From positions 12,743 through 76,742 of the forward strand of contig JAKQSI010000109.1 of assembly GCA_029570205.1 (NCBI GenBank): a stretch of DNA of 64,000 bases. The letters run 5' to 3'. A program made the translations under genes and the position numbers. The notes beneath the pieces were generated by a model that made no database searches, was not told the origin of the DNA, and saw only the letters and a list, made by a program, of their open reading frames with translations. Of this stretch, positions 1 through 64,000 are shown piece by piece; position 1 is the first letter of the stretch; each line of letters opens with the position of its first letter. Source of the DNA: Candidatus Omnitrophota bacterium. GTDB lineage: Bacteria; Hinthialibacterota; Hinthialibacteria; Hinthialibacterales; JAKPRU01.

Positions 1-40
1 ACATCCTGCGCGAAGAACGATTCGAGCATGGTCCGTTCGA

Positions 41-751
41 ATGGTTCTGATCTTATGGACCACCGGAATCATGTTCTTGTGCGGAATCCGGATCGGTGCG
101 CAAGCGGAGGGGACAACGCGCTGGAGCGAATTTTCGCTGGCGCGTTTCTTCGATTCGCCGGTTGTATTCTGGACGGTGATGGGGATTTTTGCAGCGTTTG
201 TGCTGTTTTCCGTCATTGTCGCGATTCGTACCTCCGTGCTGGAAAAACGAGCGGCATCCTGGGCCGGAGAAAAATGTTTGTCGGAGTTGGTGGACGCCTT
301 GACGACGCCGGATGCGATTCATGCATTCGTGCATCTGCGCAAGTTGCGGAGCGAACGTCTTTATTCGAAATTGCTGAAACGGCTCCCCGGGAAAGAGGCG
401 GCGCACCAAGTACAGATTCTGCTGGCGGATTTGCCTGTCGAGAATGATCGAAAGGCGCTTGAGGAAGAATTGCTTTCGGTAAAATTGAATCGCAAGGCGC
501 GCCGAAAACCGTTGGCCCGGCTTTTTGACGAGCGGGATGAAATCCTTCGACGCCTGTTGATGCAGTCGTTAAGGCAGGCCAAGACCGGCGGTCCCGTAAA
601 TGTCTACCTGATCTATCTATTAGAGGATCTGGGAGCGACCGAGGCACGGCCCATACTCGAACGATTACTTGGCACCGGCGAAATCCCATCGACGATTCTT
701 CAGAACGCCTTGCGGCGAATCCCACAAGCCCAGGAAGCCAAAGCGAAATAG
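41..751 (+). CDS. Hypothetical membrane protein, N-terminus possibly cut by the window edge
   Basis: No family recognised. The protein opens with a hydrophobic signal-like stretch (about residues 1-18), has a clear transmembrane segment around residues 40-62, and then about 160 residues of charged, helix-rich sequence with repeated leucines that could be a HEAT-like or coiled helical domain. The reading frame stays open upstream to base 2 with several arginines, so the true start may lie outside the window and the first hydrophobic stretch may be a full signal peptide or anchor. The topology suggests a soluble helical domain tethered to the membrane. The next gene is 240 bases downstream on the same strand. 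Coding status is good; function is unknown. Confidence 0.6.
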   Translation: MVLILWTTGIMFLCGIRIGAQAEGTTRWSEFSLARFFDSPVVFWTVMGIFAAFVLFSVIVAIRTSVLEKRAASWAGEKCLSELVDALTTPDAIHAFVHLRKLRSERLYSKLLKRLPGKEAAHQVQILLADLPVENDRKALEEELLSVKLNRKARRKPLARLFDERDEILRRLLMQSLRQAKTGGPVNVYLIYLLEDLGATEARPILERLLGTGEIPSTILQNALRRIPQAQEAKAK

Positions 752-990
752 CCGGTCGGTTTGAGCTCGATCTCGAATCCATTTTCAGGCAGCGGTTTTC
801 GTGCGCCTGGTGGGTTCGCAATCGGAAGTTTGTATATCCCACCCAGGAAAGTTCGTGGAGGGGCTGGGAAAGCGACCGGATGATCGGGTGGATTTTCAGA
901 TAGGTTGTCGCAGCTTGGGTTGTGGGGATGCTCAGCGTTCCGTATCGGCTGACGATTCCGAGCGAATTACCGGGACAGAAGGATACAACA

Positions 991-1749
991 ATGGAGATTC
1001 TGATAGCCGTTTGTCAAATGTTCTGTATTGACGGAGACCGGGAAGGGAACTACGTACGGATTGAGAATGCGCTTCGGCAGGCACGGGATGCCGGTGCGGA
1101 GATGGCCTGTTTTCCCGAGATGTGCCTGTTGGGGTGGGTGAATCCGGAGGCGTATCAACTCGCCTATCCCATTCCCGGCAAGGACAGTGAACGCCTCGGT
1201 GATTTGTCACGACAGTATGGCATGATGATCGTGGCCGGTCTGGAGGAAAAGGAAAGAGAGTCATTATATGACTCGGCAGTTTTAATCGACCGGGATGGAT
1301 CGCTTCTTCTCAAACATCGGAAAATCAACATACTCACAGAGCTGATGAAACCGCCGTACACACCCGGCAATACCATTCGAGCCGTTGAAACGCGCTATGG
1401 ACGCATCGGGCTGTTGATTTGTGCGGATACCTTCATCGAAGAACACCTGATCCGCATGAAAGCGGAAAAGCCGGACCTGGTAATTGTTCCATACGGTTGG
1501 GCGGCGAAGAAAGACGAATGGCCGGAACACGGCAAGAGCCTTCAGAATACGGTCTGCAAAGCCGCACGCGGGATCGGCGCTCCCGTGGTTGGAGTGAACC
1601 TTACAGGTTCCATCACGCACGGTCCCTGGAGCGGCTACACATACGGAGGGCAAAGCGTTGTTTGCGACACATCCGGAAAGGTCCTGGCGTTGGGGTGCGA
1701 CCGGGATCGGGACATCCTGATCGTTCGGGTTGCGATACCAAAGAAGTAA
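991..1749 (+). CDS. Carbon-nitrogen hydrolase (nitrilase superfamily)
   Basis: This 252-residue protein is a nitrilase-superfamily amidase, which hydrolyses a non-peptide C-N bond in an unknown small amide or nitrile. The Glu-Lys-Cys triad is visible: E43 (in CFPEMCLLG), K111 (in LKHRKINIL) and C144 (in LLICADTF). Length fits a single-domain cytoplasmic family member. I chose the ATG at 991 because an AAGGA ribosome site sits 8 bases upstream and the family N-terminus (EILIAVCQM) begins there; an in-frame start at 922 would add a non-homologous tail. The gene stands alone, convergent with the SGNH gene downstream, so context does not indicate a substrate. Confidence 0.88.
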   Translation: MEILIAVCQMFCIDGDREGNYVRIENALRQARDAGAEMACFPEMCLLGWVNPEAYQLAYPIPGKDSERLGDLSRQYGMMIVAGLEEKERESLYDSAVLIDRDGSLLLKHRKINILTELMKPPYTPGNTIRAVETRYGRIGLLICADTFIEEHLIRMKAEKPDLVIVPYGWAAKKDEWPEHGKSLQNTVCKAARGIGAPVVGVNLTGSITHGPWSGYTYGGQSVVCDTSGKVLALGCDRDRDILIVRVAIPKK

Positions 1750-1770
1750 GTGTTCCTCAAAAGCGTATTT

Positions 1771-2913
1771 CTATCTAACAGGCGGAAAAGGGTTGGCCGC
1801 GAGGATTTCATTCGACAAGATTTGATATCCCTCCGCAAGTGGATGACTTGCATCCGCATAATGCTCGCTTTCAAGAGGCGGTGGGGACAAAAAGGCAATG
1901 TTCCGTTTTCCCAACCAACTCACAGCCTCCGCCCGCAATTTTTCGTATTGCACCCGACTTTCGTCAGTCAGTAGATGTACATTGAAGGGACCGACCAGAA
2001 CAAACAATCGATTTCCACGTTCCAGAAGTATCCGGGTTGCTTTTTCAAATCCCAGCCATTGAATTGAGTCGGACAGCGGCGCCCACTCCATGTTCTGCGG
2101 AGCGATTTTCTTTTGGGTCCATGGAACAGGGTCGGGTCTTGGATCATCCAGAGGATCCCTGGGCTGAGAAAACAGAGAAAAAGGATCGGCGTATGGATTC
2201 TGGATCGTCCAATTCGCAAAATCCATGTTGTCCATACAGGTAATACGGATGTGTGACACCCACGCATAAAAGGGCAGGCTCCGCGTGATAACCACTCCCA
2301 CGCGATGGGAGAAACTCTCTCGATAAGAAGGAATGAAGGGAAAGAACTGGGGGACCAGGTCGGGATGGTTGAACGGAATATCCTTGCGGACCCTCAAGTC
2401 CCGTTCGGGTGAGCTCATCCAAAGAAAATTGCAGTGCAGGATGACGTCTTGGTTGCGAATAGCCGTGCCGTAGTACCGAACAAGGCCGGCAAGCGCGGCT
2501 GGATGCATTCCATTGATCCCCAGATTTACAAATTCCTGCTTGCCCGATTGTTGCATCAGGAATACCGACAGGGTTTCGTTCTGAGGCACGTATTGCCCCC
2601 ACATCACGGAATCCCCCAGAACCAGAACGGCGTTTCGCTTTGCGGCATCCGATGCCAGGCGACTGAACAAGTGGTAGTCGCGACTGTAGGGTTCCGGAAT
2701 GCGGTAATCGGATGAAGGGGTAAAGGTCTCCAATCGTTCAAGAATTACCGGCGGAAGCGCGAATGCCAGCATGAGAACAAACCCTGTCAGCAGCCACTCT
2801 CGGAGAGACAAGCGAATATCGTTCGAACCGTACGGGGTGTCCAGGAAATCCATGCGGTGTTTAACCGTTCCCTGCGGAATCGGCCGGGTATATTCTTTTG
2901 TTTCGCTCATCAA
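1771..2913 (-). CDS. SGNH-like hydrolase / acyltransferase partner, membrane-anchored
   Basis: This 380-residue protein has one N-terminal transmembrane helix (about residues 34-52) followed by an extracytoplasmic SGNH/GDSL-like fold. The nucleophile block is LGDSVMWG and the C-terminal Asp-His block is DASHP. It starts 11 bases after the stop of the MBOAT O-acyltransferase gene, the arrangement seen in alginate- and cellulose-acetylation loci, where an AlgJ/AlgX-like SGNH protein takes an acetyl group delivered across the membrane by the MBOAT protein. The likely role is O-acetylation of an exported polysaccharide; polymer and acyl donor are not shown by the sequence. It could alternatively be an esterase that removes acyl groups. 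Confidence 0.75.
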   Translation of the reverse strand: MMSETKEYTRPIPQGTVKHRMDFLDTPYGSNDIRLSLREWLLTGFVLMLAFALPPVILERLETFTPSSDYRIPEPYSRDYHLFSRLASDAAKRNAVLVLGDSVMWGQYVPQNETLSVFLMQQSGKQEFVNLGINGMHPAALAGLVRYYGTAIRNQDVILHCNFLWMSSPERDLRVRKDIPFNHPDLVPQFFPFIPSYRESFSHRVGVVITRSLPFYAWVSHIRITCMDNMDFANWTIQNPYADPFSLFSQPRDPLDDPRPDPVPWTQKKIAPQNMEWAPLSDSIQWLGFEKATRILLERGNRLFVLVGPFNVHLLTDESRVQYEKLRAEAVSWLGKRNIAFLSPPPLESEHYADASHPLAEGYQILSNEILAANPFPPVR

Positions 2914-2924
2914 CCGGCAACACC

Positions 2925-4301
2925 TCAGAATTGAAAATAGATAAATGCCTGCTCACCGGACGGAGCCGCGACGGCTATATAAACGGTCATCAGGATTACA
3001 AGCGCAATCCTGACGGGTTGCAACTGTATCAGAAAACGATAAGGAGACTCATAGAGAAAGGCGTAAGCCCAAAGCGCTGCAATCATGGCCAGAGCCACCA
3101 GGGGAAAACGCGGATCTCCCATACTCCCGGTAAATATCCGCCGGGTGATGAGAAGCGCATCGTCCAGGTTAGTTGCTCGGAAAAAGATCCATGTAAAGGT
3201 TACAAACAGAAAGATCAACAGTTGCTTGAGAAATTTCGGAACGCGCTCTCGGTAAAAAGCGCTTCGTTCGAAGCGAAGCGTGAACACCCGCCCCAGAGCA
3301 TGAAGCGCTCCCCAGATCACAAATGTCCACCCCGCCCCGTGCCATAAACCCGAAATCAGCATCGTCAGAAGCACATTTCGGTACGTCGCGACGGCGCCCT
3401 TTCGATTTCCCCCCAGCGGAATATAAACGTAATCCTTGAACCAGGTCGACAGACTGATATGCCATCGGTTCCAGAAATCACCCAGGCCCGTGGCCAGATA
3501 GGGATTATTAAAATTGAGCATCAGGCGGTAGCCCATCATTCGCCCGATCCCCCGCGCCATGTCCGTGTAACCGCTGAAATCGAAATAAATCTGCCAGCCG
3601 AACGCAAAGGTCGCCAAGAAAAGCGTCAACCCGGAGTAATTTCCGGGGACGGCATAAATCGGGTCCACATACATGGACAAGTAATCCGCCATAGCCATTT
3701 TCTTGAACAAGCCCACGATAAAGAGAGAAAGGCCGTCGGAGATATCCTGTCGGCAGATTTTCGGTGTGATATGGAATTGGGGGAGAAGATTCCTGGCCCG
3801 CTCAATCGGACCGGCTACCAGTTGGGGAAAGAAGGCAACAAACGTGGCAAACCGGATAAAACTCGGCTCGCGCGGAATCTGCCCACGGTAATAGTCGATG
3901 GCATAACTCATGGACTGGAACGTGTAGAACGAAATCCCCACGGGCAGAAGAACATCCGGTGCAGGCAAGCGGTAACTGAGAGAACAGAATTCAAGAAGCC
4001 GGTTCAGATTATCCGCGACAAATCCCCCATATTTGAAAAAGCCCAACAACAGCAGATTATTGCCGACACCGAGAAAGAGCCACATTCTCTTCCGCTCGCT
4101 CTTCTCCATGCGTTGCACAACCCAGAAATCGAGAAAGGTGGAATACACGATCAGGATCAGGTAAAGCGGGTTCCACCACCCGTAAAACACGTAAGAAGCC
4201 AGAAGCAGCCAGGGAGCTGCAAATCGTGTATTCTTGGTGGCGAGATACACGGGATACACGATCAGAAAGAAGAAGAAAAAGACCCAGGTATGAAACAGCA
4301 T
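2925..4301 (-). CDS. MBOAT family O-acyltransferase (AlgI-like)
   Basis: A polytopic inner-membrane protein of 458 residues with many hydrophobic helices. It has the MBOAT signatures: a 'FPQLVAGPI' loop, the 'DFSGYTDMARG' motif and the catalytic-histidine segment 'LISGLWHGAGWTF'. Length matches AlgI/DltB-type enzymes. The family moves acyl groups from a cytoplasmic donor to an extracytoplasmic polymer or partner. The gene is the third of four on the minus strand (TolB-like, SUMF1-domain lipoprotein, MBOAT, SGNH) with gaps of 6 and 11 bases to its neighbours, so it is probably co-translated with them. The acceptor polymer is not encoded nearby, so the exact substrate is open. Confidence 0.9.
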   Translation of the reverse strand: MLFHTWVFFFFFLIVYPVYLATKNTRFAAPWLLLASYVFYGWWNPLYLILIVYSTFLDFWVVQRMEKSERKRMWLFLGVGNNLLLLGFFKYGGFVADNLNRLLEFCSLSYRLPAPDVLLPVGISFYTFQSMSYAIDYYRGQIPREPSFIRFATFVAFFPQLVAGPIERARNLLPQFHITPKICRQDISDGLSLFIVGLFKKMAMADYLSMYVDPIYAVPGNYSGLTLFLATFAFGWQIYFDFSGYTDMARGIGRMMGYRLMLNFNNPYLATGLGDFWNRWHISLSTWFKDYVYIPLGGNRKGAVATYRNVLLTMLISGLWHGAGWTFVIWGALHALGRVFTLRFERSAFYRERVPKFLKQLLIFLFVTFTWIFFRATNLDDALLITRRIFTGSMGDPRFPLVALAMIAALWAYAFLYESPYRFLIQLQPVRIALVILMTVYIAVAAPSGEQAFIYFQF

Positions 4302-4307
4302 CGGGGA

Positions 4308-5210
4308 TTATTCTCGGTTTACCTGTGAGGCGGATTGGAAACGATTCCGTTCCGCTTCGCTGAGGGAGCGGACACACCGGAATCCATACGTGTCTTTAGC
4401 GAAACAGGCATCCGTGATCCCCGGATCGTCATACGACCGGGCGGTTCCCCGGCAACTCTCCCAGGCGGACGACCACGACCCGCCGCGAAGGACACGGGTG
4501 TTTCCCTCTTCCGGACCGCGCGGATTCTCTTTCGGGCTGGAGGAATAATAGTCCTTCCCGTAGCGATCATTGCACCATTCGGCAACGTTTCCAAATAGAT
4601 CATAGAACCCCCAGCGATTGGCCCTCAGAGAACCGACCGGATGAGTTCGATTATTCGAGTTCTCCGAGAAATAGCCGAATCGAGCAAGCGGGCGCGGATC
4701 CTCTCCGAAATCGAAATAGGACCATCCTCCGGCACGGGCTGCGAATTCCCATTCGGCTTCTGTCGGCAGACGATAGCCGCCCGCATCGAAATTACACTCG
4801 AAAGTCGTCTCATCGTAGCAGGGTTGAAGCCCTTCCTGGATCGATCGCGCATTGCAGTAATCTGCCGCCTCCGACCATCGGACTTGCTCGACCGGATTTT
4901 GCGAGCTTTTAAAGTGGGAGGGATTGGACATCATGAGAGACTCATAGCGTTCCTGAGTCACCTCATACTTGTCCATCAAAAAAGGGCCGACCGTGACTTC
5001 ATGGACGGGCACTTCATCAGGGACACCGGCTTCAATACCCATCTGAAACGTTCCACCGGCGAGGGCGATCATCGGGATACCGGTCTGCGTTGTTACCTCG
5101 CCGAGAACGGGGTTCGAATCCGATGTTCGTTCGCTCTGCCCGCAGGAGAAAGAAAGACACAGAATGAGAATGATCTGAATGGAATCGCGGAGTGATATCT
5201 TATTAGTCAA
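4308..5210 (-). CDS. SUMF1/FGE-domain lipoprotein (formylglycine-generating-enzyme-like)
   Basis: A 300-residue protein with a lipoprotein signal (LSFSC lipobox) and one FGE-sulfatase domain: 'GGTFQMG', 'PVEQVRWSEAADYCN', 'YRLPTEAEWEFAARAG', 'FGNVAEWCND', 'VLRGGSW' and a final 'GFRCV'. In true formylglycine-generating enzymes two cysteines five residues apart follow GGS; here only the first is present (ESCRGTARS) and the second position is Arg, so oxidase activity is doubtful and a non-catalytic or sugar-binding role is likelier. The TTG at 5210 is preferred because it overlaps the upstream gene's TGA as TTGA, has AAAGGCGG upstream and gives a clean signal peptide; a TTG at 5246 is also possible. 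No sulfatase lies in the window. Confidence 0.8.
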   Translation of the reverse strand: MTNKISLRDSIQIILILCLSFSCGQSERTSDSNPVLGEVTTQTGIPMIALAGGTFQMGIEAGVPDEVPVHEVTVGPFLMDKYEVTQERYESLMMSNPSHFKSSQNPVEQVRWSEAADYCNARSIQEGLQPCYDETTFECNFDAGGYRLPTEAEWEFAARAGGWSYFDFGEDPRPLARFGYFSENSNNRTHPVGSLRANRWGFYDLFGNVAEWCNDRYGKDYYSSSPKENPRGPEEGNTRVLRGGSWSSAWESCRGTARSYDDPGITDACFAKDTYGFRCVRSLSEAERNRFQSASQVNRE

Positions 5211-6262
5211 TTTTCGTAACCGCCTTTCGGTGGAGGGATGGTCCAATCGGATTCTTTATTGCTGCTTCCGTCGGTCGTGAGTGGGATGGGGGGAAATTCG
5301 CCGGTAGCCGAGGCGATCCAGATATCCCATTGCGCGCGGACACCGACCAATTCCGCGATCCCACGGTTGGTCCCGGGACCGTTCGCCTGCACCGTTCCAC
5401 CCGGCCCAAGGCTGTATGTAATGTATTTCCCGTCAGGGGACCAGTCCGCATGGTACGTGTGCAGGTCGGGACTGGTAATGGGGGTTGCGATATTCGTAAT
5501 TGCGGGTGCAGCGGAATTCAGGTCGATATCGCCGGTACAGATTTCGGTATCGCTTTTGCCCCAGGTAATTTTCCGACCGTCGGAGGTCAGGTCAGGACGA
5601 CAGCCGTGGATCTGCAAATCGATTACCGTGTCGTTATCGGCCCCCAGCGCAAGAATGGCGTGGCTGAAACCCATCCCGCCATGGACCGTTGCAATCACCC
5701 AGCGTCCGTTGGGAGACAGGCAGGGACAGTACAGGTGTTCGATGGCCGGATTGGGATGCCGGCGATGTTCCTTTGTGCGAAGATCATAAAAGTAGATCCC
5801 CATTGTCACATAATCAAGGACATTAAACTTCTCATACTTGCTTCCAAGATAGACGATGGTTTGGCTATCTGCGCTCCAGCATGGTTGACGCCCGTTTTCG
5901 GCCACTTTGATTCTGCCGGTTCCATCGGCATTCATGTAATACACAGAGCGGATTTTTTTGCCCTCGACCATCTCGTCGCCGACAAAGCAGATTTTTGTTC
6001 CATCGGGAGAAGCCTTGGGATACATCTCATGGGCGTCTGCGGTATTGGTCAGGTTTACTACACCGCTCCCATCGGCGTTGATTCGGAAGATCTCCCAATT
6101 GTTATCGCGGTAGGTTTCGAAGAGGATCCGGTTTGGGTATTCCCGAAGCTGTGCCCTGAAATCGTCGGCCTTATCGGGAAAAGCAGGGAAGCGCGGAATG
6201 AGGAGGAAAAACAGCGGGAGGATGATGAGCGGAAAGGAAGATCGCATTCGGGTCAACTGCAT
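5207..6262 (-). CDS. TolB-like beta-propeller protein (PD40/WD40-like repeats), secreted
   Basis: About 351 residues with an N-terminal signal peptide (MQLTRMRSS followed by a leucine/isoleucine-rich core). The rest carries repeated PD40-type blades such as 'EIFRINADGSG', 'KASPDGTKICFVGD', 'PCWSADSQTIVYLG', 'CLSPNGRWVIA' and 'HADWSPDGKYITYS', as in the TolB C-terminal propeller. A periplasmic or surface binding role is expected; nothing indicates catalysis. The ATG at 6262 was chosen for the signal peptide and an AGAGG site about 10 bases upstream; an in-frame ATG at 6322 would hide the signal. It heads the four-gene minus-strand operon and its stop overlaps the next start (TTGA). It lacks the TolB N-terminal domain, so it is not a Tol-Pal component. 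Confidence 0.78.
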   Translation of the reverse strand: MQLTRMRSSFPLIILPLFFLLIPRFPAFPDKADDFRAQLREYPNRILFETYRDNNWEIFRINADGSGVVNLTNTADAHEMYPKASPDGTKICFVGDEMVEGKKIRSVYYMNADGTGRIKVAENGRQPCWSADSQTIVYLGSKYEKFNVLDYVTMGIYFYDLRTKEHRRHPNPAIEHLYCPCLSPNGRWVIATVHGGMGFSHAILALGADNDTVIDLQIHGCRPDLTSDGRKITWGKSDTEICTGDIDLNSAAPAITNIATPITSPDLHTYHADWSPDGKYITYSLGPGGTVQANGPGTNRGIAELVGVRAQWDIWIASATGEFPPIPLTTDGSSNKESDWTIPPPKGGYEN

Positions 6263-6656
6263 CTTGGGAGCCTCTGGAGTCAGGTCTTCGCAAACAAGGA
6301 GGATCGTGGATCGCCGCCACAATGCAAAATGATCTCATGCGGTAAAAGGTTCTTCAAGTTCAGCTTGGGAACGAACGGGATCGGCCCCCGGTTTTCCGGC
6401 GCAGCATCGTCCTTTCTGTATACTCAGGTCCATCCGTAATTCCTGCGGATTTGGCATGGGATGAGCGGACCGCCACCCGGCTGGAGTCGGATAGTTTCCG
6501 GCCGGCCTGTGTCGGACAATTATGGGGATTTTGGGCGTACAGCGCCTCCAGGTTCCGTTCAAAGAATCGGCTCGCGTATTCGTGAATAGAGACCCGGTTC
6601 GGGTCAGGTTCTCAATCCGACAGGACCCTCTTGACCGACCCTCTCAGGCTTATCGC
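6263..6656. other. Intergenic region between divergent genes
   Basis: No convincing gene, RNA or repeat was found here. It must hold the promoter for the leftward TolB-like operon, but no clear -35/-10 pair could be picked out for that direction. Confidence 0.4.
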
Positions 6657-6685
6657 TTGACTTTTTAACAAGAACCGGATACGTT
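6657..6685 (+). promoter_or_regulatory. Possible sigma70 promoter for the parvulin-type gene
   Basis: TTGACT at 6657-6662 is followed by a 17-base spacer and TACGTT at 6680-6685. The -35 matches consensus at 5 of 6 positions; the -10 is weak. It lies about 110 bases before the start codon of the rightward foldase gene. Confidence 0.35.
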
Positions 6686-6798
6686 GTAAAACAACCTCAC
6701 AACGCGTCCACTTCTTCTATCTCACAATCCGGTCTGATAAATGAAGCGGTGCGGTTCTGGGGGCAAGATCATTTATCCCCCACAAGGAGAATCCGTCC

Positions 6799-7884
6799 AT
6801 GCAACACTCTGCACCGATATTCTTGCTGTTTACAATCTTCCTGACGTCCATAACATGCCCATTCGGGCTGCTTGCCGCAGAGGATTCCGCAGCTTCCTCG
6901 GACCCGGCGAAAAAGGTTATTGCCAAGGTGGATGGGACCGAGATTACCGAGGCCATGCTGTTGCACGAGATCGACCAGATGGCTGCTTACATGGCTCGCC
7001 GGATTCCTCCCGCCCAGCTGGCTCAGAAAGAGCGTTATTTTTTTGACAATGCCTTGGAACGGTGCATTGTCCTGAGCCTGCTGACGAGTACCGCTGCCAA
7101 AGAGGGTATCCAGATATCGGATGCGGAGCTGGAGGAGAAGATTCAAGAGATCAAAAAACAATTCCCCGACGAGGAGCAGTTCCAGGCAGCTCTCCGATCG
7201 CAGAAAATAGACGAGAAAACTTTCCGGGACCGGATCCGAACCAGCCTGTTGCACGAGAAACTTCTTGACGCGAATGTAAAGAAAGCCGAACTGCCTTCGG
7301 ATGCCTCCGCCGAGGAGTTCTACGAAAAGAATCCACAGTTCTTCAACGTGCCGGAGAAATGCAGGGCCAGTCACATTCTGCTGACGATTCCTGAAGGCGC
7401 CACGGATGAACAGAAACAGGCCATTAAGGATAAGTTGATTGCCACCACGAAGGACATTGAGGAGAAGAAGATTACCTTCGAAGATGCGGCCAGGCAAATG
7501 TCGGACGACAAAGGCAGCGCAGTCCAGGGTGGTGATCTGGGGTATTTCCAGCGGGAGCAGATGGTCAAACCGTTTGCCGATGCCGCCTTTTCGACACCCG
7601 CGGGCCAGATGAGCGATATCGTCGAGAGCCAATTTGGATACCATCTGATCCTCGTGGCGGATCACAAGGACGCATCGAAGATTTCCTACGATGAAGTGAA
7701 AGACAAGATTAAAGGCCTTCTAAAAGAGCGGAATCAAGTGGATGCTGTGAACGCTTACTTTGAGTCTCTCAAGAAAAAGGCCAAGATCGAACAACTGGTT
7801 TCCAAAGAGGAATGGGATGCGGCGCATCCGCCTCTGTCCCGGGAACAGGTTGTGCCGGAGCTGCTGGAGCCGGAACAAAAATAG
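6799..7884 (+). CDS. SurA/PrsA-like peptidylprolyl isomerase (parvulin)
   Basis: A 361-residue exported foldase. Residues 1-27 form a signal peptide ending near LLAAED. A SurA-type N-terminal helical domain follows (about residues 40-185), then one parvulin domain (about 190-285) with the usual 'ASHILL', 'FEDAARQMSDD', 'GGDLGYF' and 'GYHLILV' blocks, and a charged C-terminal helix. The family isomerises prolyl bonds and chaperones exported proteins in the periplasm. AAGGAGA lies 9 bases before the ATG. The gene is probably transcribed alone, with the aminotransferase 124 bases downstream. One parvulin domain rather than SurA's two fits many non-proteobacterial homologues. Confidence 0.9.
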   Translation: MQHSAPIFLLFTIFLTSITCPFGLLAAEDSAASSDPAKKVIAKVDGTEITEAMLLHEIDQMAAYMARRIPPAQLAQKERYFFDNALERCIVLSLLTSTAAKEGIQISDAELEEKIQEIKKQFPDEEQFQAALRSQKIDEKTFRDRIRTSLLHEKLLDANVKKAELPSDASAEEFYEKNPQFFNVPEKCRASHILLTIPEGATDEQKQAIKDKLIATTKDIEEKKITFEDAARQMSDDKGSAVQGGDLGYFQREQMVKPFADAAFSTPAGQMSDIVESQFGYHLILVADHKDASKISYDEVKDKIKGLLKERNQVDAVNAYFESLKKKAKIEQLVSKEEWDAAHPPLSREQVVPELLEPEQK

Positions 7885-8008
7885 TCTCGAGTTCGATTGC
7901 GGGTCGGAGAGAAGCCGAATGTTGCTTCCCTCACGGAAACGTTATATTCTTTTTCTCTATTGAGCGCAATTCCGTCGCTCGTGATCTCGGAACATAGAGG
8001 AGACCCAC

Positions 8009-9214
8009 ATGATTGACGCAACACGAAGGAAAGAGATCCTGAAGCAGGGAAAGCCCAATCCTCCGTGGAGAGGGGAACCGCTTCTGGGCAGCATATACGG
8101 CGAAGAGGAAGTGGAGGCGGCGGTCAGCGCCATCCGCATCGCGATGGATGTCAGTGTCGGGTTCGGATTTTCGGCCCAGCACATTGTCGATTTCGAGAAA
8201 GCCTTTGCCCAGTATGTCGGGACAAAACACGCGGTGGCAATTAACAGCGCCGGTCCGGGTCTCGACATGGTCATGCGGTACTTGAAACTTCAGCCGGATG
8301 AGGAAGTGATTGTCCCGGCGATCAATTTTATGGCCGCGCCACTGGCGGTAATGGGAGTCGGCGCGAAGATTGTCTGGGGAGAAATCAACCCGCGTACTTT
8401 TCAGCTGGACCCGAACGATGTGGAAAAGAAAATCACGCCCAAGACACGGGCAATTTTTCCGGTTCACATGAACGGCTTGTCCGCTCCCATGGATGATTTT
8501 CTGGAGCTCGCAAGGAGATATCCGCATGAAAAGCACGGACCTTTGATGGTTGTCGGCGACTGCGCTCGAGCGTGCGGCGGCGGATATCGAGGCACAAAAA
8601 TCGGCAAAAAGGGAGATGTGAATATCTTTTCCCTTCACACTATGAAAAACATTACCACCCTGGGCGAGGGCGGCATGATTACCACGGATAATGACGATAT
8701 CGAGCGGTACTGCCGCTCCGTGCGATTTTACGGTACGGAAACGGAAGACTGGGGAACCTCTAATGTGATAACCAGTGTCCAGGCGGCGGTCGGCTCGGTT
8801 CAGCTGAAGAAACTGGACGGGCTTATCGCGGCGCGGCGCAGGGTGGCGCATCGGCGTCATGAACTGCTGGACGGAGTTCCGGAGATCACGCTGCCGTTTG
8901 AGCCGGATGACTGTGAGCATAGTTTTTATCTCTATACCTGCCTAGTGTGCAAAGAATGGGCGGGAGAGAAACGGGACATGCTCATCAAAATGATGAACGA
9001 GGAATTCGGGGCCGGATGTGTGGTCGCGAATCCACCGGTGTATGAAATCCGAAAACTCGTTCGCGAATATACTGCCGGGCAGTCTTTACCGCTGTCGGAG
9101 TCCATCGGCAAGCGCCTGTTTTGCGTCTCGCTTCATCCGATCATGACGGAAGAAGACAACGAGTACATTGCTGCGAGTTTGATTGAATGTGTGGAACGGT
9201 TAAAGAAGATGTAG
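8009..9214 (+). CDS. DegT/DnrJ/EryC1/StrS family PLP-dependent aminotransferase
   Basis: A 401-residue fold-type-I PLP enzyme of the sugar-aminotransferase superfamily. Visible features are the N-terminal block ending in 'GTKHAVAINSAGPGLDM', the cofactor Asp/His region 'PVHMNG' and 'VVGDCARACGG', and the Schiff-base lysine in 'SLHTMKNITTLGEGG'. Members aminate keto-sugars for surface glycans or act in secondary metabolism. The start has AGGAG nine bases upstream. The 3' end is followed at once by a perfect 15-bp hairpin. No other aminosugar gene lies next to it, but rmlB/rfbA elsewhere in the window show that nucleotide-sugar chemistry occurs in this organism. The precise substrate cannot be read from the sequence. 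Confidence 0.88.
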   Translation: MIDATRRKEILKQGKPNPPWRGEPLLGSIYGEEEVEAAVSAIRIAMDVSVGFGFSAQHIVDFEKAFAQYVGTKHAVAINSAGPGLDMVMRYLKLQPDEEVIVPAINFMAAPLAVMGVGAKIVWGEINPRTFQLDPNDVEKKITPKTRAIFPVHMNGLSAPMDDFLELARRYPHEKHGPLMVVGDCARACGGGYRGTKIGKKGDVNIFSLHTMKNITTLGEGGMITTDNDDIERYCRSVRFYGTETEDWGTSNVITSVQAAVGSVQLKKLDGLIAARRRVAHRRHELLDGVPEITLPFEPDDCEHSFYLYTCLVCKEWAGEKRDMLIKMMNEEFGAGCVVANPPVYEIRKLVREYTAGQSLPLSESIGKRLFCVSLHPIMTEEDNEYIAASLIECVERLKKM

Positions 9215-9218
9215 TCAT

Positions 9219-9264
9219 ATCACGTTGCAGGGGACGACGCATACATCGCCCCCTGCAACGTGAT
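9219..9264 (+). terminator. Perfect 15-bp hairpin after the aminotransferase gene
   Basis: ATCACGTTGCAGGGG (9219-9233) pairs perfectly with CCCCTGCAACGTGAT (9250-9264) around a 16-base loop. It begins six bases after the stop codon. A T5 run occurs about 10 bases beyond the stem, so it may act as a terminator or as a transcript-stabilising hairpin. Confidence 0.5.
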
Positions 9265-9335
9265 TGAACAACCGGTTTTTCTGTCTCTCACACACGCGAA
9301 TTAGTCGAAACTTTCTCTCCCAAAGACTGGGGGAA

Positions 9336-9437
9336 ACACAGAGGCAATGTCATTAAGTTAGCAGTGTTCGGGAAGGGCTGGTTCTTGAGCCGCCATAATA
9401 TCTTCACCCCTTAACTTAATGACATTGGACACAGAGG
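9336..9437. mobile_element. MITE-like palindrome flanked by a 9-bp direct repeat
   Basis: CAATGTCATTAAGTTA (9345-9360) and its exact reverse complement (9412-9427) bound an 83-base segment with no coding capacity. The sequence ACACAGAGG occurs immediately left (9336-9344) and one base to the right (9429-9437), like a target-site duplication. The pattern is that of a miniature inverted-repeat element or deleted insertion sequence. No transposase with these ends is in the window. Confidence 0.55.
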
Positions 9438-9453
9438 GGCTTGAATGCCCAAT

Positions 9454-11661
9454 TCAATACCGAAACCAGAGCGGGATGAGCGTCTCCCACAGGATGGTTG
9501 AACTTGCGTCCGAATAGGTCGGCTCCCCATCCGTTCCCGGAACCAGGCCGTTTCCACCCTTACCGCCGAATACCTTTGTGTCCAACATCTTCACAATAGA
9601 GGCATTCTGAGCGATCAGGCCGATTCCACCATCGGTGGCGATTACATTGGTGTAGCCCGCTCCGCCCACGATCGTGCCGCCGGTGATATTTACTGTGGAA
9701 TTGTCAACCTGGATTCCGTTACCGGTGTTTTCTCCTCCCACTACCCAGGAGGAGTGCAAATTCAGCACAATATCCGTACAACCGCTGATCTCCATGGCAT
9801 TTCCGCCGAGGGTGGTCCCCTGGGGTTGACCGCTGAAATAGATGGTCTGGCCGGAGCCTCCCGATATATTGTTTTCTTGGAACTCGATCACCACGCCGTT
9901 ACAGTTTCTGACGGACAGGGTCGGGGCGTTTCGCGGCCAACCTGCACCGCTTGAACCTATTGAGTTATGAATCAGGCTTATTGAAGTTGCAGTGCAATGC
10001 TCAAAAATCATCACTTCCTGACCGGGTGTCCCAATTCCACCGTAGGGGCTGCTATCCATGTGTCTCGTCCCGATAAATTTGTTGTTAAGCAAAGTCGCGG
10101 AAGAGTTGCGTAATGTAAGGGCTGTCATGAATGGCAAGGCCGGATGGATTGTCAGATTCTGAAAATGAACGGTTGCGTCTTCGATCTCAAAGGAGGCCCA
10201 CACATCGGGCGGTTGAGCTGGGTCTATGCCGATTAGGGAGAAGTCCTTGCGGACTACTGAAATCTGATAGCCTTCCTCGTAAGTAGGGGAGATATACCTT
10301 CCTGTACAATAGACTCCCGGCTCCAATAGAAACACAGTCCCGCTTGAGGCACTCGCGATTTCCTCGGCAAGGTTCATTTCGGGAGACAACACAACCGCGC
10401 CGGGGATGAAAGGGATCGGAGTTGGGGTGGGAGACGGGTATAAAATTGGTGTAGGAGAGGGAGTAGCGGTGGGCGTAGGGGTCGGCGATTGCTCCGTTGC
10501 TATCAACGCGACCAACTCGGGTGAGCCGTAATCTCCGATATGCCCGCCACAGGTCAGGATGTCTGTGCGGTTGTCTTGGTTCATGTCTGCGGCAGCCGTG
10601 GCGAAGATATCCAAAAAGTATGGAACCAAGGCCTCGCCCCGCTTCGCAAAGTTGCCGTTTCCATCGCCACAGAAGATCGAAACAACTGCGCCGGTCCAGG
10701 AAACAAGATCCATCAGGGAGTCGCCGTCCATATCCGCCGCGATTACGTTTTCGGGATTGAGATCGGTAGGAGTCTCTGCGAGAAAATATCGGAACTGTCC
10801 CGGACTCTGTCCAATCAACGTGTAGATTCCTGTTGCTGATACAAACGCAAGATCAATGACTCCGTCGGCGTTTATGTCCATGCGGAGGGAGGATACAGGT
10901 GTCAAAGGCGTCGGGATCTCGGAGAGCAGAGGGAATGAGGAAGGGCGGTCTCTTTGTCCTGCGTAGACGCTGACGACTCCACCGCATGGAATCAGCAAAT
11001 CGTCACAATCGTCCCCGTCATAGTCAAGGACAACCATTCCATCATATACCTGGATATTGAATTCCACTTGGTCAAAATGACCGTCGCCCTTTCCAAATAG
11101 AAGGTAACCTTTGGATGATTCACATTCCGCGAGAATATCAATATGCTTGTCCCCATCGAAATCCCCAGAGCAGAACTGTGGGAATCTATTTGGACAAAGA
11201 GGCGCATTCAAGGATGTGGTACTCTCCCAGTCACCGTCCGGCTTTGAAATCCAGCACGTGAACCTTCCCAGGTAAGATCGGTCCCAAACCAGCATGTCGT
11301 CCCGACCATCTTCATTCCAATCTCCAGGAAACGGGACTACGGCGTCGGGCATCGAGCCACTCCACATTTGTCCGGACCGCACTGTGCCATCGCCATTGCC
11401 ATACCATATACTCGCGCCGGTTGTGCTAAAGCGCCCTGGTTTATTCCAGTTATGCACGAAATCGGGTATGCTGTCGCTATTAAAATCGGCAACGCTCAAA
11501 CTGAATGTATAGGGTTGTTCTGTGAGACTACCGGCAAGAATCGGCCTGAAATAAAGCCCTTCGCTGTAAGATACATCCGACGTGCCAATCTGGATACAGA
11601 ACAGTAAGAATATCCTGACAATTTGTCTGCCGGTGCGATGGAACAGCGATAAGTATTCCAT
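9454..11661 (-). CDS. Secreted FG-GAP/VCBS repeat protein with C-terminal beta-helix region
   Basis: A 735-residue exported protein. After a signal peptide (about residues 1-34), the first half holds seven or more FG-GAP/VCBS-like calcium-binding units, for example 'VADFNSDSIPDFVHNW', 'DWNEDGRDDMLVWD', 'DFDGDKHIDILAE' and 'DMNQDNRTDILTCGG'. A Pro/Thr/Ser linker (about residues 392-418) follows, then a right-handed beta-helix-like region rich in 'N.I.GG' turns (NITGGTIVGGAG and similar). The layout suggests a surface or secreted protein that binds or acts on polysaccharide; no catalytic residues could be assigned. GGAGG lies eight bases before the ATG. The gene is monocistronic, bounded by the MITE-like element and a short palindrome. 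Confidence 0.8.
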   Translation of the reverse strand: MEYLSLFHRTGRQIVRIFLLFCIQIGTSDVSYSEGLYFRPILAGSLTEQPYTFSLSVADFNSDSIPDFVHNWNKPGRFSTTGASIWYGNGDGTVRSGQMWSGSMPDAVVPFPGDWNEDGRDDMLVWDRSYLGRFTCWISKPDGDWESTTSLNAPLCPNRFPQFCSGDFDGDKHIDILAECESSKGYLLFGKGDGHFDQVEFNIQVYDGMVVLDYDGDDCDDLLIPCGGVVSVYAGQRDRPSSFPLLSEIPTPLTPVSSLRMDINADGVIDLAFVSATGIYTLIGQSPGQFRYFLAETPTDLNPENVIAADMDGDSLMDLVSWTGAVVSIFCGDGNGNFAKRGEALVPYFLDIFATAAADMNQDNRTDILTCGGHIGDYGSPELVALIATEQSPTPTPTATPSPTPILYPSPTPTPIPFIPGAVVLSPEMNLAEEIASASSGTVFLLEPGVYCTGRYISPTYEEGYQISVVRKDFSLIGIDPAQPPDVWASFEIEDATVHFQNLTIHPALPFMTALTLRNSSATLLNNKFIGTRHMDSSPYGGIGTPGQEVMIFEHCTATSISLIHNSIGSSGAGWPRNAPTLSVRNCNGVVIEFQENNISGGSGQTIYFSGQPQGTTLGGNAMEISGCTDIVLNLHSSWVVGGENTGNGIQVDNSTVNITGGTIVGGAGYTNVIATDGGIGLIAQNASIVKMLDTKVFGGKGGNGLVPGTDGEPTYSDASSTILWETLIPLWFRY

Positions 11662-11680
11662 GGTCTATTCCTCCTTCACT

Positions 11681-11700
11681 GACAGGCACGGAGGCCTGTC
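11681..11700. repeat. REP-like palindrome, GACAGGC-N6-GCCTGTC type
   Basis: GACAGGCACGGAGGCCTGTC is a stem of seven base pairs with a six-base loop. It abuts the stop codon of the oxidoreductase gene and lies just before the secreted-protein gene. The same palindrome recurs near 15480, 30475, 41593, 41682, 41771, 54603, 54719 and 54835. Confidence 0.7.
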
Positions 11701-12729
11701 CTACTCGAAGTTGTAAATGAGTTCAATCGCGTTGCGCCAGCCGTCCAGCATCCGCATGTTTCCGAGCGTGTCATCCCAAGTCATTGCCGGCGGCGGGGCC
11801 TGGCGATTGGCGATATTCTCCGCAACAAGATCGGCTTCAATAGTATAAAGCCGTCTGCCATCAGTAACCACAATTTTCTGCCCTTTTTTCTCACCCCTTT
11901 TTCGCAGGTGAATGCAGGCCGGTTGTCCCTGGGGACCGGGAACCCAGGGTTCCTGTAAAAAGATATGTCCCTCTGTGCCGTAGATCCGAACGGTGTTGTC
12001 CTGTTCCACGCCGACACCACACGAAAACTGGGCGACAACATCTCCGGGGAATTTCGCAATCCCGGCGGTGTAGTCATCCACGCCGCCGTCTTCTCGCAAG
12101 CGACCGAGCGCATGAAGTTCAATCGGCTCGGCAAAATCCCGACCCATCGCCACGCCCGCAACCAGGCGGCACATCGAAACACAATAGCAGCCGACATCCA
12201 AAATCCCGCCGCCACCCAGACTCGCCTCCAGAATACGGCGGTCCTCTACCAAGTCTGCATAAAAACTAAACGTTGCCTGGATGATACAAACCCGGCCGAT
12301 CGCCCCTTCCCGAATCAACTCCACAAGCCGCTTCGTTTGCGGATGGCAGCGGTACATGAAGGCTTCCATGAGGAACACGTCGTTCCGGCGGGCGGCTTCG
12401 ATTACCTGTTCCGCTTCCCGCGCATTCACGGTAAACGGTTTCTCTAACAGAATATGTTTCTTTGCCTCCGCGGCCTGGATGGCCCATTCGGCGTGCAACG
12501 GATTGATCGGGCAAATATAAACCGCCTCGACTTCGGGGTTTTCAAGAACTCCCGCGTATGTGGGATATCGGTACTTGACTCCGAATTCCTCGCCGAATTG
12601 TTCCGCCGCTTCCTGTGTGCGGCTGCCGATGGCGATCAGTTCGCCCGTGCGGGATTCGCGGAGATCTCTCGCAAAGGTCCGGGCGATTCGCCCGGTGGAG
12701 AGAATGCCCCATTTTAGTGTTTGGGTCAT
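11701..12729 (-). CDS. Gfo/Idh/MocA family oxidoreductase
   Basis: A 342-residue NAD(P)-dependent dehydrogenase. The N-terminal Rossmann region starts 'LKWGILSTGRIARTFARDL', contains the family 'LLEKPF' motif (lysine of the EKP motif present) and is followed by the C-terminal sheet domain with 'GGGGILDVGCYCVSMCRLV', where the HxxD-like position differs from consensus. Enzymes of this family oxidise or reduce sugars and sugar-like alcohols. AAAGGA lies nine bases before the ATG. It follows the aldo/keto reductase gene by 62 bases on the same strand, so the two may act on related carbohydrates. There is no signal peptide, so it should be cytoplasmic. Confidence 0.87.
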   Translation of the reverse strand: MTQTLKWGILSTGRIARTFARDLRESRTGELIAIGSRTQEAAEQFGEEFGVKYRYPTYAGVLENPEVEAVYICPINPLHAEWAIQAAEAKKHILLEKPFTVNAREAEQVIEAARRNDVFLMEAFMYRCHPQTKRLVELIREGAIGRVCIIQATFSFYADLVEDRRILEASLGGGGILDVGCYCVSMCRLVAGVAMGRDFAEPIELHALGRLREDGGVDDYTAGIAKFPGDVVAQFSCGVGVEQDNTVRIYGTEGHIFLQEPWVPGPQGQPACIHLRKRGEKKGQKIVVTDGRRLYTIEADLVAENIANRQAPPPAMTWDDTLGNMRMLDGWRNAIELIYNFE

Positions 12730-12791
12730 TCATGGAGTCCTTTCGTTTCGGTAAATGTGGACATGGTGGACACAGTGGAAATTGTGAACCA

Positions 12792-13690
12792 TCAACTACT
12801 CAAAATCCTCCCAGTCCGCACAATATGCTCGTCTATTTCGGCCTCACTGAGAAATCCGATGGTCGCGGCATCCACCAGGTTATTTTTGAGTACATAATTC
12901 AGAGAGGCCTCGCGCTGATCCGGTTCCACAAGCGTTCCGCAGCCGTACAGTTTCATGCCCAGAATGGCTTTGCCCGCCGTGCGTAATTCCTTCAATATGG
13001 CGGTAACCTCTTCCACCGTGCCGCCCATCCGGTACTCTTCCCCGCCCTTGTGGTTGATCTGCGCCAGGACCACCTCCACCCACGGTGATTTTGCGGCGGC
13101 TCTCAGCCCTTCGGTAGAATGGCAGGAACATCCCAGCGCGCGGATATTCCCTTTTTCTTTCTCGGCGGACAGGACCTCCATCCACGCCTTCTTTTCCTCC
13201 GGCCAATTCGGTGTGTTCTGGCCGTGAAGCAGAACGATGTCAAGGTAGTCCGTTCCGATTTCGAGACGAATCCGGTCGAAGTCTTTCTTGGGGTTGTTTT
13301 CCGGTTTCCACTGTAAGGGTTCGGGCCACAGTTTGGAGAGAAGGACCAGTTTTTCGCGTGGATAGCTTCTCAGCACTTTTGCCGCGTGCTGATGAGAGCC
13401 GTAGATATCGGCCATGTCCCAGAAGTTGATGCCCCGGTCGTAGCCGTGACGCATGAGCGCATCAAATTTCTGCTGACCCAGTTTGGTCTGATCGGAGACC
13501 TGTTCCCATCCGCGTGTGCCCGTGCCCATGGCAAATCGGGAGAGATGTATCCCCGTATTGCCCAGAGCAACCTGATCGACCGTGTGGCCGGACTCCGCAG
13601 CCTGTACATATCCCACGGTGGAAGAGAAACCGGTCAATAAACCGGCACCGGCCAGCCCGCATTTCAGAAATGACCGTCGGTGGATTGGAT

Positions 13691-13694
<4 letters not shown>
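12792..13694 (-). CDS. Tat-exported aldo/keto reductase
   Basis: A 300-residue aldo/keto reductase with a twin-arginine signal (RRSFLK, then a hydrophobic core to about residue 32). The catalytic tetrad can be placed: Asp and Tyr in 'DMADIYGSH', Lys in 'LVLLSKLW' and His in 'DIVLLHGQN'. These enzymes reduce carbonyls with NAD(P)H; export by Tat implies the cofactor is loaded before transport, as for periplasmic glucose-fructose oxidoreductases. The start is a GTG overlapping the stop of the response-regulator gene as GTGA, which implies translational coupling. That unusual pairing suggests the regulator may control a stress or carbohydrate function, but no direct evidence exists. Confidence 0.85.
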
Positions 13695-15157
<1,463 letters not shown>

Positions 15158-15339
15158 TATTCTACCCTCGTGCGGTGCGGCAAGATCAATGATCGAATCC
15201 GCCCGCTTTGTGCCTATCGTAACTCATTTCGTCGGGTTGCTGAACCTTCCAGGCGAGGTCATTCCATGATGGGCTGAGGAGGTTCCTATCCAACCTCTTG
15301 AGAACGATCCCCCCGCATCCGTCATTCCAAACCACCCTC

Positions 15340-15499
15340 CGGCGGGGCCGGTGATTGGGTGAAGAAAGTGTGCTTCCCGCCCTTCTTTGCCAGGCAGGGA
15401 CGCCTGGCCCACTGGCAGGGACGCCTGGCCCACTGGTGGGACGCCTGGCCCACTGGTGGGACGCCTGGCCCACTGGTGGGACAGGCCTCTGTGCCTGTC
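15340..15499. repeat. Cluster of short palindromic repeats with degenerate tandem copies
   Basis: A GCCAGGC-N6-GCCTGGC palindrome (15389-15408) is followed by about four 20-21 base copies of GGGACGCCTGGCCCACTGGT and ends with GACAGGC-N6-GCCTGTC (15480-15499). The roughly 50 bases before the first palindrome (including GAAGAAAGTGTGCTT) are nearly repeated before the array at 53126. The array lies between two divergent genes. Confidence 0.75.
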
Positions 15500-15542
15500 G
15501 ATGGGCGAGCTTTCTTAGGAGGAGCCGCCCGGAGTCTGCGAA

Positions 15543-15612
15543 GGGCCGCGACGTGGCGATCTCCGGCTTGCGCGTTTGAACAGCGAGATTGCCACGCTTC
15601 GCTCGCAATGAC
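15543..15612. repeat. Imperfect inverted repeat containing GAGATTGCCACGCTTCGC
   Basis: GCGAGATTGCCACGCTTCGC (from 15583) continues as TCGCAATGAC, and a diverged inverted copy of its left part lies near 15546-15562. Similar 'GAGATTGC..CGCTTCGCTCGCAATGAC' sequences are common intergenic repeats in many bacteria from the environment. The rest of 15158-15739 holds no gene that I can see. Confidence 0.45.
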
Positions 15613-15739
15613 GGTTGTAACCGAGCTTTCTCAGGAGCGCGACTAAGGCCCGGCCGGTGTCGTGCCCACAATGCCCTGTAATCCGAGCAAGGCTTTCCGT
15701 AATCTATGCGCGGAGAGAACACTCCCCTTTTGAACCGGT

Positions 15740-16639
15740 ATGAACGAAATGAGACGGCCGTTCCTGTCGATTCTTGCTGCATTGGCATCGCTGTGGATTG
15801 TCCCGGTCCACGCCGCCGAACCGCTGAGCGTATTTGTCAGCGTACCGCCCCAGGCGTATATCGCCGAGCGGATCGGTGGCGAGCATGTTGCGGTGGAAGT
15901 TCTGGTCCGACCCGGCCAGGAGCCGCACACCTTCGAGCCGACACCGAAACAAATCCTGGCCCTCAGCCGGGCAAAGGTGTTCCTGCGGATCGGTATTCCC
16001 TTTGAAACGCGCCTGTTGGAGAAAATCCAGGCAAGTCATCCGGACCTGAAGGTAGTCGATACTACAAAGGGTATCGAGAGACGGAGATTGACGAAAGACG
16101 AACTGTCTCACGACGAACATTCTGCCGACCGGGAAGAACATGACGAAGGAGAGCCGGACCTGCATGTCTGGATGGCTCCTCCCCTCGTGGAGATCCTTGC
16201 ACAAAACACAGCCGGAGTTTTTATGGAGGTTGATCCCTCTCATGCCGAAGAATATGAGCAGAATGTGCAGACCCTTTTGAAAGATGTCCGCGCCGTCCAC
16301 GAGAAAATCAAGAAGAACTTTCTGCCGTTTAAAGGACGTTCTTTTTATGTGTTTCATCCCGCATTCGGCTACTTTGGAGATGCGTACGGTCTCCGACAGG
16401 AGGCCGTGGAAATCCAGGGCAAATCGCCATCTCCCCGGCAATTGTCGGAACTCATCCGCAAGGCAAAAGCGGAGAATGTGAAAGTAATCTTTGTGCAGCC
16501 CCAATTCGACAAACATGGGGCCGAGGTTGTTGCTGATGCCATCGGAGGCGTTGTGCTTCCATTGGACCCGCTGGCCAAAGACCTGTTAAAGAACTTTGAA
16601 GAAATCGCCGTAAAGATCGAACGCGCTCTGAAAGAGTAA
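15740..16639 (+). CDS. znuA: Zinc/manganese-type ABC transporter substrate-binding protein
   Basis: A 299-residue cluster A-I (ZnuA/TroA-like) periplasmic binding protein. After a signal peptide (to about residue 25, VHAAE) come the metal-site blocks 'GQEPHTFEPTP', a charged His/Asp/Glu-rich loop (about residues 120-140) directly before 'DLHVWMAP', and 'VFHPAFGYF'. The three histidines and a late Asp/Glu bind the metal, and the His-rich loop favours zinc over manganese. It is the first gene of a three-gene operon encoding receptor, ATPase and permease. An in-frame ATG at 15749 is an equally good start. No convincing Zur-type operator was recognised upstream. Confidence 0.88.
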   Translation: MNEMRRPFLSILAALASLWIVPVHAAEPLSVFVSVPPQAYIAERIGGEHVAVEVLVRPGQEPHTFEPTPKQILALSRAKVFLRIGIPFETRLLEKIQASHPDLKVVDTTKGIERRRLTKDELSHDEHSADREEHDEGEPDLHVWMAPPLVEILAQNTAGVFMEVDPSHAEEYEQNVQTLLKDVRAVHEKIKKNFLPFKGRSFYVFHPAFGYFGDAYGLRQEAVEIQGKSPSPRQLSELIRKAKAENVKVIFVQPQFDKHGAEVVADAIGGVVLPLDPLAKDLLKNFEEIAVKIERALKE

Positions 16640-16645
16640 CCGGCA

Positions 16646-17419
16646 ATGACTGCGCCCGAACCCGCCGTATGGCTTCGCAATGTATCCTTTTCCTACAACC
16701 GTGTACCGGTTCTGGAAGAGGTAAATATCGACATTCCGCCCAATGAGTTCTGCAGCATTGTCGGCCCGAACGGCGGCGGGAAAACGACACTGTTAAAGAT
16801 CATTCTGGGCGCCGTGCAGCCGGACACGGGGGAAGTGCGTGTCCTGGGCGAAAGCCCGATCCGCGCCCGACGCTGGATCGGCTACATGCCGCAATATACA
16901 CGCTATGATCCGCATTTTCCCGTAACGGTTCTGGATGTTGTGTTGATGGGCCGTCTGGGAGCCGACGGGGTCAACGGCTTTTTCGGATGGTATGGACGCG
17001 AGGACCGGGAGGAGGCGCGGGCCGCATTGCGGGAGGTGGAAATGGCGGACAATTGGAACCGGCCGTTCTCCGTGCTTTCGGGAGGGCAACGGCAACGGGT
17101 TTTGATCGCCCGCGCACTTTGCTGCCGACCGAGATTGCTTTTGCTCGATGAACCCACGTCCAATGTCGATGCGTTGGCGGAGGAAAAACTACTGTCCATC
17201 CTGCAACAATTGCAATCCCGCATGACAATTCTAATGGTTTCGCATGATTTGGGATTTGTCTCCACCGTTGTCCGAAGCGTGATTTGTGTCAACCGACGAG
17301 TACTCGTTCATCCCACCAGTGAACTGACCGGGGAGACCATTCGCGAGATTTACGGCGGCGATTTTCGGATGATTCGCCACGACCATCGCTGTTCGGAACA
17401 GGGGCATATCCGTGTCTGA
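16646..17419 (+). CDS. znuC: Zinc/manganese-type ABC transporter ATP-binding protein
   Basis: A 257-residue ABC ATPase powering the adjacent metal importer. Walker A is 'GPNGGGKTTLLK', the signature is 'LSGGQRQRVLIARAL', Walker B is 'LLLLDEPTSNVD', and the switch His is in 'MVSHD'. The order and spacing are canonical. It begins six bases after the receptor gene and its 3' end overlaps the permease start by eight bases, consistent with one transcript and coupled translation. The protein should work as a cytoplasmic dimer bound to the permease. The exact metal specificity rests on the receptor. Confidence 0.92.
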   Translation: MTAPEPAVWLRNVSFSYNRVPVLEEVNIDIPPNEFCSIVGPNGGGKTTLLKIILGAVQPDTGEVRVLGESPIRARRWIGYMPQYTRYDPHFPVTVLDVVLMGRLGADGVNGFFGWYGREDREEARAALREVEMADNWNRPFSVLSGGQRQRVLIARALCCRPRLLLLDEPTSNVDALAEEKLLSILQQLQSRMTILMVSHDLGFVSTVVRSVICVNRRVLVHPTSELTGETIREIYGGDFRMIRHDHRCSEQGHIRV

Positions 17420-18266
17420 GTTTATCCAGGCGCTTCACGATCCCGGAATTCCCTTCCTACGATACGCCCTCCTTGCGGGCCTGTTGGCGAGCGTCTCATT
17501 CGGCGTTGTCGGAACCTACGTAGTCACCCGCAAAATCAGCTACATCGCCGGCGCTATCTCCCATTGCATGCTGGGAGGCATCGGGGCAGCGTTGTATGCG
17601 CAAACTGTGGTCGGATGGACGTGGTGCACTCCGATGCTCGGCGCGGTCGGCTCCGCGCTTGTAGCGGCCGTCGTGATCGGTCTTGTCAGCCTTCGCGGAC
17701 AGCAGCGAGAGGATACGGTCATCGGTGCGCTCTGGGCTACCGGCATGGCGATCGGTCTCCTCTTCCTCGCAAAAACGCCCGGCTATTTCGATCCCATGAG
17801 TGTTCTGTTCGGTAATATCCTGTTGATTTCCAAACACGATCTCTGGCTGGTATCGGCGCTCGACATCCTTGTCGCCGGACTTGCGCTCCTGTTCCACAAT
17901 AAGCTACTCGGCATTTGTTTCGATGAAGAGTTTACGGAACTTCGCGGCGTAAATGCCGGGGGATATTATCTGCTCCTGATCTGTCTCACCGCGTTAACCG
18001 TCGCTCTGCTGGTCCGTGTCGTCGGGATTGTTCTGGTCATTGCCCTGCTGACATTACCCGCCGCCGTCGCCGGGTATTTCGCGCGTCGAATCCGGCAGAT
18101 GATGGTCCTCAGTATTGTTTTCTGCATGCTGTTTACCGTTACAGGACTTGCTTACAGCTACGTCTTCAATCTTCCCAGCGGTCCGAGCATTATTATGTTC
18201 GCCGGAGGAGCCTATCTTGTTGTTACCATTGTCAGCCGCTTTGTGAAATGGTTTGCGCACGACTGA
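17412..18266 (+). CDS. znuB: Zinc/manganese-type ABC transporter permease (ABC-3 family)
   Basis: A 284-residue integral membrane protein with about eight hydrophobic helices and the ABC-3 family pattern: an early 'RYALLAGLLASVSFGVVGTYVV', split by charged loops, then 'GLVSLRGQQREDTVIGALWATGMAIG' and 'LLTLPAAVAGYF'. It forms the transmembrane pore of the metal importer. The GTG start overlaps the ATPase gene by eight bases. Its stop codon is 38 bases before the next start codon, so the heparinase-like gene could be read through from this operon, although the functions are unrelated. Confidence 0.9.
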   Translation: MSEFIQALHDPGIPFLRYALLAGLLASVSFGVVGTYVVTRKISYIAGAISHCMLGGIGAALYAQTVVGWTWCTPMLGAVGSALVAAVVIGLVSLRGQQREDTVIGALWATGMAIGLLFLAKTPGYFDPMSVLFGNILLISKHDLWLVSALDILVAGLALLFHNKLLGICFDEEFTELRGVNAGGYYLLLICLTALTVALLVRVVGIVLVIALLTLPAAVAGYFARRIRQMMVLSIVFCMLFTVTGLAYSYVFNLPSGPSIIMFAGGAYLVVTIVSRFVKWFAHD

Positions 18267-18303
18267 ATTCAGGAATACGACAGAATATCGGAAAGGAAAA
18301 ACA

Positions 18304-20880
18304 ATGTCTTTCTTTCTTCGGAGTATATGCAGCCTCTTGATTCCATATCTGCTTGTTGCAATCCCTCATCTCGCCGCCTGCGCCGCCTCGTCCGAGGAAT
18401 ATGCGCATCCCGCCGGCTATATTTCCGTAAAGACCGTTCTGGAGATGCGGCAGAAGTATGAACAATACGACTGGGCGAAAGCACTCATTGCGGCCAAACA
18501 GGAACGATACAAGAAATGGGTGGACCAGGATATCGACAAGATTCTGCGCGTCATTCCGAAGAAGCGTGTGGGTGTCTATCATTTATTTACGTGCCCCGAC
18601 AGCAAATCCACATTGACCTTTTCCCCATTCGAGGACGACAATTTTGTCAGCGCCAAAACCGGCAAAGTATTTCGCGCCGATGAGTTCTCGCCTGTGTATC
18701 CAAAAGACAGTCCTCTTGCCGGGACCTATTATGACGGTTGGGGATGCTACTTCGTGATCTACCTCGCCGATGCCTGTTGGCAATCGGGGATTCTGTACCA
18801 GGTGCTTCAGGAGCCAGGATACGCGGAATGGGTTTCCCGTGTGCTTCTTTATTACGCCGATGAGGTCGCACCGCGCCTCCAATATGACGAAGGATATGGC
18901 CCCCGCATTTTGATGTACGGTCGGGAGGGCGATGCGATCCACATGAACAACTTCGTGTGCGCCTACGAATTGGTTCGGGACGCCGGATTTCTTACCGAGA
19001 ATGAAAAACGCCGGATCGAGGAGAATTTTATCCGCTACATTTTTGAGAAATCCATTCTCGATAAGGAATATCACGAGGATCACAACGACATTCCCCATTA
19101 CCTTTGCGCGATCATCCATGCCGGGCTGGCGATTGGGGAACCGCGATACCTGGAGTTTGGATTTGGCTACGGGGACTATTCCCCCGAAACACGCTCCAGG
19201 CATCGCAGCCTGGCCTACATAGCCCGGCATCATTTTCACGACGACGGGGCGCATCTGGATCGCTGTTCCGGCTACCATTTGTATGCCGCGACGCCGTTTT
19301 ACCGGAATCTGTTTATCGGTCATAATCTTTCGGAAATGGATCCTGCACAATTCCCCGAGAGTATCTTCGACTATTTTTCACCGGATCATCCCCTATCCGA
19401 AAGGGTAAAAGGGGTGGCACGGTGGGCGTCTGCGATGTGTACCTATGACGGCATCCTCCCGACCGTCGGCGACTCCATGGCCGCGACAGCCAGTTGTATG
19501 CTCTACGACCCGTTCGGAGAGATCGCCTATCGGTATTGCGGATTCAAGGAACTCGGCCTGGAAGAGAAGATCATTCGTGGCGAACGCCCGGACAATGCGC
19601 TAATCGTCGGTGTCCCTCAGATTCAGACCCGTGGCATTCGGACACATTCCGCGAATCTCTCGTCCGGCTATGCGGTTCTGAAACAGAATAATATGTATAT
19701 TGCTCTCAACGCCCTGCAACCCGGAGGAGGTCATCAGCACGCGGATCGGCTGAATCTCCTCATGTATCTGAATGATCGCTTAATGAGCATGGAAAAGGCT
19801 ACACCTTACAACGATCTGAGCCTCCGAGACCAGGCCACGTACAGCTGGGCACATAACACGGTTGTAGTGGATTCAACGACGCAGCCCCAGGGCGAGTCGC
19901 TCAAGCCGGAGCAGGTCCCCCAGATTACTCAATTTCTGGATCACCCGCAGATCGGCGTGATTCGTGCGGAAGGCGATCATCTGTATCCATCCACCACAAT
20001 GTATCAGCGGACCGTTTTTCGGATCGACAATTTAATTGTGGATGTGTTCGGGGTCGAAGGCGGGAAGACACATGATTACATTTACCACAATTACGGCGAG
20101 CAATGCCAGGTGGATATTCCCCTGACGGAAGGGGGACCGTTCGATATATCGGACTACCTGGTCGGAGGAAACCCAACCTGCCATTGTGCAACTACAAAAG
20201 ACATCTGCCGCGCAGTGTGGACATTCCCGGCAATACCCGATTCCGTGTACCCAATGCGGAAATTGCCCGCCGCAATGCACCTGACGCTGCTCCCGGATTC
20301 CGACAGAGAGACCACCGTATTCCATTTACTGACACAATATCCCGAGCAGGAAAGGCCATTAACCAACACTTTCATGGCGCGACGCGCAGGGCCGAGAAAC
20401 ACGTTCGTTTCCGTTTTTGAATCGACTGTTGCGGATCATTCTTCTTCCGTTCTCCAGGCAGAATCCTCCAGCATCACCTATTCCGCAGTAAAGGTACAGA
20501 TTTCAACCACGGACAAAGAAATCGCTATCGTGAACGTTTCGGGCAAGAATCCGATCAATCAGAAAGGATTCGAAACGGATGCCGCTTACGCTGTGGTCGT
20601 CCGTTCGAAGCGGAACGCCGAGACGAATCTTATCGCACTGGGCGCGGGAACTTATTTCCGCATGGACGAAATCGCTGTTATTTTGGCAGACAATGCGCAC
20701 CCCACGACCGCTGTATTCTCCGGAATCGGCGAGCAGGCGGATATACGATTCTCCGAGCCGGTGGAGTATATTACCCGCGCCGGGGGAAATGAATACCTGC
20801 AACCACGAACTGTAGAGGGTCTCGTACATTTTGCGAAAGATCAGTCACGTCATTTTCAGCAAAACACTGTCGCGAATTAG
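18304..20880 (+). CDS. Heparinase II/III family protein (polysaccharide lyase-like)
   Basis: An 858-residue exported protein with an N-terminal alpha/alpha-toroid (about residues 120-400) and a heparinase II/III beta-sandwich domain (about 440-640) marked by 'GGGHQHADRLNLLMYLN' and 'SWAHNTVVVDSTTQ'. These enzymes cleave uronic-acid polysaccharides by beta-elimination; candidate catalytic residues are the His of GGGHQHAD and tyrosines in the toroid. The signal ends in LAAC, which may be a lipobox, so it could be anchored to a membrane. The ATG at 18304 has AAAGGA upstream and starts the signal; a TTG at 18253 overlapping the permease gene is less likely. It fits the polysaccharide-degrading lifestyle seen elsewhere in the window. 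Confidence 0.83.
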   Translation: MSFFLRSICSLLIPYLLVAIPHLAACAASSEEYAHPAGYISVKTVLEMRQKYEQYDWAKALIAAKQERYKKWVDQDIDKILRVIPKKRVGVYHLFTCPDSKSTLTFSPFEDDNFVSAKTGKVFRADEFSPVYPKDSPLAGTYYDGWGCYFVIYLADACWQSGILYQVLQEPGYAEWVSRVLLYYADEVAPRLQYDEGYGPRILMYGREGDAIHMNNFVCAYELVRDAGFLTENEKRRIEENFIRYIFEKSILDKEYHEDHNDIPHYLCAIIHAGLAIGEPRYLEFGFGYGDYSPETRSRHRSLAYIARHHFHDDGAHLDRCSGYHLYAATPFYRNLFIGHNLSEMDPAQFPESIFDYFSPDHPLSERVKGVARWASAMCTYDGILPTVGDSMAATASCMLYDPFGEIAYRYCGFKELGLEEKIIRGERPDNALIVGVPQIQTRGIRTHSANLSSGYAVLKQNNMYIALNALQPGGGHQHADRLNLLMYLNDRLMSMEKATPYNDLSLRDQATYSWAHNTVVVDSTTQPQGESLKPEQVPQITQFLDHPQIGVIRAEGDHLYPSTTMYQRTVFRIDNLIVDVFGVEGGKTHDYIYHNYGEQCQVDIPLTEGGPFDISDYLVGGNPTCHCATTKDICRAVWTFPAIPDSVYPMRKLPAAMHLTLLPDSDRETTVFHLLTQYPEQERPLTNTFMARRAGPRNTFVSVFESTVADHSSSVLQAESSSITYSAVKVQISTTDKEIAIVNVSGKNPINQKGFETDAAYAVVVRSKRNAETNLIALGAGTYFRMDEIAVILADNAHPTTAVFSGIGEQADIRFSEPVEYITRAGGNEYLQPRTVEGLVHFAKDQSRHFQQNTVAN

Positions 20881-21317
20881 CGAAGCAAAGACCGTAAATT
20901 GCCCCTGCGGTGTATCAGGAAATCATTGTCGGCACTCCAGAACGGCTATATGGATGTGAGGTAGATATTCTTTTCTGTCTTGCTGCAAAAGCATGTTCGC
21001 AAAAGATCAGGAGGAGAAACATCACTGCGACAGGTATGGGAAGGCTCCTTGCATTAACCGAGGTGGAATCGAGATAATACTTGATTGACAATAACAGACC
21101 GGAACGGGGAAAGTCCAGGTGTCGCGTACGGGGTTTTATGTCCGACGCTGTATATATAAAAGTACCCTATTGGATTACCTGTATGTATACAGATCGGTAT
21201 TCGGCTAGATTTTGCATCTTACACTGTTGACAGACATTGTTGACCGTCCCGGAAAGATGATACGATACGGTCTTCTATTATTCGCCAATTTCAGATGGGT
21301 CAATTGGAGGAGACGGC
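20881..21317. other. Intergenic region
   Basis: No gene was recognised. Two -35-like hexamers (TTGACA at 21227-21232 and TTGACC at 21240-21245) precede a TACGAT at 21261-21266, which might form a weak promoter for the next gene. Composition is AT-richer than the flanking genes. Confidence 0.35.
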
Positions 21318-22244
21318 ATGAGAATCGGTGTTGTGGAATTGGACACATCGCACCCGCAGAATTGGATTCCGATCGAGCGCAAGTTGGGCCATGAGGTAAT
21401 CGGGGTCTGGGATGAGGGCGCAATACGTCCCAGGGGATTTGTCGAAGAGTTCGCGCGGGACCTTGGGGTACCGAGAGTGTTCCGGTCCCTGGAAGAGATG
21501 ATCCCGGAGATCGACTGCGCGATTTTACACAGCTGTAATTGGGATATTCATGTCGAGCGTTCGCGTCCGTTTGTACACGCGGGGATCCCCGTACTGATCG
21601 ACAAACCGATTGCAGGCAAGGTGAGAGACCTTGAACAGTTACGGGAATGGGTGCGCAACAGCGCGAGGATTTGCGGCGGCTCCTCGCTGCGATTCTGCCG
21701 GGAAAGTTGCGACTGGTGGGCACGGCCGGTCGAGGAGCGAGGGACACCGATGACCGCGATCTGCGGTTGCGGGACGGATGAATTCAACTACGGCATTCAT
21801 GCGTACGCGCTGCTGAGCAGCGTGATGGGACCCGGCATTCAGAGTGTGCAGCACCTGTGCGGAGAAGAGCAGCGGCGAATCGCGGTAACTTGGGGTGACG
21901 GGCGCATGGGGATTCTGGTGATCGGTACAAATGGGGTCTGCCTGCCGTTCCACGGCACCATCGTTACAGAAAAAAGCGTGACTCAATACCAGGTCGATTC
22001 ATCCAGGATTTATGAGTCGCTTCTTCGCGCAGTCTTGCCGTACCTGGCGGGCGAAACGGATACGCCGCCGGTTCCATTTGATGCCTTGATTGAGCCGGAG
22101 CTCTGCGCAATCGCGGCGTTGCGATCCAGGAAACAGGGTGGGCGCGTCGTGCTGCTCTCGGAGTTGCCGGATGATGACGAGGGTTATGACGGAGCAGCGT
22201 TTGCGGCAGAATACCGCACAATCCGCAATCCAAAGGGGGAATAA
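21318..22244 (+). CDS. Gfo/Idh/MocA-like oxidoreductase
   Basis: A 308-residue predicted NAD(P)-binding protein. The Rossmann start 'MRIGVVELDTSHPQNW' is divergent in the glycine-rich loop, but 'AILHSCNWDIHVERSRPF' followed by 'IPVLIDKPIAGKV' (the EKP-like motif as DKP) places it in the family. The C-terminal half carries a shortened sheet domain with 'CGTDEFNYGIHAYALL'. Substrates of this family are sugars, inositols or related alcohols. GGAGG lies about 10 bases before the start. The gene appears monocistronic. The altered glycine motif means NAD binding should not be taken for granted; the protein could be a sugar-binding relative. Confidence 0.75.
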   Translation: MRIGVVELDTSHPQNWIPIERKLGHEVIGVWDEGAIRPRGFVEEFARDLGVPRVFRSLEEMIPEIDCAILHSCNWDIHVERSRPFVHAGIPVLIDKPIAGKVRDLEQLREWVRNSARICGGSSLRFCRESCDWWARPVEERGTPMTAICGCGTDEFNYGIHAYALLSSVMGPGIQSVQHLCGEEQRRIAVTWGDGRMGILVIGTNGVCLPFHGTIVTEKSVTQYQVDSSRIYESLLRAVLPYLAGETDTPPVPFDALIEPELCAIAALRSRKQGGRVVLLSELPDDDEGYDGAAFAAEYRTIRNPKGE

Positions 22245-22359
22245 TCCTTTCCTGTACCCGGCTCACCGCTCCTGTCCCCCCGTTCCAACATTCCATCAGA
22301 CAACATCCTATGAGAAATTAGTGTAGAAACGAAATCAGAGCAAAGCAGGACACCTTGCT

Positions 22360-23634
22360 CTACTCCAACAAAGACAGCTGTGACTTCGGTGCGTATCTCA
22401 CAGGTGTTCCGTGCTTTTCCAATACACCTTCCTTAACTAATCGTTGCAGCCACTTCCTTGCCTGCTTTTCCGATACACCCAAGTTCGCCGCCACCTCGCT
22501 AGCCGTTCTTGCGGAGGGTAGATTTCTGAGCATTTCTCGTGCCTTTGCAAACTCCTCGTCTACAGGTTTCTTGGACGATTCGGGGCAAGGTTTTTCGGCG
22601 GGCAATACCGGCGCGACTTCGGGAGCCTTTGCCGGTTCCTCAGAAAGCAGGGAAAAGAGATTGTCCTGTTCGGATGTAGTTTTTTTCGGACTCACCCGAC
22701 TCGTTAGCAGTTTCCGCAAAGCCTCCGGGGTACCGGGATTCGGCCAAGCCGATGCGCCTTTCCGTTGAAGCGCCTCCATTTCCTTACCGGATTCCCCATC
22801 GGCACGAACATAAACCGGCACAAACCGGAGCCTTTCCAGCTGCTCGACCGCACCGGCCCATGTACCGCCCTTCTCGTAATCCGAACTGACGACCAGCGCT
22901 GCGTCCGCCAGCGCGTAAATTAGTTTATTCCGATACATAGCATACCCCACATTAAACACGGCTAAAGGATCAAATGGTGAGATCAGGACCAGCCGATTCT
23001 CCATCCGAAAGTCGCGGTTTTCGCGATTCAACACAGCCCGCTCCAGGCTGTCTGCCATGACCCCCACAACCTGCCCGCCGGCTTCCAGCGCGCCGCGCAT
23101 GGCGGCCCGGTCAATCCCGCGCGCACCACCGGAGATCAGCGCACAACCGGCCTCCGCAGTTAGCCGTCCGATCCGCTCGGTGTACTCGACCGGCGCATCC
23201 CCCACATTCCGCGAACCGACAACTGCTAATCCGCCCGTATCCAGTATCGAGGCGTCTCCGCACCCATACAGAATCGGCGGCGCATTTTCCTCCATGCGCA
23301 CCCTCAAACGATTCGGGTACTCGTCATCCATGTAACTGACTACCCAGATTCCCCGTGTCTGCCGGCGCTCAACCGCCTGACTCAGTAACAATCCCCGATC
23401 CAACAGGCGCTTCATGCGGTCGATATCAACCACAGTTCGGCATTCCTCCGGCAAAATCTCCAAATCGGAAGTCAGCAGGTCCGCCGGTTCCAGTTCGTAA
23501 TCACGGAGTATTCGAGCCAACTTCTTGAATTCGCCCGGTGTGAGTAAATCGCCGGACGGTTCACCGTGCCCCAGGATCAGCGGCGCAGTCAGCAACAGAA
23601 TGGCCTGCGTATTGGGGGAGATCTCTGCGATCAT
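22360..23634 (-). CDS. DprA/Smf-family protein with C-terminal winged helix
   Basis: A 424-residue Rossmann-like DprA-family protein. The nucleotide/DNA-binding signatures are '[13 protein letters not shown]' and '[19 protein letters not shown]', with a late '[15 protein letters not shown]' block, and a C-terminal HTH (about residues 365-415, '[21 protein letters not shown]'). Chromosomal DprA loads RecA on incoming DNA, but this copy is divergent and overlaps the stop of the RecQ-phosphoribosyltransferase gene by four bases (ATGA), so it is the partner of that protein. DprA-like plus phosphoribosyltransferase is the pairing of the ShosTA toxin-antitoxin defence system, in which the DprA-like protein is the antitoxin. 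A competence role cannot be excluded. Confidence 0.8.
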
Positions 23635-25703
23635 GTTTTCTGTCCGATCAATGAAAGCGCCAATGGAAACACCTCACCGCTGCCGTGTGTGCGCAACAAC
23701 CACGCCGCAATAGTCATAGTCCAGCGCGAGTCGACAATGTCATCTACCAGCAGAACAGGCCCTCTGGGCAGCCGCAGGGCACGGACCTCCAAAGACCCGT
23801 CGATATTACGTGCCTGTTGGGAACTGTTAGCCATTAATTTTTGCTTCGGTCTGTCGTCAGTTTTCTCAAACACCGCATAAAACGGCATTTTCAGAGCCGC
23901 TGCCAGCCGTTCGGCAAAATCGCGAACCGGTTCTGCATCTCGGGATGGAATACAGGTTATCCATACCGGCATAGGCTCCGGATTCCACTCATGCACCAGG
24001 TCCACACAGGCTGATACCAGTTTATCGGAGAAACAGCCGTCGCGGTACTTACCCTCACGGACCATCCTTCCCCACCCGGCATCTCCCCAGATACAGAGCG
24101 CCTTGCCGGGCTGCGCCTGAACGCCTGGAACGATATTCCCCTCCAGTTGGTACTTCGGCAAACCACCGATGGGCCATTCCTTCCGCGGCTTGATCAGGAG
24201 AGCACTTCGCCGAAGAAACGAGATCGCCTCCTGTACCAATGCCGGGTCAACCCATGTCGGCAGCGGCGATAAAACCGGCGGGCGAACTGTAGCCGGGTCC
24301 CCATCCAGCGCCCGAATAAGAAACTCCATGTGCCCCGATTTCAGATTCACATAATCCTGCATCTGTTGCTGTTCCACGCGACGAAGGCGGGTCAGTCGCT
24401 CCGCGCGCTGCCAGAATGTTTCGGGCAGAGTTGCCGCGGTCAGTTGCCATGTTGTACCCTGTTTCGCAATCGGCGCGGGCGACTCCAATGAAAGAAGCTG
24501 GATCGCTTTCTCGATGCGGCCCCGGCTGATATTAACCTTTACCATCAGTTCGGGAATCGAAAGGCCGTTGGGGGAGGCCTCCAGCGCCCCCAGTATCGAT
24601 TGAACCTCTACCCGCGTCGGGAAAGCCGTCGTAATAAAGTAGTCGTTAATTTCCGCCTCTTCCTCACCGCTGAGAAGAACACCGTAAGCCGCATGAATCG
24701 CTCTGCCCGCCCGCCCTACCTGCTGATAATAGGCGACCACCGAGCCGGGAGCCTGATAATGGATTACAAAAGCCAGGTCGGGTTTGTCGAATCCCATCCC
24801 CAGCGCCGTTGTCGCCACCAGCGCTTTTACGCGATTCTCCAAGAGCGCACGCTCCAGCCGAGGTCGATCCGCTCCTGTCTCGCCCGTATAAGAGGCCACA
24901 TTGACGCCGCGCGACTTCAGCCAGTCCGCTACCTGTACCGCGTCGCGAACAGTTAGAGTATAAATGATCCCGTGACCCGGCAGCGCGGGTACATGTTCCG
25001 CCAGCCAGGCCATACGTTCCTCTTCCTTCGGCAGGCGAACAGTCTGAAGTGTAATGGACGGACGGTTCAGGTCGCCGCAGGATACATGAAGCTGGGGTCC
25101 CAGCACGGCGCGCAAATCATCCATGACCCGGTTGTTTGCGGTAGCCGTTGTCGCCAGAAGACGCAGATTCGCGGGGAGGGTGCGAACGATGCGCTCCAAT
25201 AGTCGATAGTGAGGGCGGAAATCATGTCCCCAGTCTGAAATGCAGTGGGCCTCGTCAATCACAAGTAAAGAGATTCGCGCGGCGAGTCTTGCCAGTACCT
25301 TTGTGCGGAAATGTTCGTTCGCCAGCCGTTCCGGAGAGATCAGCAGGAAATCAATCTTGTTCTTTCGGATCTCGGTTTCAACATACTCCCATTCCTCCTG
25401 GTTGTCGGAGTTGATCGTAACTGCGCGGACTCCCATTCGTTCCGCCGCGGCGATCTGGTTACGCATTAGCGCCAGTAATGGAGAAATGAGCAGCGCCGGT
25501 CCCGCGCCCGCTTCACGCAACATCTTGGCGGCAATGAAATAGACGTAACTCTTCCCCCAGCCGGTTTTCTGTACCAGCAGTAACCGCCCGCGACCCTCCA
25601 CAATATGTCGAATCGCTTCCTCCTGCCCTTCGCGAAACAGACCGTCCGCGCGTCCGAGTCCAAGTCGGAGAAGTTCAGAGGCTCTGGGGTGGTTGAAGGT
25701 CAT
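23631..25703 (-). CDS. RecQ-like DNA helicase fused to a phosphoribosyltransferase domain
   Basis: A 690-residue fusion. Residues about 1-340 are a RecQ-type SF2 helicase: Walker A 'QKTGWGKS', '[19 protein letters not shown]', 'LLATTATAN', and motif VI '[10 protein letters not shown]'. A winged-helix-like segment follows, but the RecQ zinc cysteines are missing. Residues about 520-690 are a ComF/type-I phosphoribosyltransferase with the PRPP loop '[13 protein letters not shown]' (650-662). The expected activities are ATP-driven DNA unwinding and binding or use of PRPP. The ATG lies three bases after the HicA stop, and the stop overlaps the DprA start, so hicB, hicA, this gene and the DprA gene look like one operon. 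A phage-defence function is inferred from the ShosTA analogy. Confidence 0.85.
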
Positions 25704-25706
25704 GGA

Positions 25707-25940
25707 TCAATCGTGATCATCCCATTCGTCAACGGAAACGCAGCAACCAATGATCGATTCCACCTCACGGATCATCATCTTCAATTGCGGAACCGAATAT
25801 TCTGAATTGGATGGAATACTCAAGCGATGTCCCTCAAAAATCATGAACTAATGGCGTGTGCGCGAGCACGGACCTTCGAATCCTAATTGACGTAACCTCT
25901 TGATAAATACGCTTCTCTTACATGCTTGCCATGGATGCAT
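25707..25940 (-). pseudogene. hicA: HicA-family toxin with an in-frame amber codon
   Basis: Read on the minus strand from an ATG at 25940, this frame gives a 77-codon HicA (YcfA-like) protein: 'KRSVFIKRLRQLGFEGP', then 'FMIFEGHRLSIPS', 'YSVPQLKMMIREVE' and 'VSVDEW'. The family has 'H-Q-F-M' at the middle; here the codon for Gln is TAG (25848-25850), one transition from CAG. The motif order before and after the stop is intact, so the loss is a single nonsense change. The start overlaps hicB by 23 bases and the stop lies three bases before the RecQ gene. HicA toxins are mRNA interferases blocked by HicB. An assembly error or genuine toxin inactivation are both possible. Confidence 0.72.
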
Positions 25941-26187
25941 CGGCAGGTTCCTTGTTCAAATCATATCCCTCTATAACAGGAAGATGATGACCGAATTTGA
26001 GACCGACAAGAATCCAGTCTTCCAGCGTGGATTGCAGTTCGTGTTCGCATTCGCGTAATGTGTCTCCAAAAGCGATCACACCTTTGCATTGCGGAATCCG
26101 ACCGGAAAACGTACCGTCCTCCAACTTGTCATATTCCGCCAGGGACAGTACGGTTTCGATATAACCCGTGAGGATGGATTTCAGCAT
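25918..26187 (-). CDS. hicB: HicB-family antitoxin
   Basis: An 89-residue protein with the partial RNase-H-like HicB fold: 'DGTFSGRIPQCKGVIAFGDTLRECEHELQSTLEDWILVGLK'. HicB proteins bind and neutralise HicA and often repress their own promoter; this one lacks a separate DNA-binding domain. AAAGGA lies nine bases before the ATG. The 3' end overlaps the start of the amber-containing hicA, so it precedes its toxin, the reverse of the commonest hicAB order. It heads the tight cluster ending in the DprA-like gene, 79 bases downstream of the HsdR-N-like gene. Confidence 0.83.
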   Translation of the reverse strand: MLKSILTGYIETVLSLAEYDKLEDGTFSGRIPQCKGVIAFGDTLRECEHELQSTLEDWILVGLKFGHHLPVIEGYDLNKEPADASMASM

Positions 26188-26266
26188 TGGCTATTCCTTT
26201 CTTTGAGCATATTAGCGGCACAGGCGGATCGGTGCGGAACGACAAGGGTTTGGGCAAGTTCTTTGA

Positions 26267-26767
26267 CTAGCTCCGCAAGATCCCTCTTATGGACGGACCT
26301 GACAAATAGATCATTTTCCAATGTTCACGTTTGAGAGACCAATCGAATATTCTCCTCTGTTCAATGGGGCCTTGTTTCGAATTATTAAATAACCTCCAAT
26401 CCTCGCCGTTCGTCAGAACCTCCCAACGGATATTGGGATGACTGTAATTGCAGTAATCGCATACTTGACGCGCATCGGAGTCAGTCAATATGATCCCAGC
26501 TGCTTTGATTTCCAATGCAATATAAGGAACCTTGGCAGCGTAAAGAACATAATCTGCTCGCCCTTTCCCTCCAGCCTGTCCTGCGCTTTCTATATTCATT
26601 TCTGCTTCAATTCTGTTTTCCGCCTCCACATCCCATGGATCATAACCAATTGCGGCCAAAATCGGTTCACTCAGCAATCTCCTTGTTTCGACCTCTTTGG
26701 ATGACTGCGTCTTCTGCAAATGTTCGAGGTTTCTTTCTGCAATTGCAAACCATGGGCGATCGTTCAT
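26267..26767 (-). CDS. Stand-alone HsdR N-terminal-like nuclease domain protein
   Basis: A 166-residue protein resembling the N-terminal PD-(D/E)xK nuclease region of type I restriction subunits (HSDR_N). E27 in 'SKEVETRRLLSEPILAAIGY', D72 in 'KGRADYVL' and E86/K88 in 'IALEIKAAG' match the nuclease core, followed by 'QVCDYCNYSHPNIRWEVLTNGEDWRLF'. No helicase domain follows. Such single-domain proteins are common in genomes with defence islands; function is usually unproven. The ATG at 26767 has AGGAAG eight bases upstream and is preferred to an alternative at 26845. It lies on the same strand upstream of hicB and is visibly AT-richer than the housekeeping genes. Confidence 0.78.
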   Translation of the reverse strand: MNDRPWFAIAERNLEHLQKTQSSKEVETRRLLSEPILAAIGYDPWDVEAENRIEAEMNIESAGQAGGKGRADYVLYAAKVPYIALEIKAAGIILTDSDARQVCDYCNYSHPNIRWEVLTNGEDWRLFNNSKQGPIEQRRIFDWSLKREHWKMIYLSGPSIRGILRS

Positions 26768-27000
26768 AATGGATCTTCCTCGCAATAGTTGTCTGTCTAC
26801 CCATGAATTCTCTTGTTCTCCACAAGAACCGAATCGGGCTGTCACGGTCCATTCCGCAGCGATATACCGGCTTACGACGCATCTGCCCGGATCTTTCCCC
26901 TATTGGCCTTCCGGTCGACCACATCTGTCAGCGAAACTCGGTCATGTCCGTTTTCGACGGAAAGACATTTCCCGGAAACGCCAATATAGTACCCTTCCCA

Positions 27001-27402
27001 TCAGCCAAGCGTCAACCCCTCAAGTTGACCGTCCGGCGGTTTTCGCATGCAAGATGTTCGCGCGGCGGGTTGTGGGCTCGCGCGTCTCGTTGTTTGCTGC
27101 GGTTCCAGTCTGATTTTCAGCGTGCAGCCCACGGCCTCGGCGTACTTCTTGAGTGACGCCAATGAGGGCGCATGTCTGTTGGCCCCTTCAAGCCGTGAGA
27201 CAGCGCTCTTCGTTGTTCCCATGCGATGCGCAACGGCTTCCTGCGTGAGTCCTGCACGGCTGCGAGCCGACAACATTTCCCGCGCAAGGGCATATTCATC
27301 TTCGAGGGCATTGTATGCCTCTTGAAATCCTTTACGCTTCGACGCCTTTTCAAGAAAGGCTTTGTGATCGTGCGGAACAGGGTCGTATTGAATTCGTGGC
27401 AT
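27001..27402 (-). CDS. XRE-family helix-turn-helix protein (HigA-like)
   Basis: A 133-residue protein with a short N-terminal helix region (about residues 1-40) and an XRE-type HTH ('RAGLTQEAVAHRMGTTKSAVSRLEG', split here across two helices; about residues 50-95), ending in a low-complexity tail. HTH proteins of this shape are often antitoxins of HigBA-type modules, but no RelE/HigB toxin is found on either side, so it may be an orphan regulator. AAGGAGA lies eight bases before the ATG. It follows the methyltransferase gene by 19 bases, so it may be expressed from the gpsA transcript. Confidence 0.75.
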   Translation of the reverse strand: MPRIQYDPVPHDHKAFLEKASKRKGFQEAYNALEDEYALAREMLSARSRAGLTQEAVAHRMGTTKSAVSRLEGANRHAPSLASLKKYAEAVGCTLKIRLEPQQTTRRASPQPAARTSCMRKPPDGQLEGLTLG

Positions 27403-27421
27403 CTGTTCTCTCCTTCATCCT

Positions 27422-28018
27422 TCATCCCCCCTCCTTCCCAATCCTCACCAAAATTTCCCGCCCCCCGGCAATCGGTTCAAATCTATCTACGGAATAAGGT
27501 ATGAGAATTTGCCGCAGAGTCTCTTCGTTAAAACGATGCGGAGCCTCGCCGGTGCCGGGATCGGTAAACCGTCGGCCAAGCCGGGAAAGTAACGGGTTCT
27601 GTGATGTGGAAAGATTCCGTACCGGCTCCGTTAATATAACACATTTCCGCGCCGCATCAACTAATTTACGCAAGATATTTTCGTGACTCGGAATGAATTG
27701 GTACAGAGAGGCCTGCATGAGTATAATGTCCGCTTCGGGAATCGGATCGAAACGGACATCGCACACTTGCGCATTCACCCCGCGCCGCGCCAGCCAGTGA
27801 ACAAACTTCGCGTTAATATCCAATCCGAGGTAGTCGATATGTCGCGTTGATAGAAATCGCCGGTACAGGTAGCCGTCGCCGCAACAGACATCTGTGAGAC
27901 TGACCCCATCGGGAATCGCATCGGCAACGGCCCGGAACCGTTCCTCAAACCATCCGCCGTACACAATCCGCATGGCAAGTTGATAGAGAACAGGATGCCG
28001 GTATATGGGGCTTTTCAC
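27422..28018 (-). CDS. Class I SAM-dependent methyltransferase
   Basis: A 198-residue small methyltransferase. Motif I is 'LTDVCCGDGYLYRRFL' and the acidic ribose-binding residue lies in 'YLGLDINAKF'; motif IV-like 'ADIILMQASLYQF' follows. The substrate is not indicated, and no extra recognition domain is present. The start codon lies six bases after the stop of gpsA, and the next gene begins 19 bases downstream, so the three genes are probably co-transcribed. Homologues of this type are often annotated as methyltransferase type 11/12 enzymes of unknown target. Confidence 0.77.
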   Translation of the reverse strand: MKSPIYRHPVLYQLAMRIVYGGWFEERFRAVADAIPDGVSLTDVCCGDGYLYRRFLSTRHIDYLGLDINAKFVHWLARRGVNAQVCDVRFDPIPEADIILMQASLYQFIPSHENILRKLVDAARKCVILTEPVRNLSTSQNPLLSRLGRRFTDPGTGEAPHRFNEETLRQILIPYSVDRFEPIAGGREILVRIGKEGG

Positions 28019-28024
28019 CGATTC

Positions 28025-29101
28025 TCAACCTTGCGCTACACGTTGAAGCGTGTCCTTCATCCCGTGCCATTCGGCTTTGCGTTCTCGACCGAGCAGTCGG
28101 CGGACAGATTCCCCCGGTTCGCTTCCATGCAGCAGGATTCGAATCACCTCGGTCATGATCGGCATTTCATCTTCGGGAACAGGCTTGTGACTGTCGAGCG
28201 CGCGGGAGGTCTCGATCCCCTCCACCACCATCCCGACCCTCCGCTCGGCTTCCTGGGGATCATGCCCCTGGGCAAGCAGTTCGCCCATTTTCCGGTTGCG
28301 GCTATGGCGGCTGGTGCAGGTAACTACCAGATCCCCCAAGCCGGACAGCCCAAAAAAAGTCTCCGGTCGCGCCCCGCACACAACCCCCACGCGGCTCAGT
28401 TCCAGGAGACCCCGCGTAATCAAGGCGGCCCGCGTGTTGTCTCCGTATCCGAGACCGTCGGAAATCCCCACCGCAATGGCCATGACATTTTTCAGCGCGC
28501 CTCCCAGCTGTGTTCCCAGCGGGTCCGTGCCGGTATAGACTCGAAATTCGGGACGCTGAAGGAGCCGCTGCGCCTGTTCCGCCACGATGATATCCGTCGA
28601 TGCCGCAACCACAGCGGTCGGGATGTGCTGAACAACCTCCTCCGCATGGCTGGGACCGGACAGCGCGACAAACCCGGCCGGGTCGTCGTTTGCCCAGGCC
28701 TCGGCCAGCAGATCGGTCATGGTGCGCAAGGTCCCGACTTGCAGGCCCTTGGTCGCGGAAATTATCAGCCGGCCTTTCAATAGCCCCCTCCCGCCGCATT
28801 GCTCCGCGACAGGTTTCATAAAAGCGGACGGGACCGCCACCAGCACAACGTCCGCCCGGGACAGGCAGGCATAGAGATCGCTGGTGATCTCGATGGAGTC
28901 CGGTATTCGGGCGCCCGGAAGGCGCGGCTCAAGGGAACGGTTTTCTCGCAGGTGTTCGGCATCGCTCTCCAAATGCGCCCAGATCGAGGCCGTACACCCG
29001 TTGGCATCCAACAGACATGCCAGCGCCACACCCCATGATCCGGCTCCCAGAACCGCCACAAACGGATTTTGATTCTTCATGGTTCTTTCATCCCGTTCCA
29101 T
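28025..29101 (-). CDS. gpsA: NAD(P)-dependent glycerol-3-phosphate dehydrogenase
   Basis: GpsA reduces dihydroxyacetone phosphate to sn-glycerol-3-phosphate, the first step to phospholipids. The Rossmann loop is 'VAVLGAGSWGVALA', and the catalytic region 'LGGALKNVMAIAVGISDGLGYG' with 'NTRAALITRG' is intact; 'ISATKGLQ' is also present. I place the start at 29101 (358 residues), where GGGAGGG lies about seven bases upstream; the ATG at 29080 directly before the Rossmann motif is an alternative, while the longer frame to 29185 is unsupported. The divergent lptF-like gene begins 82 bases away. Typical family length is 330-345, so the C-terminus is normal. Confidence 0.93.
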   Translation of the reverse strand: MERDERTMKNQNPFVAVLGAGSWGVALACLLDANGCTASIWAHLESDAEHLRENRSLEPRLPGARIPDSIEITSDLYACLSRADVVLVAVPSAFMKPVAEQCGGRGLLKGRLIISATKGLQVGTLRTMTDLLAEAWANDDPAGFVALSGPSHAEEVVQHIPTAVVAASTDIIVAEQAQRLLQRPEFRVYTGTDPLGTQLGGALKNVMAIAVGISDGLGYGDNTRAALITRGLLELSRVGVVCGARPETFFGLSGLGDLVVTCTSRHSRNRKMGELLAQGHDPQEAERRVGMVVEGIETSRALDSHKPVPEDEMPIMTEVIRILLHGSEPGESVRRLLGRERKAEWHGMKDTLQRVAQG

Positions 29102-29183
29102 CCTACTCCCTCCCGCCGTTCGCTCAAGATGAGCTTGACCGATTGCCCGGAACAGGGAAACATCTTGAGCGGGCATAGACACC

Positions 29184-30410
29184 ATGCTTTCCGAACGAAC
29201 AATGAAAATTAAGCATCCGATTCATCACAACATAACGAAATACATCACGGGCAATTGGTTTCGCCGGATGTGCGATTTTATCGAGAAACGCCTGGAACAG
29301 CGGAGGCGGTATCCCTTTTTCCGCATCGCCGACCGTTATCTCATCCGCGAATTCCTTAAGGCGATCATCGTTGTGGTTTCCCTGTGTTATGTCATGGGTG
29401 TGGTGATCGTTCTGTTCGATGAGATCGACACATTCCTGGAATATGGGGCCGATGTGCTGATCGCGGCGCAGATGGTGCTTCTGGCCGCGCCATACCGCCT
29501 GGCCGAGGCGGGGCCGCTGGTCATGCTTCTGGCCTCGGTGTTCAGCATGGGGCGACTGGTTCATGCCCAGGAAATGGATGCGATGATTGTCGGCGGGTAC
29601 CGCCTGGCGCGCCTGATCTGGCCCGTGTTCTGTTGTTCCGCCGTGTGCGCGGCAGCCTTCTTTCTGACTTGCGAGTACGTGATCACACCGGCCAGCGCGC
29701 GCGCAGAGGACCTTCTGGACCTTCAGATCAAACAGAAAGGGAAAGGAACTGCCGGACGCAATTCGGTCTGGATGCTGGGCCGGTACGGCAAAAAGTATTT
29801 CGTGCAGTCCTTCCAGCCGAGCGAATCCCGACTGATCGGCGTGGATATCGTCGAGATGGCGCGCGGTGGATACCGGCCGGCGAAACGGATCAAGGCGGCC
29901 ACCGCAGAGTGGGATGCCTCTTCGGGAATTTGGAGAATGAAAGACGGAATGGAGTGGATTTTTTCCGACAGCGGCGAAAGACGAAAGGAGCCGTTTGCCG
30001 AGCGCTCGTACCTCATCGAGGAGACCCCGCATGATTTCTCACTGGTTTCCCGGGACGAGACAGGACTGAGCCATGCGGATCTGAAGCACTTAGTCCGAAT
30101 GGTTCAACGTGCGGGCGGGGACCCGATTGTGTATCTGCCTTATCTGCGGTTGCGGGAGGCACTTCCGTTCGCGTTGATTATTATGAGCCTGCTCGGTATG
30201 GGGATCGCATTCCGCACCGGCAGGGGGGGGTATGTCGTGGGACTGGGGATTTGCCTGCTGGTAGCCCTGGTTTATTACGGAATGTTACTGCTTTGTCTGG
30301 GGCTGGCTCCGAAAGGGGTCTTGGGGGCGGGACTCGCGGCCTGGATTCCCAACCTGATTTTCGGCGCGGTCACATTGGGATTCCTGTACCATCTGGCTCG
30401 GGGGACATGA
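29184..30410 (+). CDS. LptF/LptG family lipopolysaccharide export permease
   Basis: A 408-residue YjgP/YjgQ-family protein. Three hydrophobic helices lie near residues 57-80, 100-125 and 145-170, followed by a periplasmic beta-jellyroll-like region (about 180-320) and three C-terminal helices from about residue 335. LptF and LptG form the inner-membrane core of the Lpt machine that extracts lipopolysaccharide for transport to the outer membrane. Its presence supports a diderm envelope. A second paralogue and lptB are not in the window. The N-terminus is longer than usual; an internal ATG at 29202 is also possible. The 3' end runs into a dispersed palindromic repeat. Confidence 0.83.
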   Translation: MLSERTMKIKHPIHHNITKYITGNWFRRMCDFIEKRLEQRRRYPFFRIADRYLIREFLKAIIVVVSLCYVMGVVIVLFDEIDTFLEYGADVLIAAQMVLLAAPYRLAEAGPLVMLLASVFSMGRLVHAQEMDAMIVGGYRLARLIWPVFCCSAVCAAAFFLTCEYVITPASARAEDLLDLQIKQKGKGTAGRNSVWMLGRYGKKYFVQSFQPSESRLIGVDIVEMARGGYRPAKRIKAATAEWDASSGIWRMKDGMEWIFSDSGERRKEPFAERSYLIEETPHDFSLVSRDETGLSHADLKHLVRMVQRAGGDPIVYLPYLRLREALPFALIIMSLLGMGIAFRTGRGGYVVGLGICLLVALVYYGMLLLCLGLAPKGVLGAGLAAWIPNLIFGAVTLGFLYHLARGT

Positions 30411-30418
30411 CCGGCTCT

Positions 30419-30510
30419 CTATTTCCCTCACCCCGTGCCCCCTGGAAGGATGGACAAGGAGAGAAATCCGGTAGGACAGGCGTCTCTGCCTGTCGAGTGA
30501 TCGCTCGGTG
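30419..30510. repeat. Dispersed repeat with GACAGGC-N6-GCCTGTC palindrome
   Basis: The segment matches the 5' part of the 116-base units near 54569 ('GAGAAATCCGGTAGGACAGG' and flanks), including the palindrome at 30475-30494. It lies between the lptF-like gene and the truncated MauE-like gene, and the MauE reading frame runs into it. Confidence 0.65.
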
Positions 30511-30725
30511 ATCAATCGGGAACCTTTTATCAACAAGCCCGCAATCAAACAGAAACCCGTCACAATTTCTACACCCGACAAAACAATAGCAATCGGATCA
30601 GCCAGGCTTGCGGGAAGCAATCGGTAGTTGTCAACAACCCGCGTCATGCCGGACAGGTCCCCGATTTGGCGGAGACCGGCGTACAGAATCACTCCGCCGA
30701 CAACAATCCGCGCGCACAACGCCAA
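30505..30725 (-). pseudogene. MauE/DoxX-like membrane protein, 3' end lost at a repeat
   Basis: From a TTG at 30725 the frame encodes two recognisable helices of the MauE/DoxX type: 'ARIVVGGVILYAGLRQI', 'VVDNYRLLPASLADP' and 'IVTGFCLIAGLLIKGSRL'. About 70 residues are present where a full domain needs about 130-140 with four helices. The coding similarity ends near 30505, where the dispersed repeat begins, so insertion or recombination at the repeat probably removed the rest. No ATG or GTG start is available and no ribosome site is seen. MauE-like proteins near DUF1573 genes are linked to envelope redox or methylamine-type maturation. I regard this copy as decayed. Confidence 0.6.
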
Positions 30726-30748
30726 CTTGGGATTTCGTTAAACGTTTA

Positions 30749-31445
30749 TCACGGCCGGCTTCCTGTAACTGAATTGCCTTTACCCAGTGAATTCCTTTTT
30801 GACGGTTGCCCCCTGCTTTGCAATTCCCAGCAAGGCCGAATCTCCAGCGCGATCTTTGGGGAAATAGCAATCGGGATCTGCAATTCCCGCTGATTGGGAT
30901 GGGATGTCTCCAATATCAGTATACCCACAAGCCGCCGCGCAGCCAGACGCGGTAGAACACTTAGGCGGCAATCAATACCGGATACTCTACCCGATCCTTT
31001 GCGCTCGGATTTGAATTCCTTCAGTTCAATATCGCCGCCGTCAAGGCGCGTTCGTAGAATCTCCGTGTCCGCATTGTCGGCTACCGTGTCTTCAAAGGAA
31101 GCGCCTTGAACGTCACCCGGAACCACATTGCGCACTTCTAACGATGGCGGCGCAACCTTAAGAAATGAACGGACCTCACCCCGAATGTCCAACTTCGAGT
31201 ACTCTCCGTTATCGAACAGAACGTAGATTCGATTCGCAAATAGTCCCTCCGCGGCTCCCGCCTGCACGCCGGCGGAAACGGTTCCGGTAGCCCCGGCAAG
31301 ATCGCGCCATACGGGCGGCGGGGGTTGAGAGGAGATTGGTGAAGACAAAGCAGGCGTTGGGGAGATTTCGCCGGGGGCAGTTGCAGGAATCAAGACATAG
31401 GATTCCAGCCAGAATCCGGAGCAAATGCCCCCGGCGAAGGATCAT
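30749..31445 (-). pseudogene. DUF1573-like lipoprotein or periplasmic protein with a G-run frameshift
   Basis: An ATG at 31445 overlaps the radical SAM stop (ATGA) and encodes a signal sequence 'MILRRGHLLRILAGILCL' followed by a possible lipobox Cys. After about 25 codons the frame is lost; removing one base from the G5 run at 31373-31377 joins it to a long frame with periplasmic-type sequence ('FANRIYVLFDNGEYSKLDI', 'LVGILILETSHPNQRELQIP'). The corrected product is 231 residues. The C-terminal part resembles DUF1573-associated beta-sandwich proteins common in Planctomycetes and related phyla. Either a real frameshift or a homopolymer sequencing error explains it. The truncated MauE-like gene follows 23 bases downstream, a pairing often seen intact elsewhere. 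Confidence 0.58.
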
Positions 31446-32863
31446 TTCGTTAACGTTCGCAGGATGTCCCAAAACGCGCCCCTGGCTCCGTTACGAATCG
31501 CTTGCGCAAGCACGGAATTATCATTGTAGTTGTAATTCTGCCCTGTCTGCTCCGTGCCGCCGAAGAGAAATCGAGTATCATCCTTTACAAGATCACGAAG
31601 GAACCCGTCAACACTCTCACCCAGGCAATGGGAAACATAATATACCGGGCGAAGTAGAGATTCATTACCCTCTACCGGTCCATGAAGATTCGGATTCCCG
31701 GAATAAAATCCTTCTTGATTTACCAGATGTGCCACATCGGCACCGGGATAGATTCGGATACCGAACGAGATCCCGAATCGGTCAATGGGTAGAGATTTCA
31801 GGGAGGCGATACATTTCTCGATGGTCTCGCGAGTCTCACCCGGCCCGCCCAAGAGCAGGTCGTACATAACCGTAAATCCATACCGTCGGCATCGGTCGGC
31901 TACCGAAATCAGATCCGCCATGCGATGATGTCGGCGAAAACGAGACAGGATGTCCGCATCGGTATGATCTACTCCAAAGTCGATTCCCACGCAACCCGCC
32001 CGGCGCATGACACCGGCGAGATCTTCCGGGAAAGCATGGGGAGCGGCATAAGCATACCAGCGGATCCGATCGGCGATACCCTTGCGGATGATCGCTTCGC
32101 ACACCTTAATCGCATGTTCCGGTGGAAGGTTGAATTCACTGTCGCAGGTGTGGAATGTGTCCACGCCTTGTTCCAGCAGGTTGGCCAGCTCCTGCGCAAC
32201 ATTCTCCGGGTCCCGCAAACGAACACGCGGTCCACGCGACGCCGGTTCCGGGCAGTAAAAACAACGCTGATCGCAGCCTCGCTTGGTTTCGAATCCCACC
32301 ATTCCTCCTTCGTTCAAATAGCGCACATTATCGACAACCCGCCGTGCCGAAAAATCCGCTCGTCCCAGGTCCATGGGGGTCGCCAAGCGAACATTTTCCG
32401 CGCGGGTGGTTTTTGTAATCAAACCCGGGATTTCACTCCCGTTTTGCCGATCCCGCACAAACCGGGCGAATTCACAAAGAACCTGCTCACCCTCCCCCAT
32501 CACCCCGGCATCCGCGCCCAGGTATTCCAGAATCTCTTTCGGGAAAATCGAATATCCCGCCCCGCCGATAATAACGGGCGCGGATGTCCCTCTTCGGATT
32601 TCTGCCAGGAGAACCTTTGTCTTATCGAGGATGAAATCCCGGCTCGCCAGGTAACAGTCATCGGTATTTCGGACCGTAACCGCCACCAGATCCTCCTCAT
32701 CTGTCACGCTCTGCTCAATCGCCGCAACCGGATCGGCCGCGAACGACAGATCGAGCAAATCGATTTCGAATCCCGCCTGTTCGAGCGCCTGCCCCAGGTA
32801 ATCCAGGGCAACGGGCGTTACCGGCGGCTTCATCAGGTTCGGATTGACCAGCAGGATTTTCAT
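31442..32863 (-). CDS. B12-binding radical SAM protein
   Basis: A 473-residue enzyme with an N-terminal cobalamin-binding domain (about residues 1-150, 'MKILLVNPNLMKPPVTP' onward, without the full DxHxxG motif) and a radical SAM domain with the CxxxCxxC cluster site in 'KRGCDQRCFYCPEP'. The class performs methylations or rearrangements by radical chemistry; the substrate is unknown. The ATG at 32863 was chosen since the conserved B12-domain start follows it; a longer frame to 32926 is not supported. Its stop overlaps the start of the frameshifted DUF1573-like gene, implying one operon that ran into the MauE-like gene before decay. Confidence 0.86.
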   Translation of the reverse strand: MKILLVNPNLMKPPVTPVALDYLGQALEQAGFEIDLLDLSFAADPVAAIEQSVTDEEDLVAVTVRNTDDCYLASRDFILDKTKVLLAEIRRGTSAPVIIGGAGYSIFPKEILEYLGADAGVMGEGEQVLCEFARFVRDRQNGSEIPGLITKTTRAENVRLATPMDLGRADFSARRVVDNVRYLNEGGMVGFETKRGCDQRCFYCPEPASRGPRVRLRDPENVAQELANLLEQGVDTFHTCDSEFNLPPEHAIKVCEAIIRKGIADRIRWYAYAAPHAFPEDLAGVMRRAGCVGIDFGVDHTDADILSRFRRHHRMADLISVADRCRRYGFTVMYDLLLGGPGETRETIEKCIASLKSLPIDRFGISFGIRIYPGADVAHLVNQEGFYSGNPNLHGPVEGNESLLRPVYYVSHCLGESVDGFLRDLVKDDTRFLFGGTEQTGQNYNYNDNSVLAQAIRNGARGAFWDILRTLTK

Positions 32864-32949
32864 GGTTCTCACAAGGATCGGTGATATGTTGAATTTCAAA
32901 AACCGTTGATAAACTATTTTTGACACATTTTCCGATCGGGAGCAACGGC

Positions 32950-33168
32950 ATGGAGTCTTTCGGACGCATTTTACTGTTTCTCGGCGCAGTCCTCATGCTG
33001 CTGGGGCTGCTGTTCACCTTTGCAGGAAAGATCCCGTGGATCGGCAGGTTGCCGGGGGATATCCGCATCGAGCGGGAGAATTTTTCATTCTATTTCCCTA
33101 TCGTCACTTGTATCATCCTTTCCGTGCTTCTGACAATTTTGTTGAACCTGTTCGGCGGAAGGCGCTGA
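32950..33168 (+). CDS. DUF2905 family small membrane protein
   Basis: A 72-residue protein with two hydrophobic helices separated by the family's 'GKIPWIGRLPGDIRIERENFSFYFPI' loop (quoted here in two parts: GKIPWIGRLPGDIRIE and NFSFYFPI). Function of the family is unknown, but it is widely found next to queA/ruvB-type housekeeping genes. The ATG at 32950 is preceded by GGGAG. queA begins 16 bases downstream, so both are likely on one transcript. Confidence 0.86.
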   Translation: MESFGRILLFLGAVLMLLGLLFTFAGKIPWIGRLPGDIRIERENFSFYFPIVTCIILSVLLTILLNLFGGRR

Positions 33169-33184
33169 TTGAAAACCCATCCCC

Positions 33185-34231
33185 ATGGACATCCGTGAAT
33201 TCGATTATGAATTGCCGCCGGAGCGGATCGCTCAAGTCCCCGTAGGGACCCGTGATCTCTCCCGCCTGCTTGCGGTTAACCGGAGGACCGGCGAGATCGA
33301 AGAATATCTATTTCGGAACCTGCCGCAGCTGCTTCGTCCGGGCGATGTGCTGGTCGTAAACGATTCCTGGGTGATGCCCGCCCGTATCTTCGGGACAAAA
33401 GCAGGCGGCGGCGCGAAAATCGAGGTTCTGTTGCTGGAAGACTTGGGCAACCGGCAATGGAAGGTAATCGCGCAACGGGCCTCTCGTCTCAAAAAAGGCA
33501 CGGAAATTCAATTCCCGGACGGTGTGACCGCAGAGGTAAGAGCGGTTCTGGGGGATGGCTTGTTCGAACTGCAATTCTTCGACAATGGGACCTGGAACGA
33601 GTTTCTCGAACGGAACGGCCAGGTTCCTTTGCCTCCGTATATCCACCGTAACGGAGATGAGAACACGCCGCTGGACCGGCAACGGTATCAGACCGTGTAT
33701 GCACAACCCGCCGAAACACTACTCTCGGCGGCCGCGCCCACGGCGGGACTTCACTTTACAAAAGACCTGTTGGATCGTTTGCATAAAACCGGCGTTTCCA
33801 TTGTGCCGGTGACGCTGCGTGTGGGACTGGATACCTTTCTGCCGATTCGTTCCAGGACTGTAGAAAATCATCCGATGCACAGGGAACGATATCGCATTAC
33901 AGAGTCGTCTGCCCGCGCCATCAACACGGCCCGCCAAGAAGGATGTCGGATTATCGCAGTGGGAACAACCGCCGTACGGGTACTGGAAAGCGCAGCCGAT
34001 AGAAATGGGGTGATTCGAGCACAGGAAGCCGAGACGGCTCTGTTTATCCGCCCCGGATATCCATTCAAGATAATCGACGGAATGATTACAAATTTCCACC
34101 TGCCGCGTTCGACGTTAATTATTCTGATTGCCGCCTGGCTGGGCCGGGACCGCTGGCGCGGAGTGTATGAGGAAGCCATCCGGCGCGGATTTCGATTTTA
34201 TTCTTACGGAGATGCAATGCTCGCATGGTGA
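33185..34231 (+). CDS. queA: tRNA preQ1(34) S-adenosylmethionine ribosyltransferase-isomerase
   Basis: QueA transfers and isomerises the ribosyl group of SAM onto preQ1 in tRNA, making epoxyqueuosine. At 348 residues it has the family length. Clear motifs are 'FDYELPPERIAQVP', 'LVVNDSWVMPARIFG', 'PLPPYIHRNG', 'PTAGLHFTKDLL', 'VTLRVGLDTFLPI' and 'TNFHLPRSTLIILIAA'. It follows the DUF2905 gene by 16 bases and its end overlaps the NlpC/P60 gene by seven bases. Other queuosine genes are not in the window, as is common for dispersed pathways. Confidence 0.95.
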   Translation: MDIREFDYELPPERIAQVPVGTRDLSRLLAVNRRTGEIEEYLFRNLPQLLRPGDVLVVNDSWVMPARIFGTKAGGGAKIEVLLLEDLGNRQWKVIAQRASRLKKGTEIQFPDGVTAEVRAVLGDGLFELQFFDNGTWNEFLERNGQVPLPPYIHRNGDENTPLDRQRYQTVYAQPAETLLSAAAPTAGLHFTKDLLDRLHKTGVSIVPVTLRVGLDTFLPIRSRTVENHPMHRERYRITESSARAINTARQEGCRIIAVGTTAVRVLESAADRNGVIRAQEAETALFIRPGYPFKIIDGMITNFHLPRSTLIILIAAWLGRDRWRGVYEEAIRRGFRFYSYGDAMLAW

Positions 34232-35199
34232 ATCAATCCTCCTATATGGATGCCGACAGCAGGCGGGTCAGCGCGCCGGATACCCAGCAGATCCGCCGCC
34301 TTTTGGTTCCTGAAGGGGAACCACACCTGGAACATTTACCCGAATATCTCCGTCGATACCGGGCGCGATATGTGTTCGATCCGCGTGTCATGCTGTTCGA
34401 AGTCCGGTCACGAATCGAAGATGAAACCGCTGTCCTGGAAGGATTTGTCGCAAATCCGGGATTGAAAGAAGGGCTTGTGGCAGCGCTGGAGTCCCTGGGG
34501 ATTTCAGTCCGAGTGGATCGCCTCTCTATCCCCCCCACAGACGGGAAACGATTCGGAATCGTGGAGGCAGAACAGTCTTTTCAGAGGAAGACCGCCGACG
34601 CCGACAGCGAACATGTGAATGAACTGCTTCGCAACGAGTCGGTGATTCTGATGGGACCGAAAGAGAGTGATTCCATTCTGGTTCAGGCGATGGATGGATA
34701 CCTGGGCTGGATTCCCCAAGGGGCTATCCGGCAAATGGAAAAGCAAGGCTGGAGAAGGCTGCGAGCCGATATCGGGCCAACGGATCGGGCACAAACCGCA
34801 CAACTGCGCGAGGAAATTGTGGCCGCCGCGAGGGAACGGCTGGGAGCGCCATACCTCTGGGCCGGGCGGAGCGAAAGGGGCCTGGATTGTTCCGGCCTGG
34901 TCCGGAGGGTGTACGCGAAAGTCGGCATTCACCTGCCGCGCGATGCGGACCAGCAATCCCTGTGCGGTAAAATCAGCGGTGATACCGGCTGGCGCGAGGA
35001 CCTTGAACCGGGGGATTTACTCTTCTTCGCCGGGAAAATGGGCAATATCACCCATGTCGCCCTATCCCTGGGCGGATTGGATTTCATCCACGCAAAAGGA
35101 AGCCAAACGGTCCAGGAAGGCTCTCTGAGTCTACAGTCCACAAACTACGAAGATCGACTCAACCGGATGTTCTTTATAGCCAGGCGGGTGCTTGGTTGA
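34225..35199 (+). CDS. NlpC/P60 family hydrolase with SH3-like region
   Basis: A 324-residue cell-wall hydrolase. Residues about 1-190 are an SH3-like and spacer region ('VILMGPKESDSILVQAMDGYLGWIP'-type strand pattern). The NlpC/P60 peptidase occupies about 195-322 with Cys in 'GLDCSGLVRRVYAKVG', His in 'GNITHVALSLG' and a third polar residue in 'DFIHAKG'. The class cleaves gamma-D-Glu-diaminopimelate bonds in peptidoglycan stems, in recycling or turnover. No signal peptide is evident, which suits a cytoplasmic YkfC-like role in recycling peptides. It overlaps queA by seven bases. Confidence 0.88.
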   Translation: MVNQSSYMDADSRRVSAPDTQQIRRLLVPEGEPHLEHLPEYLRRYRARYVFDPRVMLFEVRSRIEDETAVLEGFVANPGLKEGLVAALESLGISVRVDRLSIPPTDGKRFGIVEAEQSFQRKTADADSEHVNELLRNESVILMGPKESDSILVQAMDGYLGWIPQGAIRQMEKQGWRRLRADIGPTDRAQTAQLREEIVAAARERLGAPYLWAGRSERGLDCSGLVRRVYAKVGIHLPRDADQQSLCGKISGDTGWREDLEPGDLLFFAGKMGNITHVALSLGGLDFIHAKGSQTVQEGSLSLQSTNYEDRLNRMFFIARRVLG

Positions 35200-35227
35200 G
35201 ATTCCTTCTGTTCATTTGATTACCGAT

Positions 35228-36646
35228 CTATCGTTGCATCAATTCTCCGAACCGATGTCCGATAGCCAGCGCGGGGTCCAGCGGGACATCCACGCCGACC
35301 GTTCCCTTCGGGATACTGATAACCGGAGTTTTTCGAATGGTTTTGCCTTCGAATTGCGGCAACCAGCGTTTCTCGGCCTCCAGCATTTCGGCGGCCATTT
35401 CGCGCACTTCATTCAGGGTGCAGACCGCGCCGGTCAGCGGGTCCATCGCCATGGCCGCAACGACCAGCTCCGTATCTCCGTCCATCCCCGCGCGAACAGT
35501 TAATCCCTGTACCGTGATGTTGCTCAGGTTTATCGCGGCACACGGCGGCGGAAGATGCCCGATATAAGTCGGGTGCAATCCCGAACGGTCCCCATAAATG
35601 GGAACCTCTGCGCAGCAGTTGTCCGGGAAGTCGGCAATCAGCCCATTATTGCGGATATTCCCGTTCAGACGAAACACCTTATTTGTTTCGAGCGCCTCAA
35701 TAATATACGAGCAGTACTCCGCGCTTCGCGGGTCCAGTTTCGTCGATTCGGAGGCAAATAAATCGATCCCTTTGAACTTGTCGGCTATCGTCCGGCACCA
35801 CTTGTAATAGGCCCCCGATTCACCGCCGAAAGACGGCTGATCGCAGTACAGGTCACGCGCCTTCTTGTTCTTTCGAAACCAGGGCAGGTATTCCGACAGG
35901 TGACCCGTACTCTCGGTCATAAAGTAGCCGAACTGCCGCATGACCTCACACCGGACTTTTTCGTTAATGTAGTACTCCGGTTTCTCGATGTTCTCGCGCA
36001 GGATCGGATACAGGTCTCTGCCTTCGTGTTCGATCTTGAGGAACCAGGCTATATGGTTGATACCCGCGCACACATAGTCAATTTCCTCCTTTTTCACACC
36101 GACATAGCGTGAAATCAGGTCAAGCGTGGTTTGGACACCATGGCAAAGGCCGACAAACCGTGTCGCCCCCGCCTCACCGAGGGTCCAGCAACAGACGGCC
36201 ATGGGGTTGACATAATTCAGGATCAGCGCGTTCGGGCACAGCTCCTTCATGTCCTCTACAATGTCCACCAGAACCGGAATGGAACGAAGCGATCGGAAGA
36301 TGCCGCCCGGATTCATCGAATCGCCGATGCACTGGTCCACGCCGTATTTCAGCGGCACTTCATAGTCGATCTGAAACGCATCCACCCCGCCGATCTGAAA
36401 CATCAGGATAACGTAATCCGCATCACGGAGCGCTTCTCGGCGATCCGTTGTGGCTAGAATGGTTGACGGCAGACCGTTCTCCGAAACGATCCGTTGGGCG
36501 TATGCTTCCAGGCGTTTGAGTTTCTCCGCCGTGGGACTCATCAGCACAAATGTGCTGTCTGCCGTGGCTTCCGTAGACATGATATCCATCATCAATGTCT
36601 TGCAAAACACAATACTTCCGGCGCCGATCATAGCGATTCTGGGCAT
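35228..36646 (-). CDS. Glycoside hydrolase family 4 protein (alpha-galactosidase/glucuronidase-like)
   Basis: A 472-residue GH4 enzyme, which hydrolyses glycosides by an NAD- and metal-dependent oxidation-elimination route. The N-terminal NAD fold begins 'PRIAMIGAGSIVFCKTL'. The metal-binding Cys and His lie in 'VGLCHGVQTT' and 'AGINHIAWFLKI', and 'NYVNPMAVCCW' is the GH4 Asn block. The pattern is closest to MelA-type alpha-galactosidases or alpha-glucuronidases. GGAGG precedes the ATG by seven bases. It follows the GH2 gene by 30 bases, so both probably belong to one saccharide-degradation operon. No phosphate-binding signature could be assigned, so a non-phosphorylated substrate is plausible. 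Confidence 0.9.
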   Translation of the reverse strand: MPRIAMIGAGSIVFCKTLMMDIMSTEATADSTFVLMSPTAEKLKRLEAYAQRIVSENGLPSTILATTDRREALRDADYVILMFQIGGVDAFQIDYEVPLKYGVDQCIGDSMNPGGIFRSLRSIPVLVDIVEDMKELCPNALILNYVNPMAVCCWTLGEAGATRFVGLCHGVQTTLDLISRYVGVKKEEIDYVCAGINHIAWFLKIEHEGRDLYPILRENIEKPEYYINEKVRCEVMRQFGYFMTESTGHLSEYLPWFRKNKKARDLYCDQPSFGGESGAYYKWCRTIADKFKGIDLFASESTKLDPRSAEYCSYIIEALETNKVFRLNGNIRNNGLIADFPDNCCAEVPIYGDRSGLHPTYIGHLPPPCAAINLSNITVQGLTVRAGMDGDTELVVAAMAMDPLTGAVCTLNEVREMAAEMLEAEKRWLPQFEGKTIRKTPVISIPKGTVGVDVPLDPALAIGHRFGELMQR

Positions 36647-36676
36647 GGCGATTTCCTCCGTCTCTTGAAGACCGGT

Positions 36677-39445
36677 TTATTTAAGATCATTCCGGGTCTT
36701 GATGATCAGGGTCGGATCCACAGGATACCGCCCCTCTCGTTCTCCGTAAATCGAAAGGCCGCCTTTATGCGCGGCGTTTTCATTTACCTGGAAGGCAATA
36801 CGTAACTCCGTCTCGCCCTGTTTGTTTTCAAAGAGTTCCGAAACCTGTTCCGTCGGTAGTTGAATCCGCTGCAGGTAGCCATAAGAGCTCGGATGTTTCC
36901 CGGAAAGGTTGGACAGCAATCCCCGCACATCCGCCGGATCGTCGAGGATCAGAACGGTCTCCACGATCATCCCGTTGACCAGGACGGTGACATCGGTTGG
37001 GAATTTCTTGTCCGGCTCGCTTTGCGGATAGTCGGTTTCCTTGTGTTTTTGTGGCCAGTCAATTTTAGCCGCACCGGCACACGCGCCGAGTTCGACCAGA
37101 AGTTCCATTTCCGCAGGTTGTGCGGCTACCACTTCCGCAGGGACAATCACCTGGTATTCGACGCGGCCGGCGCCCTCGCCGAATACCTTCTCACCGCTCT
37201 CAAACCTCTGCAATTTCCTATTCCAAATCTCCGAGGCGACATCGCCCGGTTTCCAGCGCAAAATGCACTGTCTCCCGTTTTTTTCGACACGCGGCGCAGG
37301 ATCTGTTAGCGTATGAAATGTAGCGAAGTTTCGGGCCACTACTTTTCCATCCTTGTCTTCCGCCGCCACGCACAGCACGTACAGCATGGGGTCTTCCGGC
37401 AACACTCCGATCTCCAGGTTGACCAGCGGGGTTACCGCGAAGTGCGGCGCGGAGGTTCGTGTCCGCACACCGGCGGACCGCCAGACCTCCCCCAGCGTAT
37501 TTACTCCCGATAGCCGCCAGCTAATCAATAGAGTTTCATCACCCTTGCCGGAAAATCGGCTGATCCAGGTGGTTACATTCAACGCCTCACCCGGCTTTCG
37601 GGGTTCCAACGGCACAAGATCAACACCAAGAAAGTCCTCGTTGTGGATGTCGCAGTAGCTGAATGGCGGCTGGCCTTCCGGCACGGGAATCAGTTCCTCA
37701 TAGCCGTATTCTTTCGGACTGCGGTCGTAATCCATCATCCCGTTGTGTTCCCATTCAATATCCTGCAATTCCGTATAAATGTAGCCGCAGATCTTCTCGT
37801 GCCGACGAAGCTCCGTGGTGAGATAATGCAGGCACCAGGAAATATCCCGGTCGCCGCTTCCCGCGCTGACTCCGCCGTACTCGCTGTTCATCAGCGGCTC
37901 CGTTCCCTGCTTGTTACCGCCGATGTAGTTAAACTCCGATCCCGGAAAAGTTTGCGCGACCACATCCTCGATATGTTTCTTTGCCTTCTGAAAATCATAG
38001 ATGTAGAAATGCCAGGAGTTGATATCCGTAATAACATGGTCATACCGGCACGCAGAATTATCCTCTACCAGCCTTGTCGGGTCCGTTTGTTTCGTGGAAT
38101 GATAAAGCGACTTAACCCAATCCTGGCTCTCCCGGGTGTCGTGCTTTTCCAGGCCCCAGGTTTCATTAAACAGGACCCAGGAGAAAATACACGGATGATT
38201 CTTATCTCGCGCAACGGCAGAATCCAGCATCTTTGTGTATAGTTCTTTCGCCCGGTCGTCATATCGATTGAAATTCGGCATGTCCTGCTGGATCAACAGT
38301 CCCAGCCGATCGGCCCAGTAATAGAATCGCGGTTCCTCCAGTTTGATATGAATGCGGAGGAAATTGAATCCGAATTCCAGCGCCTTTTCCACATCCAAAC
38401 GGGTCGCGGCATCGTTTGGGAATGTGTAGATACCCTCCGGGTTAAACGACTGGTCGAGCGCGCCGATCAGGTAAATGGGCCGTCCGTTCAGGAAAATGTA
38501 CTCATACTCTTTCTCGGGCAGCGCCTGGCGCGTAACGGAACGGATACCGAAATAGGTATGTACCGTATCCAGTACCTGCTCATCGCTTTTGAGTGTCAGG
38601 CGGCAGAAATAGAGGTTCGGAGATTCCGGCGACCACAGTCGCGGGGCGCGGACATCCATGTCAAACGTTAGCTTGTTTGTTTCGATCGTATATCTCTGGG
38701 GTTCACCGAACGTCGAGCCGGACGTCAGTCCTTCCGGGTCCGTTTCGGGGGCAAGTTCAAGGTAGAGCGGGGCTTTAATTTTGCCGCCAATGATAACGGA
38801 CCAGGAGACTGTTCCTTTCAGGGCATCCGTCCGGATTGTCGCGTTCTCCAGGTATGCCGGGCCGCGCGCCTCCAGATAAACCGTCTGCCAGATTCCGCCG
38901 GTCGGCGTATACCAGCCGGTTTGTTTCCCGGACGGCTGGCTCGGATCAAGCAGATCCACTACGCGGATCACGAGGCTGTTCTCCCGGTCCATCCGGCAGA
39001 GAGGGGTTATATCGAAACCGAACGGGTCATATCCGCCCTCATGTTTCCCCGCCTCCATGCCGTTCACCCAGACCGTTGCCTCAAAATCTGCCGCGCCCAC
39101 GGTCAGCCAGATTCGCTTGTCCCGCCAGTCTGCAGGGACCTCCAAGCGGCGGAAATACCACCCGGTTCCCCGGCGATCCGGTTCGCCGATGCCGGACAGG
39201 CGGCTTTCCCACGGGAACGGCACAATGATCTCGCGGGTCGCAACCTTCGTTTCGGGCCACTTCTGCCAGCCCTGTGACTCGCCCGACCGGCCTTCCTCAA
39301 ACGCAAACTCCCAAGGGCCGTTCAGGCATTGCCATACATCGCGCCGCCAATCCGGGCGCGGATGTTCGGATTTCGGAATCTCCGCCGATATGTTCATCGT
39401 CAACGCTCCGCAAAGCAGGAATAAGAAACCAATTCGAAACCTCAT
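36677..39445 (-). CDS. Secreted glycoside hydrolase family 2 protein (beta-galactosidase/glucuronidase-like)
   Basis: A 922-residue exported enzyme. A signal peptide (about residues 1-20) is followed by the GH2 sugar-binding domain ('GPWEFAFEEG', 'VGAADFEATVWVNGMEAGKHEGGY'), an immunoglobulin-like domain, and the TIM barrel. The acid/base Glu is in 'WVLFNETWGL' and the nucleophile Glu in 'LMNSEYGGVS'. A long beta-rich C-terminal part (about 620-922) has no assigned function. The start at 39445 is fixed by GGAGGAGA six bases upstream and by the signal peptide. Export and pairing with the cytoplasmic GH4 gene suggest it trims a plant or microbial glycan outside before uptake. Confidence 0.9.
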   Translation of the reverse strand: MRFRIGFLFLLCGALTMNISAEIPKSEHPRPDWRRDVWQCLNGPWEFAFEEGRSGESQGWQKWPETKVATREIIVPFPWESRLSGIGEPDRRGTGWYFRRLEVPADWRDKRIWLTVGAADFEATVWVNGMEAGKHEGGYDPFGFDITPLCRMDRENSLVIRVVDLLDPSQPSGKQTGWYTPTGGIWQTVYLEARGPAYLENATIRTDALKGTVSWSVIIGGKIKAPLYLELAPETDPEGLTSGSTFGEPQRYTIETNKLTFDMDVRAPRLWSPESPNLYFCRLTLKSDEQVLDTVHTYFGIRSVTRQALPEKEYEYIFLNGRPIYLIGALDQSFNPEGIYTFPNDAATRLDVEKALEFGFNFLRIHIKLEEPRFYYWADRLGLLIQQDMPNFNRYDDRAKELYTKMLDSAVARDKNHPCIFSWVLFNETWGLEKHDTRESQDWVKSLYHSTKQTDPTRLVEDNSACRYDHVITDINSWHFYIYDFQKAKKHIEDVVAQTFPGSEFNYIGGNKQGTEPLMNSEYGGVSAGSGDRDISWCLHYLTTELRRHEKICGYIYTELQDIEWEHNGMMDYDRSPKEYGYEELIPVPEGQPPFSYCDIHNEDFLGVDLVPLEPRKPGEALNVTTWISRFSGKGDETLLISWRLSGVNTLGEVWRSAGVRTRTSAPHFAVTPLVNLEIGVLPEDPMLYVLCVAAEDKDGKVVARNFATFHTLTDPAPRVEKNGRQCILRWKPGDVASEIWNRKLQRFESGEKVFGEGAGRVEYQVIVPAEVVAAQPAEMELLVELGACAGAAKIDWPQKHKETDYPQSEPDKKFPTDVTVLVNGMIVETVLILDDPADVRGLLSNLSGKHPSSYGYLQRIQLPTEQVSELFENKQGETELRIAFQVNENAAHKGGLSIYGEREGRYPVDPTLIIKTRNDLK

Positions 39446-39803
39446 ATCTCTCCTCCAAGGGCGCGGGGTGATTCTCTTCTGCCTCAAGCGTAACACTCTG
39501 CGCCGAAGAGGTGAATCCCGTGGCGGGGGTCGTGCTCGATTGTTGGATTCCAGCTCCCACCGGAATGACGGACCTTTTACCCCCCTCAATCCCCCCGTAA
39601 ACGGGGGGAGAATTCTCCCTCCCTGTTTACGGGGAGGGCCGGGGTAGGGTACTTACGGGGAGGGCGGGGGTGGGGCACTGGGGGGGGTATAGAGAAAGGA
39701 TCGGGGTGAGGAGACAAATCAAACCGGCCACCCCCATTCGTCTTCCTCGATGAAATATGGTAGCCTTTCCACAACAGGTCGCTTCAGCGAATAGAGGAAT
39801 GCC
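39446..39803. repeat. Intergenic region with GC-rich CCCCGT-ACGGGG palindromes
   Basis: CCCCCCGT (39591-39598) pairs with ACGGGGGG (39601-39608), and partly degenerate copies of CGGGGAGGG follow to about 39680, including CTCCCTGTTTACGGGGAGGG. No gene was recognised. The region separates divergent genes (GH2 leftward, rmlB rightward), so it must also contain their promoters. Confidence 0.5.
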
Positions 39804-40847
39804 ATGAGACTTTTCGTCACCGGCGGGGCCGGATTTATCGGGTCACACTTCATCCGCTTCATGCTTCGGGAGGACCCGAACACGCAGATCGTCAATTTCG
39901 ACAAACTTACGTACGCGGGGAATCTCGATAACCTGAAAGAATGCGAGGACAATCCCCGATACGCCTTCGTTCGGGGAGATATCGCAAATGCCGGGCAGGT
40001 GCGCAAGGCGCTGTCAAGCGGCGGTTTTGATGCCATCGTCAATTTCGCCGCCGAAACCCACGTGGATCGCTCCATCGGCTCGCCATCGGATTTTCTGAAC
40101 ACGGACATTTTCGGCACCTTCTGCCTCCTGGAGGCGGTCCGCGAATTCGGCATCCCGCGCTATATCCAAATCAGCACGGACGAGGTGTACGGCACAGTGC
40201 CGGTCGGCTCCTGCACAGAGACCGCCCCGCTCAATCCGTCCAATCCATATTCGGCAAGCAAAGCGGGCGGTGACCTGCTCGCGCTCTCCTATTTCAAAAC
40301 GTACCGGACCCCGGTCCTGATCACGCGCGCCTCCAACAATTACGGGCCGAATCAGTACCCCGAAAAGTTCATCCCTCTCGCGACTACGAACGCTCTGGAC
40401 AATCGCCCAATCCCGCTTTACGGCGACGGAATGCAGATTCGCGACTGGCTGTTTGTAGAGGATCATTGCCGGGCCATTCACGCCGTTCTGATGAAAGGCA
40501 AGGAAGGCGAGATATACAATATCGGCGGCGACCAGGAACGCCCCAACCGCGAAATCGCCGAGATGATTCTCGCCCTGCTCGATAAACCGAAAGAGCTGAT
40601 TCGCCGTGTCGCCGACCGGCCCGGCCATGATACCCGTTACAGTCTGGATTGTTCCAAACTCAAGAAACTCGGCTGGCAGCCGACCATTCCGGTAGAGAAA
40701 GGAATGCGCCGGACAGTCGAGTGGTATCGCGACAACCGCCGGTGGTGGGAGAAAATCAAATCGGGTGAATTTAAACGATACTACCGGGAACACTACGGAC
40801 GTCGCCTGGAAGAATCGACTACACCGGACAAGGAGGATGCGCAATGA
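39804..40847 (+). CDS. rmlB: dTDP-glucose 4,6-dehydratase
   Basis: RmlB converts dTDP-glucose to dTDP-4-keto-6-deoxyglucose, the entry to dTDP-rhamnose and other deoxysugars. The protein is 347 residues. The Rossmann motif is 'VTGGAGFIGSHF', the catalytic 'ISTDEVYGTV' has Asp and Glu, the YxxxK pair lies in 'NPYSASKAGG', and 'RASNNYGPNQYPEKFIP' is typical of the family. It overlaps the following nucleotidyltransferase gene by four bases, so the two are coupled. No rmlC or rmlD lies in the window, so the final sugar is unknown; the DegT-type aminotransferase near 8 kb is one possible user of such intermediates. Confidence 0.95.
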   Translation: MRLFVTGGAGFIGSHFIRFMLREDPNTQIVNFDKLTYAGNLDNLKECEDNPRYAFVRGDIANAGQVRKALSSGGFDAIVNFAAETHVDRSIGSPSDFLNTDIFGTFCLLEAVREFGIPRYIQISTDEVYGTVPVGSCTETAPLNPSNPYSASKAGGDLLALSYFKTYRTPVLITRASNNYGPNQYPEKFIPLATTNALDNRPIPLYGDGMQIRDWLFVEDHCRAIHAVLMKGKEGEIYNIGGDQERPNREIAEMILALLDKPKELIRRVADRPGHDTRYSLDCSKLKKLGWQPTIPVEKGMRRTVEWYRDNRRWWEKIKSGEFKRYYREHYGRRLEESTTPDKEDAQ

Positions 40848-41575
40848 AAGGTGTCATTACCGCAGGCGGACTGGGAACCCGACTGTATCCCATGACCAAG
40901 GTCACAAACAAACATCTTCTGCCGATCTACGACCTTCCGATGATTTATTACCCGATCCAGGCGCTTATTAACGCCGGAATTGACGATATTATGATCATTA
41001 CCGGCGGCAATAATGCGGGCGACTTTATCCGTCTGCTCGGAAACGGTAAAGAATTCGGACTCAAACGGCTGTCGTATGTGTACCAGGAAGGGGAAGGTGG
41101 CATCGCTGCCGCTGTTTCATTAACTCGGGATTTTGTCGGGGACGACCGCGTAGCCGTCGTGCTCGGCGACAACATTATTGAGAACAACTTTGCGAACGCC
41201 GTTCACGATTTCCAGAAACAGGAACGGGGCGCCAAAATCCTGCTGAAAGAAGTCGCCCATCCCGAACACTACGGGGTCCCGACCATTCAGGATAAACGCA
41301 TCATCAAGATAACGGAAAAACCGACACATCCCGATACGAACTACGCCGTAATCGGTATCTACCTGTACGATAACCGTGTATTCGACATGATTGAACGATT
41401 AAAACCCTCCAGCCGGGGCGAACTGGAGATCACCGATGTCAATAACGCCTATATCGAGGAAGGCACACTGACCTACGAAATCCTCGACGGCTGGTGGGCC
41501 GATTGCGGCGAAGATCGGACCTCTTTATTTGAGGCCAGCTGCCTGGTGGCAAAAACCGGGGCGAACAAATTGTAA
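40844..41575 (+). CDS. rfbA: Glucose-1-phosphate thymidylyltransferase (short form)
   Basis: This enzyme makes dTDP-glucose from dTTP and glucose-1-phosphate, the substrate of the RmlB made from the preceding gene. The N-terminal nucleotidyltransferase motif is 'GGLGTRLYPMTKVTNKHLLP', followed by 'MIYYPIQALINAGI' and 'VVLGDNIIENNF'. At 243 residues it lacks the roughly 45-residue C-terminal tail of classical RmlA, matching the short-form group common in Archaea and deep-branching bacteria. The ATG overlaps the rmlB stop as ATGA. Downstream lies an array of palindromic repeats. Confidence 0.93.
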   Translation: MKGVITAGGLGTRLYPMTKVTNKHLLPIYDLPMIYYPIQALINAGIDDIMIITGGNNAGDFIRLLGNGKEFGLKRLSYVYQEGEGGIAAAVSLTRDFVGDDRVAVVLGDNIIENNFANAVHDFQKQERGAKILLKEVAHPEHYGVPTIQDKRIIKITEKPTHPDTNYAVIGIYLYDNRVFDMIERLKPSSRGELEITDVNNAYIEEGTLTYEILDGWWADCGEDRTSLFEASCLVAKTGANKL

Positions 41576-41592
41576 GGGCGGTGTCTTGGTGG

Positions 41593-41787
41593 GACAGGCC
41601 TCCGTGCCTGTCATTGTTTCTTGATGATGGCCAGGGGCGATGACGGCCAGGCAGGGACGCTTGGCCTACTGGAATTGATGGGACAGGCCTGCGTGCCTGT
41701 CATTGTCTCTTGATAATGGCCAGAGGCGATGACGGCCAGGCAGGGACGCCTGGCCTACTGGAATTGGTGGGACAGGCCTCTGCTGTC
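41593..41787. repeat. 89-base tandem repeat (about 2.2 copies) with two palindromes per unit
   Basis: Each unit holds a GACAGGC-N6-GCCTGTC palindrome (41593-41612, 41682-41701, and a truncated copy from 41771) and a GCCAGGC-N6-GC(C/T)TGGC palindrome (41646-41665, 41735-41754). The period is exactly 89 bases for both. The array sits between the convergent ends of rfbA and the GH38 gene, so it may fold at the transcript ends. Confidence 0.8.
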
Positions 41788-41810
41788 TGAGAACGACCGC
41801 GGGACACCAT

Positions 41811-44800
41811 TCACCACGCCACGCGCACAGTCTTGACCTCAAACGGGCTGAAGGGGAGCACTACCGTATTGCCATCAACTAACGAAACCCGCTTTTCATT
41901 TCGTTCGATTAAATTACACTCCCAGACCTTCTTCGGCTTCTCGGAAAATGTAATCTTTACCGGTCCCCGATAGCCCAGCGACTCGTAGAATCGGAGAATG
42001 ACATCATCGCCGACCTCTGCTTTCTTTACCGTATCCAATACCACATTCGACGGATGAATTTGTATCCAGGAATATCGTGCGGAGATTTCCCCCGTGTGGC
42101 GACTTGTCCGAACGGCGCGGAGCGGGTTGTTCAGTTCGGCGGCACGGCGCACCGTTTCGCCCATACGCCAGTCTCCCGCATGAGGATACAGGCTGTAAGT
42201 AAATCGGTGCGTTCCCTCATCCGCTTGCGGGTCCGGGATGATCGGGCTTCTCAGCAGCGTGAGGCGCAATACATTATCCCGACAGTCATAGCCATACTTA
42301 CAGTCGTTCAGCAGACTCACACCATAGTTGCCCTCCGACAAATCTGCCCAACGCTGCGCGGGAACCTCAAACTGCGCCCTTTCCCAGCTATGGTTACGAC
42401 TGGTGGGACGTTCAATCGCGCCGAATTGAATCTCGTATGTAGCCCTCGGCGACAGGATGTGAAGCGGGAATGCGACTTTGAGAAGTACTCGCTTCTCCCA
42501 CCACTCGATCTGCGTCTCAAAATCAATCCGTGGAATATGGCTGTAAACGATTATGTCCTGTACCAATGTGGATTGTCGGGTTCTTCGTCGGATACGAACA
42601 CGCGCACGAACCGGCCCGGATTCTAATACCTCTATAGAATCCGCCGGATCGAACGACCACATCTGTTCTTCAAAGTTGTGATCGAAATCCCAGGCATCGT
42701 GTTTCCACGGACGATCATCAAACAGCTGAAAAACATTGCCATGTTTCCCCTGCTCCAATACATCCCGATCCTGCCGCTTGTCGTATATCTGTGTCAGATC
42801 GCCGTCCGGGGACAGATCTATAACAAAGTAATCGTGTTCGAGTCGGGTGTTCGAAACCTCTATTGGATTGCATAGCGCACGGCCTGTGACCGTAGCAAGA
42901 TCTTCACAATTTGCTTCTCTCCCTCCGGGCAAGCGCTCCGAATTGCGCCGGGCCTTCGCATTAGCCTTACCACCGTTCCCCTGAAGGAGCGAATAGACCT
43001 CATGGCCCATGGATGGGACATCGTTCGCAAGGAACAGTAACGCGGGTAAACCATCTTCGTTCGATACAATCTGTACCGGCTGGGGTTGCCCACGACTATC
43101 CAGAACGGATGATTCCTTCCCCTCAGCATCCAGATCTACCGAGACCAGCCCGGTATGCGACCAGCTCAACGTATTCAACACAACAATCGGATTTCCCGAT
43201 CCACGTGTGTCTATTTTGCGGACAAGTTCCTTCTGTGCTGTTTCGCTGATCTGTTCAATGTTCGCCAGGGCCGTTCCCAATTGCGCTTCGGTATCCTCAT
43301 AGACATTCCGGACCGATGAGCCGGGCAGGATGTCGTGGAATTGATTGAGCAAGACATCGAGCCAACGCGATTGCAGTTGTTCCGATTCATATCCGCCGCC
43401 CATCATCATGTTCCGGGTAGAAAATATTTCCGCATGGCGCAGGGCGATCTCGCACAGCCTGTTCAAGCGTTTTGTGCGGGACTGGGTGGTCTGACAGGCC
43501 CGATGAAGTTCCAGGTACAATTCGCCTTTCCAGACCGGGAGTTTATCCAGCGGGACTTCTTTCTCCACCGTTTCGAAATACTCCTGTACCTTTCCAAATC
43601 GGCATTTAGGCATTCCCGCTATATTTGTAAGGCGGGCCGCGATTTCAATCATTTCCCGGGTAGGCCCGCCGCCACCGTCCCCCCATCCGAACGAAGCGAT
43701 CTGTTCCGGCGCGAGATCCTTGCTCCTGAAGTTTCCCCAGTGTTCCAGGAGCGTTTTCGGCTCAAGCTCGATATTGTAGGTTCCTTCGATCATTATGGAG
43801 AGAACACGTGTGCCGTCGATTCCTTCCCACCAAAAAAGGGTGTACGGAAATCTATTGTAGACATTCCAACTCAGTTTTGTCGTCGCGAAATAATCCACGC
43901 CGGCTTTTTTCAGGATCTGGGGCATCGCCCAATTATAGCCGAACGCATCCGGCAGCCATTCCACACGCGAGCGGACACCGAATTCCTTCTCAAAGAACCC
44001 GTTACCATACAGCAACTGCCGAATAATGGACTCGCCCGAAGTGCAATGATTGTCCTGCTCGATCCACGAGGCTCCCAGGCATTCCCATCGGCCGGACTTT
44101 ACCCATTTGTGAATGCGGTTGTAGAGATCAGGATAATACTCTTTCAAATAAGCGTATTGTTGAGGCTGACTGTAGGAGAAAAGGAAGTCGGGATATTCCT
44201 CCAGGTATTTGAGCATGGAGGACACGGTTCGGGCGCACTTGCGTTTCGTTTCACGAATGGGCCAGAGCCAGGCTGTGTCGATATGCGTATGCCCCACCAG
44301 GAGCATCCGGCCATCGCGGACATCTGCCGGAAATTTCTGTAGACCTTCGGCTAATGCTTCTCGCGCTTTGCGGATCGAATCGCGGTAGTGTTTCCCGCCG
44401 CCATCCTGCAGATCCACCATTTTCACGCACGGCGCCAGCATCCGAAGAAACTTCTGTTGGAGATTTGATTCTTCCGGGTACAAGCGAAGCACATCCCAGG
44501 CCACGGAGGCATCCCGGTAAAATCCGGCGATCTCAAGATCCTTAATCGCGAGGCGGGCATATTCGAACGTGGTCTCGGTGACTCGTCCGGGGTCGACGTA
44601 TGGCGTGTTTACCGCCTCGATCAGAATATCCAGTTTTTCGCCGCCTCTAGCCTTGTTCGAAAGGAGGATTTCATCACGGGTCACACTCAGACCCTGGAAT
44701 GGTTTGCCGTTCAGATAGCAGAGGCTTTCGCCGCCCGGGCGAAGAAGCAGCACAACGGCCTTGCCTTTCCACTCGCAAGGAACGCTCGTGGTGGCGCGAA

Positions 44801-45023
44801 ACCAGGCGGTGATATCCACACCTTCCGCGCCCCAGTGCATGGGAACAGCGAATCGTTTCCAACCGCGTGCAGGGGGTTTTTCGGGGCCACGCCCGGTACC
44901 GGTGAGGCACATTTCCCACGGCCCGATGTCCCGAACATCCTGGTAAATCGTCCGCGCAATCTCTTTCAGACGGTTCCCGATCTGCCCGATTTCCAATTCA
45001 CGTTCCACTCGAAAAACAGTCAC
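41811..45023 (-). CDS. Glycoside hydrolase family 38 alpha-mannosidase
   Basis: A 1070-residue retaining alpha-mannosidase. The catalytic (alpha/beta)7-like domain starts 'LLVGHTHIDTAWLWP' (zinc-binding HxHxD pattern), with the nucleophile Asp in 'EWLPDAFGYNWAMPQIL', then the GH38 helical domain and beta-sandwich domains to the end. Size and domain order match bacterial and class II mannosidases. No signal peptide is seen, so it should be cytoplasmic and act on imported mannose oligosaccharides. The start is a GTG at 45023; a strong ribosome site is not obvious. It is divergent from the adenine-methylase island and convergent with rfbA. Confidence 0.93.
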   Translation of the reverse strand: MTVFRVERELEIGQIGNRLKEIARTIYQDVRDIGPWEMCLTGTGRGPEKPPARGWKRFAVPMHWGAEGVDITAWFRATTSVPCEWKGKAVVLLLRPGGESLCYLNGKPFQGLSVTRDEILLSNKARGGEKLDILIEAVNTPYVDPGRVTETTFEYARLAIKDLEIAGFYRDASVAWDVLRLYPEESNLQQKFLRMLAPCVKMVDLQDGGGKHYRDSIRKAREALAEGLQKFPADVRDGRMLLVGHTHIDTAWLWPIRETKRKCARTVSSMLKYLEEYPDFLFSYSQPQQYAYLKEYYPDLYNRIHKWVKSGRWECLGASWIEQDNHCTSGESIIRQLLYGNGFFEKEFGVRSRVEWLPDAFGYNWAMPQILKKAGVDYFATTKLSWNVYNRFPYTLFWWEGIDGTRVLSIMIEGTYNIELEPKTLLEHWGNFRSKDLAPEQIASFGWGDGGGGPTREMIEIAARLTNIAGMPKCRFGKVQEYFETVEKEVPLDKLPVWKGELYLELHRACQTTQSRTKRLNRLCEIALRHAEIFSTRNMMMGGGYESEQLQSRWLDVLLNQFHDILPGSSVRNVYEDTEAQLGTALANIEQISETAQKELVRKIDTRGSGNPIVVLNTLSWSHTGLVSVDLDAEGKESSVLDSRGQPQPVQIVSNEDGLPALLFLANDVPSMGHEVYSLLQGNGGKANAKARRNSERLPGGREANCEDLATVTGRALCNPIEVSNTRLEHDYFVIDLSPDGDLTQIYDKRQDRDVLEQGKHGNVFQLFDDRPWKHDAWDFDHNFEEQMWSFDPADSIEVLESGPVRARVRIRRRTRQSTLVQDIIVYSHIPRIDFETQIEWWEKRVLLKVAFPLHILSPRATYEIQFGAIERPTSRNHSWERAQFEVPAQRWADLSEGNYGVSLLNDCKYGYDCRDNVLRLTLLRSPIIPDPQADEGTHRFTYSLYPHAGDWRMGETVRRAAELNNPLRAVRTSRHTGEISARYSWIQIHPSNVVLDTVKKAEVGDDVILRFYESLGYRGPVKITFSEKPKKVWECNLIERNEKRVSLVDGNTVVLPFSPFEVKTVRVAW

Positions 45024-45125
45024 CGATTTCTCTTCCTTCCGAAATTGCGTTTACAAATCAAAAAGCGTATCCAGGACACCCTCAGGAAACAACGCTGGTC
45101 CGGGAATATCCCTTCTTTGCTCGGT

Positions 45126-45165
45126 TCCGTCGCCGCTTGGCGCGGCGACGGGGATTGGGGTAAAA
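45126..45165 (+). promoter_or_regulatory. Perfect 10-bp hairpin and possible promoter before the adenine methylase gene
   Basis: CCGTCGCCGC (45126-45135) and GCGGCGACGG (45141-45150) form a perfect palindrome with a five-base centre. A candidate -35 (TTGGCG, 45136-45141) lies in it, 18 bases before TAAAAT (45160-45165). The arrangement would let a protein bound to the palindrome control the restriction-modification operon. Confidence 0.4.
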
Positions 45166-45227
45166 TGACTGCTGGAAGACCACTGTTTCAAATCGGCAGC
45201 ATTGCGAGGTCATCCGGGAGAGACAAC

Positions 45228-46145
45228 ATGAAGACGGGCAGAGTCGTTCCACATCCTATCCCATACCAAGGGAGCAAGAGGGGATTGACGCAGACAATCC
45301 TACGTCTTTTTCCTCGGGAACGGGTGAGGCTGTTTGAGCCATTCGCCGGGTCCGCCGCCGTTTCCATCGCGGCCGCTGCGAACGGCCTCGTCAGTCATAT
45401 CATTCTGAACGATGCAAATGAGCCCTTGATGAGGCTGTGGGAGAGAATCATTCACAGCCCACACGACTTGATCGCCACCTATGAGCGACTTTGGAATGCT
45501 CAATTCGGAAGGGAAAGACACTATTACGACCGAATCCGTGAAGAATTCAACAACACTCATGATCCCGACTGTTTACTCTATCTCTTGGCAAGATGCGTGA
45601 AAGCATCAGTGCGCTACAACACCAATGGAGAGTTCAACCAAAGCCCGGATAACAGAAGAAAGGGCGCCAAACCAGAGACAATTGCCAAACACGTTCTCGG
45701 TGCATCCCGCCTTTTGCATGGGATCACCACCATCCGACACGGGGATTTCCGGGAAGCAATTCACGATGCCGACCCGAACGATATCATTTATATGGACCCT
45801 CCCTATCAAGGCGTATGTGGCAGACGGGATAGCCGGTACTCTGCGAGTCTGCCGTTTGAAGAATTTGTTGCAGCCTTGCACGACATGAATCACAGGCACC
45901 TCTCGTTCATCATCAGCTATGACGGACGCACAGGAGAAAAAACCTATGGAAATTTGCTTCCAAAGAACCTCGGACTGGGACATATCGAGGTGAAAGCCGG
46001 CGTGTCGTCACAGGCAACCTTGCTTGGCAGAAATGCGGAGACCGTGGAATCTCTTTATATTTCCGCTGGATTGGTGAAACGAATAGGCTTATCACGAATT
46101 GCTCAAAGTCAATCGGGCAGGGAGGCTCAGTTGGCGCTGTTCTGA
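45228..46145 (+). CDS. DNA adenine methylase, D12 (Dam-like) class
   Basis: A 305-residue N6-adenine methyltransferase. The SAM-binding region is 'PIPYQGSKRG' followed by 'LFEPFAGSAAVSIAAA', and the catalytic motif IV is DPPY at residues 190-193 ('YMDPPYQGV'), with the target-recognition region between them. It is the modification half of a restriction-modification pair: the HNH endonuclease gene starts about 12 bases after its stop. The ATG at 45228 begins at the conserved N-terminus; the open frame further upstream is unrelated. The recognition sequence cannot be deduced. The gene and its followers are AT-richer than the flanking GH38 gene, consistent with transfer. Confidence 0.9.
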   Translation: MKTGRVVPHPIPYQGSKRGLTQTILRLFPRERVRLFEPFAGSAAVSIAAAANGLVSHIILNDANEPLMRLWERIIHSPHDLIATYERLWNAQFGRERHYYDRIREEFNNTHDPDCLLYLLARCVKASVRYNTNGEFNQSPDNRRKGAKPETIAKHVLGASRLLHGITTIRHGDFREAIHDADPNDIIYMDPPYQGVCGRRDSRYSASLPFEEFVAALHDMNHRHLSFIISYDGRTGEKTYGNLLPKNLGLGHIEVKAGVSSQATLLGRNAETVESLYISAGLVKRIGLSRIAQSQSGREAQLALF

Positions 46146-46157
46146 GTGCAACCCATA

Positions 46158-46886
46158 ATGTCACAGAAACGCATACCTCAAGAAATCCTCAGAATCCTGC
46201 GAGGCGTGACAGCAAAACGTCCGAGAACGGTTATCCAGCACATCATCGAACATGGCTTTGTCACGACGGAAGAACTGAAAGAAAAATATGGGTACAACCA
46301 TCCTCCGAGAGCTGCACGCGATGTCCGTGAACAAGGTATACCTCTTGAGACATTCAAGGTGAAGGACTCGACAGGGCGGGCTATCGGGGCGTATCGGTTC
46401 GCGAAATGGGAAGATTTTCGGACAGACACACTCAAGGGACGGAAAGCATTCTCCAAACAATTCAAGAAAGATTTGATCGGTCAGCACGGGGAGAAATGTC
46501 ATATATGCTCCGGGGCTTTTGGGGAACGGTATCTTCAAATTGACCACAGGATTCCCTACGAAGTTGCCGGAGACTTGGCCTCGCTGAATAGAGACCTTGA
46601 TCGGTATATGCTGATCTGCGCCTCCTGCAATCGAGCTAAGTCGTGGTCCTGTGAGCACTGCCAAAATTGGAACGAATCCCATGACCCGACAATTTGTCGC
46701 ACATGCTACTGGTCATCACCATTAAAGTACGAGCACATAGCCATGCAAGACATTCGCAGGCTCGCGATGGTCTGGCAAGAGAATGAAACAGACGAATATG
46801 ATTCCGTAAGAAAAATGGCCGATGATGCAAAAGAAGATATGCCGGAATTCGTCAAGGGAATTCTTCGGAGGATTCTCGTCAGGTGA
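46158..46886 (+). CDS. HNH restriction endonuclease partner of the adenine methylase
   Basis: A 242-residue protein with an N-terminal winged-helix-like region (about residues 1-95) and an HNH nuclease core: 'GEKCHICSGAFGERYLQIDHRIPYE', then 'YMLICASCNRAKSWSCEHCQNW' with the Asn and zinc cysteines intact (motifs quoted with breaks at QIDHR and ICASCNRAKS). A second Cys pair (CRTC) lies further on. The order methylase then HNH endonuclease, 12 bases apart, argues for a type II restriction enzyme. A GTG at 46146 adjoining the methylase stop is an alternative start. Its target should match the methylase target, which is unknown. Confidence 0.83.
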   Translation: MSQKRIPQEILRILRGVTAKRPRTVIQHIIEHGFVTTEELKEKYGYNHPPRAARDVREQGIPLETFKVKDSTGRAIGAYRFAKWEDFRTDTLKGRKAFSKQFKKDLIGQHGEKCHICSGAFGERYLQIDHRIPYEVAGDLASLNRDLDRYMLICASCNRAKSWSCEHCQNWNESHDPTICRTCYWSSPLKYEHIAMQDIRRLAMVWQENETDEYDSVRKMADDAKEDMPEFVKGILRRILVR

Positions 46887-46929
46887 TTCTACCCGGACGC
46901 ATCAGCCCAACCGAAAGGGGGACAAAAGA

Positions 46930-47157
46930 ATGAACTGCAGCATCCAGGGATGTCCCGGTGAATATGAGGATCGCGAGATCACGCACACGGTCAAAAGCAA
47001 GGGCGAGATTATCGTGATCGATCATGTACCCGCAGAGGTTTGTTCCATCTGTGGCGATACGCTCCTCAGCCCGGAAACTGTGCGACAAATTGAAAGCCGT
47101 GTTTTCACAAGAGAAAAGCCGTCTAAAACGGTGCCGCTTTATGAGTACGTAACTTGA
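46930..47157 (+). CDS. YgiT-type zinc-finger protein (MqsA-like, antitoxin-related)
   Basis: A 75-residue protein with paired zinc-binding cysteines ('CSIQGCPGEYE' and 'VCSICGDTLLSPE'), the N-terminal half of MqsA-type antitoxins. It lacks the C-terminal HTH of MqsA, and no MqsR-like or DUF4258 toxin lies upstream. Its TGA overlaps an ATG in the frame of the next gene, an AbiJ_NTD4 protein, so it may instead regulate or neutralise that protein. The start ATG is preceded by GGGGG-rich sequence about 12 bases away. The assignment to the family is firm; the partner is inference. Confidence 0.8.
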   Translation: MNCSIQGCPGEYEDREITHTVKSKGEIIVIDHVPAEVCSICGDTLLSPETVRQIESRVFTREKPSKTVPLYEYVT

Positions 47158-47177
47158 TGGGAGGTCATTCAAAAACC

Positions 47178-48011
47178 ATGGCCCTGTTCTCCGAACGCGA
47201 AGGCATCAGACCTCGAAAGGCCCTTCAGATCGATGGGATGGACCAAGACTTAAGAAACGACCTGTGGAACGCGTTCATTTACTTTATTCTAAGGGTGACA
47301 GGTCATTCAACGAGAGATCGGGAAGAATCAGAGATTATGACAAGGAAGATCTGGATGCACTTTTTCAATCTGCCTTTCCACGATCTGTATGAATCAATTG
47401 ACGGGTCATTCGGTCAGATAAGGAAACGTTTCTTTCAAATCGAGTGGTATAGAGTATACGACATCATTGAATTCTCGGCGGCGTACTGTGATAGAGATGA
47501 AATGAGAGAACAATTCATCAATGCCTGCAACGGGGTGCTGAAGCGTCAGGTATCTGCCTATAGATTTGTAAACGGCAAAATTGCACAAATTACTTCAGAT
47601 CAAGAGATTTCTGAGATTGAAGAAGCCCTTCAGGGGCCTTACCAACCGGTAAACGGTCATTTGAGCAAAGCCCTGGGATTACTTTCAGACCGGGAGAATC
47701 CCGATTATTCCAATTCCATCAAAGAATCGATCAGCGCCATTGAGTCGATGTGCAGAATCATCTCTCAAAAAGAAAAGGCCAAATTATCGGACGCGCTCGA
47801 CATTATCGAAAAAGAACATCACATCCATCACGCCCTGAAATCTGCCTTTGACAAGCTCTACGGATATGCTTCCGATGAGGGTGGTATCCGGCATGGGGCT
47901 TTTGGGGAATCGGAGGTTGGCTTTGATGAGGCGAAATTCATGCTAGTTTCCTGTTTGGCTTTCGTCAACTATCTGATATCCAAGACCCCTAGTGTGAAAG
48001 ACCAAATATGA
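47178..48011 (+). CDS. AbiJ N-terminal domain 4 (AbiJ_NTD4)-like protein
   Basis: A 277-residue protein beginning with the 'FSEREGIRPRKALQIDGMDQDLRNDLWN' region (quoted as FSEREGIRPRKALQ and DGMDQDLRNDLWN) typical of AbiJ_NTD4, found at the N-terminus of abortive-infection and other defence proteins. The C-terminal half (about residues 160-277) is helical with 'SIKESISAIESMC' and ends 'GGIRHGAFG...FMLVSCLAFVNYLI', a pattern also seen in AbiJ-like proteins with HEPN-like helices. A GGGAGG site lies about 12 bases before 47178; an ATG at 47157 overlaps the YgiT stop. It probably forms a toxin-like effector of the restriction-modification island. Confidence 0.77.
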   Translation: MALFSEREGIRPRKALQIDGMDQDLRNDLWNAFIYFILRVTGHSTRDREESEIMTRKIWMHFFNLPFHDLYESIDGSFGQIRKRFFQIEWYRVYDIIEFSAAYCDRDEMREQFINACNGVLKRQVSAYRFVNGKIAQITSDQEISEIEEALQGPYQPVNGHLSKALGLLSDRENPDYSNSIKESISAIESMCRIISQKEKAKLSDALDIIEKEHHIHHALKSAFDKLYGYASDEGGIRHGAFGESEVGFDEAKFMLVSCLAFVNYLISKTPSVKDQI

Positions 48012-48065
48012 CTCACAGCGCCGGAAGGGACTGTGACTGGGTCAGCTGAAAACGAGAAATCCCCC

Positions 48066-48900
48066 ATGCGTTATGCTTTTGGCGATACGGATCTGGCGGC
48101 GCAACGATTGGAACTCCTGGCGGAGGTCTTTTCAGAATCTACCCGTCCGTTTCTGCTCGAATCGCCCGCGAGAAATCCCCGCCTGTGCGTCGATCTCGGC
48201 TGCGGCCCCGGCTGCACCACGCACCTGCTCGCGGAGACTCTTCAACCGGAACGCACCATCGGCCTCGATAACTCCGAATCGTTCACCTCCCATGCCGGGA
48301 AAACCGCAACCGAAACGGTTTCTTTCCTTGTGCACGATGTCACTCAGGTTCCATTCCCGGAAAGCCCCTGCGACGCGATCTACTGCCGGTTCCTGCTGAC
48401 TCATATCCGGGACCCGGAAACCGTTCTGGAGACATGGGGAAGCCAGCTCTACCCCGGTGGATTCCTTCTGCTGGAGGAGACCGAATGGATTCACACAAGT
48501 CATCCCTTATTCAGGCTCTATATCGAAATGGTGGATGCCATGCTCGCCTCTCAGAGCAACATCCTGTTCGTCGGCCCGATGCTCAGCAAACTCTCGCAAA
48601 TCGGCCTGCTGAGAAGGCGATCCGCCACGGTCAGGCGATTGCCTGTTCCGACCGCTCTCACTGCAAAACTGTTCCATCTCAACATGCAAACCTGGAAGCG
48701 CCACCCGTTCATTCAGGAGACTCTCCCGCCCGAATCGGTCCAGGACCTGGAAAACCGGACTGGAACAAACCGCCGAATCCGGCGCTTCCGTCTCAGAGAT
48801 CGAGTGGGGAATGAGGCAGATGGTGTTTCAGAAAGAGATTATCCTGAGCCACATCCATACCCCTTTTGTTCGGCAGCACAACAACGGTACAATTCCCTGA
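48066..48900 (+). pseudogene. SAM-dependent methyltransferase split by an A-run frameshift
   Basis: Motif I 'CVDLGCGPGCTTHLLA' and 'TIGLDNSES', with 'DAIYCRFLLTHI' near motif IV, mark a class I methyltransferase. The frame is open to about 48750, then the A4 run at 48751-48754 shifts it. Deleting one A joins the second frame, whose sequence ('EQTAESGASVSEIEWGMRQM' then 'EIILSHIHTP') continues the protein to a TGA at 48900, giving 277 residues. Without the correction the first frame runs through unrelated sequence into the small antitoxin-like gene downstream. An ATG at 48066 or a GTG at 48033 may be the start. It is not needed for restriction; its substrate is unknown. Confidence 0.65.
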
Positions 48901-48929
48901 CAAGATTGAAGCAAAAAGGGCGCATCATC

Positions 48930-49121
48930 ATGACAACGCGACTGGAACAGGCGTTCGCTGAGGCTTCCTTGGCGGACTGCCTCCTTGCCGAACTTGAATC
49001 CGAACGACGGTGGGAGGATCTGTTCGCGAAATCTCAGGGATTCCTATCCGAAATGGCTGCAGAGGCTCTCGACGAGCTTCGAGACAATCAGACCGAGGAA
49101 TTAGATCCAAATCGGATATGA
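48930..49121 (+). CDS. Small antitoxin-like protein
   Basis: A 63-residue acidic, helical protein ('EQAFAEASLADCLLAELESE', then 'RWEDLFAKSQGFLSEMAAEA') whose gene lies 29 bases before the RelE-like toxin. The size, acidity and position fit a type II antitoxin of unassigned family. The start ATG at 48930 is inside the longer uncorrected methyltransferase frame, so automated calls may fuse the two. No DNA-binding motif is obvious. Confidence 0.6.
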   Translation: MTTRLEQAFAEASLADCLLAELESERRWEDLFAKSQGFLSEMAAEALDELRDNQTEELDPNRI

Positions 49122-49150
49122 TTTCGAAAACGACAAAACGTTTTCGTTAG

Positions 49151-49388
49151 ATGCTCCTGAAGTTGCCCGAAGATGTTCGACGCCAGGCCAGAGAGACCTA
49201 CGGACTTTTCAGCCGGAATCCTAATCATCCGAGCCTCCGGTTTAAGAAGATACACAGGACCAATCCCATTTATTCCGTGCGAATCAGCATCGATTATCGT
49301 GCTGTTGGTGTGCTTCACGGTCAGGAAATTGTTTGGTTTTGGATTGGTCCTCACGGGGGAATTCGAAAGGATGTTGCGCCGACTGTAG
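49151..49388 (+). pseudogene. RelE/ParE-type toxin with a G-run frameshift at its C-terminus
   Basis: The frame from 49151 encodes 'LKLPEDVRRQARETYGLFSR', 'SLRFKKIHRTNPIYSVRIS' and 'GVLHGQEIVWFWIGPHG', the RelE/ParE toxin pattern. Family members end with 'H-x-E-Y/F-x-R-LL'; in this frame that ending is lost at the G5 run 49355-49359. Removing one G gives 'HGEFERMLRRL' and a TAG at 49386-49388, restoring a 78-residue toxin. The uncorrected frame continues to 49435. The C-terminal residues often matter for activity, so the toxin could be inactive, or the base may be a sequencing error. The antitoxin-like gene lies upstream. Confidence 0.66.
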
Positions 49389-49595
49389 GAATTCGTCCGG
49401 ATGATTCCCGTCACGAAGCCAAATCGGTTTCCTGAAATGGCCCGCATGACTCCGCCTTACCCATCCTCCCCCGGCCTTTGCTTGGATTCCATCCCGCAAC
49501 CGGATATAGTGAGTGATACATCCGGATCCCATCGGCGGCATGGAATCGACTGTGCGGAGAATCCGAACGAAGGAAAATCCTGACGGCCTGGAAAT

Positions 49596-50276
49596 ATGAG
49601 ACGTTTTTACTTTCGGTTGGGCGACCGTTTGGGACACTATGTCTGGGGACGGCGAGTGGTAGGCCATGTGCTCCGCCATCGGCGTTTCTATGAAAACTTC
49701 GAGGCGTTTTTCACCGCCCTGGTCCTGGCGTTGCTGATCAAACGGTTTATCGTCGATGCCTACCAGATTCCCTCCCCCTCCATGTGCGATACCCTCCAGG
49801 AAGGGGACCGTATCTTTGTGGCGAAATTCATCTATTGGTTCTGCGATATCCAGGTCGGCGATATTGTCGTGTTCCGAACACCCGATTGTATCTTCACTCC
49901 CGATAAACCGTATTATATCAAGCGGGTGGTTGCGCTGCCGAACGACCACCTCGCCATTCAGGATCACCGCATCGTCCTGAATGGAAAAGTCCTCGACAAA
50001 CCGGAGTTTTTCACCCGGAACCGATACTATGAATGGCTGAGTAATGGCAAGCGATTCGAACCCGTCACCGTTCCGCCAGGTGAGATTTATGTCTTCGGAG
50101 ACAACAGTGGAAACAGCTATGACAGTCGCTATTGGGGTGGAGTCCCCATCAAGAACGTAATGGGCAAAGCCTTCTTCCGGTATTGGCCCCTCAACCGGGT
50201 CGGTCTCATTCGGGGCGTTCCGCCGTTCAAGGAATTTCTGTCTGCGCCGTTGGAGAATCTCGCGCCGGTTTCCTGA
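49596..50276 (+). CDS. lepB: Signal peptidase I
   Basis: A 226-residue leader peptidase that removes signal peptides of exported proteins at the membrane. The membrane helix lies at about residues 38-55. The catalytic Ser is S62 ('IPSPSM') and the general base Lys is K109 ('YYIKRVVALP'), with box E 'GDNSGNSYDSRYWGGVP'. All essential residues are present. It is consistent with the many lipoprotein and signal-peptide proteins in the window, although lipoproteins use signal peptidase II. The gene is apparently monocistronic, 160 bases after the toxin gene end. Confidence 0.94.
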   Translation: MRRFYFRLGDRLGHYVWGRRVVGHVLRHRRFYENFEAFFTALVLALLIKRFIVDAYQIPSPSMCDTLQEGDRIFVAKFIYWFCDIQVGDIVVFRTPDCIFTPDKPYYIKRVVALPNDHLAIQDHRIVLNGKVLDKPEFFTRNRYYEWLSNGKRFEPVTVPPGEIYVFGDNSGNSYDSRYWGGVPIKNVMGKAFFRYWPLNRVGLIRGVPPFKEFLSAPLENLAPVS

Positions 50277-50446
50277 ACAGAATCATCCGTATGCCGATTT
50301 TGGCGCAATGTCAACCCGCAAGGGCGAGGCATGCCTCGCCCCTGCCGGTTGACACTTCCTTCCAACGGGTTCCATGGAAAGTTTTTATGGGATCGGAGAT
50401 CATACGGCATCAACCGATTTACTGAAGCGTACATAAGGAGATTCCC

Positions 50447-51643
50447 ATGTCTGAGAAATCCACACGAAGAGAGTTCTTACAGAAAACCGCCGGCGCTGCC
50501 GCCGCAATCAGCCTGGCCTCATCGCAAGTGATCGGCGCAAACGAGCGCATTCGGATCGGCGGGATCGGCGTCGGAGACCGCGGAACCGACCGCCTCGAAA
50601 AAGTCATAGATCTTGGCGCGGAGATTGTCGCGCTCGCGGATGTCAACGGCGCGATGCTGGACCGCTGCATGAATCACCTTGAACTGAAGCCCAAAACGTA
50701 TGTGGATTACCACGACCTGCTCGCCCGCGACGATATCGACGCCGTCATTATCGCGACTCCGGATCACTGGCACCATGATGTACTGATCGACGCCATCAAA
50801 TCTGGCAAAGATGCCTATATCGAAAAACCCCTCACACGCACCATCGAGGAAGGCAAAGACATTGTCAAGCAGGTCAAGGAGAGCGATCGGATTGTTCAGG
50901 TGGGGAATCAGCGGCGAAGCGGAACCCACTGGGCATACGCCCGGGAGCTGGTTGAGGCAGGAAAAGTCGGCGAAATCAAGTTCGTCCGAACCTGGGACTG
51001 CCGCTACCGTCTGGTCGATCCTTACCAGGAGCGCGCCAAAGACAAGGACTTGTACAACCCGGAGCGGATCAACTGGCCCCTGTTTCTGGGAAATGCTCCC
51101 AAGATCCCGTTTGATCCCATGCGCTGCTCTGCGTGGCGCTGGTTCTGGGATTACGCCGGCGGTCTGATGACCGATATCGGTCCGCACATGCTGGATGTCG
51201 CCCATTGGATCACCGGCACGCTCGGCCCCAAACGTGTGGTTTGCAACGGCGGCAATTACTGGTATCCCGGGTGGGAAACCCCGGACAATGTTCACGCCAT
51301 TCTGGACTGTGGCACACTGGCGATCGTGTTTTATGTCCAATTTATGAACGGCTATGACGGCGATGGGGCCGTGTTCTACGGAACCGAGGGAAGCATTGTC
51401 GAATGCCAGGACGGGAAATTCCGCATGTTCGATACAAAAAATAAAGAGGTCGAGCAGTGGCCGAAGTCCGATGAACAGAGGACCCACGTGCAGAACTTCC
51501 TCGATTGTATTAAGAGCCGCAAACAGCCCAATTCCCCGCCGGAAATGGGACACCGGGTCATCACCGGCGCGCATCTTGCCAATATCTCTTACCGCACCGG
51601 AAAGCGCGTCGAGTGGGACATGAAAGAAGAAAAGATTATCTGA
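50447..51643 (+). CDS. Tat-exported Gfo/Idh/MocA family oxidoreductase
   Basis: A 398-residue enzyme with a twin-arginine signal 'TRREFLQKTAGAAAA' (residues 5-19). The NAD(P)-binding motif is 'IGGIGVGDRGTDRL', the family signature 'YIEKPLTRTIEEG' contains the EKP lysine, and the catalytic-domain block 'GGLMTDIGPHMLDVAHWI' has the conserved Asp and His. Exported members with this layout are abundant in Planctomycetes and related phyla and probably act on sugars in the periplasm, holding their cofactor tightly. AAGGAG lies 10 bases before the ATG. No neighbour indicates the substrate. Confidence 0.92.
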   Translation: MSEKSTRREFLQKTAGAAAAISLASSQVIGANERIRIGGIGVGDRGTDRLEKVIDLGAEIVALADVNGAMLDRCMNHLELKPKTYVDYHDLLARDDIDAVIIATPDHWHHDVLIDAIKSGKDAYIEKPLTRTIEEGKDIVKQVKESDRIVQVGNQRRSGTHWAYARELVEAGKVGEIKFVRTWDCRYRLVDPYQERAKDKDLYNPERINWPLFLGNAPKIPFDPMRCSAWRWFWDYAGGLMTDIGPHMLDVAHWITGTLGPKRVVCNGGNYWYPGWETPDNVHAILDCGTLAIVFYVQFMNGYDGDGAVFYGTEGSIVECQDGKFRMFDTKNKEVEQWPKSDEQRTHVQNFLDCIKSRKQPNSPPEMGHRVITGAHLANISYRTGKRVEWDMKEEKII

Positions 51644-51824
51644 GACGGCGTTGACGAAAGATATAAGCAGGCTGTGGCGGCACAAATCCGACCCACGCTG
51701 GAATAACGCGGCAGGATGACCCGGTGCAACACGCCGGGAAAATCTGAAGAGGTGGACAAATGGTAACCGTCCGGTAAACCCCGTGCTGATGTGAGCGGAG
51801 AGAATGTCGGAAGGCGAAGGGACG

Positions 51825-51985
51825 TCAGGATTGGGCGTGCGCCTGCTTCCAGGCCGGGGGGTCAGTTCCGCAATCCGGGTAATCGGGTGATCGGCGATCC
51901 GGTCCAACACATCTCGCAGGTAGCCGAACGGCTCCATCCCGTGCCGTTCGCAGGTACAGATCAGTACCTGACGGTGCCTGCAGCG
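51825..51985 (-). pseudogene. Remnant of an IS66-family transposase C-terminus
   Basis: The minus strand encodes 'CERHGMEPFGYLRDVLDRIA' and 'DHPITRIAEL', closely matching the IS66 transposase C-terminal element ('..PYAYLRDVLERIA...ELLP'). The frame breaks at a G6 run on the plus strand (51855-51860); inserting one base restores an ending 'WKQAHAQS' before a TGA at 51825. Upstream of about 51985 no transposase sequence can be recognised, so only the last 50 codons remain. This marks a past insertion next to the decayed membrane-protein gene. Confidence 0.65.
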
Positions 51986-52041
51986 CGCCGTCCCCCCGCT
52001 TTGTTTTCGTTTCAATCGATTTTTTACCATGGCTCACCTCC

Positions 52042-52625
52042 ATGGCTACTCTACCCCCGATTCCTTCCCGCACAACCACGTGGTTTATCGGACGGTTACG
52101 AGATTCCCATCCCCGGACCCCCTTTCAAATCCTCGGCGCACATTCGAATATACTTCTGCCGACCCTCTCTCCGATTGTCATCCTCTTTCTCCTCTACAAT
52201 CCCTTCCTGGGCCACGATATCTGGTGGCATATTCCGATCGGGCAGAGTATTGTGTTCGACCATGTATCGCCGAATAAGGACACCTTTACCTATACCATCC
52301 CCGGTAAAGAAGTTGTCATTCACTCCTGCCTGGCGGAATGTCTATTTACCCTTCTGTACCGCGCGGCAGGAGAAATTGAGTTTTATGTTTTTCGATTCGG
52401 TAGCCTGCTTCAGCCGCAGAGAGGGTCCGGCCTGTTCTACCCGTTCAAGGCCGTGCAATTCCCCACCAGCGACTGGATCACGGGGTTCCAGCCCTGCAAA
52501 TGTGGCTGAGTTATGCGGCGCAATCCGGCGCTCAGAAGGAAAAACGAAGAGAACTCGACAAGGAATTGAGGAAGAATCTCACCCAAGTTCCTGTTCCGCA
52601 ACGACTTACGCCCGGCGAGAAATAG
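52042..52625 (+). pseudogene. Decayed fragment of a membrane protein fused to an unrelated C-terminal end
   Basis: The 5' part (52042 to about 52400) encodes a hydrophobic helix and 'GHDIWWHIPIGQSIVFDHVS' followed by 'DTFTYTIPGKEVVIHSCLAE', typical of the N-terminal loop of multi-pass glycosyltransferase-like membrane proteins (over 450 residues when intact). After about 52400 similarity stops, and the reading frame ends at 52509. A different frame from about 52495 to a TAG at 52625 encodes 'MWLSYAAQSGAQKEKRREL', which reads like the C-terminal end of a TPR-type protein. The simplest explanation is an internal deletion removing the middle of one or two genes. It directly follows the IS66 remnant. 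Confidence 0.5.
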
Positions 52626-53003
52626 CCCCTCTTGAGAAAAATCACCCCTTTGCTAGACGCATCTAGCGATTTTACGACCCCAAAATGGAGATTTTTGAGG
52701 GCCAATATACTGAAAATTGGGGATACCCAACGGCTGCCGATCGCGATATGCTTAAAACACAAAAGGTGAAAGAAGGGATCCTTCGCTCTTATTACTGCAA
52801 GTGAGTCAAGTGATATCCGCATTGGGACGAAAAAGACCCCAAAGTTCATCTTCATCAGAAAATAAGAGGGTGTCGTATTTTGTTACTATTTGTATATTAT
52901 TGAAGCAAACAGGGGTATTTACGGCGCGGTTCTTCGGAAGGGGCAGATCCTTCTGGTGTTTTATAGGATGTTTTGTGTTTGAGGTGATTCACCTTAATAG
53001 AAT
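52626..53003. other. Intergenic region without a recognised gene
   Basis: A small palindrome GCTAGA-CGCA-TCTAGC lies at 52652-52667. A 39-codon frame (52685-52804) has no recognisable homology or ribosome site. The composition is AT-rich compared with flanking genes. Confidence 0.3.
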
Positions 53004-53041
53004 CCCGGTTCAGCCAGCGATACTGAACCGGGTATTTTTTT
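53004..53041 (+). terminator. Strong Rho-independent terminator
   Basis: CCCGGTTCAG (53004-53013) pairs perfectly with CTGAACCGGG (53023-53032) around a nine-base loop and is followed by TATTTTTTT (53033-53041). It would stop rightward transcription, yet no intact rightward gene is recognised between it and the decayed fragments upstream. Confidence 0.8.
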
Positions 53042-53069
53042 GGCCGTGTCCCGCGGCGTCTTTGTAACC

Positions 53070-53211
53070 GCGACTCCCACGGGGCCGGCGATTCGATGAA
53101 GAAAGTGTGCTTTCCATCTTTTTTTGCCAGGCAGGGACACCTGGCTTGGGTAGCTGCCAGGCAGGGACGCCTGGCCTGGGTAGCTGCCAGGCAGGGACGC
53201 CTGGCCTACTA
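53070..53211. repeat. Three tandem 30-base units with GCCAGGC-N6-GCCTGGC palindromes
   Basis: Palindromes lie at 53126-53145 (one mismatch), 53156-53175 and 53186-53205, a period of exactly 30 bases. The preceding 50 bases, including GAAGAAAGTGTGCTT, closely resemble those before the array at 15389. It lies just after the terminator. Confidence 0.78.
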
Positions 53212-53343
53212 GATGTACCAAGCATCGTGGTTTCTCGCGGCATTTATACTATAATCACAATAATTCTGTGATGAAAAAGACCGGGCGGCGGCACAATTCC
53301 ACTATTCCGAAATGTCGAGATAACAATCCGGGTGAGTTTACCG

Positions 53344-54549
53344 ATGAGATTCTCTGTTCTCGTGGCTCGAATATATTGCGTTTCCGTTCTTGTTTGTTTT
53401 CTGACCACAGGCTGCGCATGGTTCCGACCGAAGGAGCCGCCGAAAGAACCGGCTACGTTCAGCGAGCGTCTGGACCGGATTCTGAAAGGAAAAGGCTCGG
53501 ATACACAGGTCGCACTGGATACGCTTCTCAGCGGCAAGACCATGCCGGTTTATGAGGGCGGGAAATGTTTCTTTTTCTACCAAGCGACGCCGAGTCGTAC
53601 GGTTGCTGTGGCAGGCGACTGGAATGCCTGGGATGCCGGCGCGGATATTCTTCAGCCGATCCCCAAAACCGATTACTACTTCCTGACAAAAGAGTTTCCG
53701 CTGAATGCGCGCCTGGATTACCAAATTGTAGATAACGGCAAGCGCATAACGGACCCGCGTAATCCCCGAACCTGCGAGGGAGAATCCGGCCCCAACTCCG
53801 AGATCGCCATGCCGGGATATCAGGAACCGGAAGAATTGAATGTGCCGGATGACGTACCGGAAGGAGTTCTGGAGGAAATGATGTTCGACAGCGCGATTCT
53901 GTCGGGGACACGCGCGCTTTCGATTTATCTGCCGCCGGCTTACGGTCGTGAATACGGGCCGCATCCGTTCCTGATTGTCCAGGATGGGGCGGAGTTCATT
54001 CGGTTAGCCAATTTTCCAAGAGTTGTTGACTTTCTGATTCAGAAACAGAAGATTCGACGAGTGGTACTGGTCTTTGTCGAACCGGCCGACCGGAAGGGGG
54101 ACTATGAAAGCGAGGCTTATTCCCGATTTATAGCCGAGGAGCTCGTACCGTATTTGCGGGCCAGTTATGATGTGTGCAAGGATCGTGAGAACTGCGGGAT
54201 TATGGGGGCCTCGCTGGGCGGGTTAGCCGCGTTTCAGACTGCGCTGAAATACCCGGAGGTATTCGGCAAGGTAGCCGGGCAGTCGGTGTATTTCGGTTCG
54301 GATGATCGACTATTTCAGGCGGTACAGAACGGTAGCGGCAAGACCCTGCAATTCCATTTCGATGTGGGAATCTTCGAGACCAACCCGGAGATGAATTTGT
54401 TAAATCAGAGCCGACGCATACGGGATTTGCTGACCGCGCAGGGCTGCGCTTTCACTTACAACGAGCATCCTGAAGGTCATAGTTGGGGCAACTGGCGAGC
54501 GCACCTGGATGATATTCTTCTCACGTTCTGGCCGCGCAATGCGGTGTAG
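53344..54549 (+). CDS. Lipoprotein esterase with N-terminal CBM48-like domain
   Basis: A 401-residue lipoprotein (lipobox LTTGC at about residue 24). Residues about 70-140 resemble a CBM48/AMPK-type glycogen-binding domain ('TVAVAGDWNAWDAG', 'YYFLTKEFPL'). The C-terminal alpha/beta hydrolase (esterase D/enterochelin-esterase type, about 175-400) has the nucleophile in 'GIMGASLGGLAAF', a likely Asp/Glu in 'FETNPEM' and the catalytic His in 'PEGHSWGNW'. It likely removes ester groups such as ferulate or acetate from polysaccharides at the cell surface. The ATG at 53344 was chosen over a GTG at 53332 for the shorter lipoprotein signal. A 116-base tandem repeat follows. Confidence 0.85.
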   Translation: MRFSVLVARIYCVSVLVCFLTTGCAWFRPKEPPKEPATFSERLDRILKGKGSDTQVALDTLLSGKTMPVYEGGKCFFFYQATPSRTVAVAGDWNAWDAGADILQPIPKTDYYFLTKEFPLNARLDYQIVDNGKRITDPRNPRTCEGESGPNSEIAMPGYQEPEELNVPDDVPEGVLEEMMFDSAILSGTRALSIYLPPAYGREYGPHPFLIVQDGAEFIRLANFPRVVDFLIQKQKIRRVVLVFVEPADRKGDYESEAYSRFIAEELVPYLRASYDVCKDRENCGIMGASLGGLAAFQTALKYPEVFGKVAGQSVYFGSDDRLFQAVQNGSGKTLQFHFDVGIFETNPEMNLLNQSRRIRDLLTAQGCAFTYNEHPEGHSWGNWRAHLDDILLTFWPRNAV

Positions 54550-54568
54550 TTCTCACCCCCCGGCGCCC

Positions 54569-54930
54569 TTTCCAAGGATGGAGAGGGGGAGAAATCCGGT
54601 AGGACAGGCGTCCCTGCCTGTCGAATGTCTGAACCATGATCTACTTGATTATGGGATTTTCTTGATTCTTCATCATGCTCATCCTTTCCAAGGATGGAGA
54701 GGGGGAGAAATCCGGTAGGACAGGCGTCCCTGCCTGTCGAATGTCTGAACCATGGTCTACTTGATTATGGGATTTTCTTGATTCTTCATCATGCTCATCC
54801 TTTCCAAGGATGGAGAGGGGGAGAAATCCGGTAGGACAGGCGTCCCTGCCTGTCGACTGTCTGAACCATGATCTACTTGATTATGGGATTCTCTTGATTC
54901 TTCATCATGCTCATCCTTGAATCCGACGAA
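54569..54930. repeat. 116-base tandem repeat, three copies
   Basis: Units begin with TTTCCAAGGATGG at 54569, 54685 and 54801, an exact period of 116 bases, and differ at only a few positions. Each carries one GACAGGCGTCCCTGCCTGTC palindrome (54603, 54719, 54835). A partial fourth unit ends near 54916. No protein-coding potential is seen. The first part of the unit is also present at 30419-30494. Confidence 0.88.
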
Positions 54931-55022
54931 TCAGGGTTCAGACGGCTTCTGCGGGGTGCTTCCACCTGACAATCTCCCGTACTCAGCGATGCTGTAAACT
55001 GAGGGCGAGGAGGTCTGGATGG

Positions 55023-55051
55023 TTGACACAGATGGATATGGTGTGATAGAT
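55023..55051 (+). promoter_or_regulatory. Possible promoter for the SPPY-type DNA methyltransferase gene
   Basis: TTGACA (55023-55028) is a perfect -35 hexamer. After 16-17 bases comes GATAGA/ATAGAT (55045-55051) preceded by TG (extended -10 type). It would start transcription about 55 bases before the ATG at 55114. Confidence 0.45.
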
Positions 55052-55113
55052 GTATTGTCGTATCAGGAGATGCGCTCAGAAAACGTCATCTCAACCTTCA
55101 TCTGGTCAAGACG

Positions 55114-56313
55114 ATGGATTTTATTTCCGAAGACATGGCGCTATTGATGGATTCTATCCATGACGTCAGCCCGGTATCTGGATTGACGCATGCGTTTTAT
55201 CGCTATCCTGCTCGTTTTTCCCCAAGCTTTGCACGCATCACCATTTCCTTATTTACCGAAAGGAATGATATTGTATATGATCCCTTTATGGGTGGCGGCA
55301 CAACGCTTGTTGAAGCAATGCAATTAGGGCGCCGCTCCATTGGAACGGACCTGAACACTTTAGCGGTCTTCGTCAGCAGGGCGAAAACATCAATGTATAC
55401 TGATGAGGATATTTCCGCTATTTGGGCGTGGGTTATGGAAGCACAATCGGATCTTGTACTGAACAAGACCCCAAATAGGCCAATTGACTGGATATCACAG
55501 GGATACCAACGAAATATCAGCGGTCGAACGACTTGGCCGATTCGCAAGAGCCTGGAAATTGCCATTGCCAGCCTGAACAGTTTAGCCAACGTGAAACAGC
55601 AGAACTTTGTCAGATGCCTTCTGCTGAAAACGGCGCAATGGGCAGTCGATTGCCGCAAATATCATCCGTCGGCGCGTGATTTCAGGAAACAACTGCTTAT
55701 CCATGCAGAAGAAATGATCGAAGGAGCACTCTTGCTTCGGAAAGAAGTGGAGCTGATCAGGAATGGATTACCGGATAACAACAGCTTTACCCCTGTCTGT
55801 CTCCATCTTTCAGCACATGAAATATTGTACCCATCAAACTACTCTTTTTCATCCGCACCGAAACTCATTCTTACCTCGCCCCCGTACCCGGGAGTCCATG
55901 TGCTCTATCACCGCTGGCAAGTAAACGGTGCAAAAGAAACCCCCGCACCCTACTGGATCGCAGACTGCCTTGACGGCAATGGCGCATCATTTTATACCTT
56001 TGGAGATCGTAAATACAGGAATCTGGAAACCTACTTCGATAACATGCGGAAATGTTACTCGGCTCTTTCCGCCATCGGCGACAAGAATACGTGGCTTGTC
56101 CAACTTGTTGCATTCTCATCCCCTGAATGGCAATTGCCTCTATTTCTTCAAATCCTCCAAGAATGCAATTTTCAAGAAATGCTTCTCGATGATGCTCCTA
56201 ATACGATTGACGGTCGATTATGGCGGACCGTTCCGAATAGGAAATTCTATGCCGATAAGAGGGGAAAGACCGCTTCTTCGAAGGAAGTCTTATTGATCCA
56301 TAGACGATCATAG
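55114..56313 (+). CDS. Site-specific DNA methyltransferase (SPPY type)
   Basis: A 399-residue amino-methyltransferase. The SAM-binding block is 'IVYDPFMGGGTTLVEA' (FxGxG at residues 58-62), with the acidic residue in 'SIGTDLN', and the catalytic motif IV is SPPY at 255-258 ('LTSPPYPG'). The order, SAM block first and catalytic block about 190 residues later, places the recognition region between them. SPPY suggests N4-cytosine or N6-adenine methylation; which one cannot be decided. The gene is convergent with the GHKL ATPase gene (23-base gap), so the two meet tail to tail. No ribosome site is obvious. It presumably protects host DNA from the activity of the facing operon. Confidence 0.87.
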   Translation: MDFISEDMALLMDSIHDVSPVSGLTHAFYRYPARFSPSFARITISLFTERNDIVYDPFMGGGTTLVEAMQLGRRSIGTDLNTLAVFVSRAKTSMYTDEDISAIWAWVMEAQSDLVLNKTPNRPIDWISQGYQRNISGRTTWPIRKSLEIAIASLNSLANVKQQNFVRCLLLKTAQWAVDCRKYHPSARDFRKQLLIHAEEMIEGALLLRKEVELIRNGLPDNNSFTPVCLHLSAHEILYPSNYSFSSAPKLILTSPPYPGVHVLYHRWQVNGAKETPAPYWIADCLDGNGASFYTFGDRKYRNLETYFDNMRKCYSALSAIGDKNTWLVQLVAFSSPEWQLPLFLQILQECNFQEMLLDDAPNTIDGRLWRTVPNRKFYADKRGKTASSKEVLLIHRRS

Positions 56314-56336
56314 ATCCGTACAAGCTGACGGCTCTT

Positions 56337-58853
56337 TCATGTTGCCTCGCCCGAAGCAGCCATAGCATGCTCATCTTCCGCCGACAGAGAGCCAAGCGAA
56401 TTTATCATGGGGATTATTACCGGGGCTACTGCTCGGCAGAATTCCTCTACCTTCTCTTCTATTGTCGCCCCGCTACCGTTCCTGTCTTCTGTCTGCTCTT
56501 TGTTCTCAGATCGCTTTCTTTGGTCCTCCATGTCATCTCGAAGAAACGCTAAGCCCATCAACACCATGCCATATTTGAATTGCGCTCGAACCAACTCAGG
56601 CTCAGCCTTTGGAATCTTCAATTCGGTTTTTAGATACAGATTATCCATGTTCACATGGAAATCGTACAAAATACTTGAGTCGGAATCTTCCCCATCTTCC
56701 TCGGTAGTGCCAGCATTCCTAATGATCATCGCAGTATGCTTATCGAAAGGAGGCGTATAATTATGCCAGTCTTTTTCCTCAACGAGAATGACCTTGGGCA
56801 TTCTGATACGGGAGGGTTTTTCCCGGCCCTCTCCTTCTTCCTCGCTTGGGGGCTCTCTTCTGCTGTCCGTTCCTCCACATGGCAATTGCTCCTCTTTCAC
56901 GATCGCATGGAACTTATTCATGAAAGGCTCAATCCGAGAGCAATCATTGACTTCGACAAGGTAGCATAAGGTCTGGCCAACGCTGGCATGATCGGGAAGC
57001 GGGAGACTGAGGGTCGCAATTCCGTCCTGAAGATTCAGCAAGTAGTCCTGGACGGATATTTCTTCTTTGTCTTCTAGCAATGTCAATCTAAATTCTCCGG
57101 GGTCCATAGCCCGCGAGAAATACTCATTTTCTGCATCAGTTTCGAAGACCAAACGACATCTCATATTGATGTGACAATCACGTCTGAGGACGTACCCATA
57201 ATCCTTACCCTTGAACTTGAAGAACATCGGGAACCGGCGGCCTTTGAATGCGTTTCGCCCTGCTTGCGTTTCCATGGTCTTGAAGGGAGTGGACGCCCTC
57301 AGCCCACGGAGAAAAAGGTTCGATAGAATCGGCGATTGTTTTAATAAATTCTCAAGGATGTCTTCAAGAGGCTTCTCATCATCGAGTTTGGATTCTATTT
57401 CTTCACGTCGCCTTCGCTCTTTCAATTCCCGAAGACCCTGGTGTTGTTTGAGAAGTTCCTCAAGCCTCTCTTCAATTTGCTGACGCAGATCGCCTCTGCT
57501 CAAACGGTCTCGACTGTTCATAAAGAGATCTTCTCTAGCGCGACCACTTAGTTTTGTGCAATCAACAATGACGAGGATGGAATCGGCCAGGTATGATAGG
57601 CCCACTCTTTTGCGGGAGAAAAAATCCTGTGTCAGATATCCATGAGTTTGCCCGTTAACTATAAAGATTATTCCCTCATTCTTGCGATAAGCTTCACTCC
57701 CTTTCTTTCTGAAGGCATATATGGTCACGCGCATCTCTTCGCCCATGACCTTTATCGGGGCTCCCACTGGGAAGCCATTTTCCAGATTCTTGCCTTTGTC
57801 TTCATCAAGCCTGACGCGTACCCCAGTTAATGTGGTTTCGAAACTCCCCTCGTGCCCACTGTAATCCCGGCATTCATGGAATCTCATCGGCAACGCGATG
57901 TCCGGTAGAAGCAAGTCCACACGGCTAAGAAGCCCGTCCTTCATCAAAATATGCGACTTAAATCCAGTCGCGGAGTATTCGTAGAGTTTGATGAGTGTTC
58001 CCCAGTTGGCTTTGCGGGCATAGGCATCTCGACCGTCAGGGAATATCGGCAATTCCTCGGCGAAGAAGCGAAGAATTTCTCCCTCTTTGGGTCTGCTTTC
58101 AGCGCCAAGGGGAGCAAGGTACGTGTATACCGAACTTCTGCGGTTACCCTCCGGATCTTCGCGTCTTACGACCGTGAAGCTCCATTTGTTCTCATCCTGC
58201 TCCTTCTTGCTTTCTTGTTGAAGGACAACCGGATTTCTGCGACTCAGGACCAATTGCAGACTATGCTTACCACAGAACTTGAGGACGCCAGTCCCGCCCA
58301 TATTGAACTTGCCTTGTACAAAATGGATGCGCAGTTTGTTCGATTTGTTCAGAGATAATAGGGTATCAGGCATCTTGTCGGGCGTTTGACCTTCTCCCAT
58401 ATCCGCGATAGTGAAGGATGGATTCCCGCTTCCGGGTTTGGCTCCTGTTGCTGCTAAAGTGATCCCGCGAGCAATATCTGTTCTCTTGCTGTCCATCCAA
58501 TCGCGAATACAACCCATTAACGAGGATTTCCCCTCGGTTGCATTACCGAAAAAACGCGCAACGGCCTCCTGAATGCTTTGCGGAGCATTAGGACCTTCAG
58601 GATCCGTGCCGCGAACCAGGCACTCGTTCATGAGTCGGGCGTCGACAGAATTCACGAGTTTCTCAACCAATGCAGCATCCGGGCTACCCTGCTGATTGCC
58701 GATGGTGTTGTAGTTGTTCTCGTAATCACCATAGAATCGCCAAACATCCGGATTATCCCAATATCCAGCCTCTTTTAAGATCTGAATAACCTCATCTTCC
58801 GAGTCCGCTTGCATCAGATTCAGGCAAAGTGCCTTTGCTTCTTTCTCGTTCAT
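56337..58853 (-). CDS. Large GHKL (Bergerat-fold) ATPase, defence-associated candidate
   Basis: An 838-residue protein. An N-terminal Bergerat ATP-binding domain is visible: the N-box Glu64, Asn68 and Asp71 ('ALVEKLVNSVDARL'), the G1 motif D151-M-G-E-G155 ('FTIADMGEGQ') and the G2 loop 'GKFNMGGTGVLKF' (181-193), as in MutL, Hsp90 and MORC-like ATPases. A middle domain has a MutL/gyrase-like transducer look ('LTGVRVRLDEDKG'), then a coiled segment around 455-480 and a beta-rich C-terminal half of no known family. AGGGGAAAA precedes the ATG. It follows the putative DNA-binding gene by 27 bases and faces the methyltransferase gene. GHKL ATPases related to MORC occur in restriction-modification loci; the exact subfamily is unclear. 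Confidence 0.78.
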   Translation of the reverse strand: MNEKEAKALCLNLMQADSEDEVIQILKEAGYWDNPDVWRFYGDYENNYNTIGNQQGSPDAALVEKLVNSVDARLMNECLVRGTDPEGPNAPQSIQEAVARFFGNATEGKSSLMGCIRDWMDSKRTDIARGITLAATGAKPGSGNPSFTIADMGEGQTPDKMPDTLLSLNKSNKLRIHFVQGKFNMGGTGVLKFCGKHSLQLVLSRRNPVVLQQESKKEQDENKWSFTVVRREDPEGNRRSSVYTYLAPLGAESRPKEGEILRFFAEELPIFPDGRDAYARKANWGTLIKLYEYSATGFKSHILMKDGLLSRVDLLLPDIALPMRFHECRDYSGHEGSFETTLTGVRVRLDEDKGKNLENGFPVGAPIKVMGEEMRVTIYAFRKKGSEAYRKNEGIIFIVNGQTHGYLTQDFFSRKRVGLSYLADSILVIVDCTKLSGRAREDLFMNSRDRLSRGDLRQQIEERLEELLKQHQGLRELKERRRREEIESKLDDEKPLEDILENLLKQSPILSNLFLRGLRASTPFKTMETQAGRNAFKGRRFPMFFKFKGKDYGYVLRRDCHINMRCRLVFETDAENEYFSRAMDPGEFRLTLLEDKEEISVQDYLLNLQDGIATLSLPLPDHASVGQTLCYLVEVNDCSRIEPFMNKFHAIVKEEQLPCGGTDSRREPPSEEEGEGREKPSRIRMPKVILVEEKDWHNYTPPFDKHTAMIIRNAGTTEEDGEDSDSSILYDFHVNMDNLYLKTELKIPKAEPELVRAQFKYGMVLMGLAFLRDDMEDQRKRSENKEQTEDRNGSGATIEEKVEEFCRAVAPVIIPMINSLGSLSAEDEHAMAASGEAT

Positions 58854-58880
58854 TTCGTTTTCCCCTTCGGGTCTGTTGAA

Positions 58881-60035
58881 TTATCTGGATTTCGCGAAAT
58901 CTCGCCCTTGCTCGGTTGTAATATACTCAACCCTTACTCCCTTTCGTTCCCGCGCGATAAGTCCCAAGTCTGCCATCCTGGAAAGCGCTCCGGATCGCTG
59001 CGAAGCCAGGAAAGACTCGCTGAGAGACCGATTGCTGTCCGTCGGGATATAAGGTTCGAGCGCCCTGTCAAGTTTGTCCGGCGTATTTCCTCCTTCGAGG
59101 ATCGCGGCGATTATGGCACGAAATGCGAAATCCTCAACTGGCACGAAACGCCGGATATGATCCAATAGGAAATTCCTTTCCTCCAGGGAGAACTTCTGAG
59201 TGGGATCGTCCTGCAATTGATCCAGGACCGGATTGCGGAGACCGGCAAGAGCCAGTCCCGCTACAGTGAGCCGGAGCGCGGGCGGATCGTTCCCGGCGAG
59301 CACTGCCAAACGGTAGTCCGAAAGAAGACCCGATACCCGCCCCTGGCTGTCCACACTGCCCACAAACTGATTTGCATAGCGCGCGCGGCTCTTTTCAGCC
59401 TCGTCTCCCGTGCGCGGAAAAGCGGTCGCCAGCGCATTGTCCCGTCCGATTCCATGGCGCTGGTCGTGATCCGAGAGAAAGTCGCCCAGAACGGCGGCGG
59501 CTTCGGCGATCTCGGAAGCCGTTTCCAGATTTGCGCCATTCCCGTTCCTGGCAATCAGCCGGGCCAACGCACGGCAATTGGCCTTCGCGGGCAGCAGTTT
59601 GTTGTATTGGCCGAACAGCCAGCGGTCCAGCGTGAAGGCTTCTCCAGCATTCTCAACTCGGGGAACATCCACCGGAAGAACAGGCAGTTCGCTCAGCCCT
59701 TCAAAAAGAAACAAATCTGGAATTCGCAGATCCCCATCACCCGGGCTCTGCACACTTACTCCCCGCCACTTTTTCTGCTGCGATGGGGTCTGTTCCGCTC
59801 TCAATGCAGCAACCGGCCTTGCCACGCCAGCCTGCCGGGCTGGATGGGCTATCAAGCGTGGCGGGCAATTCTCACCAATGATGAGCGATCCCTTTTCAGA
59901 AAATTCTTGGTCCATGAGAAAAAGGTTTCCTACAGCAACTGCGATCAATTCACTGTAATCCTTATATTCCCCATCTTTCAACAGAGAGTCCATTTTCTGT
60001 TTGGTATGATGGTCGCAATTGAAACAGACAATCAT
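58881..60035 (-). CDS. Putative DNA-binding protein with RHH-like N-terminus and winged-helix C-terminus
   Basis: A 384-residue protein of no known family. Residues about 1-50 ('TKQKMDSLLKDGEYKDYSEL' followed by 'IAVAVGNLFLM') resemble a ribbon-helix-helix domain with an unusual CxxC before it. The centre (about 130-290) is helical. The C-terminal 70 residues ('SGALSRMADLGLIARERKG') look like a winged helix. AAGGAG is eight bases before the ATG, and a near-consensus promoter with a palindrome lies directly upstream, so the protein may regulate its own operon. It lies 27 bases before the GHKL ATPase gene. Function in defence is inferred from context only. Confidence 0.7.
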   Translation of the reverse strand: MIVCFNCDHHTKQKMDSLLKDGEYKDYSELIAVAVGNLFLMDQEFSEKGSLIIGENCPPRLIAHPARQAGVARPVAALRAEQTPSQQKKWRGVSVQSPGDGDLRIPDLFLFEGLSELPVLPVDVPRVENAGEAFTLDRWLFGQYNKLLPAKANCRALARLIARNGNGANLETASEIAEAAAVLGDFLSDHDQRHGIGRDNALATAFPRTGDEAEKSRARYANQFVGSVDSQGRVSGLLSDYRLAVLAGNDPPALRLTVAGLALAGLRNPVLDQLQDDPTQKFSLEERNFLLDHIRRFVPVEDFAFRAIIAAILEGGNTPDKLDRALEPYIPTDSNRSLSESFLASQRSGALSRMADLGLIARERKGVRVEYITTEQGRDFAKSR

Positions 60036-60059
60036 CGTCCGTTCTCCTTTTTTGATTTT

Positions 60060-60081
60060 ACTGTAATAATAGTATCACAGT
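60060..60081. promoter_or_regulatory. 22-base palindromic operator candidate
   Basis: The sequence begins ACTGT (60060-60064), ends ACAGT (60077-60081) and matches its own reverse complement at 18 of 22 positions. It overlaps the -10 of the leftward promoter, so a protein bound here would repress the operon. The RHH-like protein encoded just downstream is the natural candidate ligand. Confidence 0.6.
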
Positions 60082-60097
60082 ATGTTCTCTCTGTCAA
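60069..60097 (-). promoter_or_regulatory. Near-consensus sigma70 promoter for the DNA-binding protein/GHKL ATPase operon
   Basis: On the minus strand, TTGACA (60097-60092) and TACTAT (60074-60069) are separated by exactly 17 bases. The -35 is perfect and the -10 matches 5 of 6. It lies about 35 bases before the start codon. Confidence 0.75.
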
Positions 60098-60328
60098 GAG
60101 GCCATTCAGAAATATATCAATGCGGAATAACAGTATATTTCGGAGGGTCAGCGGGGTCCCCAGCGAATTCAACCCCCTCTGTATCTCCGCCAATCCTTGG
60201 GGGAGAAGTTTTTGCCCTTCTTTCGGTGCTCAAATCAACTCCTGCTGTCGGGCATTCCTGCGACAGATTCTTGCGTTCATTCACGGATTCTGAGACACTC
60301 TCCACAGTGGAATCCTGAGGTAAACCCC

Positions 60329-61321
60329 ATGACTATCCCGGACATTCATCTGAAATCGCTTCTCCTGCTCTCCGTATGCCTTTTCCTCGGTGGATGCTCG
60401 ACCGGCGGGAAGGTCTCGAAAGAAACCCGAAAGCCGGAGCCACAGAGCGATCTGATGTCCATCTTCCCGACAGAGCAGCAAATCCCATCGCTTCAGTTTC
60501 CTGAACCCCCCAAGTCGGTTCCACGCGATAAGTTCGCGTTGTATCTCGGTACACGGGCAGCCCGGTATCAATCATACAATGTACAGGAAATCCTGTATGC
60601 CTCCTATTACAACCCCGCAAAGACCAACGAAGGCCCGGCGGTCGATGTGGAGGTAATCCGGTTCGCGTCTTCGGATGATGCGTTCGGGGCTTTCTCTGTG
60701 GAGCGTCCGGTTCTTCAGGAGAGCGCCCAGCTGCGCAAACAGGGGTATATCACTGAGAGCAAGGCGGGATTCTGGTCCGGCGAGTTATACCTTCGGATGC
60801 TCGTGCCGAAAGACACGCCCGAAAACAGCCGCTGTCTGAAAATGGTGGCGGAAGCCGCCTCCCGCCGTCTTCGCCCCGGCCCGGCCGTTCCCTCCGGATT
60901 CAGCCGGTTACTTTCAGAAAATCGGATTCCCAATTCCGAGCGGTTCATCCGCCTCCGGGTTCTGGGATATGACTTCCTGAGCGATGGCTATCTGGCGGAT
61001 TATCGTCTTGATGGCAACACCGCCACGGCGTTTGTGTGTCCCTGTGTGGATGAGGCAGCGGCGCGGGAGCGGTTCCGCGCGTTCTTCGGGGCTATTGTCG
61101 ATCAGAACGCGCATGTGGTTCCGGTAGCCGGGTTGGGGGATCGCGCATTCATGGCTCGTGGAACGCGCCACGGGAATGTGGTGGTCTTCCAGCGGGATCG
61201 GTTTCTTGCGGGGCTTCTGGCGGTTCCAACAACACTGGGCGATTTCCTTCCGCGCTTCGATGCCCAGCTGACCGCCGCATCTTCGGAATCATCACAGCCA
61301 ACCGGTGATCTCCGCAAGTAG
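60329..61321 (+). CDS. Lipoprotein, DUF6599-like
   Basis: A 330-residue lipoprotein (lipobox LGGC at about residue 22). The body has the pattern of a DUF6599-type protein ('ALYLGTRAARYQSYNVQEIL', 'EVIRFASSDDAFGAFSVER'), alternating strands and helices with an internally repeated arrangement, as in proteins common in Planctomycetes, Hydrogenedentes and relatives. Function is unknown. A TGAGG lies about 11 bases before the ATG at 60329; an in-frame start at 60197 would extend it without homology and remove the signal from the N-terminus. It precedes the pyruvate-kinase-like gene by 227 bases on the same strand, so they may be separately transcribed. Confidence 0.72.
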   Translation: MTIPDIHLKSLLLLSVCLFLGGCSTGGKVSKETRKPEPQSDLMSIFPTEQQIPSLQFPEPPKSVPRDKFALYLGTRAARYQSYNVQEILYASYYNPAKTNEGPAVDVEVIRFASSDDAFGAFSVERPVLQESAQLRKQGYITESKAGFWSGELYLRMLVPKDTPENSRCLKMVAEAASRRLRPGPAVPSGFSRLLSENRIPNSERFIRLRVLGYDFLSDGYLADYRLDGNTATAFVCPCVDEAAARERFRAFFGAIVDQNAHVVPVAGLGDRAFMARGTRHGNVVVFQRDRFLAGLLAVPTTLGDFLPRFDAQLTAASSESSQPTGDLRK

Positions 61322-61548
61322 CCGTGCGTATTCCAGAAAATGCGGGACTTTATCGGGATTCCCGAACAGGAGGGTTTCGCGAAATCTCTTCCGTGTGTTC
61401 ATTGACCGAGGATTCCAGTGCATAATGCGAGATGAAACCGGTTGCGGAGTATGGCATCCTCATTCCAACCGGACAACGGGGGAGAGTCCGGTTCCAAGAT
61501 AAGCGCGATGATGGATGAAACCTGTAAAGTCAAGGAGAAATCGAGTCA

Positions 61549-63540
61549 ATGAACGAGCCTTTTCAGTTGTCGAAAATCCCCCTGGGTGCGGCCTCGTTTC
61601 CCGATCCGCTGCCCTTGTCGATTATCGGGACCGCCGGTCCGAGTACGGGCATGGACCTGCGCCGGTGGGAACAATCGCCGGACGGTCGCTATACGCCGGA
61701 GGATGTGAAGTTGATGGCGCGCGTGATTACCGAAGGGTGGCTTGCGGCCTTGCGGATCAACGGGGCGCATGTACGCCCGGCGGATCGTCTCCCAATGGTC
61801 ATCCGCTTTGCGCGGGAGGCCATCGCAGAGTCCGGCAGGAACAATGTTCGCATTCTTCTGGACTTGGGCGGACCGAAGATTCGAACGCGAAATTCCGAAC
61901 CAGTTCCGGTTGCCGCCGAGCCGTCCGGTTCATCCGGGCAGCCTGAAAGCGGAGCAACACAGGTCATTCTCAGCACCCGGTCGGCGGAGAGCGCCTCCCA
62001 TGATGGGATTCCGGTAATTCCGGTCAGCTATCCAGGCCTGATAGAGGACATTCGGGATGAGGCCTGGATTCGCATTGATGACGGTCAGGTAACCCTTGGA
62101 GTAGAGCGCGTGGATCGCGTTCTGGGGCACATCCACTGCCGGGTTCTGCGGGGTGACCGGATCAATCCGGGCAAGGGACTGAACCTGGTGGGAGCGAGCA
62201 TCTCCGCGCCCAATCTCACCGTCGATTTGGATCTTCCCCAGCTGGAGAGCCTCATTGTAGAGTTGGAAGTTGAGGAGTGGCCGGAATTCATCTCGCTTTC
62301 CTTTGTGAAATGCGCCGAGGATGTGCGCATTTTCAAGAATACCTTTCTGCGATTGGCGGAAAAGCATGGTCGCAAGGTTCTTTGCGCTCCCGGTGTGATT
62401 GCGAAAATCGAGCGGTTTGAACTGTTCGACTGCCTGGAGGATGCCATCCGGCTGGGCGATCATACGCGGGTGGATTTGCTCACCTTTGTCGAGAGTGAAA
62501 GCGTCGAGGCCGCGCTGGGGGCGCATTTCCCGTATTCCCTGGCGACGGTGCAGCAGCAGGCTTTCCGTTATGATTACGTGTATCGACAGTTGGCAATCAA
62601 CAATCTGGTTCCCGCCGAGCGACAGCTGCGGCTGCAAGGCCTGGAGCCGGAGCGGGTAGTTCGGGGGCTGTATGCGTTGCGTGAAATTCTGCGGATTATG
62701 GGCGAGGTGGATGCGGTGATGTACGCACGCGGGGACCTGAGCGTGGAAATCGATCCGAGACGCACAGCGGTTCTGAGGGATTTCTTCCAGATGTGCGCCC
62801 GCCGGAAAGGGGTCGCCGAGATTATCGCAACCGATATTCTGCCCAGCCTTCGCCAGGGGACGCGCATCACCGCCGCTGAGGGAGAAGCCCTCGCCAACCT
62901 GGCCCGTGTGCGGCCCTCTGCAATCATGGCGAGCAACGAGATCGCGGTAGGGCGCGATCCGGTGTATGTGGTCCATGAAATCTACAATTCCGTTGTGTAT
63001 TTGCTCAGCACCCTGTTCGGCAGGGACCCGGTCCAGGAGCTGATGTGCAGCTATACTCGACGAAATACCACCTTACGACCGGATGCCCTTGCGGGAACCA
63101 CTCATGAGGAAATCCGGGCGGCGCTCGATATGCTCACCCGCAAGTCGAGTCACTTCGATCATACCCTGGAGGATCATCCGGGAATGCTCGACGGCACACC
63201 GGCGAAAATCTTTGTGATTGTCGGTTTGTTTGCACGAGAGACTCCATTTGCGCGGACTCCCGGTGAGTGCCTGCTTCGTCTGATTGCCTCGCAGCGGCCC
63301 GGCCCGCCCATCGTTCCGGTCCGACTGGGACAGGTCCCGATCCCATCCTTCCTGGATTGGGGTGTTCGCCCCCCTGTTACCGTGCCCGAATTCATCGGAC
63401 AGGACTTCAATCACCTTTCGATCCTTCTGAAACACCTGGCGGAAATGGGAGTCACTACCGCAGGAGAACGATGCGCGATTTTCTGGCTGAACGGCCGGCA
63501 GCAGGTTCAGGTGTTCTGTGGCGAAGTTCCGCAGGGCTGA
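61549..63540 (+). CDS. Divergent pyruvate-kinase-like protein
   Basis: A 663-residue protein that follows the pyruvate kinase motif order: 'IIGTAGPST', 'LRINGAH', 'ILLDLGGPKIRT', 'NPGKGLNLVG', 'FISLSFVKCAEDV', 'VIAKIERFE', 'VMYARGDLSVEI' and 'AIMASNEIAVGRDP'. Two changes stand out. The catalytic Lys of the 'SF(I/V)RK' motif is Cys, with Lys one position earlier. About 75 extra residues lie between KIER and ARGDL, and the C-terminal part is longer than the usual allosteric domain. Pyruvate kinase makes pyruvate and ATP from PEP; this one may have lost or changed that activity. No glycolytic neighbour exists. Confidence 0.8.
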   Translation: MNEPFQLSKIPLGAASFPDPLPLSIIGTAGPSTGMDLRRWEQSPDGRYTPEDVKLMARVITEGWLAALRINGAHVRPADRLPMVIRFAREAIAESGRNNVRILLDLGGPKIRTRNSEPVPVAAEPSGSSGQPESGATQVILSTRSAESASHDGIPVIPVSYPGLIEDIRDEAWIRIDDGQVTLGVERVDRVLGHIHCRVLRGDRINPGKGLNLVGASISAPNLTVDLDLPQLESLIVELEVEEWPEFISLSFVKCAEDVRIFKNTFLRLAEKHGRKVLCAPGVIAKIERFELFDCLEDAIRLGDHTRVDLLTFVESESVEAALGAHFPYSLATVQQQAFRYDYVYRQLAINNLVPAERQLRLQGLEPERVVRGLYALREILRIMGEVDAVMYARGDLSVEIDPRRTAVLRDFFQMCARRKGVAEIIATDILPSLRQGTRITAAEGEALANLARVRPSAIMASNEIAVGRDPVYVVHEIYNSVVYLLSTLFGRDPVQELMCSYTRRNTTLRPDALAGTTHEEIRAALDMLTRKSSHFDHTLEDHPGMLDGTPAKIFVIVGLFARETPFARTPGECLLRLIASQRPGPPIVPVRLGQVPIPSFLDWGVRPPVTVPEFIGQDFNHLSILLKHLAEMGVTTAGERCAIFWLNGRQQVQVFCGEVPQG

Positions 63541-64000
63541 ATAATCCCGTCCGTTCCCTTGACCGGCAAGATGCAGTCACACCCAGAAGAATCCTCCAAT
63601 AATCGGGTGGCAGGGACTTCCGGCCTGTGGCTGTTTCTCCGGAGCATCCCTCCGCCAGGATAGGTTGACCGGCAGACCCAACCGGGCCGTGTTCTGGAAA
63701 GCCTTCGCGCGGGCCAGGGCATATTTATTTCGATAGTATTTTATGCGATCGTCATAAATTCAAGCGGCTGAAATAGATGCGTAATTCTCATCCATTCAGC
63801 GTTGTTCGAGCTGTCGCCGAATCGATTCGCGGTGACGCTCTTTCATTGACTCCGTGCTTCTCGGAATGTGTCAAGTCCAATGAGACAGCTCCGTTTGGAA
63901 ATTAGTGAGTGTTTCTTGTGTTGAACTTGTTTGGTCTGGCGGGTTGATCCAGACCGCTTTCGGGAGTGCAGCGACTACCGGGGTTCCTCGGACGAATCGT
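63541..64000. other. Intergenic end of the window
   Basis: No convincing gene, RNA or repeat was recognised. A minus-strand frame from about 63745 to 63588 ('IKYYRNKYALARAKAFQNTA') has some protein-like character but no start codon and no known family; it may be a fragment. Confidence 0.3.

Follow-up and report, generated by a model that had tools for sequence, protein, structure and literature searches.

A convergent methyltransferase-GHKL ATPase gene pair with an exchangeable upstream partner as a candidate modification-gated defense module

What might a DNA methyltransferase and a GHKL ATPase do together when their genes run tail to tail, and is the combination one of the named defense systems? 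The locus that raises this question lies in a 64,000-nucleotide stretch of a Candidatus Omnitrophota bacterium genome (contig JAKQSI010000109.1), referred to here as the window. The methyltransferase (MTase) gene (55114..56313, plus strand) encodes a 399-aa protein of the N4-cytosine/N6-adenine type with motifs I and IV intact. Its stop is separated by 23 bases from the end of the convergent GHKL ATPase gene (56337..58853, minus strand; 838 aa), which belongs to a family with 396 relatives and is preceded on the same strand, at a spacing of 27 bases, by the gene of a putative DNA-binding partner of 384 aa, p384 (58881..60035, minus strand). The three open reading frames and the 23-base spacing are exactly as the initial annotation of this DNA had described them. 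We present here a computational analysis of this island and its relatives. With moderate confidence, we read it as a laterally mobile, modification-gated defense module of the restriction type, directed against foreign DNA.

The MTase-ATPase part has a G+C content of approximately 47 to 49%, versus 53 to 60% for most of the flanking sequence. The esterase gene to the left of the island shares 84% identity with its counterpart in a genome of the same genus, in which the matching DNA ends at window position 54949 and is followed by a different gene; the module is absent from that site. On the right, the same-genus sequence is a separate contig starting at window position 60692, which leaves that end of the insertion out of view. 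The interval that separates the esterase and MTase genes contains a unit of approximately 116 bp in approximately three copies (54598-54950), at the place where similarity to the same-genus genome stops. Distribution is patchy, with the ATPase present in 1 of the 14 genomes of the phylum that were searched.

The ATPase was used to scan 84,980 genomes, one per species, which yielded the 396 relatives; the best 80 were analyzed with the window as 81 loci. Among these (best 80 of 396 plus window), the MTase adjoins the ATPase in 37, an arrangement that recurs far beyond chance. The two genes are tail to tail in 33 loci, with gaps of −50 to +65 bp, and in the other 4 the MTase has moved but is still linked. 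MTase-linked loci come from at least 10 phyla (Acidobacteriota, Planctomycetota, Pseudomonadota, Chloroflexota, Verrucomicrobiota, Bacillota, Myxococcota, Thermodesulfobacteriota, Gemmatimonadota, and Actinomycetota) and include the cultured strains Sphingopyxis flava R11H (L078) and Mesorhizobium loti CJ3sym (L082). About half of the ATPase relatives are without the window-type MTase, as is the module where it recurs in archaea. The linked loci account for 36 of the 40 members of one ATPase clade (support, 95), and the MTase label needs 5 changes on the ATPase tree, compared with 26 in shuffles. The four exceptions in the clade are L033, which is at a contig edge; L088, which has a different MTase on its upstream side; and two loci with none nearby, L022 and L083. 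An open reading frame downstream of the ATPase in L022 was considered as a replacement MTase and rejected, as it reads as a spurious antisense frame. ATPase and MTase identities are correlated (r = 0.51; equaled in 0 of 2,000 permutations), which indicates co-divergence. L036 is probably a broken copy, since its ATPase lacks the C terminus and is followed by a transposase-like gene.

Other modification genes also occur beside ATPase relatives. In L046, the convergent position is taken by a Dam-type MTase instead of the window-type one, L088 has another N4/N6 MTase, and L043 and L007 have DndB, again without the window-type MTase. The plasmid-borne relatives L003, L004, and L005 are located in or beside DUF4007/PAPS-reductase islands, and L004 and L005 also carry a kinase-like gene with HATPase_c and HATPase_c_3, of a type described previously (PMC8011034). 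The wider neighborhood contains type I, IIG, and II MTases, AbiEii, SoFic, SIR2, and integrases, recorded as present with no claim of enrichment.

The MTase scores 53.2 bits against Pfam N6_N4_Mtase (cut-off, 26.7), and its profile matches in the PDB are N4C and N6A MTases. Across 36 sequences, motif I (D56-P-F-M-G60-G-G-T63-T..E67) is conserved, as is motif IV (S255-P-P-Y258); they correspond to the DPFxGxGT and (D/N/S)PPY motifs of type II-like amino MTases and bear out the designation of the protein as an SPPY-type DNA methyltransferase. For the reverse search, IMG/VR was queried with the MTase alignment; six of the nine clear relatives (E of 1e-39 or better) adjoin the ATPase or its remnant. 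Thus, as in restriction-modification (R-M) systems, a modification enzyme is linked to its counterpart in both search directions.

Two phage contigs, L115 and L116, carry an orphan MTase of the ATPase-linked family and no ATPase in the contig DNA covered; their phage genes, for replication or packaging, are DNA polymerase with Holliday resolvase and DnaB helicase with terminase. Both MTases nest within the ATPase-linked family, and that of L116 groups with those of L030 and L025 at 100. Orphan MTases on phages are a classic sign of restriction evasion through self-methylation, and phages carry MTases against unrelated systems too. L115 and L116 are possibly self-methylating phages. If methylation shields DNA from the ATPase, orphan MTases on phages are to be expected, and they provide the best indirect support here for such shielding, short of proof. 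GenBank phages gave no match to the ATPase or p384. In L119 (826-4860), the MTase is beside a 115-aa stub of the ATPase C terminus, followed by portal- and terminase-like phage genes, and the sequence reads like a prophage insertion into the ATPase gene or a truncation of that gene.

Motif conservation in the ATPase was scored in 72 sequences. The N-box (E64...N68..D71-A72), D151-x-G153-x-G155, and the lid (Q180-G181-K182...M185-G186-G187-T188-G189) are invariant or nearly so, with E64, N68, D71, D151, G153, G155, Q180, G181, and G186 fully invariant; the N-box, DxGxG, and G2 loop noted as intact in the 838-aa protein are therefore conserved across the family. Searches of Pfam, NCBIfam, PHROGs, PADLOC, and PDB sequences gave nothing informative for the window ATPase; a plasmid relative exceeds the cut-off of Pfam HATPase_c_3, which matches 6 of 55 members at an E value of 0.01. 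An AlphaFold model built from the 72-sequence alignment (mean pLDDT, 84.9) has Bergerat-fold and S5/middle-like modules at residues ~37 to 487, in agreement with structure matches, and a strongly conserved, beta-rich and helical C-terminal region (540-838). The protein thus combines the ExxxNxxDA N-box, DxGxG, glycine lid, and Bergerat fold of the GHKL superfamily. The model resembles the ATPase modules of Hsp90, GyrB, TopoVI-B, and MORC2/MORC4 (MORC4; TM, 0.54 by target). The top VIA-align match is the Hsp90 paralogue TRAP1 (Z, 15.0; 293 residues; rmsd, 4.9; residues 43-486); MORC is not among the best 50 rows, which is not evidence against a relationship. FMNSRDRL (R448) is strictly conserved, and we take it to be reminiscent of the Hsp90 middle-domain arginine motif. 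The label MORC/MutL-like in the initial annotation holds at the level of the fold; beyond the fold it does not, as the MORC signature of the S5 domain (GhXhhpXXRhl) occurs in 0 of 72 members and Hsp90 and GyrB match the structure at least as well. In BFVD, the model also matches the RIIA proteins of T4-like phages, a hint that RIIA may be a further member of this broad GHKL-S5 fold group.

Several gene families occupy the slot upstream of the ATPase. The p384 family fills it in 12 other genome loci and one viral contig, a 75- to 90-aa family in 19 loci, and a 200-aa family, winged-helix-like at one end, in 13; HTH_17, DndB, or VapBC-like PIN genes do so in a few. VapBC-like PIN genes are directly before the ATPase in three distant loci (L017, 8903-9534; L030, 9589-9990; and L059, 2176-2810), accompanied in L017 and L059 by an AbrB-type antitoxin. 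Slot content requires at least 17 changes on the ATPase tree, so what stays together is the MTase-ATPase pair, with p384 as one partner among several. Where a conserved trio had been envisaged, the pair is kept across phyla and the third gene is exchangeable. In haloarchaea, p384 relatives (L009, 7683-10627; and L012) are followed by a 620-aa protein with the GHKL-like motifs REVLQNANDQ and GGSYGLGK, identified by eye; neither the ATPase family HMM nor PDB sequences match this protein, and its gene is split in L012. The genes after p384 in L010 and L011 do not encode ATPases. The loci with the 620-aa protein suggest that p384 has partners in at least two GHKL families.

The AlphaFold2 model of p384 (mean pLDDT, 80.6) contains two N-terminal helices forming an RHH-like end (1-48; weak sequence support), a disordered linker (54-100), and a two-winged-helix region (~138-384), and it fits the RHH-like and winged-helix ends first proposed for the protein. 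By VIA-align, the single structural aligner used for this comparison, the best match of residues 138 to 384 is the FokI recognition region (Z, 10.5; 188 aligned; rmsd, 3.7), and the Nt.BspD6I recognition region is close (Z, 10.0; 181 aligned). Single winged helices reach similar Z values over approximately 80 residues, so it is match length that argues for FokI. There is no sequence match between p384 and FokI recognition families, and neither PADLOC nor NCBIfam contains a system component that p384 matches.

Upstream of p384 is an operator-like dyad, TACTGTAATA-ATAG-TATCACAGTA (60059..60082, no strand assigned), overlapped by a candidate sigma-70-like promoter for the p384-ATPase operon (60069..60097, minus strand; TTGACA-17-TACTAT with an extended −10), predicted purely by consensus scan. 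TACTGT/ACAGTA boxes occur upstream of p384 genes in the window and four other distant loci. Eight p384 upstream regions hold 16 boxes, versus 0.57 in shuffles, a test that is partly circular because the motif was first noticed in the same sequences; with the window omitted, seven regions hold 13. Upstream of other partner types, the boxes occur at 0.1 per 170 nt, and there are none for L015, L074, and L106 or for the distant archaeal and other p384 relatives. The RHH-like end of p384 is a natural candidate for the binder of the boxes.

How might such a module work? The fold and motifs of the MTase suggest that it would methylate host DNA at its own sites, marking self. The ATPase, with its Hsp90/GyrB/MORC-like fold, would be the effector, an ATP-gated dimeric clamp engaging unmarked DNA. 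The exchangeable upstream gene would provide a DNA-binding partner; p384, a putative FokI-like two-winged-helix recognition module, would recruit the ATPase to unmodified target sites, and its RHH-like end probably autoregulates the operon as well. ATP binding would close the dimer round the DNA and hold or compact it, and replication and transcription of clamped DNA would be blocked, or a host nuclease recruited in trans. The full version of this scheme, nuclease-free restriction in which a FokI-like exchangeable partner finds unmethylated foreign DNA and a GHKL clamp entraps it topologically in an ATP-driven manner, is a tentative proposal that we regard as rather doubtful in its particulars. 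The broader reading as a restriction-type system, already put forward in the initial annotation, is strengthened by the cross-phylum pair, recovered in both search directions, by the lack of a component match in PADLOC or NCBIfam, by the company of defense genes, and by the phage orphan MTases; what has to be given up is a fixed trio.

A more conventional R-M system that cleaves DNA is unlikely. Its ATPase would act like MutL, paraMORC3, or a topoisomerase, with a nuclease hidden in residues 540 to 838 or activated elsewhere and with p384 or another partner giving recognition specificity. GHKL ATPases of R-M loci mostly partner nucleases (PMC2292703), the GHKL-PD-(D/E)xK fusion VcSduA requires both activities for defense (PMC12137116), and the C-terminal region is strongly conserved; its ~300 residues could hide an unrecognized nuclease. 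However, nuclease families match none of 55 ATPase members in Pfam or PADLOC, and no conserved C-terminal His is found in 72 sequences. The sole conserved C-terminal (D/E)xK, E744-x-K746, was rejected as a nuclease motif because it starts in a predicted helix and is missing from distant relatives. Nor is a nuclease gene a constant neighbor of the ATPase loci; overall, no restriction nuclease was recognized in the ATPase, p384, or constant neighbors. Still less probable is a mobile-element module with an epigenetic or addiction role, in which a selfish or regulatory MTase-ATPase pair would be joined by an antitoxin- or repressor-like upstream gene. The PIN genes in L017, L030, and L059 point in this direction, as do neighboring integrases, plasmid-borne relatives, and the operator-like boxes, but other R-M and defense genes are nearby, and evasion explains the phage orphan MTases better. 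Because R-M systems can act as addiction modules, the addiction and defense readings overlap.

The role of p384 is a separate matter. It may be a regulator alone and is not a constant part of the module. If it were only the autoregulator of the operon, the ATPase-MTase pair would be the working system and the slot would hold various repressors; this is a serious possibility that we lean against without dismissing it, and it is compatible with modification-gated defense. Its RHH-like end, the TACTGT/ACAGTA boxes that cover the promoter in each of five divergent loci, and the unrelated small DNA-binding proteins that fill the slot all fit a regulator. However, a conserved region of 250 residues beyond the RHH-like end, its two winged helices arranged as in the recognition domains of FokI and BspD6I, exceeds the needs of a simple repressor, and the haloarchaeal relatives pair with another protein bearing GHKL-like motifs. 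A compact, widespread, and helicase-free pair, present in cultured strains too, makes methylation-dependent restriction by a GHKL clamp alone directly testable, with phage orphan MTases as natural evasion controls, and exchange in the partner slot can be used to probe how a GHKL ATPase gains specificity.

MORC-like GHKL ATPases in R-M loci are a known theme (PMC2292703), on which the module is a variation. The operons of prokaryotic MORC and paraMORC1 to -5 likewise combine GHKL and S5-like ATPases with DNA methylases, spread laterally, and have defense-type neighbors; the window family differs in having no constant helicase and in its specific tail-to-tail N4/N6 MTase. Motif and domain tests, which covered MORC and paraMORC2 to -5, led us to reject membership in each of these; paraMORC1 is set apart by a C-terminal extension of its own and by linkage to HNH or MORC. 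In addition to the missing MORC signature, the late S5 ExxxH of paraMORC2 was not found with both positions above 50% and the C-terminal HxH of paraMORC5 is not conserved (72 sequences each). Among 55 members, neither the C-terminal RE-fold nuclease of paraMORC3/Shedu (DUF4263; Pfam and PADLOC) nor the TIR domain of paraMORC4 was matched, and the window's neighbors include no TIR family. PADLOC-DB 2.0.0 gave 0 matches for the window ATPase at an E value of 1 and 0 for the 55 members at 0.01. No description of the MTase-ATPase pair was found in the open-access literature that was searched. These results agree with the initial impression that this is not a named system.

Among individual systems, VcSduA, an anti-phage Shedu protein with a GHKL N terminus (PMC12137116), shares a GHKL ATPase as part of a defense protein; it is a single-gene system equipped with a DUF4263 PD-(D/E)xK nuclease, whereas the window ATPase is MTase linked and no such domain was found in it. 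The type IIS enzymes FokI and Nt.BspD6I contain the recognition regions that best match p384 138-384, but p384 has no nuclease domain, has an RHH-like end, and has no sequence match to them. Distant ATPase relatives are in or beside Dnd/Ssp-like phosphorothioation islands (DUF4007, PAPS reductase, DndB); the window island lacks those genes, and its predicted mark is base methylation. Eukaryotic MORC proteins have a GHKL-transducer module similar to the ATPase model (MORC4, MORC2), whereas the window ATPase has neither the CW zinc finger nor the MORC motif and differs in partners and C-terminal region. Iyer et al. (2008) proposed that eukaryotic MORC silencing factors descended from prokaryotic R-M ATPases (PMC2292703). 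If the model presented here is true, a nuclease-free clamp would be a bacterial equivalent of silencing by MORC, and DNA methylation would serve as the mark of self.
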